46,400 nucleotides of DNA from Clostridia bacterium. Lineage in GTDB: Bacteria; Bacillota; Dehalobacteriia; Dehalobacteriales; Dehalobacteriaceae. The first letter of the stretch is position 1. Each line of letters opens with the position of its first letter. The notes below the pieces were generated by a model, which made no database searches, was not told the origin of the DNA, and saw only the letters and a program-made list of their open reading frames with translations. The translations under genes and the position numbers were made by a program. Location: positions 1-46,400 of the forward strand of contig DUPU01000223.1 of assembly GCA_012838175.1 (NCBI GenBank), read 5' to 3'. Shown piece by piece: positions 1 through 46,400 of this stretch.

Positions 1-412
1 CTGTCAAACAGAATATCCCTAAAGCTGCCAAACCTTTTACAATACCAAATCCTCCCGGAACAGGTGGAGGTGGGAATTTTGCCACTGTTACATCAGCGGA
101 ATCTCCCGTTATGGGCAGAAGCAACCGGGTAAACTTGGCGGCACTTTCTCTTAAATCGGCATCCAGCAATACTATAATATCTCCCTTAAGAAACTTCGCC
201 CCCTGGTTCAACGCCCCTCCTTTACCCCTGTTTTTGTCCAGTCTTAATACCTTAGCACCGGCTAATTTGGCTTGTTCGGCTGTATTATCCCGGGAACCGT
301 CATCAACTACAATTATTTCTTCTAAGTCTTGATAAACGGATTTTATTGACTGAACTGTGGAATAAATTGAAGAACCGGCATTATAAGCAGGAATTAACAC
401 CGAAATTTTCAT
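1..412 (-). CDS. Family 2 glycosyltransferase (N-terminal part; runs off the window)
   Basis: Reverse complement of 412..1 reads MKISVLIPAYNAGSSIYSTVQSIKSVYQDLEEIIVVDDGSRDNTAEQAKLAGAKVLRLDKNRGKGGALNQGAKFLKGDIIVLLDADLRE, with GT2 VVDDGS and DADL motifs. Confidence 0.9.
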   Translation of the reverse strand, partial: MKISVLIPAYNAGSSIYSTVQSIKSVYQDLEEIIVVDDGSRDNTAEQAKLAGAKVLRLDKNRGKGGALNQGAKFLKGDIIVLLDADLRESAAKFTRLLLPITGDSADVTVAKFPPPPVPGGFGIVKGLAALGIFCLT

Positions 413-420
413 CTGGTCAC

Positions 421-1542
421 CTAAATTTTTAAAAAAATCCTCAATTTCATATATAAAAGCCTTAACAATTGAGAAGCGGTAGGTGAAATCAAGCTGATAA
501 TAATAAAAGGGATAAAAGCCGCAAAAACAAGTTGGGCAATATAGCGAAATTTCAGTTTTTGACGGTAAAGTTTGCTGACACCCTTAGCATCAACCAGAAT
601 CGAACCTACCTTTAATCGAACCAGAAATGTACTGGCCATGCCTTTCCTACCCTTTTCCAGAAAATCAATCACATTAGAGTGAGTTCCGACTGCAACAATT
701 AATTCCGTCCCTGACTGATAAGCAAGGAGCATGGCTACATCCTCACTGGTCCCCGGTGCCGGAAGGATTTTCGCCTTTAATCCTAAAGATTTAATCCTTT
801 CCATACCCGGTGCCCGACCGTCCGGATAAGCATGAACAATCAACTCAGCCCCGCATTTTAGGGTTTCATCTGAAATGGAATCCATATCTCCAATAATTAA
901 ATCCGGACAGTAACCAAAACTTATTAAAGCATCCGCTCCCCCGTCAACACCGATTAGTACAGGTTTTATTTCATTTATGTATGGCCGAATTACCTTTAGA
1001 TCTTCCAGATAGTTTTTTCCCCGCACTACTATCAAAGTATGGCGCCCTTGAAAATTTGTACGTAAAGGGGGAATCTCCAGTTTTTTTTCCACCAGATTCA
1101 ATTCTTTGGCGGCATATTCCAGTGTATTTTGGATAAATCTTTCTACCTGAAGTCCATAGTTTTCTTTTGCCTGACTTATTTTTTCTTCAATAACTTTTCT
1201 ATTAAGAATCTCTCCCTTTCCTAATAAGCATTTTCCGAAAAAAATATTCTTGCCTTTGATTTCAATTTCCATACCGTCTTTGATCAAATCAAAAAAATCT
1301 TGCCCTACTTGATCCACAACAGGTATCCCGGAATCTATTAACACCTCCGGGCCTTGATGAGGGTATTTACCGGAAATACTCGCCCTGGTATTAATTACCC
1401 CTTTTATCCGGGCTTCCACCAAAGCTTGGGCTGCCAATTCATCTATATCCTCATGGGAAATAACCGCAATTTCATTGGGCTGTAAAATTTTCACAAGTTC
1501 CTTTGTACGCGCTCCCTTTCTTGCGATTCCTTTTACTTCCAC
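421..1542 (-). CDS. steA: SteA-like putative cytokinetic ring protein (thiamin-pyrophosphokinase-like catalytic fold, C-terminal TM)
   Basis: 373 aa ORF with GVDGGADALISFGYCPDLIIGDMDSISDETLKCGAELIVHAYPDGRAPGMERI (TPK-like) and a C-terminal hydrophobic segment; located near spo0A/recN as in other Firmicutes. Confidence 0.75.
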   Translation of the reverse strand: MEVKGIARKGARTKELVKILQPNEIAVISHEDIDELAAQALVEARIKGVINTRASISGKYPHQGPEVLIDSGIPVVDQVGQDFFDLIKDGMEIEIKGKNIFFGKCLLGKGEILNRKVIEEKISQAKENYGLQVERFIQNTLEYAAKELNLVEKKLEIPPLRTNFQGRHTLIVVRGKNYLEDLKVIRPYINEIKPVLIGVDGGADALISFGYCPDLIIGDMDSISDETLKCGAELIVHAYPDGRAPGMERIKSLGLKAKILPAPGTSEDVAMLLAYQSGTELIVAVGTHSNVIDFLEKGRKGMASTFLVRLKVGSILVDAKGVSKLYRQKLKFRYIAQLVFAAFIPFIIISLISPTASQLLRLLYMKLRIFLKI

Positions 1543-1675
1543 TTTTTCACCAACTCACAATTTTGATTAGTATGTGTCATTTTCCCAAAATCCATACCAT
1601 CATAAATAATATCTCTTAAAGTGAACTAAACCCCTGTTTTTATCTCTGGTTTTTCCTTCTTAAAAGACATAAAAA

Positions 1676-1726
1676 TGCTCCTCTTTATAGCAAACAGTAT
1701 TAGCCGTCTACCATAAATGGGGAGCA
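1676..1726 (-). terminator. Probable intrinsic terminator downstream of spo0A
   Basis: Minus strand TGCTCCcCaTTTAT...ATAAAgaGGAGCA followed by TTTTTATG; interrupted stem with a large loop. Confidence 0.45.
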
Positions 1727-1769
1727 AATCAAATCTTTGGTTTCTTACTCTTTTAGCTTTTATATATAA

Positions 1770-2537
1770 TTAACCAACCTTTTGTGATATTCTCAGCTTG
1801 TCCGCGATCATGGCAATAAATTCCGAGTTGGTGGGCTTTCCTCTTTCTACATTAATGGTATAACCAAAAAATTTGTTCATCATATCTACATTTCCCCGGT
1901 CCCAAGCCAATTCAATGGCATGACGGATGGCCCTTTCCACCCTGCTGGCTGTTGTGTTATATTTTTGGGCAATCATGGGATACAATTCCTTGGTAATGGC
2001 ACCCAATAAGTTTACTTCATCAATAACCAGTAAAATTGCATCCCTCAAATATTGATAACCTTTGATATGAGCCGGGACACCCATTTGATGGATAATATTA
2101 GTTACTTCAACATCCAAGTTTCTTGTTTTAACCGGTGTATGTGTGGGAGTATTGACTTGTCCTTTTGCCAATTGGCGAATTCTGTTTCCCAAAACCTCAA
2201 GATCAAAGGGTTTTAAAACATAATAATCTGCACCCAATTCTACTGCCCGCTGTGTCATTGTTTCTTGTCCCAAAGCGGTTAAAATAATAACTTTAGGTTT
2301 GTGTGGAATTGTCATAGTCTGTAATTTTTCCAGGACGCCGATCCCATCCAAATGAGGCATAATAATATCCAATATTAAGATATCCGGCTCCAGATGCTCT
2401 ATCATTTCAAGAGCTTCTAAGCCATTGTACGCTACACCGCATAAATGAAAATCTTCTTGCTCCGCAAAGTAATCTTTAAAAATTTCGCAAAAATCTCGAT
2501 TATCATCAGCAATTAGTGTTTTTATTCTGTCTCCCAT
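1770..2537 (-). CDS. spo0A: Stage 0 sporulation protein A (sporulation master response regulator)
   Basis: 255 aa; receiver domain ([31 protein letters not shown]) and Spo0A C-terminal DNA-binding domain ([17 protein letters not shown]...[17 protein letters not shown]). Confidence 0.98.
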
Positions 2538-2583
2538 TTTTTAACCCCGCCTTCAATACAGTTTTGTTTAATTTTTCCATAAA

Positions 2584-2613
2584 CTGTTCGACAACATAAA
2601 GTAAGATTCCTTC
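2584..2613 (-). promoter_or_regulatory. Candidate sigma-H promoter overlapping a Spo0A box upstream of spo0A
   Basis: Minus strand GAAGGAATC (-35 like RNAGGAWWW) - 12 nt - GTCGAACAG (-10 like RNNGAATWW); exact TGTCGAA 0A box at 2587-2593. Confidence 0.5.
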
Positions 2614-2653
2614 TTCTTTTATTTAAAAACATTTATTTTTATTTAGACATATT

Positions 2654-4012
2654 CTAAATAAATACCGGAGATTTCGCCATAATCTCCGGTAAAGAAGAAG
2701 CTTCTTTATCCACAATGCCTGCTTCTAACAGCATCCATTCTGCTAAACAACCGTATCCTTTCGTGGGATCATTAACAAAAACATGGGTTACCGCACCTAC
2801 CAACTTATTATTCTGAATTATTGGACTGCCGCTCATTCCCTGGATGATCCCGCCCGTTGTTTGTAATAATTTAGGATCGGTAATTTGAATCACCAAACCT
2901 TTACCGGTAGGTTGATGTTGGGGCAGGACGCGTAAAATTTCAATATCGAATTTTTCCAATTTATCACCGGAAATTACAGTAATTATTTCCGCCGGACCTT
3001 CCTGAATTTGATTAGAAAAGGCAATAGGCACGCCGTTTTTAAAATAAGGATTATTCAATGGTTTATTTAATCTGCCGAAAATCCCGAAATGTGAGTTTAT
3101 TTCAATACTGCCTCGTAACTCATCACCGTTAAAAATGCCTATTTTTTCTCCAGGTTCTCCTTTTTTCCCCGGTTTAATGCCTTGAACATCTGCTTTCACG
3201 ATTCTTCCTTTTTCTTTAGTGTCAACTGTTTCCAGGTCAACAATCATGTGGCCTAAAGCACCGTATTGTCCACCTATAGGCTCATAAAAGGTAATAGTTC
3301 CTACTCCGGCGGCATTATCTCTGATATAAAGGCCAATACGGTAAGTTTTTGTGTCCACACAATATTTCGGTATCACGGTAAAAAGCTTTTTTTCTCCTTT
3401 ATGCTTGGCCAAGATTTCTAAAGGTCCTTTAGATCCCAGTTGATGGATTAATTCCGCTGCATGTTTTTCATTTTTTATCTTGGTGTTGTTGATTTCCAGG
3501 ATATGATCACCAAGTTCCAAACCAGCCTCTTTTGCTGGATAACAGATTTGCCCTTCCTCTTGATAAACAGGAGAATGTCCTACTGTCAGCACCCCGTCTG
3601 TTTGCAGCATCACACCTACAGAATGACCTCCGGGCACTACTCTGACCTCCGGCAGGACATCAACCATCATATTTTTCAATGGAATAATTCCGAATAATTT
3701 TAATCTAAGATTCAATTGACCCGGTTCCGTGACTACCGGAGCTTCACCGTTATATTTGTATATTTTCTGTGTTACCGGGCAACCATTTATTTCGAAAACA
3801 TTATTCCTGTTACTTTCCACGTAAACACTTATATTATTAATAAATTCAGGTATTTTTACTTTAGGAAGATTAAGAGAATCCCCCACCACAAGTTTTTGCT
3901 CACTGGGAAGGAGAAAATATGAGTAAAAAGCCGTAGTAAAAGAAGCACTAAATATGATAACAAGGATAAGTATTTTTTGGATAAATTTGTGTTTGGGGGG
4001 CATGTTAATCAC
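2654..4012 (-). CDS. spoIVB: SpoIVB sporulation signalling serine peptidase (PDZ + S55)
   Basis: 452 aa; N-terminal signal/TM, PDZ-like region, GGIIQGMSGSPIIQNNKLVGAVTHVFVNDPTKGYG S55 motif; adjacent to spo0A. Confidence 0.95.
   Translation of the reverse strand: MINMPPKHKFIQKILILVIIFSASFTTAFYSYFLLPSEQKLVVGDSLNLPKVKIPEFINNISVYVESNRNNVFEINGCPVTQKIYKYNGEAPVVTEPGQLNLRLKLFGIIPLKNMMVDVLPEVRVVPGGHSVGVMLQTDGVLTVGHSPVYQEEGQICYPAKEAGLELGDHILEINNTKIKNEKHAAELIHQLGSKGPLEILAKHKGEKKLFTVIPKYCVDTKTYRIGLYIRDNAAGVGTITFYEPIGGQYGALGHMIVDLETVDTKEKGRIVKADVQGIKPGKKGEPGEKIGIFNGDELRGSIEINSHFGIFGRLNKPLNNPYFKNGVPIAFSNQIQEGPAEIITVISGDKLEKFDIEILRVLPQHQPTGKGLVIQITDPKLLQTTGGIIQGMSGSPIIQNNKLVGAVTHVFVNDPTKGYGCLAEWMLLEAGIVDKEASSLPEIMAKSPVFI
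2655..2691 (-). terminator. Intrinsic terminator-like hairpin lying inside the 3' end of spoIVB
   Basis: Minus strand TACCGGAGATT-atggcga-AATCTCCGGTA (11 bp perfect; 2663-2673/2681-2691) followed by T-rich TTTATTTAG. Confidence 0.6.
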
Positions 4013-4164
4013 TCCTTAATTTTATTGTTATAGACTAAAATTAAGTTAACCTTTTCAAAATTCTTTTATGCCCATTAAAAAGCTATCCTCAGTGGATTTG
4101 CTTACCAAACACTCAAAAGCCTTGCCCATTGCCATCTTTAGCGGGCTAAACAATTTTTCGCAGT

Positions 4165-4193
4165 AAATAAAAAAAGCGCCGAAGTTGGCACTT
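4165..4193 (-). terminator. Intrinsic terminator of recN
   Basis: Minus strand AAGTGCC-AACTTC-GGCGCTT-TTTTTATTTA, abutting the recN stop codon. Confidence 0.8.
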
Positions 4194-4194
4194 G

Positions 4195-5886
4195 TTAAAT
4201 CCCTTTCTCAGCTATGCTATTGTTTCCAATTCTCAGTAGTTCTCTTGCCTGAGATAAGGTTATTTCTGAAATATTATCTCCGGCCAGCATCCTGCCTAAT
4301 TCAAAAACCACCTGCTCGCCCAGTAAGGTTTCAATTCTTGTTACCGTTCGATCATCTTTTCTTTCTTTTAAAATTTTAAGATGATGATCGGCAAAGCCGG
4401 CAATCACCGGAGAATGGGTAACACAAATAACCTGGCAGTTTTCCGAAATGGTTTTTAATTTTTTCCCTACATCATATAGGGCTTTTCCCCCTAACCCGCT
4501 GTCAATTTCATCAAAAATCAGCGTCGGTATCCCGTCCAGTTGGCTTAAAATGACTTTCATACCCAGCATAATACGGGATAATTCACCTCCGGAGGCAATT
4601 TTGGCCACCGGCTTCATTTCTTCCCCAAAATTGGGGCTTACTAAAAAAGTTACCTGGTCTTTTCCATTAATGCTAAAGGACGACTCAGTTACACAAACCT
4701 GAAAATCCGCAGAATTCATATGCAGTTGATGGAGTTCCTTTGTAACGGCTTTAGACAACTCCATACCTGCTTTTTTTCTTAAATCCGAAAGACGGGAACT
4801 GAGCAACCGATAATTTTCTTCCGCTTTTTCTAGAAGTACGGCCAGTTCCTTAAAATTTGTCTCCTGCTCCTCCATTTCCTTTAATTCTTCCTGAGCTTGG
4901 TTTAAAGATTCCCAGATTTTCTCAATGGTTCCGCCGTACTTTTTTTTCAGTTTATTAATTAAAATAATTCTTTGTTCAATTTCCTCCAACCTATAAGGGT
5001 CACTAATAATACCGTCTCTATAATCACCTAATTCTCTTACCGTATCTTCCAATAAAAAATTTATTTCATTTACTTTTTGATAAATACCTTCCGCCTTTTC
5101 ATCTAAAACAGAAATTTCTTTAAGCAATTGCACCGTTTCCTGAATAGTATCCCAAGCTCCGGGCTCTCTTCCCCCGTATAATTTATTATAGGCCATGTTG
5201 GCATGGGAGGTAATCTTTTCGGCATTTTGTAAAATCTTTCTTTCCTTTTCCAATAACGAATCTTCATCTTTTTTCAAATCGGCTTCTTCAATTTCTCGAA
5301 TTTGAAACTTTAAATAATCTTCTCTTTTTGCGGCATTTTCCGTTTTTTGCCTCAATTCTGCCGTTTTACTTTTCACCTTATTTATTTCCAAAAACGCTGC
5401 TTTTACTTCCTCTTTTAATTTGAGAATTTCCGGACCTCCGAAACTATCCAATAACAAGAGTTGAGTTCCTTCTTCCAAAAGATTGACATGTTCATGTTGT
5501 CCATGAATATTAATAAGCTTCCTGCCGACTTCTTTTAAAAAGGAAAGGGGTACCATGCGAAAATTCACCCGGCAAGTGCTTTTTCCGTTCCGGGAAATTT
5601 CTCTGCTTAATACTAATGAATCATCCCAGGTAAACCCGGCTTCAGATAAAGTCTCTCTTAGCTCCGGGGACAAATCACCATCAAACGTCCCCTGGACAAT
5701 CAGTTTATCCGCCCCGGTGCGAATAAAATCCTGGGAGCCTCTGCCCCCGATTAGGAGGCCAACTGCATCAATTATTAATGATTTTCCGGCTCCTGTTTCT
5801 CCCGTTAAAACATTAAACCCACAATTAAAATTAATAATTGACTTTTCGATTAAGCCGAAATTCTCCACATATAATTCTGATAACAT
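4195..5886 (-). CDS. recN: DNA repair protein RecN
   Basis: 563 aa; SMC-like: LTGETGAGKSLIIDAVGLLIGGRG Walker A, ASGGELSRIMLGMK signature, TLIFDEIDSGLGG Walker B. Confidence 0.97.
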   Translation of the reverse strand: MLSELYVENFGLIEKSIINFNCGFNVLTGETGAGKSLIIDAVGLLIGGRGSQDFIRTGADKLIVQGTFDGDLSPELRETLSEAGFTWDDSLVLSREISRNGKSTCRVNFRMVPLSFLKEVGRKLINIHGQHEHVNLLEEGTQLLLLDSFGGPEILKLKEEVKAAFLEINKVKSKTAELRQKTENAAKREDYLKFQIREIEEADLKKDEDSLLEKERKILQNAEKITSHANMAYNKLYGGREPGAWDTIQETVQLLKEISVLDEKAEGIYQKVNEINFLLEDTVRELGDYRDGIISDPYRLEEIEQRIILINKLKKKYGGTIEKIWESLNQAQEELKEMEEQETNFKELAVLLEKAEENYRLLSSRLSDLRKKAGMELSKAVTKELHQLHMNSADFQVCVTESSFSINGKDQVTFLVSPNFGEEMKPVAKIASGGELSRIMLGMKVILSQLDGIPTLIFDEIDSGLGGKALYDVGKKLKTISENCQVICVTHSPVIAGFADHHLKILKERKDDRTVTRIETLLGEQVVFELGRMLAGDNISEITLSQARELLRIGNNSIAEKGI

Positions 5887-5910
5887 TTTACTCCTCCGGA
5901 AAAATCCTCT

Positions 5911-6363
5911 TTACCCCATAAGTTTTTCGAACCTTTCCATAACAGCTTCTATCATATCTTTAGGTTTAACTACACAAAAAATGGTATCATCACCGGCTAC
6001 TGTTCCAATAATTTCCTTCCAATCCAAATGATCAATACAAGATGCAATAGCTTGGGCCGCCCCGGGTAAAGTGCGAATAATAATTAAATTCTCGCTGAAG
6101 TCCATTCCTGTGACGTTATCTCGAAATAATCTTTTAGTCCGTTCATGCAAATTTACTAAGGGAACCTCCCCCGGTTTACTGTATTTCCCGCTGTTAAACC
6201 CGGTCGGTATTTTAATTAGGCCTAGTTCTTTAATATCACGGGACACGGTTGCTTGTGTCACATTAAAACCTTGCTCTCGAAGAATTTCTGTTAAGGCAGC
6301 CTGGGTTTCAACATTATAATTCTCGATTATCTCTTGAATTTTTCTTTGGCGGGCAGATTTCAT
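5911..6363 (-). CDS. argR: Arginine repressor ArgR/AhrC
   Basis: 150 aa; QAALTEILREQGFNVTQATVSRDIKELGLIKIP winged helix, C-terminal GTVAGDDTIFCVVK. Confidence 0.97.
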   Translation of the reverse strand: MKSARQRKIQEIIENYNVETQAALTEILREQGFNVTQATVSRDIKELGLIKIPTGFNSGKYSKPGEVPLVNLHERTKRLFRDNVTGMDFSENLIIIRTLPGAAQAIASCIDHLDWKEIIGTVAGDDTIFCVVKPKDMIEAVMERFEKLMG

Positions 6364-6988
6364 TTTTTAACCTCCCAGATTTTTTCTGTACCCCAATTAA
6401 ATATGGTGCTTTGTTTTTATTGGGAAAAGTTATCTTCATAAGATCATATTCGGCAGGTGACAGTTGTCCCATCCATTCTTCCACTGCTTCTTTTTCCTCC
6501 CCGCCTCCGGGATGCCCCCAGTACACCACAATTGCCAGCACCCCACCGGGAACTAAAAGATGGATGCTTTTGTTTAAAGCCTGTACTGTTGTATCAGGGT
6601 AAGTAATGATGTTCCGGTCCCCACCGGGAAGATAACCTAAATTAAAAAGAACAGCATGTACTTTTTGCGGCACATACTTATCCATTTTTTCATGCCCGTT
6701 ATGGATAAGCTGAACACGTTCCTCCAGTCCATGGGCGGCTAGAAGAGCTTTAGTCGTTTCCAAAGCTTTTTCCTGTATATCAAAGGCATATACCTTACCT
6801 GACGGACCAACCAAATTTGCCAAAAAAAGAGTATCATGGCCATTGCCTGCTGTGGCATCAATAACCATAGATCCTTCCTGTACTGCCCGAGACAGAAACC
6901 AGTGAGATAAATCCACTACCGACTGGATAATTTTAACCCCGATTACTACCACCGCTTTCCCGCAGTTTATTACGTAAAATATCAGCAA
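6314..6988 (-). CDS. mnmM: Class I SAM-dependent methyltransferase, YtqB/MnmM-like (tRNA mnm5U34 methyltransferase family)
   Basis: MVIDATAGNGHDTLFLANLVGPSGKVYAFDIQ, LFNLGYLPGGD; ORF overlaps nadK upstream and argR downstream, so the true start is probably internal. Confidence 0.8.
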   Translation of the reverse strand: MLIFYVINCGKAVVVIGVKIIQSVVDLSHWFLSRAVQEGSMVIDATAGNGHDTLFLANLVGPSGKVYAFDIQEKALETTKALLAAHGLEERVQLIHNGHEKMDKYVPQKVHAVLFNLGYLPGGDRNIITYPDTTVQALNKSIHLLVPGGVLAIVVYWGHPGGGEEKEAVEEWMGQLSPAEYDLMKITFPNKNKAPYLIGVQKKSGRLKNEICPPKKNSRDNREL

Positions 6989-7799
6989 AGGTCTTCTTGT
7001 TTAAACGTACAAGTCTGGTATGTAAAGGTGATTTTTTGATAATCACTTCATCTTGTTTACGCAGCTTATAACCATGCTGGCCGTCAATTGTAATCATTAT
7101 TTCTTCCGATTCAGATTTTAAAACAATCCTGATATTATTATCCGGCCCGATTACCATAGGACGAGAATAAAGAGTATGGGGGCAAATAGGAGTTATCAGC
7201 ATTAACTCCAATTCCGGGAAAACTATAGGGCCTCCCGCAGACAATGAATATGCCGTTGAACCTGTAGGTGTGGACACAATAATGCCATCAGCCGAAAATG
7301 TATCGATATATTGTTCATTAACAAAGGTATCAAATAGAATCATACGGGAAAAGGGACCTTTTGCTACAACAATGTCATTGAGGGCAAGAAAACTATCAAT
7401 AATACATCTCTCTCTCTTTAATTCACAGTGAAGCATCATTCGTTCTTCTAAACTGTATTTCCCGGATACTAATCTTTCTAAAGAATAGAAAAGGTTTTCT
7501 AAGTCCACTTCAGTTAAAAATCCCAAATAACCCATATTTACCCCTAATATAGGGATTTGATGAGGGGCAGCCGACCTGGCGGTGTTTAACAATGTACCGT
7601 CACCGCCTAAGACCAAAATTAAGTCCAAATTTTCGAAATTTTTAATAGACTTATCTGAAGAAACACAATTTATGTTAGAAAAATAATCCTTATATTCATA
7701 AACCTTAATCCTATGTTGATGAAACCACTGAGATATCTTTTCCGCCACCTCTAAAACGTTCTTCTTTTTAAGATTTATCACCAGACCTACTGCTTTCAT
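6933..7799 (-). CDS. nadK: NAD(+) kinase
   Basis: 288 aa; LVLGGDGTLLNTAR, NDIVVAKG, DGIIVSTPTGSTAYSLSAGGPIV. Confidence 0.97.
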   Translation of the reverse strand: MKAVGLVINLKKKNVLEVAEKISQWFHQHRIKVYEYKDYFSNINCVSSDKSIKNFENLDLILVLGGDGTLLNTARSAAPHQIPILGVNMGYLGFLTEVDLENLFYSLERLVSGKYSLEERMMLHCELKRERCIIDSFLALNDIVVAKGPFSRMILFDTFVNEQYIDTFSADGIIVSTPTGSTAYSLSAGGPIVFPELELMLITPICPHTLYSRPMVIGPDNNIRIVLKSESEEIMITIDGQHGYKLRKQDEVIIKKSPLHTRLVRLNKKTFADILRNKLRESGGSNRG

Positions 7800-8046
7800 T
7801 TAATTCGCTCCAGTCTACTGCTTCTGCAAAAATTTTAACCAATTATTTTTATTTATGCAACCAATTATCCAATTAAATACATTTCAAAAAAAAACCTAAA
7901 CTTTTAAATACTAGTTAATACTAGGAAATAGTTACCTCATAGTTTCTAACAATAAAAAAACAAAACTTACCCCAAATATCCGGATCTGGACTTCAGAATT
8001 CTTAGCAAAAGGCCAAAAAATCCGCAGAGGCTTTTTACATATAAAG

Positions 8047-8862
8047 TTAATACAGGTTTTTTTTGAATTTACTAAAGGCTTCAAAAATTGTTTTTCCCAC
8101 TCTAGTATGGTCAAAAGCCGGTTCCGACGGAAATAATTTTAATAAAATCAAGAATTCAATATTTCCCTCCGGTCCTGTGATCGGAGAATAGGTTAAACCC
8201 CAACAATACAAATTATTTTTTTCAGCTTCTGTCAGAACATGAAAGATAACCTCTTGATGTGTTTGAGGGTCCCGCACTACCCCTTTCTTCCCTACCTTTT
8301 CCCGTCCTGCCTCAAACTGGGGTTTAATCAAGGCTAGAATACTTCCATCTTCCTTCAGAAATTGTTTTACCACAGGAAGAATTTTACTCAAAGAAATAAA
8401 GGATACATCAATTGTAATAAGGTTCACCTGTTCCGGTATCTGAGAAGTTGTTAAATACCGGGCATTTGTTCTTTCCCACACAATCACCCGTGGATCCTGT
8501 CTCAGTTTCCAATCTAATTGCCCATATCCCACATCAACAGCATAGACCTTTACCGCTCCGTTTTGCAAGGAGCAATCAGTAAAACCTCCGGTAGAAGCGC
8601 CAATATCCAATACTGTCAGTCCAGCTAAATTAAGGCCGAACTCTTGGATTGCTTTTTCCAGCTTTAATCCGCCCCGGCTTACATATTTCAAGTCAGTACC
8701 CACAATTTTAATTTCTGCATCTATATCCACTTTCGTCCCGGCTTTATCAATCCTTGCTCCATTTACAAGTACATTCCCGGCCATAATGGCAGCTTTAGCT
8801 CTTTCCCGGCTTGGGAAAAAACCCTTTTCCGCCAGTAAGCTGTCTAATCTTTCCTTTTTCAT
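8047..8862 (-). CDS. tlyA: TlyA family rRNA (cytidine-2'-O)-methyltransferase/hemolysin
   Basis: 271 aa; S4 domain start (RLDSLLAEKGFFPSRERAKAAIMAGNVLVNG), FtsJ-like VLDIGASTGGFTDCSLQNGA. Confidence 0.95.
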   Translation of the reverse strand: MKKERLDSLLAEKGFFPSRERAKAAIMAGNVLVNGARIDKAGTKVDIDAEIKIVGTDLKYVSRGGLKLEKAIQEFGLNLAGLTVLDIGASTGGFTDCSLQNGAVKVYAVDVGYGQLDWKLRQDPRVIVWERTNARYLTTSQIPEQVNLITIDVSFISLSKILPVVKQFLKEDGSILALIKPQFEAGREKVGKKGVVRDPQTHQEVIFHVLTEAEKNNLYCWGLTYSPITGPEGNIEFLILLKLFPSEPAFDHTRVGKTIFEAFSKFKKNLY

Positions 8863-8864
8863 AT

Positions 8865-10751
8865 TTACTTATGATGCTCCTTCATCAAAGGCCATCTGGA
8901 TAGAGCCCGCTCCACTATTACAGAGGCAGAAATTCCATATTCCTCTCTCAGAATGTCTTGTGCTCCATGCACCAGAAAAACATCGGGTAAACCGATAATT
9001 TCCACTTCCGCCTGGGGACATTCTTTATTTAACAGTTCCAGGCAAGCACTGCCAAAACCTCCTGCAACAACATTCTCTTCAATGGTTATAACCCGCTTGG
9101 TTTTTTTTGCATACCTTATCAATAAATCCCTGTCCATCGGTTTTATAAAACGGGGATTTAGCACCGCAGGACTAAAACCCCATTGTTTTAATTGAGCGGA
9201 AGCTTGTAAAGCTAAATAAACCAATGGTCCCAGGGCAATAATGGTTAAATCCTTGCCATCTTCTAATACTTCACCCTGTCCTTTAACAATCTTAGGGTAT
9301 TCTTTTGTTAATTCAACACCTACCCCCAACCCTCTGGGATATCTAATGGCACTTGGTCCGGAAAATTTCACCGACCAGTCCAGCATACCCCTAAGTTCAT
9401 TTTCATCCTTAGGTGCCATTACTACCATGTTGGGAATATGTCTCAAATATGAAACATCAAATACCCCATGATGAGTTTCTCCATCTTCTCCCACAATTCC
9501 CGAGCGGTCCAAAGCAAAGGTGACAGGCAGGTTTTGCATGGCTACGTCATGGAGTACCTGATCATAAGCTCTTTGCAGAAAAGTAGAATAAATTGCTACC
9601 ACCGGATGGTAACCTTGAGAAGCCATACCGGCAGAAAATGTTACCGCATGCTGCTCGGCAATACCTACATCAAAAAACCGCCAAGGAAACTTTTCGGCAA
9701 ATTTGCTCAGCCCTGTCCCTGTAGGCATAGCAGCTGTTATGGCCACAATATTATCTTGTTTTTCGGCCAACTCTACCAGAGTATCACCAAAAACTTTTGT
9801 ATAGGAGGGCGGTCCTTCTTTTTTTATCACTTCCCCTGTTTCCGGTTCAAAGGGGCCAACCCCGTGAAAAGTATCAGGGTTAACTTCTGCCGGTTGATAA
9901 CCCTTACCCTTACAGGTAACCACATGTACCAAAACCGGTCCTTTTAATTTTTTGGCACTTTGTAAGACCCCTTTCATTCCAGGAATATTATGACCGTCAA
10001 TAGGGCCGAGATATGTAAAACCCATTTCTTCAAAAAGCATTCCGGGGACCAAAAGATATTTAAAACTGTCCTTTACTCTTTCCAATGTTTTTAGTACTCT
10101 GGGTCCAACCTTGGGAATTTTATTAAACAATTGTTCTATTTCTTCCTTGCTCTTGCCATACCTGGGATCTGTCCTGATTCGGCTGAGATAACCGGACATA
10201 GCCCCTACATTTGCGGCAATTGACATTTCGTTATCATTCAGCACCACAATCAAATCAGTCTGTAGATCCCCAGCATGATTTAAGGCTTCGTAAGCCATAC
10301 CCCCTGTCAAGGCTCCGTCACCAATCACTGCCACAACTTTAAATTTTTCTTTCCTTAAGTCCCTGGCCTTGGCAATCCCTACTGCCGCTGAAATCGAAGT
10401 GCTGCTGTGGCCTGTGTTAAAGCAATCATGTTCACTTTCAATTGTTTTGGGGAAACCGCTTAATCCCTTATATCTTCTTAATGTAGAAAATTTTCCTTTT
10501 CTCCCGGTTATAATCTTGTGGCAATATGACTGATGCCCCACATCCCAAATGATTTTATCCTTGGGGGAGTTAAAAACTTGATGCAAAACCAGGGTTAATT
10601 CAACTACTCCCAAGCTGGGCGCTAGGTGTCCCCCTGTGATACTTACATTCTTAATAATAAATTGACGGATTTCCTCCGCCAGTTTCTCTAACTCCTGATT
10701 GGAAAGCTTCTTAATATCCTGCACATTTTCCACATTATCCAGCAGTCCCAT
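8865..10751 (-). CDS. dxs: 1-deoxy-D-xylulose-5-phosphate synthase
   Basis: 628 aa; [50 protein letters not shown]. Confidence 0.99.
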
Positions 10752-11380
10752 TATTTATTTCCTTTCCCCCGTCTTTCCAATTTATTCTTTGTTTTTTTCG
10801 GGTTTCTTTGGAACCAAGACATAACTTGTCCCACATAAAGAATAATTTTCTCAGAACCGTTAATTGCGGCACTTTTTCCTGCAGCCTTTCCTCCGACAGT
10901 AATGGCCGCTACCAGTCCGATCATAATGGTCCCAATTATCCATTCTTCCCATCCCTTAATATACCGGGTTAGACTAAGCACAATCAAGGAACCAATGGAA
11001 CCACTGACAGTACCGCAGATATCTCCTACCACATCATTGCAAAAATTAGCAACTTTGTCCGCATTCCTAATCAACCAAATTGATTGTCTCGCTCCGGGCA
11101 GCTTTCGAGATGCCCGGGCATGGAAAGGTGCTTCCTCTGCAGCAGTGGCGGCAATACCGATAATATCAAAAAAAATACCAATAAAAATTATCACCAATAA
11201 AAGGGCAAAAGCAAATATTAAGGAGTTAATATTGTTGAGAAATATTTGAGAATAACTGCTGATTACAACAGCTAAAAAAAAAGTACCCAAAGCTACCTTC
11301 ATGGCATGTTTTAAAGTACTTCTTTTTTTTAAATTATTTTTATTATTTCCCAAACAAATCCACTCCATACGATATATCAT
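10751..11380 (-). CDS. oapA: OapA-like OLE-associated membrane protein (actual start probably TTG at 11353)
   Basis: Multi-TM protein with [61 protein letters not shown]; located directly 3' of the OLE-like RNA and overlapping dxs. GGAG at 11366-11363 lies 9 nt upstream of TTG (11353-11351). Confidence 0.88.
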
Positions 11381-11384
11381 CTTG

Positions 11385-11984
11385 TAGCAGGTGACAGCTT
11401 TTTAAGTAAACATTGTAGCTTAGGTCTGGCAGGCTTTCCCATTGACCTACCAACCGTCGCCAGTTGGCGGTTTCCCTTTACCGGTCAATCTGCAGCGTTT
11501 CCACATGCAGGGCCAGATTGCCACTTAGTCTACACTTTAATCCTTAAAAAGCCTTACTTGGTAAACAGTCTAGGAGTTTTCCTCAACAGTTCCCATTGAC
11601 TTCTAGCCTCTTTTGCAGAGATGGTTTCAGTCCATAGCCCCGGTATTATATGGTCCTAAATACCGGTATAGGATTACAAAAATCCGCCATCACCACTCAA
11701 GGCAGGCTACACTGCACCCAGTATTTCGCCGAATGCAGGTTCACCCCAAGCCATAGTTCCTTATCTGACCAAGATATTTCCCCACGAACTTGGGTCTCCA
11801 CGAAAGCAGGGTCAACGCCTACATGCCATTGTAGATCGCCCTACTTTCTTAACTCCCAGCACCAACCCCCGACTGGGCGTCGAAAGCCGGCACCAGGAAC
11901 TTCATCGATGTGCCCGCAACGGATTTTTAGGCCCGTTTTCAAAGTCAATTTTCACTGACTAGAATACTGCGTCACCTGCTGCCC
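11385..11984 (-). ncRNA. ole: OLE RNA (ornate, large, extremophilic RNA)
   Basis: ~600-nt noncoding, GC-richer block between ispA-side genes and oapA-dxs. Terminal 10-bp perfect helix AGCAGGTGAC/GTCACCTGCT (11971-11980 with 11386-11395); internal perfect helices GCTTTTTAAG/CTTAAAAAGC (11543-11552 with 11397-11406) and CAATCTG/CAGATTG (11514-11520 with 11486-11492). Size, synteny and adjacent membrane protein match known OLE loci. Confidence 0.9.
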
Positions 11985-11990
11985 AGATTA

Positions 11991-12020
11991 ATTATATCAT
12001 GTTTAGCTTCTTCGAAACAA
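11991..12020 (-). promoter_or_regulatory. Candidate sigma-A promoter of the OLE RNA
   Basis: Minus strand TTGTTT - 18 nt - TATAAT (11991-11996), 6 nt before GGGCAGCAGG at 11984, which would start the terminal helix. Confidence 0.6.
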
Positions 12021-12025
12021 GAAGC
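12006..12025. repeat. Inverted repeat between the two OLE promoters, overlapping the proximal -35
   Basis: gcttctt-cgaaac-aagaagc, perfect 7-bp arms. Confidence 0.7.
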
Positions 12026-12045
12026 GTCACAGTGAACAATAAGTG

Positions 12046-12074
12046 ATTATACTATACAATACGATAATTTGCAA
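12046..12074 (-). promoter_or_regulatory. Second upstream sigma-A-like promoter
   Basis: Minus strand TTGCAA (12069-12074) - 17 nt - TATAAT (12046-12051). Confidence 0.55.
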
Positions 12075-12085
12075 GGATTTAATCT

Positions 12086-12129
12086 GTTTTCTCAATTCCT
12101 CTCTACCAATCTTTTTATTTTAAGCCTCT
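12086..12129. repeat. Degenerate duplicate of the ispA 3' end region (copy A)
   Basis: Ungapped 36/44 identity with 13432-13475. Confidence 0.75.
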
Positions 12130-12280
12130 CAAGCCAAACTGTTTCATTGTATATGTTATATTTAACCCTTATTTTTATACTTGCCACTCTTGGCACAAAA
12201 ATTACCGCCTCTGGTGGTTGTTTACAGAATTTTAATCATTTGTGTCATCACCCTTGTCCCCCTACCATCTCCCAAATATT

Positions 12281-13282
12281 CTATACCATGGTGAATAAAT
12301 TTGCTCCTACATAAAAGATATAAATAAGAATCAGAAAGATACCTTCTTTTTTGCTGATTTCATTGAACCTGTAATTATAGGAAAAGTACGCAAATACTGA
12401 CAGAATTACACCCAAGGCGATAAAATGAATATTATAAAAATCCCGTGAAACAATTATGCCTTCCGGCGATAACACAGCAGATGCTCCTGTCACCAGCAGT
12501 ACATTCAAAATGTTTGCGCCCATTATATTTCCCAGAGCCAATCCGCCATGATTGCTTTTGGCCGCGGCAATACAAGTACTCAATTCAGGAACACTGGTAC
12601 CGAAGGCCACTAATGTAGCTGCAATTATCACATCCGGAATGCCAACCCTGACAGCTAAAACTTCTGCGGAATCAACTAGTAATGATGCACTTAAACCAAT
12701 TAAAACTGCTGCTACCACAATTTTTCCTAAAAAAAATAGGGGGCTGCTCTTTGAGCTTAAAAAAGGTTCCCGCTTTCTATTATTCAAATTAGACTTATTT
12801 TTTTTCTTTTCTTGGTTCAATAAAAAGAAAATGTAAATAGGAACAAGTAATAAAAAAGCGATTCCCATCCCCTGAGGAATCAAACCCTCATTTCCATGTA
12901 TCTTGTAGGGAATGGTAGGAATAATAAGGAGAAACACAGCTATAATCAATAAATTAAACTTCTGAGATGATCTTTTGTCAACAGGGATTTTTCCAAATAA
13001 GGCACCTATCCCAAGAATTAAACTAGTATTTGTGATGATAGAACCCACCGCATTTCCTAATGCAAAATCTCCGTTACCATGCAGTGCTGATGTTGCGGAA
13101 GCGGATAATTCCGGGAGTGTCGTGCCTAATGAAACAATTGTTGCCCCGATTATAATCTCAGGTATTCCCACGATTTTAGAAAGCTCTACTGCATTATCAA
13201 CTAATGCATCCGCCGCCTTTGACAATATAAAGAGGGAAATCCCAAGTACCAGCAACAGAATAAAAATGTTTAAACTTTCCAA
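12281..13282 (-). CDS. Calcium/sodium (CaCA/YrbG family) cation exchanger
   Basis: 333 aa; two inverted alpha repeats: GATIVSLGTTLPELSASATSALHGNGDFALGNAVGSIITNTSLILG and AATLVAFGTSVPELSTCIAAAKSNHGGLALGNIMGANILNVLLVTG. TTG start called by the ORF track; exact start uncertain. Confidence 0.95.
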   Translation of the reverse strand: MESLNIFILLLVLGISLFILSKAADALVDNAVELSKIVGIPEIIIGATIVSLGTTLPELSASATSALHGNGDFALGNAVGSIITNTSLILGIGALFGKIPVDKRSSQKFNLLIIAVFLLIIPTIPYKIHGNEGLIPQGMGIAFLLLVPIYIFFLLNQEKKKNKSNLNNRKREPFLSSKSSPLFFLGKIVVAAVLIGLSASLLVDSAEVLAVRVGIPDVIIAATLVAFGTSVPELSTCIAAAKSNHGGLALGNIMGANILNVLLVTGASAVLSPEGIIVSRDFYNIHFIALGVILSVFAYFSYNYRFNEISKKEGIFLILIYIFYVGANLFTMV

Positions 13283-13304
13283 TAAAGCAGTGATTCAAAT
13301 CTCC

Positions 13305-13390
13305 TCCTTAGACGTCAGTATCCATACCGTCCCACACACTGTTTTCTGCTCTAAGCTTCGCTTTTGCTAGCCTAACAGTTCTCCTGTCTC
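13305..13390 (-). promoter_or_regulatory. Possible structured 5' leader of the cation exchanger (candidate cis-regulatory RNA)
   Basis: Mutually exclusive pairings: 13316-13321/13336-13341, 13339-13343/13374-13378, 13375-13378/13384-13387; CTTAG at 13351-13355 can pair with CTAAG abutting GGAGG at 13307-13311. Confidence 0.3.
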
Positions 13391-13431
13391 ACTGAGTAAT
13401 TTCTTTTCCTTGGTAAAAGTTATATTTTGTC

Positions 13432-13475
13432 GTTTTCTTAGTTCCTCTTTGCTAATCTTTTACTTTTAAGCCTCC
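13432..13475. repeat. Parental copy (copy B) spanning the ispA stop codon
   Basis: 36/44 ungapped match to 12086-12129; includes TAA of ispA at 13466-13468. Confidence 0.75.
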
Positions 13476-14353
13476 CGATGCAGCACTGTTTTTCCGATTT
13501 CCCGCAGAGGATCCGCACTTGACGTCATATCTTCCAAGAACCAAAGGGCTCTGTTCACGGCTTCTTCCGCTAATGCCCGGGACTTTTCCAATCCTAATAA
13601 AGAAGGATAGGTGGCCTTCCGTTTCTTGGCATCACTTCCCACAGGCTTGCCTAATTTCTTTTCATCCCCAATGACATCTAAAATATCATCAGTTATTTGG
13701 AATGCTATCCCCAGATTTTCCGCATAACCGGTAAGCTTTTCCAAAGTTTTTTCATCAGCACCGGACAGAATTGCCGCAGAACGGACGGCAGCGCAAATAA
13801 GCGCCCCGGTTTTATTCCGGTGAATAAACTTCAGTTCTTCTAAGGAGATATCTTTATTTTCCGATTCTATGTCTGTAACTTGCCCTATGATCATACCTTT
13901 TAGTCCTGCTCTTGATGCCACCTCATCTATTGCCTGAAGCAATCTTTCCGGCGCAGCTCCTTTTTCTCTTACCGCCAGCATCAAGTTAAAAGAATAGGTA
14001 AGGAGGGCATCACCCGCCAGAATCGCTTGGGCTTCACCAAATTTTTTATGGCAGGTGAGCAAACCCCGGCGAAAATCATCGTTATCCATAGCAGGCAAAT
14101 CATCATGAATCAAGGAATAGGTATGGATTAATTCTAAAGCGCAGGCAAAGGGAAGCAAATCAGTTTCTCTATAATCTAATGCTTCTAATGTTGCTAAAAA
14201 CAATACCGGACGAAGTCTTTTTCCTCCCGCAAAAACGCTGTATCTCATAGCCTGATGCAAGATTTGAGGTTTTAGATCGGGTTTGGGCAATAAGCAATCA
14301 AGCTGTTCATTGATTAAAGAAGTCTTTTCTTGAAAGTATTTTTTAATGTCCAT
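13466..14353 (-). CDS. ispA: Polyprenyl (farnesyl/geranyl) diphosphate synthase
   Basis: 295 aa; GGKRLRPVL, LIHTYSLIHDDLPAMDNDDFRRG (FARM) and FQITDDILDVIGD (SARM). Confidence 0.97.
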   Translation of the reverse strand: MDIKKYFQEKTSLINEQLDCLLPKPDLKPQILHQAMRYSVFAGGKRLRPVLFLATLEALDYRETDLLPFACALELIHTYSLIHDDLPAMDNDDFRRGLLTCHKKFGEAQAILAGDALLTYSFNLMLAVREKGAAPERLLQAIDEVASRAGLKGMIIGQVTDIESENKDISLEELKFIHRNKTGALICAAVRSAAILSGADEKTLEKLTGYAENLGIAFQITDDILDVIGDEKKLGKPVGSDAKKRKATYPSLLGLEKSRALAEEAVNRALWFLEDMTSSADPLREIGKTVLHREA

Positions 14354-14358
14354 TTTAC

Positions 14359-14580
14359 TTACCGCCCCTCTTCCTTTTGTGCATCTTCCAGACTGGACAA
14401 CAAAATTTCAATTTTTTGTTCCGCATCGTCCAGTTTTTGGCGACAAGTTCTAATTAACCCGACTCCTTCTTCAAAAACTTTCAGCACATCATCTAAAGAC
14501 AATTCTCCGGATTCCAACGCCTTAACGTTATTCTCCAATCTTTCCATAGCCTGTTCAAAGGTTAAATTCTTATCTGCCAT
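14359..14580 (-). CDS. xseB: Exodeoxyribonuclease VII small subunit
   Basis: 73 aa; LTFEQAMERLENNVKALESGELSLDDVLKVFEEGVGLIRTCRQKLDDAEQKIE. Confidence 0.96.
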   Translation of the reverse strand: MADKNLTFEQAMERLENNVKALESGELSLDDVLKVFEEGVGLIRTCRQKLDDAEQKIEILLSSLEDAQKEEGR

Positions 14581-15841
14581 TATTTATATTACCTTCTTCC
14601 TTTTTTATTACCCGGCAGGATAAACTACCCTGTGCCAAAACAACCTTAATCATTTCGTTTACTTCCACCTGCTTAGATGAAGTAATAATCTCTTTTTCCC
14701 CGGATTTTTGGCAAATAGCATATCCTCTGGCTAAAGTAGTAAGAGGGCTGAGCATATCCAATTTTCCTGATAATATCTGATGCCTTATCTTTAGTTCCTT
14801 GATTCTTTCTTTGGCAAAAGTTTTCAGAGCTTGTTCTAAACTGTCTAAATTCTGTACTTTATCCCGGAGCAACCGTTCCGGATTATTCAATGGGGAACTG
14901 TTCCTAAGATATGCCAATCTCTGCTTGCTTAAAGCCAGACGGGAATGAACACCCTTCTCCATACGCTGGGACCAATATGCCAGTGTCTTGATTAGATCTT
15001 CTTTGACCGGAACAGCCATCTCCGCTGCCGCTGAGGGTGTTGCTGCTCGTTTATCTGCTACAAAATCCGCAATGGTAAAATCTGTTTGGTGCCCTACCGC
15101 AGAAATAACCGGTGCTTTCGATGAAAAGATTGCCCGGGCCACAACCTCCGTATTAAATGCCCATAATTCCTCTAAAGAACCTCCGCCCCGTCCCACAATA
15201 ATAAGATCAATATTAGGAATTTTATTCAAAAGAGCGATGCCCTGAGAAATCTCCTCCGGTGCACTTTCACCTTGTACTGCCGCCGGGGCTAAGATAAGTT
15301 GAATATTGGGAAACCGGGTAAAAATCACCTTTTGAATATCGTGCCAAACCGCCCCTGTGGGAGAAGTCACCACACCGATTTTCCGGGGTAAGAAAGGCAA
15401 GGGTTTTTTCAGAGCCGGATCAAATAGTCCTTCTTTTTCCAATTTATTTTTTAATTGTTCAAAAGCTAAATGCAAGGCTCCGATTCCGTCCGGCTGCATT
15501 TCCTCCACATAAACCTGGTAATTACCGTCCCGTTCATATATGGAAAGATAGCCTCGGATTATCACATGTATCCCCTGTTCAGGTGCAAATCTTAATTGGG
15601 ATGCCCAACTTCTAAACATGACACAGCGCACGGAACTGTCTTTGTCTTTAAGCACAAAATAAAGATGACCGGAAGAGTGCGCCTTGAAATTAGAAACTTC
15701 CCCCTTCACCCAAAGATTGTTCAGAATGCTGTCCTCTTCAAGCTTATTCTTCAAATATGCATTAAGTTCACTTACGGTGAATATCCTTTTATTAAACAAA
15801 ATATTACCCCTAGCGCAAAAGTATTTAAAAAGTTTACACAC
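14570..15841 (-). CDS. xseA: Exodeoxyribonuclease VII large subunit
   Basis: 423 aa; OB-fold N-terminus, GVVTSPTGAVWHDI, IIVGRGGGSLEELWAFN, SAVGHQTDFTIADFVADKRAATPSAAAE; true start probably downstream of 15841. Confidence 0.97.
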   Translation of the reverse strand: MCKLFKYFCARGNILFNKRIFTVSELNAYLKNKLEEDSILNNLWVKGEVSNFKAHSSGHLYFVLKDKDSSVRCVMFRSWASQLRFAPEQGIHVIIRGYLSIYERDGNYQVYVEEMQPDGIGALHLAFEQLKNKLEKEGLFDPALKKPLPFLPRKIGVVTSPTGAVWHDIQKVIFTRFPNIQLILAPAAVQGESAPEEISQGIALLNKIPNIDLIIVGRGGGSLEELWAFNTEVVARAIFSSKAPVISAVGHQTDFTIADFVADKRAATPSAAAEMAVPVKEDLIKTLAYWSQRMEKGVHSRLALSKQRLAYLRNSSPLNNPERLLRDKVQNLDSLEQALKTFAKERIKELKIRHQILSGKLDMLSPLTTLARGYAICQKSGEKEIITSSKQVEVNEMIKVVLAQGSLSCRVIKKEEGNINNGR

Positions 15842-15994
15842 GAAAAAATTAATTTATTTAATTATACGTGCTTTTAATACTATTGACAACTTTTACTCTT
15901 TACCATTTGTTTTTTCAACTTCCCCAGCATCCGAAATATCTCATTAAAAAATGGCACCTCTTCATCAACACTTAATCAAACGCTAATAAAATGG

Positions 15995-16035
15995 TAAAAA
16001 AATGAAGCTCGGGTAAATCCGGGCTTCATTTTTTT
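15995..16035 (-). terminator. Bidirectional-looking intrinsic terminator after the stnC-like gene
   Basis: GAAGCtCGG-gtaaat-CCGgGCTTC (16004-16027) flanked by A/T tracts on both sides. Confidence 0.75.
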
Positions 16036-16038
16036 TTA

Positions 16039-19000
16039 CTATACAATTTTCTTTTCTTTCAAGAAATCAATAAAGTTTTTCTCCAAATGGTCGCTGCAGC
16101 TAACCTTCTTAAACAAGGGTCCTTCTCCCACAACCTGCAGTTTTGCTTTTCCATCAGGGAAATGGAAACCTTTGCTGTATAGAACCGGGCTTTCTTTTAT
16201 CGGCCAGAATGTTCCATTCAATTCTTCCGGCAGCCCCTTATATTCATGGATTTGTACCCCAATTTCTTTTCTGATGCAATCGGGGCAGCAGTAATCCATA
16301 TTGGCCTCAAAAGCATTGGCAACTTTCATGATCACTTCCCAGTTTTCCATACCGGATAGAGCAGGAATTGCTTGGTTCAGTTTCTGTATTCTTCTTTCCG
16401 CGCTGGTAAAGGTACCGGTGGACTCTGCAAAACTGACCCCGGGCAGAACCACGTCAGCGATGGCAGCTGTTTCAGTCAGGTGAGTATCCTGTACGACAAG
16501 AAGCTCAAGGGCGCTTAAGTCAAACCCAACCACATCCTCGCCAAAGATAAACATCCCCTTAACTGCACCGGTATCGAGGCTTTCCAGGAGATCTCCCGCC
16601 CCTTTACATACTCCCATATCAACCAATCCTTGGCTGTTGGCTTTTGGTTTCAACTGAATAATTCCGCTCCGGGCTTTGCCGATATGCCTGGCCACAACAG
16701 CTAAATCGGCAATCAATTGTGCTCCCTCAGCTGTGATACGGTTTTGATCAAAAACAATCATCGCCCGCTTGGCATTGGCATAAGCTTCGGCAATTTTTTG
16801 AGCGTCAGGGGTCACTGCCACATCCTTTAAGCTGTCCTTTAAGGAATCAAATCCGGAAACATATGCTTCATGGGGAACTTTCCCTAAATCAATGACTCCT
16901 TTAATAATTTCCTTAATAAATCCAAGACTGTCATGGGGACATACCTTTAATGAAGCCCACTCATCAGCCATGGAATTAAAAGGATTAATATTAATCAAAT
17001 TCGTACCTTGGGCAGCCGCTTCCTTAATTTTCAGTCCGACAATAGGATGATCCTGCATAATGTTTGAACCGATCAAAAGGATTACATCTGTTGCCAGCAG
17101 TTCATCAAAAGTGTTAGTGGAAGCATCGTATCCCAATACATCTCTAATCCCGCCGTCAAATCCGTTAAAAGAGAAAATTCTCTCTGTTCTCAAAACTTCT
17201 TTCCCAAATTTCCTGGCTAAATAAATTTCTTCATTGGTATAACGGTCTGAAATACTGACAGCCAAGGCATCTGTACCGTAACGGGAAGCAATGCTTTGGA
17301 CCTTCTTCGCTAGATAGATTAACGTCTCATCCCAAGTTGCTTCTTTCAACTCTCCGTCTTTTTTAATCAAAGGCTGAGTAATTCTCTTCCCTTTCAATCC
17401 CATATCAAATCCAAAACGGCCCTTAACGCATAATAGTCCCTTATCCACAGTGCTTTCTTTTTCCGGCACTGATTTGACCAAAAATTCCCCTTTGGTTTCC
17501 AGCTGCAAATGACAACCGACACTGCAATAAGAGCATATAGTATTCGTTTTCTCTGTTTGGACAGGGACGGGTTTATCAATGATTAGCTTCTCCTGCAATG
17601 CCCCCGTTGGACAAACCGCCACACATTGGCCGCAGGAAATACATCCTGTTTCCTGAAGAGGCAGGTTAAATTCCGGCTGTACGATGGTATCAAAACCCCT
17701 GTCCACCAACCCCAAGGCCGTTACTCCCATCACTTCATCGCACACCCTGACACATAGACCGCACAAAATACACTTGTCAGGATTTCTGTCAATAAAGGGA
17801 TGATCCGATTTTTCATATCTCTTATGAACTTCCCCTGCCAGCCGAGCAGGTTCCACATGGTATTGCTGAGCATACTTCAGGAGCTTGCATTCAAAAACAT
17901 CCCCGCAACCGCATTCCAAGCAGCGGGCTGCATCATTTTTAGCTTGTTCTTCTGTATAACCTAAAACAATTTCAGAGAAATTATGCTTTCTTTCATCCGG
18001 AGAAAGATGAGCCATCTGAGGCCGGTATATTTTTTCCCGGTCCGCAAAATCCTCTTCCGTCAGGTCTTCCCGTTTTGCCAAGAAAGGTGCTTCATAAGAG
18101 ATGATTTCTCCGTCTAAATAGCTGCAGATCACATCAGCTGCTTTTCGGGCATGACCAATGGCTTGAATAGCAATACCCGGCCCGTCATTGATCGCATCCC
18201 CCCCGGCAAAAATTCCCGGTATATTGGTCATAAAGGTATTTTCATCGGCAATAATGGTGTTCCATTTGGTGAGATTAATCCCGTCCAAACCGTCAGGTAC
18301 TACTTTCTGACCAATGGCGGCGATGACATTGTCCACTTCCAGTATCTTTTCCGCTCCTGGAATAGGTACGGGTTTTCTTCTGCCGCTGGCATCCGGCTCA
18401 CCTAATTCCATCTGTTGTAACTTAATTTCTTTAACCTTGCCGTTTTCACCGATAATCTCCAAAGGTGCTACTAAGAAATGGAAGATTACTCCTTCTTCTT
18501 CCGCTTCAATGACTTCAATGTCAGCTGCCGGCATTTCCGCCCTGGTTCTTCGATACAAAAGATAAACTTCTTCAGCACCCAATCTCACAGCGGTACGGCA
18601 AGCATCCATAGCGGTATTTCCGCCGCCTACAACTGCGACTTTTTTACCCAATTTAACCGGCTTGTGAGAGGCCACGGCTTCCAAGAATTCAATTCCGCCA
18701 ATAACACCGTCCAATTCCTCTCCCGGACATCTCATGCCGGAGCTGGCCCAAGCACCGATACCCAGAAAAACTGCATCAAAGTTTTTATGCAGGTAATCTA
18801 ATTTAATATCCCGGCCGACCCGTACATTGGTGATAATCTCCACACCCATTTTTTCAATAATCCCAATTTCCTGATCCAGCACTTCTTTTGGCAACCGATA
18901 CTGAGGAATCCCGTATCTCAACATGCCTCCAGCTTTGGGCATAGCTTCATATATCACGACCTGATGACCGGCTTTGGCCAAGAAATAACTAACGGTAAGA

Positions 19001-19617
19001 CCGGCCGGCCCTCCTCCTACCACAGCGACCTTTTTCCCCGTGGGAGCCTTGATTTCAGGTAAGAAAACATCCGGTGACTTTAAATCGATATCGGCCACAA
19101 AGGATTTCAGCCAGGCAATGGATACCGGTTCCTCTACCAATTGTCTGCGACAGGCATCTTCACAAGGATGGGGGCATACCCGTCCGATACTGGCCGGCAG
19201 AGGTAATTGTTCTTTAATTAATTCTAAAGCTTCCCGATATTTGCCATTGGCTATTAAACCTACATAACCCTGGCAATCAGTTAAAGCAGGGCACGCCTGA
19301 CGGCATGGGGGACGGCAGTCTCCTAAGTGGTCTGAAAGAAGCAATTCCAAAGCGATCTTACGAGATCCTTTAACTCTCTCAGTTTCAGTATGAATTACCA
19401 TACCCTCGGAGATTTTTGTAGCACAGGATCTGAGCAGCTTCGGATTTCCTTCTGCTTCAACTACACAAAGCCCACATGCCCCGTAGGTTTCAACTCTCTC
19501 ATCAAAGCAAAGAGTAGGTATCTCAATGCCGTTTTCCCTTGCCACATCAAGAATTGTCTGATCGGAACGGCCGATTACTTCTTTGCCGTTTATATTTAAT
19601 CTGATCTCCATGTCCAT
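16039..19617 (-). CDS. stnC: 2Fe-2S + GltD/NfnB-like FAD/NAD(P) + ferredoxin + NuoG-like fusion; StnC-type transhydrogenase subunit candidate
   Basis: 1192 aa; N-terminal plant-type 2Fe-2S (CFDERVETYGACGLCVVEAEG), GltD-like (VAVVGGGPAGLTVSYFLAKAGHQVVIYEA, VAVVGGGNTAMDACRTAVRLGA), 4Fe-4S (CILCGLCVRVC, CISCGQCVAVCPTG), then molybdopterin-oxidoreductase-like domain ending without a recognisable C-terminal MGD-binding domain. Confidence 0.75.
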   Translation of the reverse strand: MDMEIRLNINGKEVIGRSDQTILDVARENGIEIPTLCFDERVETYGACGLCVVEAEGNPKLLRSCATKISEGMVIHTETERVKGSRKIALELLLSDHLGDCRPPCRQACPALTDCQGYVGLIANGKYREALELIKEQLPLPASIGRVCPHPCEDACRRQLVEEPVSIAWLKSFVADIDLKSPDVFLPEIKAPTGKKVAVVGGGPAGLTVSYFLAKAGHQVVIYEAMPKAGGMLRYGIPQYRLPKEVLDQEIGIIEKMGVEIITNVRVGRDIKLDYLHKNFDAVFLGIGAWASSGMRCPGEELDGVIGGIEFLEAVASHKPVKLGKKVAVVGGGNTAMDACRTAVRLGAEEVYLLYRRTRAEMPAADIEVIEAEEEGVIFHFLVAPLEIIGENGKVKEIKLQQMELGEPDASGRRKPVPIPGAEKILEVDNVIAAIGQKVVPDGLDGINLTKWNTIIADENTFMTNIPGIFAGGDAINDGPGIAIQAIGHARKAADVICSYLDGEIISYEAPFLAKREDLTEEDFADREKIYRPQMAHLSPDERKHNFSEIVLGYTEEQAKNDAARCLECGCGDVFECKLLKYAQQYHVEPARLAGEVHKRYEKSDHPFIDRNPDKCILCGLCVRVCDEVMGVTALGLVDRGFDTIVQPEFNLPLQETGCISCGQCVAVCPTGALQEKLIIDKPVPVQTEKTNTICSYCSVGCHLQLETKGEFLVKSVPEKESTVDKGLLCVKGRFGFDMGLKGKRITQPLIKKDGELKEATWDETLIYLAKKVQSIASRYGTDALAVSISDRYTNEEIYLARKFGKEVLRTERIFSFNGFDGGIRDVLGYDASTNTFDELLATDVILLIGSNIMQDHPIVGLKIKEAAAQGTNLININPFNSMADEWASLKVCPHDSLGFIKEIIKGVIDLGKVPHEAYVSGFDSLKDSLKDVAVTPDAQKIAEAYANAKRAMIVFDQNRITAEGAQLIADLAVVARHIGKARSGIIQLKPKANSQGLVDMGVCKGAGDLLESLDTGAVKGMFIFGEDVVGFDLSALELLVVQDTHLTETAAIADVVLPGVSFAESTGTFTSAERRIQKLNQAIPALSGMENWEVIMKVANAFEANMDYCCPDCIRKEIGVQIHEYKGLPEELNGTFWPIKESPVLYSKGFHFPDGKAKLQVVGEGPLFKKVSCSDHLEKNFIDFLKEKKIV

Positions 19618-19634
19618 TTTTCCCTCCCATCTCG

Positions 19635-21395
19635 TTAATCAACTTGTACTGCTCCAAACTTACAAACATCAAAGCAGTTTCCGCATTTAATACACAAAGA
19701 CTGGTCCAGAACATGAGGTTTCTTCCGCTCTCCTTTTATAGCCTGCACCGGACATTTTTTCGCACAAACCGTGCACCCGGTACAAACATCTTCATTTATG
19801 GAGTAGGTCAATAAAGGTTTGCACTTTTTGGCAGTACATTTTTTAGAATAAATATGATCTTCATATTCATTACGGAAATATCTGATGGTACTTTGCGCCG
19901 GATTAGGCGCAGACTGCCCTAAACCACACAAAGATCCTTCCTTAATTTTAACGGATAATTCCTCCAATAATTCAATATCCCCATCTTTACCTTCGCCACT
20001 GGTAATGCGATTTAATATTTCCAGCATACGTTTGGTTCCTAAACGGCAGTGGTAACACTTGCCACAGGATTCTTTTTGGGTAAAATCCAAAAAGAAGCGG
20101 GCCATATCCACCATACATGTGGTTTCATCCATCACAATCATCCCGCCGGAACCCATAATTGCCCCGGTCTTCGTGATAGACTCATAATCAATGGGGGTAT
20201 CCAATTGTTCCTTAGGAATACATCCACCGGAAGGACCGCCCATCTGCACTCCTTTAAATTCTTTATCACCAATGATACCGCCTCCGATATCATAGATAAC
20301 TTCCCTTAAGGTCAAACCCATAGGAACTTCTACCAATCCACCCCGCTTTATCTTTCCTGCCAGGGCAAATACTTTGGTCCCTTTACTGGTGGCTGTGCCC
20401 ATAGCGGCAAAAGCTGCGCCCCCGTTACTTAAAATCCAGGGTACGTTGGCATAGGTTTCCACATTATTAATATTGGTCGGCTTCCTCCAATAACCCTTTT
20501 CTGCAGGGAAAGGCGGCTTCAACCTGGGCATTCCTCTTTCCCCTTCCAAGGAAGCGATGAGAGCTGTTTCTTCACCGCAGACAAAAGCACCGGCTCCCGC
20601 TTTAATCCTTAAATCAAAGCTAAAGCCTGTCCCCAAAATATTGTTGCCTAAGAAACCCTTTGCCCGGGCTTGATTTATGGCCATTTCCAGGCGTTTGATG
20701 GCTAAAGGATATTCCGCTCGAACATAAAAAATACCTTCCTTGGCTCCAACAGCGTATCCGGCAATCATCATTCCTTCCATAACACTGTTAGGATCGCTTT
20801 CCAAAAGGCTTCTGTCCATAAAAGCCCCCGGATCTCCTTCATCCGCATTACAAATTACATATTTAGGAGCCCCTTTGGCCTGACGTGTGGCATTCCATTT
20901 AAACCAGGTAGGAAATCCGGCTCCTCCCCGGCCACGAAGTCCCGAAATTTTAATTTCTTCAATTACTTGCTCCGGAGTCATTTGGGTCAGACATTTTTCA
21001 AAGGCTTGATAACCTCCGGATGCCATATAATCATCGATAGATTCCGGATCAATATTTCCGCAATTTCTTAGAGCTACTCTTTTTTGCTTATTAATAAAGC
21101 CCAAATCATCATCAGATACTAAATATTCTGTGACAGGTTGTCCTCCAATCACATGCTGTTCTATGATTTCTTTAACCATTTCCGGCATAACTTTTCCATA
21201 CATAAACACCTGCCCGTCCTGATCAAAGACTTCGATCAGCGGCTCATTAAAGCACATCCCATTACAACCTGTTTTTGTAATAGGAATGTCTAAACCTCGC
21301 TGGGAAAACTCTTTCTCAAATTCCGCCAACACTTTTCTGGCACCGGCGGCAATACCACAACTGCCAAAACCAATTCTTATTTTCACCTGCCACAC
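19635..21395 (-). CDS. stnB: NuoF/HydB-like flavoprotein (FMN/NADH) with N-terminal 2Fe-2S and C-terminal 2x[4Fe-4S]; StnB-like
   Basis: 586 aa; GLRGRGGAGFPTWFKW, CNADEGDPGAFMDR, ESCGKCYHCRLGTKRM, C-terminal CTGCTVCAKKCPVQAI...CIKCGNCFDVCKFGAV. Confidence 0.85.
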   Translation of the reverse strand: MWQVKIRIGFGSCGIAAGARKVLAEFEKEFSQRGLDIPITKTGCNGMCFNEPLIEVFDQDGQVFMYGKVMPEMVKEIIEQHVIGGQPVTEYLVSDDDLGFINKQKRVALRNCGNIDPESIDDYMASGGYQAFEKCLTQMTPEQVIEEIKISGLRGRGGAGFPTWFKWNATRQAKGAPKYVICNADEGDPGAFMDRSLLESDPNSVMEGMMIAGYAVGAKEGIFYVRAEYPLAIKRLEMAINQARAKGFLGNNILGTGFSFDLRIKAGAGAFVCGEETALIASLEGERGMPRLKPPFPAEKGYWRKPTNINNVETYANVPWILSNGGAAFAAMGTATSKGTKVFALAGKIKRGGLVEVPMGLTLREVIYDIGGGIIGDKEFKGVQMGGPSGGCIPKEQLDTPIDYESITKTGAIMGSGGMIVMDETTCMVDMARFFLDFTQKESCGKCYHCRLGTKRMLEILNRITSGEGKDGDIELLEELSVKIKEGSLCGLGQSAPNPAQSTIRYFRNEYEDHIYSKKCTAKKCKPLLTYSINEDVCTGCTVCAKKCPVQAIKGERKKPHVLDQSLCIKCGNCFDVCKFGAVQVD

Positions 21396-21398
21396 CTC

Positions 21399-21929
21399 CT
21401 AACTGTTAGTTTCCTTTTTATATATTTCCCGAAGCACTTTTCGCGCGGACTGAGGCGTTAATTTTCCGTATGCTTCGCCGTTAATCATCATCACCGGGGC
21501 CAAACTGCAGCAACCCAGGCAGGCTACATTCTCGAGAGTAAACAAATTATCCGGAGTAGTTTCACCATCTTTGATCTTCAACTCATCGCAAATGGCCTCT
21601 TCAATCTTTTCTGAACCATTTACATGGCAAGCTGTACCCTGGCATAACATTACCAAATACTTTCCGATCGGTTTAAACCTGAATTGGGTATAAAAGGTGG
21701 CTGCTCCCAATACTTTAGCCGGTTTAACTCCTGTTTCTTCGGCAATGTGCAACAATGCTTTCTTAGGCAAATAGCCATAGATTTCTTGAGTTTGTTGAAG
21801 AATAGTAATCATGCTTCCCGATTCGTTTTTGTATTTATCCAATACTGTCTGTAACGGTTTTAGGTCTACATCGTTATCGGAAAACCTATCCTCCAGCTTT
21901 TTCTCCTCCCCACAGCAACACTGCATCAA
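21399..21929 (-). CDS. stnA: NuoE/HydC-like thioredoxin-fold 2Fe-2S subunit; StnA-like
   Basis: 176 aa; CQGTACHVNGSEKIEEAI and ENVACLGCCSLAPVMMINGEAYGKLT. Confidence 0.88.
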   Translation of the reverse strand: MMQCCCGEEKKLEDRFSDNDVDLKPLQTVLDKYKNESGSMITILQQTQEIYGYLPKKALLHIAEETGVKPAKVLGAATFYTQFRFKPIGKYLVMLCQGTACHVNGSEKIEEAICDELKIKDGETTPDNLFTLENVACLGCCSLAPVMMINGEAYGKLTPQSARKVLREIYKKETNS

Positions 21930-22099
21930 ATTTCACTCCCCTTCTTTTCCTTGTCTTTCACTACCAAGACAGATTCATATTACTAATTATACTATATGAA
22001 ATCAACCTTTGACACAACACTTTTTGTCTTTGAGATTATTTTCAGGAGTTACCTGTTTTTGTTATTTCTTTTTTATCCATAACTTACTTATTTTTAAGC

Positions 22100-22124
22100 A
22101 AAAAATACCGGTTGTTCCGGTATT
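22100..22124 (-). terminator. Intrinsic terminator downstream of the tsaD-like gene
   Basis: Minus strand AATACCGG-aacaa-CCGGTATT-TTTT. Confidence 0.8.
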
Positions 22125-22156
22125 GGGTTTATTTATAATAATATGATTTATTTCTA

Positions 22157-23119
22157 TTATTTATTTTTTTCATTGTTGTTGTAAATTAACAAGCCAATTT
22201 GAGCAATTCCTACGGCATTATCGGTGGAATAAACCGGCTCGGCAAAAAATAATTTAGCTCCTACAGCCCGGTGCTCTAAACGGTAAACCAATCTTTGCCG
22301 GATATATGAATTTGCCGCCACTCCGCCGACAATCAATATTTCCTTTAAGCCGGTATCGGATACGGCACGTCTTAAAACCTTCTCCAAAGTAGTGGCCACA
22401 CATTGTTCCACCGCCCTGGCCACCGCCTCCGGAGGATTGCCTTCAGCCAACAGTTTTCTTGCCGCTGTTTCCGGACCGGAGAAAGAAAAATCATACCCCT
22501 TTACCCCGGTTTTTAAATAGGGGATTTCCCCGGAATAAGTGGCAGCCAACTTCTCTAAATGAGAGCCGGCGGGAAATGGCATGCCTAATGCCACCCCGAT
22601 ACGATCCACAAACTGGCCGGCGTGCAAATCCCCGGTCGCACCTAAAATTTCGATGAAAAAGCCTGTTTTATGTTTTTTTACTCTTAAGACCTCGGATGTG
22701 CCTCCGGACAGATGAACTGCTAAAAACTCCTTCCCTTCCGGTCCTTTTGCTGACCAAATACCGGCCATAAGATGTCCTTCCTGATGGGTAGTTAAAAAGA
22801 GAGAAATCTGTTTTCCTAAAGCCAAAACTTTTCCGAATCCATGGGAAACAGTAAAAACCGGCATATATGATTTCTCTACCGGGCGAGGCTTTGTACTGAC
22901 ACAGACCGCTTTAATTTCGGTAAAGTCTATCTTTTGACTTACTTTTTCCAATAAAAAAGGCAAATTCTGCACATGCTGAAAAACAGCTTCAGATTGTTGT
23001 AATCCTCTTCTTCCTGGTTTTACTGACAAAACTTTTCGGGCATCTTCAATTAAATTACCTCCCCTATCAATTATAGCCAGGGAGGTGGTGTAACAACTGG
23101 TATCAATTCCTATAATCAT
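22157..23119 (-). CDS. TsaD/Kae1-like domain protein (paralog)
   Basis: 320 aa ASKHA fold; IGIDTSCYTTSLAII, TTHQEGHLMAGIW, LAVHLSGGTSEVL, LIVGGVAANSYIRQRL; shorter and diverged at the canonical HxExH. Confidence 0.85.
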   Translation of the reverse strand: MIIGIDTSCYTTSLAIIDRGGNLIEDARKVLSVKPGRRGLQQSEAVFQHVQNLPFLLEKVSQKIDFTEIKAVCVSTKPRPVEKSYMPVFTVSHGFGKVLALGKQISLFLTTHQEGHLMAGIWSAKGPEGKEFLAVHLSGGTSEVLRVKKHKTGFFIEILGATGDLHAGQFVDRIGVALGMPFPAGSHLEKLAATYSGEIPYLKTGVKGYDFSFSGPETAARKLLAEGNPPEAVARAVEQCVATTLEKVLRRAVSDTGLKEILIVGGVAANSYIRQRLVYRLEHRAVGAKLFFAEPVYSTDNAVGIAQIGLLIYNNNEKNK

Positions 23120-23121
23120 TA

Positions 23122-23535
23122 TCAGGTACCTAAAACAAACATAGAGTCATTTTTGATGCTGTCCAAAATACCGTTGATAAACTTGCCCGATTCTTCACTG
23201 CCAAAAGTTTTTGCCAGTTCAATCGCTTCATTAATGGATACGCTGGTAGGAATATCCTCCAGATATTTCATTTCATATATAGCCATGCGCAGGATATTTT
23301 TATCCACGTTTGCTAAACGGTCAAGATCCCATTCAGATGCATATTTTTTTATATAAGCATCCAATTCTTTTAAGCAATTCCGCGTTCCTTCAGCTAATTT
23401 TAATGAAAATTCTTTATCTTGAGAGGACATATTCGTATCCTCTACAGTCATTTTTGCTATTTCCCATGAATTTCGTCCCACATCTATCTGGAAAAGCATT
23501 TGCAAAGCCTTTTCTCTAGCCAACCGCCTGCTCAC
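23122..23535 (-). CDS. nusB: Transcription antitermination factor NusB
   Basis: 137 aa; [19 protein letters not shown]...[51 protein letters not shown]. Confidence 0.98.
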
Positions 23536-23567
23536 AAAAGTGCCTCCTTAAAGCATTGCCTTTTAGT

Positions 23568-23789
23568 TTAATGATCCTTAAATATTCTGTCCATAAAATC
23601 CCGAAAATCAATATTTTCATCAATTCTCTTTCCGATAAAAAAACCAATTACCATGCAGAGAGAAATAAAAACAGCCTCAAAAAAACCTAATACAGCAACC
23701 ATTATGCCAAAAAGAAAACCTATGATGATACCGATAGTTTTCCCGCGATGATAATTCCATAACTCCCAAAAAAACTTTCCCCAATCCAC
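23568..23789 (-). CDS. DUF2273 small membrane protein
   Basis: 73 aa, two hydrophobic segments; between amaP and nusB as in related Firmicutes. Confidence 0.85.
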   Translation of the reverse strand: MDWGKFFWELWNYHRGKTIGIIIGFLFGIMVAVLGFFEAVFISLCMVIGFFIGKRIDENIDFRDFMDRIFKDH

Positions 23790-23801
23790 TAAGCTACCCC
23801 C

Positions 23802-24347
23802 TTAATTCACTCTGCTTTTGGCCTCTTGAAATACATGAGTAATTAAAACTTTAACCTCCAGCACCTGTATCCCCGCGGTTTGTTCCAAAAATTCCTTAAC
23901 TGCTGCCTGTAGTTCCTGAGCAGACGAAGGTATTACCGTTCCCGGATGCATGCTTGTTTTAACAAACACGGCAATACCTTGGGGGGTACATTTAATAACA
24001 GGTTTTACTTCTTTTACCCCTTTAATTTGAAAAGCAGCTTTTTTTACCAGGGCCTCCACCGCAGGAATGGTGATACTGACTTCCCCGTGATCATTTTCGG
24101 CGATTTTGGTATCATTAACCGGATTTTTTAATAAACTGGAAAAAATCAAATTAAGTGCTGCCAGTAAAACCAGGCCTGATGTAATGCCGATGATCCACCG
24201 ATTATTAATGGAATAAAATACATTATTTAAATAATCCAAAGGGGTTGTCCAACCTAAAGCCATAAAAAGGGTAACCAAACTTATGGTCCCTATTAATAAT
24301 GAAAAAATGATGACCAACAACCGGTTAAATATTTTCATTAATATCAC
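23802..24347 (-). CDS. amaP: Alkaline shock response membrane anchor protein AmaP
   Basis: 181 aa; two N-terminal TM segments then Asp23-like domain; operonic with asp23 and DUF2273. Confidence 0.88.
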   Translation of the reverse strand: MILMKIFNRLLVIIFSLLIGTISLVTLFMALGWTTPLDYLNNVFYSINNRWIIGITSGLVLLAALNLIFSSLLKNPVNDTKIAENDHGEVSITIPAVEALVKKAAFQIKGVKEVKPVIKCTPQGIAVFVKTSMHPGTVIPSSAQELQAAVKEFLEQTAGIQVLEVKVLITHVFQEAKSRVN

Positions 24348-24369
24348 CTCAAAATCCCCGGATAAATAA

Positions 24370-24855
24370 CTATTTTACCCTGGTATCATCTTCTTTTGTC
24401 TCCATATTGGGGAAAGCCACTCCTTGCACATGAACATTTACTTCCACAACCTTTAATCCGGTCATAGTTTCTATAGCCTTTTTCACATTCTCCTGAATTC
24501 TGACGGCTACATCCGGAATCCTTACGTTATATGTAACAATGACATGAATGTCTATGGCCGCTTCCGTTTCACCCACCTCAACTTTTACTCCTTTTGAGAG
24601 ATTTTTCCGGCCTAACATCTCTGCAATACCGCCGGCAATTCCCCCGCTCATCCCGGCCACGCCCGGAACCTCCGTTGCAGCAAGTCCGGCTATAATTGCC
24701 ACTACATCATCGGCAATACGTACCGAACCGCCTTCCCGTTCCAATTGTTTATCCATAATCCCTTTATTCATTTTATCCAATTTTATCCCCCCATTGAGTT
24801 CGTTCACTGCCTTAATTAATATTATAATTATACCAAAGCGGGCCAAAAATAACAA
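24370..24855 (-). CDS. Asp23/Gls24 family envelope stress protein
   Basis: 161 aa; VRIADDVVAIIAGLAATEVPGVAGMSGGIAG...GVKVEVGETEAAIDIHVIVTYNVRIPDVAVRIQENVKKAIETMTGLKVVEVNVHVQGV. Confidence 0.95.
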   Translation of the reverse strand: MLFLARFGIIIILIKAVNELNGGIKLDKMNKGIMDKQLEREGGSVRIADDVVAIIAGLAATEVPGVAGMSGGIAGGIAEMLGRKNLSKGVKVEVGETEAAIDIHVIVTYNVRIPDVAVRIQENVKKAIETMTGLKVVEVNVHVQGVAFPNMETKEDDTRVK

Positions 24856-24880
24856 ACAATTCCTCTTTACTCTTTCCTCC

Positions 24881-25495
24881 TCACTCTTTGGTAGTGATAA
24901 TTATATCTTCATAATTATGTCCGGTAGTATTGGCCACCAAATCTGCAATTGTGATTCCATCCCCATCTGTTAATGAACTAGCCTTAACTACTACCATAAC
25001 CGATTCCGGTTGAATTAATACCACTGCATCCTTGTAATTCTTGGCTTTAATAAGATTTTCCAGTTTCAATTCATTTTCCATTTTTTCAGTCAGATTCAGC
25101 ATTTTTTTCTGGGCGTCCTTTCTCACATCAACGGCAGAATTTGGATTTTCTACAATCTCTCTTAAAATTTCCACCTGCTGACTGCGCATCTTTTCCCGCT
25201 CAATTCGGTAATTAACAAAATAGTCATCCAGACCACTAAAAGTTATACTTTCTTCATTTTCTAATATTATTTCCGGCAAAGCGCCGGTTTCACTTATTTC
25301 ATTTTCCGAACAAATCTCATCTTGATCCAATATATCAGTATCGGGATTGGTTTTATCCGGAATCTCATCATCAAAAGGCAGTAGAGTCCCTAGCCCCAAG
25401 GCTATATAACCAAACCATACAAAGCAAATAAACAAAATACTAACCAGTATTTTCTTTTTATTTAAGGTAATCATTTTCATTTCATCATCCTCCAT
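24881..25495 (-). CDS. spoIIIAH: Stage III sporulation protein AH
   Basis: 204 aa; single N-terminal TM, SpoIIIAH-like C-terminus (YFVNYRIEREKMRSQQVEILREIVENPNSAVDVRKDAQKKMLNLTEKMEKE-like), operon position. Confidence 0.92.
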   Translation of the reverse strand: MEDDEMKMITLNKKKILVSILFICFVWFGYIALGLGTLLPFDDEIPDKTNPDTDILDQDEICSENEISETGALPEIILENEESITFSGLDDYFVNYRIEREKMRSQQVEILREIVENPNSAVDVRKDAQKKMLNLTEKMENELKLENLIKAKNYKDAVVLIQPESVMVVVKASSLTDGDGITIADLVANTTGHNYEDIIITTKE

Positions 25496-26075
25496 TTTTT
25501 GTACATATGGTGATACGATGTGCCGGGACTTGCAGTAAAGTTTGTGCCGCTTTAAAAACCCTTTCCTTAACCACCGGGTTATTTACACCCTCAGCAACTA
25601 TTAAAACACCTTGAATTTTCGGCATACTTTCTTTAATCAGTACCGGTTCTGAGTTTCCGTTAACCATTACCATTTGGCCTGTTTCTGTTTTCTCGTTGGT
25701 TGTGCGCACTCCCCCGGACTGATCTTTTTCCTCAATTTCTTTTGCCGTTGTACTCACATTTACAGCATACTCCTTGGTTGGGCCTTCCTCATATACGATT
25801 GATACAGATGTGTTTCCCACTCCTTCCATTTCAGATAAAATTTTTTCCAACTTCTTTTCCAATGTGATTTCATCAGAAAGATGAGCAGTTTCTGTTCCGG
25901 TATCCACGATGTTTTTTTCCTGAATATTTCCGGTTTGCGGACCGTTAAAAAGGCTGGCGAAATTTAAGATGATAATACCCACAAAAGCAATTACCAAAAG
26001 TTTAAAAATAAACGGCCATTGATCCTTGGTAATTTTAAAAATATTGGTCCGGGGACTTTTCTCTTTGTTATTCAA
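25485..26075 (-). CDS. spoIIIAG: Stage III sporulation protein AG
   Basis: 196 aa; LEKKLEKILSEMEGVGNTSVSIVYEEG...PKIQGVLIVAEGVNNPVVKERVFKAAQTLLQVPAHRITIC. Confidence 0.95.
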   Translation of the reverse strand: MNNKEKSPRTNIFKITKDQWPFIFKLLVIAFVGIIILNFASLFNGPQTGNIQEKNIVDTGTETAHLSDEITLEKKLEKILSEMEGVGNTSVSIVYEEGPTKEYAVNVSTTAKEIEEKDQSGGVRTTNEKTETGQMVMVNGNSEPVLIKESMPKIQGVLIVAEGVNNPVVKERVFKAAQTLLQVPAHRITICTKNGG

Positions 26076-26724
26076 CTCCTTTTCCCTCCTCGTCTTGGGA
26101 TATAATGACTATCTGGATTTGTTCCTCTCGAAAATTATAAAAACTCTTTAAGGTTTCCCTAATTTCTTTTTTAACTTCTTCTTGATCCGGTCTGTGTCGC
26201 TGCTCCTTTAAATTAGATTCCTTACCGGTAACTTTAATTTCTATGGGTTCAATCTTCTTTATTCCCCCCTCTTCCCCGTCTCTGGCCATACCTGCGTGAA
26301 TAATTATTTTTTCTACCCCATCATAACTAAAATTTTCATTATTAATTTTCATGAAGACCTCAACTTCTGCCCAAACCACCCCCTTCACCAAGTTAACCAT
26401 TGTTTCAATTTGTTTTGCCAAATTTCTTTTGTACATCTCTATTGCCTTTTCGTTCAAATCTTCCGAAATTTCTTCCCCTTTTTTCAAGATAGTGTCTAAT
26501 TCCGCTTTTTCTTGAATTGGATCTTGCCAGGCCAGAACTTCATTGACTGCTTTTTTATCAAATAAGCTTAAGATCGGATTTAACATGGATATTAGGATAA
26601 ATAGCCCTAATACAGCTTTGACAAATTTTTTTATTTCCCCTTGGGGCAAAAGCATTTCTAAAAAACAAGCAATTAGGATAATGATGGTAACATTCCGTAC
26701 CAAATCAGTAATGGCATTAACCAT
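26068..26724 (-). CDS. spoIIIAF: Stage III sporulation protein AF
   Basis: 218 aa; ITDLVRNVTIIILIACFLEMLLPQGEIKKFVKAVLGLFILISMLNPIL. Confidence 0.95.
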   Translation of the reverse strand: MVNAITDLVRNVTIIILIACFLEMLLPQGEIKKFVKAVLGLFILISMLNPILSLFDKKAVNEVLAWQDPIQEKAELDTILKKGEEISEDLNEKAIEMYKRNLAKQIETMVNLVKGVVWAEVEVFMKINNENFSYDGVEKIIIHAGMARDGEEGGIKKIEPIEIKVTGKESNLKEQRHRPDQEEVKKEIRETLKSFYNFREEQIQIVIISQDEEGKGVE

Positions 26725-26732
26725 ATTTTCAC

Positions 26733-27983
26733 CTACCTGAACATCATGCTAATGTTTCCGGTACCGATAGTTACAGTAATAATGAAGAAAAACATTAAGC
26801 CTACGGCAGCTACGGCGGCAAATACCAGTAGAAAAGTGTTTGCCAAAGAATGTAAAGCCTCAGACAATTGATAATCCCCAAAGGGCTGGACTAAAGCTGC
26901 TACAATACGGTAAATCAAGCTAATGGCAATGATTTTGACGGCAGGAATAGCACAAAGAAGAAAAACCACTATAACTCCCAAAATACCAATGCCGTTTTTC
27001 AAAATTAATGATGTACCAATTACCGTATCCAAGGCATCAGCCAAAGATTTTCCTACTACCGGAATAAAGGCTCCCGTGGCAAATTTAGCCGCTTTTACCG
27101 TCAAACCGTCTGCCACGGATCCGGCTAAACCCTGCATTCCTAAAAATCCAACAAAGACAGTCATAACTATTCCTAAAAAACCAACGGAAAGGTCTTTAAA
27201 AAGCCCTGCCAGTCGGCTGACTTTAAAACTAGGGGCAATATGACCGACTATATTTAACACAGCCATAAAATAAATAAAAGGGAAGATAATTGTTTTTATC
27301 ATCATTGTGACAAAGCCCAGCATGATAATCATGGCCGGATGGATTAGTGCGGCTGAGGTAACCCCTCCCATCGCTGCCAACAAGGATAATAAAAGGGGCA
27401 TCAGGGCATATAAAAAACCGGTCATAGTATCAATCGCTTCTTTTGCGGTATTAATGGAAATGGTAAAAGAGTTTAAAGCGATGGAAATAAGAACTAAATA
27501 AATCACACCATGACCTAATATGGCAATATTACCATTGTCAAAAGCACTTTGCAGGTTGGACAATACTGCACTGGCCACAGCCAGAATCAATAGTTTTGTT
27601 AATAAGCCGCTGTTAGCCACTACCTCCCTAAAAAAATAACTTAGTAAGCCTTTCAAGATGTCTTTCATATTCCATTTGAAATTACCGGATTTTATTTCCT
27701 CATAGAAATTTCTGATACTTAACTCCGGCAAATGTTCCTGAACCTCTTTGTCTATCTGATTTACATATTCATCAATTTCGTAAAAATCAAGTTGGTCTTC
27801 CACTAAAGTACCGGTATCCTCCTCATATGCCCAAGTATTACCGCTCACGCCAAACACGGTTATCAGTAATATTAAGCTGAAAATAAATTTCCTTAACATT
27901 TTTTCCACCCCTTGAAGAATATCCCATCTCGGGATAAATAGACTAGGGTAAAAGTCGCACCACCGATTCCAAAATTGCCGCAA
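26733..27983 (-). CDS. spoIIIAE: Stage III sporulation protein AE
   Basis: Multi-TM, signal peptide at MLRKFIFSLILLITVFGVSG; GLSYFFREVV-like region, operon position; true start probably internal to the ORF. Confidence 0.95.
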   Translation of the reverse strand: MRQFWNRWCDFYPSLFIPRWDILQGVEKMLRKFIFSLILLITVFGVSGNTWAYEEDTGTLVEDQLDFYEIDEYVNQIDKEVQEHLPELSIRNFYEEIKSGNFKWNMKDILKGLLSYFFREVVANSGLLTKLLILAVASAVLSNLQSAFDNGNIAILGHGVIYLVLISIALNSFTISINTAKEAIDTMTGFLYALMPLLLSLLAAMGGVTSAALIHPAMIIMLGFVTMMIKTIIFPFIYFMAVLNIVGHIAPSFKVSRLAGLFKDLSVGFLGIVMTVFVGFLGMQGLAGSVADGLTVKAAKFATGAFIPVVGKSLADALDTVIGTSLILKNGIGILGVIVVFLLCAIPAVKIIAISLIYRIVAALVQPFGDYQLSEALHSLANTFLLVFAAVAAVGLMFFFIITVTIGTGNISMMFR

Positions 27984-28335
27984 TAATCGGAACAGCTAAG
28001 ACCATTACTAAGACTTTTGCGGCAAATTCAACTTTTGTGGCTATGGCCCCCTGCCCGGCATCCCGGCAAACCTGAGCGCCAAATTCCGCAATATAGGAAA
28101 TGCCGATAATTTTAAATATGGTGGCTAAATAAAAGGTATTCAAACTGGCCCGGGAAGCCAATTCTTCAAATATAGAAATTACATAAGAAATTTTTGGAAG
28201 TATTTGGATGAATATCAATGCCCCGACAAAGACACTGATGACCACACCCAGCCCGGGAACCTTGCTTTCATTAACAAATAAGACAAGGACGGTGGTTACC
28301 AATGCCAAACCGATAATGACAAATAAAACTTCCAC
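27943..28335 (-). CDS. spoIIIAD: Stage III sporulation protein AD
   Basis: 130 aa hydrophobic; FKIIGISYIAEFGAQVCRDAGQGAIATKVEFAAKVLVMVLAVPIIAAILE. Confidence 0.95.
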   Translation of the reverse strand: MEVLFVIIGLALVTTVLVLFVNESKVPGLGVVISVFVGALIFIQILPKISYVISIFEELASRASLNTFYLATIFKIIGISYIAEFGAQVCRDAGQGAIATKVEFAAKVLVMVLAVPIIAAILESVVRLLP

Positions 28336-28354
28336 AAAATCTCCTCCTGATTTA

Positions 28355-28558
28355 CTAATAGAGATTAAAAACCGTTTTTACTTGGTGAAAAAGGTCTAGA
28401 ATGACCGGGATAACTTCAATTAATCCCACCGCCAATCCCAAAACCAGCGTTAAATAGGCAAATTCGTCCCGTCCTGCTTGCTTTAAAAACGTATGAATTA
28501 TTGTGACAACTATTGCTAAACATGTGAGAAATAAAATTTCTCCCGTTCCTCCAATCAT
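28355..28558 (-). CDS. spoIIIAC: Stage III sporulation protein AC
   Basis: 67 aa hydrophobic; IHTFLKQAGRDEFAYLTLVLGLAVGLIEVIPVI. Confidence 0.95.
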   Translation of the reverse strand: MIGGTGEILFLTCLAIVVTIIHTFLKQAGRDEFAYLTLVLGLAVGLIEVIPVILDLFHQVKTVFNLY

Positions 28559-28592
28559 ACTAATCGTCCTTTCTTCTCTAATTTAGATAAAA

Positions 28593-29144
28593 TTATATGA
28601 ACATCAGGGTTAATACCAGACCGCAAGCCCAGCCCAAAGTTTGCCATATTTTTTGAAACTGGTTTTTTGTTGTTTCGGCCTCTTTTTCCCTGGTTGCCAA
28701 TTGCATCTTAATACTGGTCAGGCGCTTTAATTGATCCTCCCGGTCTGAAGAACCTAAACCCTGGCCGAATTGTTCCAAGCAGCTCATTTCCCCTTCCGTA
28801 AGCAAAAGATAGGGTGCAACTCTTTCCAATGCCTTCGACCATGCTTCTCCCCCAGTTTGGCCTTGTCCTTCGTTTAACTCCTGACTGACTTCGGCGAAAA
28901 ATTTGGATATTGGTCCCTTTGTTTGTCTTGCCACGGTCTTTAAGGCCTGAGGTAAAGGAGTAAGAGCATAGATGATTTCTGTTTCCAATGCTGCCAAGCC
29001 AAACTGGAGTTGTCTTAGCTCCTCGGTATGTTTAGTCAGATTTCTTCCTAAAACCATACCGATAACACCAAAAGAAATAATAACCAGTAAAGCGCCTATA
29101 AGTTTTAACATTCCTTTAACCTCCTTTCCCGTATGGGTAACCAT
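28593..29144 (-). CDS. spoIIIAB: Stage III sporulation protein AB
   Basis: 183 aa; FGVIGMVLGRNLTKHTEELRQLQFGLAALETEIIYALTPLPQALKTVA; true start probably MLKLIGALL. Confidence 0.95.
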   Translation of the reverse strand: MVTHTGKEVKGMLKLIGALLVIISFGVIGMVLGRNLTKHTEELRQLQFGLAALETEIIYALTPLPQALKTVARQTKGPISKFFAEVSQELNEGQGQTGGEAWSKALERVAPYLLLTEGEMSCLEQFGQGLGSSDREDQLKRLTSIKMQLATREKEAETTKNQFQKIWQTLGWACGLVLTLMFI

Positions 29145-30124
29145 TCCTCATTGAAAATATTTTCGATGGTTCCAGGTCCGCGTCTGCGACTCAAAACCAC
29201 ATAACGCTCAAAAACTTTTTGGGCTAAGATTTCTTTGATTACCGGCCGTCGCAAAATATCTTCCTTGTTATAACCATGAACTGTAGTTAACAGCTTTATT
29301 CCGGCATTTATTACTTCTTCGATAGCATCGGCATCCTCTTTCCGGCCTATTTCATCAGTGGCAATAACCTGAGGTGACATGGAACGGACCAACATCATCA
29401 TTCCTTCCCCTTTAGGACAACCGTCTAAAACATCAGTGCGTCGTCCAATAGGCAGCTGTGGGATACCTTCCCTACACCCGGCAATCTCCGAACGTTCATC
29501 CACCAAACCCACATCGACAGGGGAAAACCCGGAAAATCCATTGGACAGCATACATATAATGTCCCTTAGTAAAGTAGTTTTTCCGGCGCGAGGCGGAGAA
29601 ATTATTAAGGTATTTAAAAAAACCCCTCCCTTAACTAAATGCCGGATAATTTGTAAAGCCGCACCGGATACACAGCGTGCAACCCGGATATTCACCCCGG
29701 ATATCTGTTTTAAAGTTCTCACCCTCCCCCTGTCTAAAACAGCCCGTCCTACAAAACCTGTCCTATGGCCCCCGGGAAGAGTAAGAAACCCCTTTCTTAA
29801 TTCTTCTTCCAAAGCATAGAGTGAAGAATTACATAAAAGGGCAACAGTTTTTTGCATATTCTCTTCATTGCAATAAACACTGTGTTCCCATCTTGTGCTT
29901 AATCCCCCGTCTTTTCTTAAATACTTGTCTTCCGTCCTCTGCTTCAGCAAAACAGGAGCATTAATTCTCAGGCGAATTTCTTCCAAAACCTCCAGCTCAT
30001 AGTCAGGAATCTGAGAAACCAGCATCCGCAAATCAGGGGATAAAAAAGGGAGTACTTCCTGTCTGATATTTTGTGCAATGGGAAAAGAGCCGCCACTCCT
30101 TGATATCTCAAAAGTATTTGTCAC
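29105..30124 (-). CDS. spoIIIAA: Stage III sporulation protein AA (secretion-type ATPase)
   Basis: 339 aa; ISPPRAGKTTLLRDI Walker A, VGLVDERSEIAGCREG, VIATDEIGRKEDADAIEEVINAG. Confidence 0.97.
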   Translation of the reverse strand: MTNTFEISRSGGSFPIAQNIRQEVLPFLSPDLRMLVSQIPDYELEVLEEIRLRINAPVLLKQRTEDKYLRKDGGLSTRWEHSVYCNEENMQKTVALLCNSSLYALEEELRKGFLTLPGGHRTGFVGRAVLDRGRVRTLKQISGVNIRVARCVSGAALQIIRHLVKGGVFLNTLIISPPRAGKTTLLRDIICMLSNGFSGFSPVDVGLVDERSEIAGCREGIPQLPIGRRTDVLDGCPKGEGMMMLVRSMSPQVIATDEIGRKEDADAIEEVINAGIKLLTTVHGYNKEDILRRPVIKEILAQKVFERYVVLSRRRGPGTIENIFNEEWLPIRERRLKEC

Positions 30125-30174
30125 CTTTGTCCCTCCTTATACCCTATTCATATTAATGGGACAAGCAAATTAGA

Positions 30175-30202
30175 ACAAAAAAAAGAAGGCTTGCGCCTTC
30201 TT
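30175..30202 (-). terminator. Intrinsic terminator of the CD1247-type gene
   Basis: Minus strand AAGAAGGC-GCAA-GCCTTCTT-TTTTTT; perfect 8-bp stem touching the stop codon. Confidence 0.92.
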
Positions 30203-30656
30203 AGATATCTTCCGTCTCTTTAATTTCTTCTTCCTCTGGGATATCATCATGCTTCTCTTCGTCGCATGAGTACGGCTCATCATAACTCCCGTCATTAATA
30301 AAGACTACTTCATTACAACGGGGACAGGTAACCTCTACTAAATCATCATCCTCTAAGATGTCAGCATCGAAACAAACTATATCGTGACAACGGGGACATT
30401 TAACTTCTACATAGTCTGTGTCGTCCTCTTCGTCTTCATAAAAATCTTCTTCTAAATCACTAAGGTCATCATCGATACTCTCTAAATATTCTTCCATATC
30501 CTCCTGCTGTATTCTAAGATCTTCAATGGATGAGGCAATTTCTTCCAAGACATTGATTATTTGCTTAATAAGCTTGCCTTCTTTACTCTCGCTGGAAATA
30601 TCCATACCTTCCGCTAAACCTTTCAAATATGCTACTTGTTCTTTCAAATCTTTCAT
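30201..30656 (-). CDS. CD1247 N-terminal domain-containing acidic Zn-ribbon protein
   Basis: 151 aa; MKDLKEQVAYLKGLAEGMDISSESKEGKLIKQIINVLEEIA, two CPRC pairs (CPRCHDIVCF, CPRCNEVVFI). Confidence 0.88.
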   Translation of the reverse strand: MKDLKEQVAYLKGLAEGMDISSESKEGKLIKQIINVLEEIASSIEDLRIQQEDMEEYLESIDDDLSDLEEDFYEDEEDDTDYVEVKCPRCHDIVCFDADILEDDDLVEVTCPRCNEVVFINDGSYDEPYSCDEEKHDDIPEEEEIKETEDI

Positions 30657-30729
30657 TTTTAACCTCCTTTCTATAATGATGCCTAAACCAGCCTTATCTA
30701 TTATTCCACATTTTAGGGAATTTTACTCC

Positions 30730-31290
30730 TTATGCTCGTCCGATATATTCTCCGGTCTTGGTATTAACCACTATTACATCTCCAACATTGATAAAAAAGG
30801 GCACCCTAACCACTGCACCGGTTTCCAAGGTAGCGGGTTTTGATCCCCCGGAAGCAGTATCCCCTTTGATGCCCGGCTCAGTATCAGTAACCTCCAGTTC
30901 AACCTGGCTAGGTAAGTCCACACCTATTACATTTCCTTGGAAGAGAAGGAGGAACAGATTCATATTCTCTTTGAGAAACTTTTTACCCTCGCCTACCTGC
31001 TCATCACTTAAGGGCATTTGTTCAAAATTATTTACATCCATTAAAATAAATGATTCACCGTCATGATATAAATACTGCATTTCTTTTCGTTCCAAATGAG
31101 CTTTGGGTAGCTTTTCCCCTGCTGCAAAAGTTTTTTCCACTACTGCTCCGGTGCGTACATTCTTTAGCTTGGACCGCACAAAAGCGGAACCTTTGCCGGG
31201 TTTAACATGCTGAAAATCCACTACTTGATAGGCATCACCATCTATTTCAATGGTTACCCCTGTGCGGAAATCATTGGTAGAAATCATCAA
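30730..31290 (-). CDS. efp: Elongation factor P
   Basis: 186 aa; [61 protein letters not shown]. Confidence 0.99.
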
Positions 31291-31358
31291 AATACCCCCT
31301 AGTTGAAAAAATTTATGTTTTTTAAGACCCCGGCACCGATAAGGTAACCGAAACCCAA

Positions 31359-31805
31359 TTATCTATTAATATTCTTGATCAGTTGCAAGGCTGCCCAAAA
31401 TGCCATTTCATATCCATAGTGCCCAAAACCGCTGATTTGACCCCAAACCACAGGAGCAATTACAGAATGCCGTCTGAATTCTTCCCTGGCATAGATATTC
31501 GATAAATGCACTTCTATAACAGGGGTTTTTATCCCTTTTACCGCATCACGAATGGCTATACTATAATGGGTATAGGCAGCCGGGTTTAAAATCACACAAT
31601 CTGCCTCTATGCCTTCTTTATGTAAGAAATCAATTATTTCTCCTTCTGAATTAGACTGGAAACAAACAATCTCTATGTTATGTTCTTTTGCTAACCGGGT
31701 AAGGTTTTGATTTACATCGTCCAGGGAAACATTCCCATAAATCTCCGGTTCCCGTTGGCCTAACAAATTAAGATTTGGGCCATGAAGTACGAGAATCTTT
31801 GCCAT
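31359..31805 (-). CDS. aroQ: Type II 3-dehydroquinate dehydratase
   Basis: 148 aa; [49 protein letters not shown]. Confidence 0.98.
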
Positions 31806-31896
31806 ACCTTACCACCGCCCTTTCGTTAGCATTTTATCATAGATTTTTTCCTTTGACCAGATTTAACTTGAGATAAGATTTCAAGCCAACACCTGA

Positions 31897-33246
31897 TTAA
31901 TTGCCGCTAACGGTCATTTCACTGATTCTAAGAGTTGGGCTTCCTTTACCGACAAAAAAAGTCAGATCCGAACCCACAGCATCAACGTTGTTAAATAAGT
32001 CAAAAATATTCCCTGCAATGGCAATGCCTCGTACCGGTTTAGTTAATTCTCCCTTTTCAATCAATATTCCTGCCGCTCCTAAGGAAAAGTCCCCTGAAAT
32101 GGGATTAGCTGTATGCATGCCTAATACATCTGTAATGTAAATTCCTTCCCTTATTTGGTTTAATAATCGGTCTTTGGGAAAGGTCCCGTTTTCAATATAA
32201 AAATTAGTGGTACCAACCTCAGGAGTACTTTTATAAGATCCTCTCACACCGTTTCCTGTGGAATCTTTTCCCTCTTTTGCCGCTGTGTAGGTATTATATA
32301 AAAAACCCGTTAATACCCCCTTGTTAATTAAAACATTTTTCCGGCAAGGAACACCTTCTCCGTCAAAAGGCGCGGACATGATACCTCCCGGCTTTGACCC
32401 ATCATCTATTATTGAAATTAAGGGGGATATAATCTCTTCTTTCAGTCTGCCTGCCAATCTTGATTTTCCTTTCTGTACTGATTCCGCAGACAGGGAATGG
32501 GCCAATAAACCCAGAAAATTAGTGGCCACATAAGGATCAATCACGGCAACCATATTCTTGGTATTAATGCTTTTTGCACCCAACATGCGCACAGCCTTTT
32601 GGGCAGCCTCAACAGCAATAAACTCCGGATCCAGTTCCCGGTATTTTAGTTTGTATTGAAATCCAAAACCTGTTTGAGAATCCCCGTCTTCTTCTGCCAC
32701 CAAAAAGGCAGAAGCGCCGCAATATGCTCCCTGATACATCCCGGAAACACCTAATGAATTAAAAACAGCTACTTCATAGCTGGAGTCGGAATAAGCACAT
32801 CTTTCCGTAATTTTAACCCGAGAGTCAAATTTTCGGGCACGATGTTCTATATCTTTCGCCAAAGCAATTTTTTCTTCCACAGGTACCCGGGGGATATCTC
32901 CGTCAAATAAGTCCAGTTCAGGATATTTCTCCGCGGGTTTGGGCGGTAATAGATAATATTCGTCCCGGGCGGTGCTTCGTGCATTGGCAATGGCCTGGGA
33001 AACCATTTGATCTAAGGCAGAGTCCGAAAAATCGGAAGAATAGACAAAACCAATTTGGCTATTATGAAATATTCTAATACTTAATCCTTGTTCCTCGGCT
33101 AGTTTCATAGTTTCCACCTGTTGGTTGCTGACTTCAACAAATAAATCCCTGGACCTGCTTATAAAGACTTCCGCCGACGATACCCCCAAGGAAGAAGCTT
33201 TTTGCAGTACCTTTTCCCCAATTTTTTGCAGATTTATTTCTGACAA
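31897..33246 (-). CDS. pmbA: TldD/PmbA family protein, PmbA/TldE type
   Basis: 449 aa; SRSRDLFVEVSNQQVETMKLAEEQGLSIRIF, NGVRGSYKSTPEVGTTNFYIENG, GDFSLGAAGILIEKGE. Confidence 0.93.
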   Translation of the reverse strand: MSEINLQKIGEKVLQKASSLGVSSAEVFISRSRDLFVEVSNQQVETMKLAEEQGLSIRIFHNSQIGFVYSSDFSDSALDQMVSQAIANARSTARDEYYLLPPKPAEKYPELDLFDGDIPRVPVEEKIALAKDIEHRARKFDSRVKITERCAYSDSSYEVAVFNSLGVSGMYQGAYCGASAFLVAEEDGDSQTGFGFQYKLKYRELDPEFIAVEAAQKAVRMLGAKSINTKNMVAVIDPYVATNFLGLLAHSLSAESVQKGKSRLAGRLKEEIISPLISIIDDGSKPGGIMSAPFDGEGVPCRKNVLINKGVLTGFLYNTYTAAKEGKDSTGNGVRGSYKSTPEVGTTNFYIENGTFPKDRLLNQIREGIYITDVLGMHTANPISGDFSLGAAGILIEKGELTKPVRGIAIAGNIFDLFNNVDAVGSDLTFFVGKGSPTLRISEMTVSGN

Positions 33247-33391
33247 CTATTTTTCCTCCTCAAAATTTCCACTATATTTATTGGATAGTATTATTCAACT
33301 AAAGTAAAAGTATTCCTTCTAAAATATGAAGATTAATCAGGTTTACATTAGAAAGAACTTCATTTAATATTAGATAGTTTAACTTTAAAGA

Positions 33392-33416
33392 TAAAAAAAG
33401 GAACCAACCTGGTCCC
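33392..33416 (-). terminator. Intrinsic terminator downstream of the histidine kinase gene
   Basis: Minus strand GGGACC-aggtt-GGTTCC-TTTTTTT. Confidence 0.75.
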
Positions 33417-33471
33417 ATAAACTTAAATAATTTTTAAGATAGTAAAAAAGTCCGTAGCTTTTTAGAAAAAA

Positions 33472-34620
33472 TTATGGATTTTGATTCTGGTCAGGATATT
33501 TGGAAACATGATATAAGTGAACTGTAACAGACACTCCCTTATCCGGATTATTAGCAATGCAAATTTCTCCACCATGATTCTTAATGATACTTTGGGCCAG
33601 AGTTAACCCTAAGCCCGGCGCCTCTTCTTTGGTGGTAAAGAAAGGTTCAAAGAGGCGAGACATGTTTTTATCTGGAATACCGCATCCTGAGTCTTTAAAG
33701 GTAATAATTGTCTTGTCAGATTTTTCAACATTAAGGGCAGAGATTTCAATTATCCCTTGCTCGGAAAAATCCACTGCGTTTTCCAGGATATTTCCAAAGG
33801 CCTGACTGATTTGTTCCACGTCCAAGTACATTAATGGAGAATCCCCAAATGATGTATACTCAAAAATGATGTCTTTTAATAAGGCTTTTTGTTTGACCCG
33901 CTTGATCGCCTCCTCTATCACTTGTTCCAATGATACCAAAATAAAATTAGGCGCCGCCGGCCGAACATAAAGCAAAAAATCTTTAATAAAATTATTGGCT
34001 CGGTCCAATTCATCCAAAGCCACCTGAAGATATTCCTTTTTAGGCGACACTTTAAGACTATTTTGAGTCAATTGAATAAATCCCCGCACAGTGGTTAAGG
34101 GATTGCGTATTTCATGGGCTAATCCGGAGGCTACCTGATGAATAAAACCGCGCATATTACAATAAGTTGATGCTTCATTAATTGATTTAAGCCTGGTAAT
34201 ATCTTTGGCAATAAGTATAGTACCAACTATCCGGTGGTTTTCCCTTATTAAAAAGATATCCAATAAAAATGTAATGCTTTGACCGTTTATAATACAGCTT
34301 ACTTCTCGATTAAATAATTCCCTTTTGTTTTGCAGAGAACTTTGAGCCAAATTTATAATTATTGATAATAAGCTGTTCTCAAAATTACCAAAGGATGAAA
34401 AAGCTTTCGTCATTTCCATAAATCGTTTAGCGACAGTATTAACCCAAAGAATTTCTCCATTTTTATCCACTAAAAAAATCCCGTCAGGAAAGTCTTGAAG
34501 AAAATCATTATAAAACTTTTCCAATGATAAAGGATTAAAATTAAATAATTTTTTTATTTTGCTGGAAAAGGTATTATCGGTAGTTAATACCAACCCTTGT
34601 GTTAATTCTGTGCCGGACAT
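33472..34620 (-). CDS. Soluble PAS-domain sensor histidine kinase (orphan)
   Basis: 382 aa; PAS (FPDGIFLVDKNGEILWVNTVAKRFMEM), H-box LAHEIRNPLTTVRGFIQL, N/G boxes (NILENAVDFSEQG, KDSGCGIPDKNMSRLFEPFFTTKEEAPGLGLTLAQSIIKNHGG); no evident TM. Confidence 0.93.
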   Translation of the reverse strand: MSGTELTQGLVLTTDNTFSSKIKKLFNFNPLSLEKFYNDFLQDFPDGIFLVDKNGEILWVNTVAKRFMEMTKAFSSFGNFENSLLSIIINLAQSSLQNKRELFNREVSCIINGQSITFLLDIFLIRENHRIVGTILIAKDITRLKSINEASTYCNMRGFIHQVASGLAHEIRNPLTTVRGFIQLTQNSLKVSPKKEYLQVALDELDRANNFIKDFLLYVRPAAPNFILVSLEQVIEEAIKRVKQKALLKDIIFEYTSFGDSPLMYLDVEQISQAFGNILENAVDFSEQGIIEISALNVEKSDKTIITFKDSGCGIPDKNMSRLFEPFFTTKEEAPGLGLTLAQSIIKNHGGEICIANNPDKGVSVTVHLYHVSKYPDQNQNP

Positions 34621-34769
34621 GGACCCACCTTATTTTTGCCGTATTATTGTTTATTTTGCCTTATATTGTATATTACAACATCTTTTTCTATTTTCCTATC
34701 ATGAGAATCAAAGTTTTTTACGATTGTTTCTCTGAATTTTCGACTAATTACAGCAGATATTAAGGTAAA

Positions 34770-34802
34770 ATTAAAAAATACGGTAAATACCGCATTTTTT
34801 GT
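34770..34802 (-). terminator. Possible bidirectional terminator downstream of tldD
   Basis: AAAAAATaCGGTAaaTACCGcATTTTTT. Confidence 0.55.
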
Positions 34803-34837
34803 GTAATAAAACATTGAATATATTCTGATTAACAAGA

Positions 34838-36265
34838 TTAAAGTCTTTTTATCCCTTTCTTCTCCGCTGATTTTTCATGGGCCGTTCCGCCAACAATTAG
34901 TTCTTTTATCCGAATGGTAGGCTGAGCATCGGAAACCGGGGCGCCTTGGCCGTCTTTTCCGCAAGTACCAATGGCAAATCCCAGATCACGACCAACCCGA
35001 TCAACTTGAACCAAGGCTTCCGGACCGTTCCCGGTCAAGGTAGCTCCCCGCACCATTTTTTTTATTTCGCCTTCTTCAATCAAATAACCCTCCGCCACAT
35101 CAAAAACAAAATCACCGTTAGTTGTATTTACTTGACCCCCGCCCATTTTTCGTACCAAAAGACCTTTTTTGGTTTCTTTAATGATTTTTTCCGGATCTTC
35201 TTTTCCCGGCGCGATATAAGTATTTGTCATTCTGGGAATTGGCTTTTCCCGAAAAGACTCACGTCTCCCGTTTCCCGTTGATTCCCGGTGGTCTTTTTCA
35301 CTCGTCAGATAATCGTACATATAGTCTTTCAGGACCCCGCCGTCTATTAAAACTTTTTTCCGGCCGTGGTTTCCTTCATCGTCAAAGCGCATGGTGCCGT
35401 ATTTTCCCTTTATCGTTGCATCATCCACAACGGTAACCAAAGGGGAGGCAACATTTTGTTCTAATTTGCCGCTATATACGGACAGCTTTTTCTGCACCAG
35501 GTCGGCTTCCAAACCATGACCGCAGGCCTCATGCACCATTGTCCCCCCTGCTTCCGCTGCCATCACCACCGGCATTTTTCCAGCAGGAGCCGGATCTGCT
35601 TGAAGAAGGGAAATAGCCCGGCGGCTGGCTGTCTCTCCTATTTCTTCGGAGGAATGGGTTTTAAAAATTTCATAACCTTCTGTCCCGCCAAAAGCCTCAT
35701 AACCTGTTTGCACCTGGCCGGCATCAGAGGCAACTGAATTAACGACAAAACGAGTACGGATTCTCCTGTCCTCCACAAAAACACCAAGAGAATTGGCGAT
35801 AACCACATCTTGAATAGTGTCACCGTAACCCACAGTCACCTGTTTAATTTTTTCATCTACTCCCCGGGCTGCCTTATTAGCCTGTTCCACCTGGCCTACT
35901 TTATCGGAAACAGGCACTTTATCCGGTGGCAGTTCCACATCAAAATCAAAGTGAGGCAGTTTTTTATGAACTTTTATAGGTCTAGTCCGGAGTCCGCTCT
36001 TTGCAGCTCTGGAAGCAACATTTGCAATTTGTAACAGACTGTGGAGTGACAAATCGTTAGTATAGGCATAAGAAGTAGCGGAACCGTTTATTACTCTAAC
36101 TCCGGCCCCGATATCTATTCCCGTATTTACCCGCTCAATTTTATTATCTTCACATCCGATTGCGGTAGTAATTTTCTTTTCTAAAAAAATATCAGCAAAG
36201 TCGCCCCCCTCTGCCAAAGCTGCTTCTAATATTTTTTCCAACTCATTTTTTGAGAGCATTAGCAA
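34838..36265 (-). CDS. tldD: TldD family metallopeptidase
   Basis: 475 aa; HEACGHGLEAD (HExxxH metal site), TNTYIAPGKEDPEKIIKETKKGLLVRKMGGGQVNTTNGDFVFDVAEGYLIEEGEI. Confidence 0.95.
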   Translation of the reverse strand: MLMLSKNELEKILEAALAEGGDFADIFLEKKITTAIGCEDNKIERVNTGIDIGAGVRVINGSATSYAYTNDLSLHSLLQIANVASRAAKSGLRTRPIKVHKKLPHFDFDVELPPDKVPVSDKVGQVEQANKAARGVDEKIKQVTVGYGDTIQDVVIANSLGVFVEDRRIRTRFVVNSVASDAGQVQTGYEAFGGTEGYEIFKTHSSEEIGETASRRAISLLQADPAPAGKMPVVMAAEAGGTMVHEACGHGLEADLVQKKLSVYSGKLEQNVASPLVTVVDDATIKGKYGTMRFDDEGNHGRKKVLIDGGVLKDYMYDYLTSEKDHRESTGNGRRESFREKPIPRMTNTYIAPGKEDPEKIIKETKKGLLVRKMGGGQVNTTNGDFVFDVAEGYLIEEGEIKKMVRGATLTGNGPEALVQVDRVGRDLGFAIGTCGKDGQGAPVSDAQPTIRIKELIVGGTAHEKSAEKKGIKRL

Positions 36266-36291
36266 ACAATCCTTTCAAAATAAAAAAGTTT

Positions 36292-37380
36292 TTATTTTAC
36301 CAGTTCCTGCTCCAACACTTTTCTCATCAATTCTGAGTCAACAGGAGACAAGATTACCGACCCGATTGACGTAGGGAGGATAAAATTAATATTACCATCC
36401 TGCGCCTTTTTATCCCTTTGGATATAAAACCATAAATCGTCCCATGAAATATCGGAATAAGAAACAGGAAGCCCCGTCTTTCCAATGAGATTCTTGATCC
36501 GCTCCTCTTCGCCTGAGGAAATCAATCCCATTTCCCGGGCAATACATGCAGCTCCTACCATACCAATGGCTACCGCCTCCCCATGGCTGTATTTTTGATA
36601 AGAAGTGGCGGCCTCTAACCCATGACCGATAGTATGCCCGAAATTCAAAATCGCTCTTAGTCCCTGTTCTCGCTCGTCTTTACTGACTACCTGCGCCTTT
36701 ATCAGGCAAGACTTCTCTACCACATCCATCCAGTATTCTAAATTATCAATGTTTTCAAGAAAAGGGTGTTCTTCCAAGTAAGAATATAGACTATGGTTAG
36801 AAATTACTCCGTATTTTATTATTTCCGCAAAACCTGATCTAATTTCTCCGGAAGATAGTGTAAGAAGAGTCGCTATATCCATGAAAACCATCCGGGGTTG
36901 GTAAAATGCACCGATCATATTTTTCCCCTGAGGGTGATTTACTGCCACTTTTCCCCCGATGCTGGCATCCACTTGGGCTAATAAAGTGGTAGGGACCTGA
37001 ATAAAATTTATTCCCCGCATATAGGTTGCGGCAGCAAAACCGGCCATATCTCCCACGACCCCTCCGCCTAAGGCAATGATACTGCTCTGACGGTCTAATC
37101 CGGCATTAAAGGCACAATCATAAATGAAAGCGACATTATCTAAATTCTTATAATTTTCACCGTCAGGCAAGACAGCCTTATGTACGGAAAATCCTGTTTC
37201 TTTTAACGTATCGATAAGAGATTCGGCGTATAATGGTTCTACCTTTGTATTGGTGACAATCAGCACCTTGCCTCTTAAACCTAATTTTCTCATTTCCGGG
37301 CCTAATCGGGATAAATTGTTAATACCAATATGGATTTGGTAGCTTCTGGTTCCTAAAGCAAGTTCAACTTTTTTCATCAA
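36292..37380 (-). CDS. aroB: 3-dehydroquinate synthase
   Basis: 362 aa; LGGGVVGDMAGFAAATYMRGINFIQVPTTLLAQVDASIGGKVAVNHPQGKNMIGAFYQP. Confidence 0.98.
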   Translation of the reverse strand: MMKKVELALGTRSYQIHIGINNLSRLGPEMRKLGLRGKVLIVTNTKVEPLYAESLIDTLKETGFSVHKAVLPDGENYKNLDNVAFIYDCAFNAGLDRQSSIIALGGGVVGDMAGFAAATYMRGINFIQVPTTLLAQVDASIGGKVAVNHPQGKNMIGAFYQPRMVFMDIATLLTLSSGEIRSGFAEIIKYGVISNHSLYSYLEEHPFLENIDNLEYWMDVVEKSCLIKAQVVSKDEREQGLRAILNFGHTIGHGLEAATSYQKYSHGEAVAIGMVGAACIAREMGLISSGEEERIKNLIGKTGLPVSYSDISWDDLWFYIQRDKKAQDGNINFILPTSIGSVILSPVDSELMRKVLEQELVK

Positions 37381-37891
37381 TCCATTCTTCCTTTAGTATT
37401 TTCACTATTTCTTCCGCCGATTCTTCAATATTTCTCCCTGAAGTATCAAAGATAATATCCGCACACCGAATATAAGATTCCTTTCTTTCTGCTATCAATT
37501 TATTGATATTATCCAAATTTTTGCCTTTTGCCAGCAAGGGACGAGTATTTTTTCGGGAGACTCTTTCCAGAATAATCTCCGGTCTCGCCGTTAAAAGAAC
37601 TATTTTTCCCAGCTTTTTCAGCTTCTCTGCATTGGCTTCATTAAGGGTCATACCCCCTCCGGTAGCAACCACCAAATTATCTTTCCCGATTAATTTGTTA
37701 ATTACCAGAGACTCCTCGGATCGGAAACGTATTTCCCCGTATTTACGAAAAATTTGGTTAATTGTTAATCCGGTAATTTCCTCTACCATTTGATCCGTAT
37801 CAACAAATTGATAACCTAATATTTTGGCAACCACCCGACCGATGGCGCTCTTTCCGGTACCCATAAAACCAATTAAAACCACATTTGACAT
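37364..37891 (-). CDS. aroK: Shikimate kinase
   Basis: 175 aa; VVLIGFMGTGKSAIGRVVAKILGYQFVDTDQMVEE, VVATGGGMTL. Confidence 0.97.
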   Translation of the reverse strand: MSNVVLIGFMGTGKSAIGRVVAKILGYQFVDTDQMVEEITGLTINQIFRKYGEIRFRSEESLVINKLIGKDNLVVATGGGMTLNEANAEKLKKLGKIVLLTARPEIILERVSRKNTRPLLAKGKNLDNINKLIAERKESYIRCADIIFDTSGRNIEESAEEIVKILKEEWIDEKS

Positions 37892-37893
37892 AT

Positions 37894-39057
37894 TTACACC
37901 CGCTTTACTTTTTCTCTGTATACTTCCACCCTTTCAACCAGTTCCTCTAAAGTATCCCCGCCAAACTTCTCCAAAAGAGCCAGGGCTGTTTCCCATGCAA
38001 CCACGGCTTCACCCACAATACATGCAGCAGGAACGGCACAAACATCGGAGCGTTCCACCTGGGCCAATACCGGTTTTTTATCAATTATATCTACTGTACT
38101 TAAAGGCTTCATCAGGGTTGGTATCGGTTTCATCGCTGCTCTTAAAACTATTGGTTCACCATTGGACATTCCGCCCTCAATTCCTCCTCCCCTGTTGGAA
38201 AGATGCTTTAACCCTTCTCCTGCCACATATGTAATTTCATCATGGACTTTTGATCCGGGTAAGGAGGAAGCCAGAAAACCTATACCAATTTCCACCCCCT
38301 TAATCCCTTGTATACTCATTAAAGCAAATGCCAGACGTCCGTCCAGTTTTCGGTCCCAGTGTACATGACTCCCTAAACCAACCGGCACTCCGGTGATAAT
38401 TATTTCAAAAATCCCCCCCAAAGAATCTCCTGCTGCTTTTGCCTCATCAATCCCCAACATCATTTGATGTGATATCTTTTCGTCCCAACAACGAACCGGA
38501 GACTTCTCCACTTGAGAAATTAAGTGCTCATATTCCGTTTCCGGGAAAGATTCTTTAACCTTTATCTTACCAATAGCCGTTACATGTCCGAATACTTTAA
38601 TACCTGCCTCCCGGAGCAAAGCTTTGGCTACCGCTCCTGCGGCCACCCTAGCTGCAGTTTCCCTGGCACTGGACCTTTCTAAGATATTTCTCATATCTCC
38701 TTGATGATATTTTATGCTGCCGGGAAGATCGGCATGACCGGGACGGGGCCTGGTTATTTTTTTTGTTGCCATATCCGCTCCCGGTGCCGGGTCCATAACT
38801 TTTTGCCAATTAACCCAGTCCCGATTTCTTATTTGTAAGGTAATAGGACTACCCAAGGTTAACCCGTTACGAACTCCTGATAAAATTTCCACCTGATCCT
38901 TTTCAATGGACATACGGCCGCCCCGACCGTATCCCATTTGCCTTCGAGCCAGTTCATGATTAATAAACTCCGCAGTTAAAGGCAGATTTGCCGGTATTCC
39001 TTCAATAATTGCCGTTAACACCTGCCCATGAGATTCACCTGCTGTAAGATAACGCAT
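37894..39057 (-). CDS. aroC: Chorismate synthase
   Basis: 387 aa; [54 protein letters not shown]. Confidence 0.98.
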
Positions 39058-39129
39058 ATGAATTCCCTACCCTTTTCAGTAATCGCTAAACTATTAAATG
39101 ATATAAAACTTAAGCTTATAAAATATGTG

Positions 39130-39179
39130 CTTCATAATATAAGAAACACGTAAATTTACGTGTTCCTTATATTATGAAG
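39130..39179. repeat. 50-bp near-perfect palindrome upstream of aroC
   Basis: cttcataatataagaaacacgtaaa|tttacgtgttccttatattatgaag; 24 of 25 pairs complementary, centre between 39154/39155. Confidence 0.9.
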
Positions 39180-39247
39180 GGAAAATATTTCTTTGTCAAT
39201 TATTGGGACGTTAAACCTGATAGAGTCCCTGCTGATTAGCGATTTAT

Positions 39248-40426
39248 TTATTTCAAAAACTTAAAGTCTGCCAGTACGGCGGTTAAATCCGCATAATCCC
39301 CCTGTGACCCCGGCACCCATGTAACTCGGATAGTAACGGTTAGGGCACCGGAAATATCTGTCAGCACCGGACTGATATATTTTGGATATGAGGCAGGATA
39401 AATGGGGCCGCTCAAAAAAACAGGTTTCTTTTCATATAAATTGGAATTAACCGGATAATTTGTTTGATAAATGCTTCCGACCTCATTGCCCTCTTCCTCA
39501 TCCCTTTTCCCCACCGGATCAACCACACGATAATCAAAGTTATACTCATCGGGGATTCTGTTAATAATGTTTTCCGCCCCACCTCCTGTTTCTACATTAC
39601 TGGGTACCTCATTGGTATCGGTAAAGACAGAAAAGAAAAAGGCACCGTTGCTGTTAGCTGTTTCATCATCAACGCCCAGCCAGCCCTCCATGGCCTTATA
39701 TTTTCCATGAGTGCGGATCACTATTTCCCCGGTTCTTTTTTCCGGAGGATCGGAAATCCGCACACCCAGGCCCTTTTTATGTTTACCCGCTGCAATCACA
39801 AAAGGTTCTTCCTGCCGAAAAAAAGGCCCCACATTCCGGATCACCATCATATCCTCCAACCAGACAAATTCTTTGGCCGTAGACGAAGTGTCATATGCCG
39901 GCCCGGCACTGATTTCAATCAGATTTTTCTTACCGTCCCATTGGACCAGTTTACCGGTGGCTTCCGCCACAGCTCGAATGGGCACCATCACAATCCCTTT
40001 ATCATTAATAATGAAAGGTTCCTCTCCTCTGATAACCCTTCCCCCGGCGTAGATTTGGATCCCCCGGTAAGTAACGGTAAGCATTTTCTCCTGTTTGGTC
40101 TGTGTTGACGCTATTGTCCCGGTGGTGCCGGTATTTTTCTGGATATGAGGGCTTGTGCCGATATAAACCATATTTTTCTTGGCATCCCATTCCACCGATT
40201 TCCCAATGGCCTCAGCCACTGTACGTACCGGTACCATCACCACGCCTTTATTCAAAACCACAGGTTCTTCTCCGCTAATTTTCTTTCCGTCTACGAAAAT
40301 TTGAATTCCTCGATAGGTAACCTCAATGTTTTTGGTTATAGCAGTCATTTCTGCCAAAGAAACAGATTTAAGCGAAAAAAACAAAAGAAAAACACAGCAA
40401 ACAATCCAACCGGTTTTTGTCTTCAT
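39248..40426 (-). CDS. Secreted protein with two copper-amine-oxidase-N domains and a C-terminal NPCBM-like domain
   Basis: 392 aa; signal peptide; duplicated YRGIQIFVDGKKISGEEPVVLNKGVVMVPVRTVAEAIGKSVEWDAKKNMVYIG / YRGIQIYAGGRVIRGEEPFIINDKGIVMVPIRAVAEATGKLVQWDGKKNLIEIS; then HKKGLGVRI...KYKAMEGWLGVDD. Confidence 0.85.
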   Translation of the reverse strand: MKTKTGWIVCCVFLLFFSLKSVSLAEMTAITKNIEVTYRGIQIFVDGKKISGEEPVVLNKGVVMVPVRTVAEAIGKSVEWDAKKNMVYIGTSPHIQKNTGTTGTIASTQTKQEKMLTVTYRGIQIYAGGRVIRGEEPFIINDKGIVMVPIRAVAEATGKLVQWDGKKNLIEISAGPAYDTSSTAKEFVWLEDMMVIRNVGPFFRQEEPFVIAAGKHKKGLGVRISDPPEKRTGEIVIRTHGKYKAMEGWLGVDDETANSNGAFFFSVFTDTNEVPSNVETGGGAENIINRIPDEYNFDYRVVDPVGKRDEEEGNEVGSIYQTNYPVNSNLYEKKPVFLSGPIYPASYPKYISPVLTDISGALTVTIRVTWVPGSQGDYADLTAVLADFKFLK

Positions 40427-41460
40427 TGTCCTGTTTCCTCCTTATCCCGGTTAGTTTCTCTTACTGGAAAACTGTAATCTCCTGTTTCTTTAATAATAAC
40501 CTCTGGCGCGCCGGCTTTAGATGAACCAGGAGATTCAATCCCATCACCAGCATCGGGAGGTCTGACACCACTTTTCTCGGGGAAAAACACGTCGTCCATC
40601 TTTCCCGATCCACCTGTATTATTAAAACCACCTGAATCACCGCCATCGTCCAAATTTTCCCCGGATACATCCGTGTCCGCAGCGGGCAAATCAACGGCAG
40701 GTGTAAAAGCATCCAGCCGGCCTAGGGGTTTCTCTGCGGCCAGTTCCATAATTTCCGGTGATTTAACCGCATAGGTGACCAGGGTTATATATGCGTCCAC
40801 ATTAGTATCTTCTTCCCCAAGCATACCGTATACATAAGATGCCTCTTCCGGTACTTCCGGCGGTAAACTTGAAGTAACAGCTTTTTCCTTAGTTTCTTTC
40901 AATGGTTCGGTTAAAGAACCGGCTTTTTCTGTTTCTTCTACTTTGGGCAGGTCTGGTCGTGGCATTCCGGCAGGGTAGATTTCCAAAGACGTAATTTCAC
41001 TGGTATTGGGCATATCCTTTTCCACCAGCTCTATAAACTTAATAATCTGCCGGTATTCTCCCCTCACCGTCAGGTCTAGGGGAATCTTTATAAACTCCTC
41101 GTTATCTTCGTAGGGCAGTGGTTTCATTTCCCGAACCGTTACCCCATTTTCTCCGGCATGTTTTCCAATGTAATAATAATTAACCCCGTTTCTTACTTCT
41201 TTATTAAAAGAATTGGTCAGGTTCTGTAATTTTATTTTTAACTCATTATTCTCTTTTTCCAGCATACTCAGATTACTGATCCGGCTGCTTACTTCCATCA
41301 ATTCCTGTCTTTTAAAATTTAAATTCTCTTTTACCTGGCGAAATTGGGGATATAAGTATTTTCCAATGCCAAAATAGACGATGCAGATCAAAACCACACC
41401 AAGCAAAACAACCAACAAGCTTCTTTCCCGAGCAGACAAATTATCCAACAAGTTATTCAC
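40423..41460 (-). CDS. pilO: Type IV pilus assembly protein PilO-like
   Basis: 345 aa; N-terminal TM plus coiled coil, VNYYYIGKHAGENGVTVREMKPLPYEDNEEFIKIPLDLTVRGEYRQIIKFIELVEKDMP. Confidence 0.85.
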   Translation of the reverse strand: MNNLLDNLSARERSLLVVLLGVVLICIVYFGIGKYLYPQFRQVKENLNFKRQELMEVSSRISNLSMLEKENNELKIKLQNLTNSFNKEVRNGVNYYYIGKHAGENGVTVREMKPLPYEDNEEFIKIPLDLTVRGEYRQIIKFIELVEKDMPNTSEITSLEIYPAGMPRPDLPKVEETEKAGSLTEPLKETKEKAVTSSLPPEVPEEASYVYGMLGEEDTNVDAYITLVTYAVKSPEIMELAAEKPLGRLDAFTPAVDLPAADTDVSGENLDDGGDSGGFNNTGGSGKMDDVFFPEKSGVRPPDAGDGIESPGSSKAGAPEVIIKETGDYSFPVRETNRDKEETGQ

Positions 41461-42004
41461 TTCCTTTGTGCAAAGTACCGGTTAATTCAAATTCATTGAG
41501 TATTGTACTTCCGATAATCTTTTCACTAATGCCCACTAACTTTAAGTCTTTAATATACGTTGATTTGCTCATTTCATATATAAATACGCCAACCTCCGCT
41601 ACATCAGCAGTCAGGCCGGAGATAGCAATATTTTCATCATTTCGATAGGTAAACCCGGTAATCCACATATGATCCGGCAAGCGGCTGTTCATTTCCTGGA
41701 GAATCATAGTCCAATTTATTCTTTGCTGCTGCAGATTTTCTAATTTTGCTACTTCCTCTTTCAGCTTGGCGTTTTCTTCTTGAAATCTCTTTTCCAAGGC
41801 GTCTTTGGGCATTAAACTCATATAATCTGTTTCCACCCGGGCATACTGGTATTCAAAAAATTTGATTAGACCAAAGAAGCAAATAAACCCTAAAAGCACT
41901 GAACCTATGATAAGTCCGGCCAGGAGCGCCAAGATATTTTTCTGCCTTTTTCCAGCCGCTTGTTTTCTTAGTTCAACAGGAAGCAAATTAATATTGTTTC
42001 TCAT
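41453..42004 (-). CDS. pilN: Type IV pilus assembly protein PilN
   Basis: 183 aa; INLLPVELRKQ, single TM, INWTMILQEMNSRLPDHMWITGFTY. Confidence 0.93.
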   Translation of the reverse strand: MRNNINLLPVELRKQAAGKRQKNILALLAGLIIGSVLLGFICFFGLIKFFEYQYARVETDYMSLMPKDALEKRFQEENAKLKEEVAKLENLQQQRINWTMILQEMNSRLPDHMWITGFTYRNDENIAISGLTADVAEVGVFIYEMSKSTYIKDLKLVGISEKIIGSTILNEFELTGTLHKGSE

Positions 42005-43137
42005 TCTTTTACCTCCCGCAGAGCTAAGCCCACGGCTACCGCAAAAGCCGGATCAAGATTTTTTATTTCATTAAGTTTTTTATTGGTGACTTGCTCTTTT
42101 ATACTGATGTTTTGTAGACCTAAAACCACAGGCAGTCCAAGTTCTTGCTGCAAAAACAAAGGCAAACCCCTTAGTTTGGCCGTTCCTCCGGAAAGGATCA
42201 GCGCTTTTGGCTCCCCTTTTTTAAATTGAGTGCGGTAAAAATTTACAGAACGGCGGATTTCCTCAATGAGAGTCAAAAGACTTGCTTTGATAGTCCGGTC
42301 CAAAACAAGCTTGTCCTGGGGCGCGTCATCCAGAGCCTGTCCGAATAGGATTTCCCCGTCCCGCTCCTTAATTACCTGGGCAGCGTTAAAGTCCAGGCCG
42401 GTGGCTTGGGCCAGTCCTTGGGTAATGATATCTCCGGCAACGGGAATGTAGCGGGAGAAATTTAATTCTTCCCCCTGAAAAATGGCCAGATTGGAAGCCT
42501 TAGCCCCAATATCCAGCCCGATAAAGGCATCATCCCGGGCAATAGGAAAATCCTGCCTGATCGTTGACTGGTTGCCGATGCTTCTCCACAAAGACAAAGG
42601 TTCAATCTCCACGGCCAAAAGCTCCAGCCCCGCCCGGGAAAAGGTTTCATAGATCTGATAGATCAACTTCCGGGGCACTCCCACTAAAAGGACATTTATT
42701 TGAGGAGGATTTTCATCCTCAGCATTGCCCAGAATTAAATGCTCCACAATCATGTCCGTTCCGACAGATAAAGGAATATATTTATCCGCTTCCCACTTTA
42801 ATGTAGAAGCTACTTCTTTCGGACTCATTTTAGGCAATTTAATATAACGGGTGATCACATTTCTCCCGGAAATCATGGTCACTGTTTTCTGGGTTTTACT
42901 CCCGGCCTGCTCCAGCATGGCTTTTAGCGCATTAACCACGGGATCCACCTGGAGAATCGCCCCGTCATCAATGGTATTGGCAGGGGTGGCAATCCGGGCG
43001 ATGGCAGCCACCTGCGGCAAGGGCCCGGGCGCCATCTCCGCCATTTTTATGTCCCGGGTCCCGATATCAATCCCGATGAAATTGTCTCGATTTCCTTGAA
43101 ACCTGCTCTTTAACTGATCCCTGATCTTATTAAACAA
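42001..43137 (-). CDS. pilM: Type IV pilus assembly protein PilM
   Basis: 378 aa; FIGIDIGTRDIKMAEM, VITRYIKLPKMSPKEVASTLKWEADKYIPL, LILSGGTAKLRGLPLFL. Confidence 0.95.
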   Translation of the reverse strand: MFNKIRDQLKSRFQGNRDNFIGIDIGTRDIKMAEMAPGPLPQVAAIARIATPANTIDDGAILQVDPVVNALKAMLEQAGSKTQKTVTMISGRNVITRYIKLPKMSPKEVASTLKWEADKYIPLSVGTDMIVEHLILGNAEDENPPQINVLLVGVPRKLIYQIYETFSRAGLELLAVEIEPLSLWRSIGNQSTIRQDFPIARDDAFIGLDIGAKASNLAIFQGEELNFSRYIPVAGDIITQGLAQATGLDFNAAQVIKERDGEILFGQALDDAPQDKLVLDRTIKASLLTLIEEIRRSVNFYRTQFKKGEPKALILSGGTAKLRGLPLFLQQELGLPVVLGLQNISIKEQVTNKKLNEIKNLDPAFAVAVGLALREVKE

Positions 43138-43174
43138 GGTTGTCTTCCTTTCTTAAAGTTCTTCCTTTTACCTC

Positions 43175-44968
43175 TTATAAAACACCGGAAACCTGTCGCC
43201 AATTAATCACTTCAAAACTTTGAACTGCGGTATTTCCTAAACCGAATTTATTTAAAATTGATTCAATATGATAAATCTCTCCCTGCCATCCAATACTGAC
43301 TCTTTTCCCCATAACCCCACCTTTTAATAAAACACTGCTCTCAGTAGTTATTCCTCCTTCCGGAGCAAAAAGGAAGGCCTCTGCAGTTTTGTTATAGTCA
43401 ACAGAAATTGCATCACTTGAAGGATTGAATGATAAAATCATTAACGCATCATGATCATTTTCCCCGCCGGCACGAGTAACGTGATGAGAAATCTTTATTT
43501 TTCCCTTTGATACCAGGGAAATGATGCCGGAATACTCTCCATAAACAGATACACTACTGATATTGTCATCTATATAGTGAACCCCTGGTGTTAAAAGGGA
43601 TAAATCTAAACCCCCGGAAATCAAATCCGATGTTGTGATATATTTTGTGACCATTTGTCCCTGGTAATCAGTAAGCTTTACATCCGGAATCCCGGGAAAT
43701 AGTTTTATTTCCGGTTCCGTTATTTCAATATTATCTAAATTATCCGGGAAATCGGGCATGTCGCTAAAATCAATTTTTTCTGCCAGATTCCTATATGTGT
43801 CATTATCTGTGTAAAATTGATCCACATATTTAATTGGTTTTGTCGACCCGCTGACAACAGTCCCCCATTCTTCCATAACCACATTTCGTCCCCAAATGCC
43901 GGATTTGTATTGTGAACCTCCTCCATCGGTAAAAGTTTCATAACAAATAACTCTCCCGTCAATTTTCTCGTTCCATGCAAAATCCATATCCCCTAAAGCA
44001 AAACAATCTCTCCTGATGGTATTTGCTCCATTCATCATGATACTTCCCAAGGATATCAGGTCTCCGACGATATCACATTGTCCGTCAATGTCTATATGTT
44101 GTGAACTAAACACATCTCCTCCAATCTGATTTTTCCCTTCCAGCGTCACTGTACTTAAAGATTTAACGTTCCCTGCTACATCTGCATCCCATTTCAGCAG
44201 GATATTTTCACTGCCGAATACAGTCCCCCCGATTTGATTTCCGCCGTCAACGGTAATCATCCCCCGTCCGGTAACATCACCGGTCACATGAGCATTCCAC
44301 CCCAAAAATACATCTTTAGTGCCGTACAAATCTCCCTGCACCGTCCCATTTTCCAGGTGGACATTTCCGTAACCGAAGACATCCCCCAATACGGTGGAAT
44401 TCCATCCTAGACTAATACCGCCTTCACAAAAGACATGACCGTCAACATAAATTAACCCGCTCTCCGTGGTAAACTCTTCCTTGCAAATAACCGCCGTATT
44501 TGAAGCCATAAACTGATCCGCCTGGTTATAACTAAAATTCAATTTTCCTTGGCAAGTAATCCCCCTTTGTGCATGGTGGTATGTCCCGAATGTTGTTAAC
44601 TCGATAATTATATATTCTTTGGCTTTATCAATTAATTTTATTTCAGCATCGGAAAAACTGCCCCCGGCAAAAGATTCGCCAATTTCTAAAGTAAAAGTAT
44701 CCCCGATATTTTCTAAAAGGACGGGTAACTCCTGGAGGAGTTCCGTATTATACATAAAAGAAGCTATGGCCTTATTCATCCCCGCTTCTGCAATATAGTC
44801 AGCCTTTACCCCGTCTACATGGTTATTTGCCATGGCAAATTCTACGGTAGATACCTCCAACAAGGCTATCCCCAAAAAGAAGGAAATCAGCATCGCAAAA
44901 ACAACCAGTACCAAGGCAGATCCTTTATTATTCATTTGCTTATACATTATTTCATCACCTGACCGCAC
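43175..44968 (-). CDS. PilX-like N-terminus fused to bactofilin-like/beta-helix repeats (polymer-forming-type pilus-associated protein)
   Basis: 597 aa; NNKGSALVLVVFAMLISFFLGIALLEVSTVEFAMANNHVDGVKADYIAEAGMNKAIA, then four ~36-aa repeats containing GWNSTVLGDVFGYGNVHLENGTVQGDLYG etc. Confidence 0.8.
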   Translation of the reverse strand: MRSGDEIMYKQMNNKGSALVLVVFAMLISFFLGIALLEVSTVEFAMANNHVDGVKADYIAEAGMNKAIASFMYNTELLQELPVLLENIGDTFTLEIGESFAGGSFSDAEIKLIDKAKEYIIIELTTFGTYHHAQRGITCQGKLNFSYNQADQFMASNTAVICKEEFTTESGLIYVDGHVFCEGGISLGWNSTVLGDVFGYGNVHLENGTVQGDLYGTKDVFLGWNAHVTGDVTGRGMITVDGGNQIGGTVFGSENILLKWDADVAGNVKSLSTVTLEGKNQIGGDVFSSQHIDIDGQCDIVGDLISLGSIMMNGANTIRRDCFALGDMDFAWNEKIDGRVICYETFTDGGGSQYKSGIWGRNVVMEEWGTVVSGSTKPIKYVDQFYTDNDTYRNLAEKIDFSDMPDFPDNLDNIEITEPEIKLFPGIPDVKLTDYQGQMVTKYITTSDLISGGLDLSLLTPGVHYIDDNISSVSVYGEYSGIISLVSKGKIKISHHVTRAGGENDHDALMILSFNPSSDAISVDYNKTAEAFLFAPEGGITTESSVLLKGGVMGKRVSIGWQGEIYHIESILNKFGLGNTAVQSFEVINWRQVSGVL

Positions 44969-45434
44969 GTAAAAATACCTTGGATCTCATGGAAATTTCC
45001 TGCCCGTCACTTCTTTTCCCCTTTAAAGTAATAGTGATAAAACTTATCGGATCCCCGCTATATGCAAAGGAAAGGCTGGTGATGCGGCTGGATACCGGCT
45101 GGGGGAAACTGCTTCCTTCTTTTCTTTCTACCTCAAGATCAACTGAATCATATTGATAGCGCACGTCTATCAGAGAAAAATCCTTCCCCTTGGGTACGAC
45201 CAACACAATATAACTGTCGCCGGCAGCCTTTACCTCGACAGCAGTTCGGATTTCCTTGGTCATTAAATCCAACGTAGCCCGCATGTTCTGAACTACATCA
45301 ATTTGTTCCTCACCGTGGGTCCAGGAAACAATACCGGAAAAAATAAATTGAGAACTTACCAGCAAAACCGTGCCTGTCAAAACCATGGCAATAACAACTT
45401 CAATTAGGGAAAATCCTTGATTATTTCTTATCAT
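44955..45434 (-). CDS. Minor prepilin, PilW/GspJ-like
   Basis: 159 aa; MIRNNQGFSLIEVVIAMVLTGTVLLVSSQFIF (class III prepilin signal). Confidence 0.88.
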   Translation of the reverse strand: MIRNNQGFSLIEVVIAMVLTGTVLLVSSQFIFSGIVSWTHGEEQIDVVQNMRATLDLMTKEIRTAVEVKAAGDSYIVLVVPKGKDFSLIDVRYQYDSVDLEVERKEGSSFPQPVSSRITSLSFAYSGDPISFITITLKGKRSDGQEISMRSKVFLRAVR

Positions 45435-45859
45435 TTGTCCACCATCCTATCCACCAAGTAGGTGGATAAAGCTATCTCCCGTGTTTTTCCGCCTGTTTGG
45501 TACTGAACCCGGACATGAATTTTATATAGGTTAAGTTTATCATTGTCCCCTTCCTTGTTTTCCTTAGGAGGAGTCACTTCCACTTGGTAATAAAAGCCGG
45601 GAAAACCATGGCATTCCTCCCATGAATCCGGGTTATCCACAACCTCATGAATCTTGGTCCCTATAATCTCTTCCATTTTTTCCTGGGCCAAATAAACGGC
45701 GATGGTTTCTTCAGTGGACAGCTCATAATGGGCACGACTGCTGAAAAATAAGCCAAGTATGGGAACCAAAACTATTCCCATTATCACCATGGCTAATGTA
45801 ACTTCCAATAAAGTAAAACCATCTTCGTGGTTACCCAGCATCACAGCCTCCCGCACCAA
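45431..45859 (-). CDS. Minor prepilin, PilV/GspI-like
   Basis: 142 aa; NHEDGFTLLEVTLAMVIMGIVLVPILGLF (prepilin signal). Confidence 0.88.
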   Translation of the reverse strand: MVREAVMLGNHEDGFTLLEVTLAMVIMGIVLVPILGLFFSSRAHYELSTEETIAVYLAQEKMEEIIGTKIHEVVDNPDSWEECHGFPGFYYQVEVTPPKENKEGDNDKLNLYKIHVRVQYQTGGKTREIALSTYLVDRMVDK

Positions 45860-45865
45860 TTCATT

Positions 45866-46318
45866 TTAAGGGGGAGTAGATGAAATTCTTACTCTCCCAG
45901 TGGTATTTAAAATTACAATATATCTAAATTCCCCATACCTGTTACTTAAAGCTATCGTACCTGCGCCACTGGTCATGCCATTGGTGTAAAATTCCACTAT
46001 AGTAAAATCTTTCGGCTTAACGCTTATCCCTGTAATTACCCTGCTTAGATCACGGCTTTCCAATACCTTTGAATTTTCCTTTAAATAATACTTTCGGGCA
46101 GCCTGATTAAGTGTTATATTCAGCCCGGTTATTTGTTCCACTACGGCTTTCTGCTGCATTTTCCTAATATCAGAAACCATCTGCCTGGCCACCCCGTTTA
46201 ACTCCCAGCGTGTTCTTACCTTCTCCAACCTCGGGTAGGCAATTGTCAAAAGTATCCCTAAAATAACCGCTACCACCAGCAGTTCAATAAACGTAAAACC
46301 TTTATTATTCAATTTCAT
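45866..46318 (-). CDS. Prepilin, GspH/FimT-like
   Basis: 150 aa; MKLNNKGFTFIELLVVAVILGILLTIAYPRLEKVRTRWELNGVARQMVSDIRKMQQKAV. Confidence 0.9.
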   Translation of the reverse strand: MKLNNKGFTFIELLVVAVILGILLTIAYPRLEKVRTRWELNGVARQMVSDIRKMQQKAVVEQITGLNITLNQAARKYYLKENSKVLESRDLSRVITGISVKPKDFTIVEFYTNGMTSGAGTIALSNRYGEFRYIVILNTTGRVRISSTPP

Positions 46319-46400
46319 TTTTTATAACCTCTAAATCGCTATTAAAGGAAAATATTCAACAATTTTCCCAGATTTCCTTCAGCTAAAAGTTAGGGTTGTA

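Follow-up and report, generated by a model that had tools for sequence, protein, structure and literature searches.

What kind of RNA is encoded by the roughly 600 nucleotides upstream of oapA in the window, the 46,400-nt stretch of DNA analysed here, and are the contacts between its loops those seen in known structures? OLE RNAs, to which a sequence-only reading had assigned the block, rank among the largest of those conserved bacterial RNAs whose biochemical function is not known, and have been reported from 2,822 Bacillota genomes (PMC11332333). In a sample of 250 genomes of the phylum, OLE is present in 188, and in the class of the window it is found in 27 of 43 genomes, with 24 full-length OLE RNAs distributed over seven families. 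Given this frequency and the existing literature, the window RNA belongs to a known and actively studied class of RNAs.

On the minus strand, the Rfam covariance model of OLE (RF01071) matches over its whole length (model positions 1-616 of 616) with 504.3 bits, against a gathering score of 50, and an E-value of 3.9e-145. The match is 617 nt long and is the only OLE match in this genome of 2.41 Mb. For comparison, 47 OLE RNAs were aligned and the Rfam structure was projected on the window RNA, with the terminal helix P1 added. The elements that concern the overall architecture are the following:

11375 to 11991, minus strand: OLE RNA gene (ole) of the full-length type (Rfam RF01071 match)
11971 to 11980, minus strand: 5′ strand of the terminal helix P1 (complementarity, covariation)
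11386 to 11395, minus strand: 3′ strand of P1 (complementarity, covariation)
11396 to 11553, minus strand: 3′ domain, with the stems of domain 2, among them the P12/P13 region (covariance match, projected structure, covariation)

Double-sided changes are observed in 125 of the 165 pairs of this alignment, and 88.5% of the cells are paired, a value that falls to 39.6-46.7% when the partners are slid by one to three columns as a control. The window RNA folds much more stably than dinucleotide shuffles of it, with a z of -8.1. The 10-bp terminal helix that had been recognised from the sequence alone is exact: all ten pairs of P1 (AGCAGGTGAC/GTCACCTGCT) are Watson-Crick, and the minimum-free-energy fold contains the helix too. 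P1 shows double changes in 9 of its 10 pairs with 91% of the cells paired among the 47 homologues, and reaches at least 8 bp in 106 of 121 OLE genes (86 distinct sequences). The Rfam model leaves P1 unpaired, and published OLE models include the stem within the unresolved domain 2 (PMC12265935). The long-range complementarity pointed out earlier is also borne out, with GCTTTTTAAG/CTTAAAAAGC forming part of an 11-pair helix (11553-11543 with 11406-11396, minus strand) and UGUAG/CUACA pairing at 11534-11530 with 11418-11414 (minus strand). As had been said, the RNA strand contains no credible open reading frame; a frame of 102 aa on the opposite strand (11650-11958) falls wholly within conserved parts of the RNA and almost certainly does not encode a protein. 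A decayed ole gene was considered and rejected, all helices and invariant columns being intact.

The genes around the block agree with the neighbours that had been named, an exchanger upstream and oapA followed by dxs downstream:

10751 to 11353, minus strand: oapA, the OLE-associated membrane protein, 200 aa from TTG 11353 (CNNM-like, PF01595)
8865 to 10751, minus strand: dxs, the downstream neighbour (TIGR00204)
12281 to 13282, minus strand: Na+/Ca2+ exchanger gene, between ispA and ole (PF01699)
13466 to 14353, minus strand: ispA, the usual upstream neighbour of ole (profile match)

The gene order ole-oapA-dxs is kept across the class, and the usual order upstream of ole is xseA-xseB-ispA. 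The exchanger gene gave no tblastn match in the 44 related loci searched, which points to a private insertion in this genome. OapA matches the CNNM family PF01595 only weakly, with 24 bits and below the cutoff, a likeness that has already been published. Its frame is open from an ATG at 11380, which overlaps the RNA match, but the Shine-Dalgarno sequence GGAG (11366-11363) and the TTG at 11353 are kept in relatives, and this conservation makes TTG 11353 probably the start, rather than the ATG. The gene argR (5911-6363, minus strand), named in PMC12265935 as a candidate OLE partner, also belongs to this gene cluster, as it does at many related loci.

The protein partners of OLE are also encoded in this genome. 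An OapB orthologue, with an E-value of 4.6e-10 to a PDB chain named OLE-associated protein B, is located between map and infA (the KOW matches first taken as OapB are rplX and nusG), an OapC (YbxF) orthologue, with 3.2e-14 to a PDB chain named YbxF, between rpoC and rpsL, and a bS21 orthologue is present as well. A search of the genome for an MpfA-like CNNM protein yielded none besides OapA, which fits the anticorrelation of MpfA and OLE reported in the literature; MpfA does occur alongside OLE in three family members. The full-length covariance match, the covariation, the adjacent oapA and the OapB, OapC and bS21 orthologues place the identity of the block as an OLE RNA beyond doubt; the bacterium that carries this ole gene is a member of the Bacillota and a relative of Candidatus Formimonas warabiya. 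The published OLE RNP is membrane-bound, and stress and Mg2+ responses have been shown for Halalkalibacterium. By homology, the window RNA would bind the membrane protein OapA plus OapB, OapC and bS21, and would dimerise via the loops of its 5′ domain into a membrane-bound OLE RNP, to which the same roles in stress and Mg2+ responses may apply. The functional OLE RNP that had been expected in this genome is consistent with this gene content.

The ends of the RNA can be placed with the help of a promoter element:

11991 to 11996, minus strand: -10 element TATAAT with an extended TG, TGATATAAT (sequence, class conservation)

From this TATAAT (11996-11991), transcription is predicted to begin near 11984, four bases ahead of P1, and a possible -35 element, TTGTTT, is found at 12020-12015 (minus strand) with a spacer of 18. 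A TGnTATAAT-like -10 element is present at the same position upstream of all 24 full-length OLE RNAs of the class, and an exact TATAAT precedes the conserved AGTAT by 24-46 nt in 73 of 119 OLE genes, compared to 13 of 119 in a control interval. The gene probably has an extended -10 promoter of its own, yielding an RNA of about 600 nt with its start near 11984; P1 would close this RNA, and the oapA mRNA segment would come after it. P1 and the class-conserved TGnTATAAT element would mark the ends of the transcription unit. Of the extent proposed earlier, 11385-11984, the upstream edge coincides with this predicted start, and the Rfam match widens both limits by a few bases. For H. halodurans, by comparison, the cluster has been published as one polycistronic RNA. 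The block lies directly upstream of oapA on the same strand, where co-transcription is possible, which would suit a mere 5′ leader or regulatory element of oapA with no separate RNA. Nevertheless, the OLE match covers the full length and P1 closes the RNA at both ends, which argues against a leader, as does the published OLE RNA, an abundant, processed and trans-acting component of an RNP, and this extremely improbable reading was rejected.

Several other elements are found near the promoter. An inverted repeat, GCTTCTT-GTTTCG-AAGAAGC (12006-12025), overlaps the possible -35 element, and repeats are found in the same place in the loci L003 (GTTTCTT..AAGAAAC) and L005 (GTTC..GAAC); it may be an operator. 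A second promoter-like site, TTGCAA-17-TATAAT (12074-12046, minus strand), is located further upstream, and an upstream TATAAT is also seen in L003, L005 and L002.

The published OLE dimers have P4-P8 arranged in parallel, their loops placed where the two chains meet; P9 lies across these arms and reaches into the same interface. Three bridges have been described: B1 is formed by L4 with L4 (PMC12286853), in B2 the L6 loop of one chain is joined to L5 and L7 of its partner, and in B3 two L9.3 loops form a symmetric kiss, L9.3 being reported to covary among the palindromes GGCC, GAUC and AGCU. The cryo-EM structures behind these bridges come from other lineages than that of the window. The corresponding arms of the window RNA are the following:

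11918 to 11937, minus strand: P4 hairpin with the conserved CUAAAAAU loop, B1 in the published structure (projected structure)
11853 to 11899, minus strand: P5 hairpin with loop GCCCA, a B2 partner (projected structure)
11802 to 11848, minus strand: P6/P6.1, with CAA at 11831-11829, the published bS21 site (PMC12191101), and loop AUGGCA (projected structure)
11745 to 11794, minus strand: P7 arm, with the apical stem UAUCU/AGAUA (projected structure, loop comparison)
11606 to 11703, minus strand: P9 arm (projected structure)

Of 71 aligned sequences, 70 contain the L4 motif CUAAAAAU. In B2, base 118 of L5 (11874) covaries with base 164 of L6 (11828) as A-U or C-G (Fisher p 1.4e-5); the window has A-U, and 7 of 24 class members have A-C. 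From these loops, the lineage of the window keeps B1, and the window RNA itself seems to have preserved the L5-L6 contact of B2. B3 is different. Among 107 scored OLE RNAs, L9.3 contains GGCC in 84 and AGCU in 4, while the loop reads GGACCA in the window, and the self-complementarity of L9.3, which is typical of the published structures although not a defining feature of OLE, is absent in the window and in most of the class. The altered loop is complementary to that of P7:

11767 to 11771, minus strand: L7 core UGGUC, complement of the P9.3 apical loop (loop comparison)
11651 to 11655, minus strand: L9.3 core GACCA, non-palindromic, complement of L7 (loop comparison)

The sequence-only reading had missed this complementarity, and no mention of an L7-L9.3 contact was found in the main texts of the OLE papers searched; as a feature it is apparently undescribed. 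The arrangement is carried by all 24 full-length OLE RNAs of the class, mostly with GACCA in L9.3. Class loops were inspected by eye because the automatic choice of hairpins had gone wrong for L9.3 in some sequences (L003, L085), and the counts below come from a hand-registered alignment (A3) of 24 rows, 22 of them distinct, which includes the partial records L204 and L205 and omits the full-length L201 by oversight. The L201 loops, UUUGGUCAGG/GGUUUGACCAG, keep the core and would add an A-U flanking pair.

Of the 22 distinct rows, 20 retain all five core pairs; L185 and L196 have a U-U at one core end. Three of the five pairs are invariant in the class rows, and the central position (columns 6 and 23) reads UA in 18, UG in 2, CG in 1 and AU in 1 of the distinct rows. 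Full compensatory changes, independent of each other, number two in all, UGGCC/GGCCA in L184 and UGGAC/GUCCA in L189. A sixth pair 3′ of the core (G-C, A-U or G-U) is possible in 12 of the 22 rows and unpaired in 10, the window among them; the complementarity extends up to 7 nt in L191, L184 and the genome G005 described below, and is 5 bp in the window. In A3, 89% of the L7-L9.3 cells are paired compared to 9-53% in slid controls. The loops have a covariation score of 0.163, a value reached by 2 of 500 shuffles, which score 0.119 ± 0.014. The length of P7 in the class is 50-54 nt with a standard deviation of 1.3, versus 10.9 elsewhere. The complement of L7 is mostly unique within the RNA, the GACCA at 11655-11651 being the sole copy in the window RNA, although genomes of one family (f3) contain GACCA in domain 2 too. 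GGCC is kept in L9.3 of three class sequences (L184, L199 and L205); in L199 and L205 it pairs with UGGUC via a U-G wobble, a state that is plausible as an intermediate.

Outside the class, at least five complementary L7/L9.3 bases are found in 3 of 111 OLE RNAs, compared to 0.6% with partners shuffled. The clear case among these RNAs, from the unrelated genome G005, the sole representative of its family and order, combines UGGCUCC with GGAGCCA over 7 bp and has lost the L9.3 palindrome too; by our estimate, which takes uniform base composition, about 0.04 matches of 7 bases are expected by chance in 111 RNAs. In another family (f19), L7 reads CGGC and L9.3 reads GCCG, a complementarity of 4 GC pairs that grows to 6 bp (CGGCGG/CCGCCG) in L224, and the palindrome is often lost; no covariation of these loops was found within its main genus, and an L7-L9.3 pairing in f19 is suggestive only. 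Complementary loops in the G005 and f19 records span L209, L224 and L215-L225.

An ordinary OLE RNA, in which contacts with proteins or within B2 conserve L7 and L9.3 separately and the two loops match by coincidence, could account for part of these data: one clade could pass on a chance match, three of the five core pairs never vary, and complementarity of at least five bases is rare outside the class. It is disfavoured, and in our estimate unlikely, in view of the two different compensatory changes, the flanking pair that switches between G-C, A-U and G-U, the near-fixed length of P7 and the independent match in G005, and it leaves the loss of an otherwise common palindrome unexplained. Statistical support for an L7-L9.3 helix is moderate. 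We regard the contact as likely, a grading held down by the few independent events.

The complementarity and the loss of the palindrome together suggest that the symmetric kiss has probably been replaced, and our hypothesis, towards which we lean somewhat less firmly than towards the contact itself, is that in the class and in G005, possibly also in f19, a heterotypic L7-L9.3 helix of 5-7 bp takes the place of B3. L9.3, its self-complementarity mostly lost, would pair with the P7 loop in cis or in trans, and after this change of partner from itself to L7 a different contact would hold the P9 arm in place at the interface of the dimer. Taken as a whole, an ole gene whose product forms an OLE RNP with L9.3 re-paired to L7 is a highly probable explanation of the locus.

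Whether the helix would form within one chain or between two is balanced, and we hold both arrangements to be possible but tentative to the same degree. Within one chain, P9 would fold back on P7 and the dimer would keep only B1 and B2; both arms belong to one chain, both loops face the dimer interface in the published structures, and the fixed length of P7 would suit a geometric clamp, yet the present evidence fits cis and trans alike. Between chains, the helix would occur twice per dimer or chain dimers together and the quaternary structure would be rewired; L9.3 normally contacts the other chain and L7 already takes part in the intermolecular B2, but the known dimer structures are those of other lineages. 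RNA I and RNA II of ColE1 form loop-loop (kissing) complexes that can reach 7 bp, likewise between two hairpin loops with a complementarity of up to 7 nt. Unlike in that system, both OLE loops are part of one large structured RNA, with 5 bp in the window.

This lineage bears on the question of whether the RNA-RNA dimer seen by cryo-EM matters in cells. The natural swap of one dimer contact for another, covarying one would support selection for tethering of the P9 arm at the interface, and, if true, the quaternary architecture of OLE has been rewired in evolution with the rest of the RNP kept. The lineage also offers a ready compensatory design, in which L7 and L9.3 single mutants are compared to the swapped pair.

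In relation to known full-length OLE systems (RF01071; Halalkalibacterium halodurans, Clostridium acetobutylicum PDB 9MCW and C. botulinum PDB 9LCR), the window RNA shares the length and the whole model, the conserved nucleotides, the P4, P5 and P6 loops and P1, and its genome shares the location beside oapA and isoprenoid genes as well as OapA, OapB, OapC and bS21. It differs in the non-palindromic L9.3 GACCA complementary to L7, in the P7 apical stem-loop, which is near-fixed in length in its class, and in the exchanger gene between ispA and ole, found only in the window genome. Lineage-specific changes in P7-P9 are likewise seen in OLE variants 1 and 2 of the TANB77 and RF39 clades (PMC11332333). 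These variants shorten or lose P7 and P8, and variant 1 is often without the OapB site too (PMC11332333), whereas the window RNA keeps P7, P8 and P9, with P7 elaborated. Assignment to variant 1 or 2 was rejected, P7, P8, P9 and the P12/P13 region all being present. The survey also includes partial OLE matches (L022, L026), a low-scoring and short one (L016), and genomes with two or three OLE matches each (G172, G202, G221 and G247).
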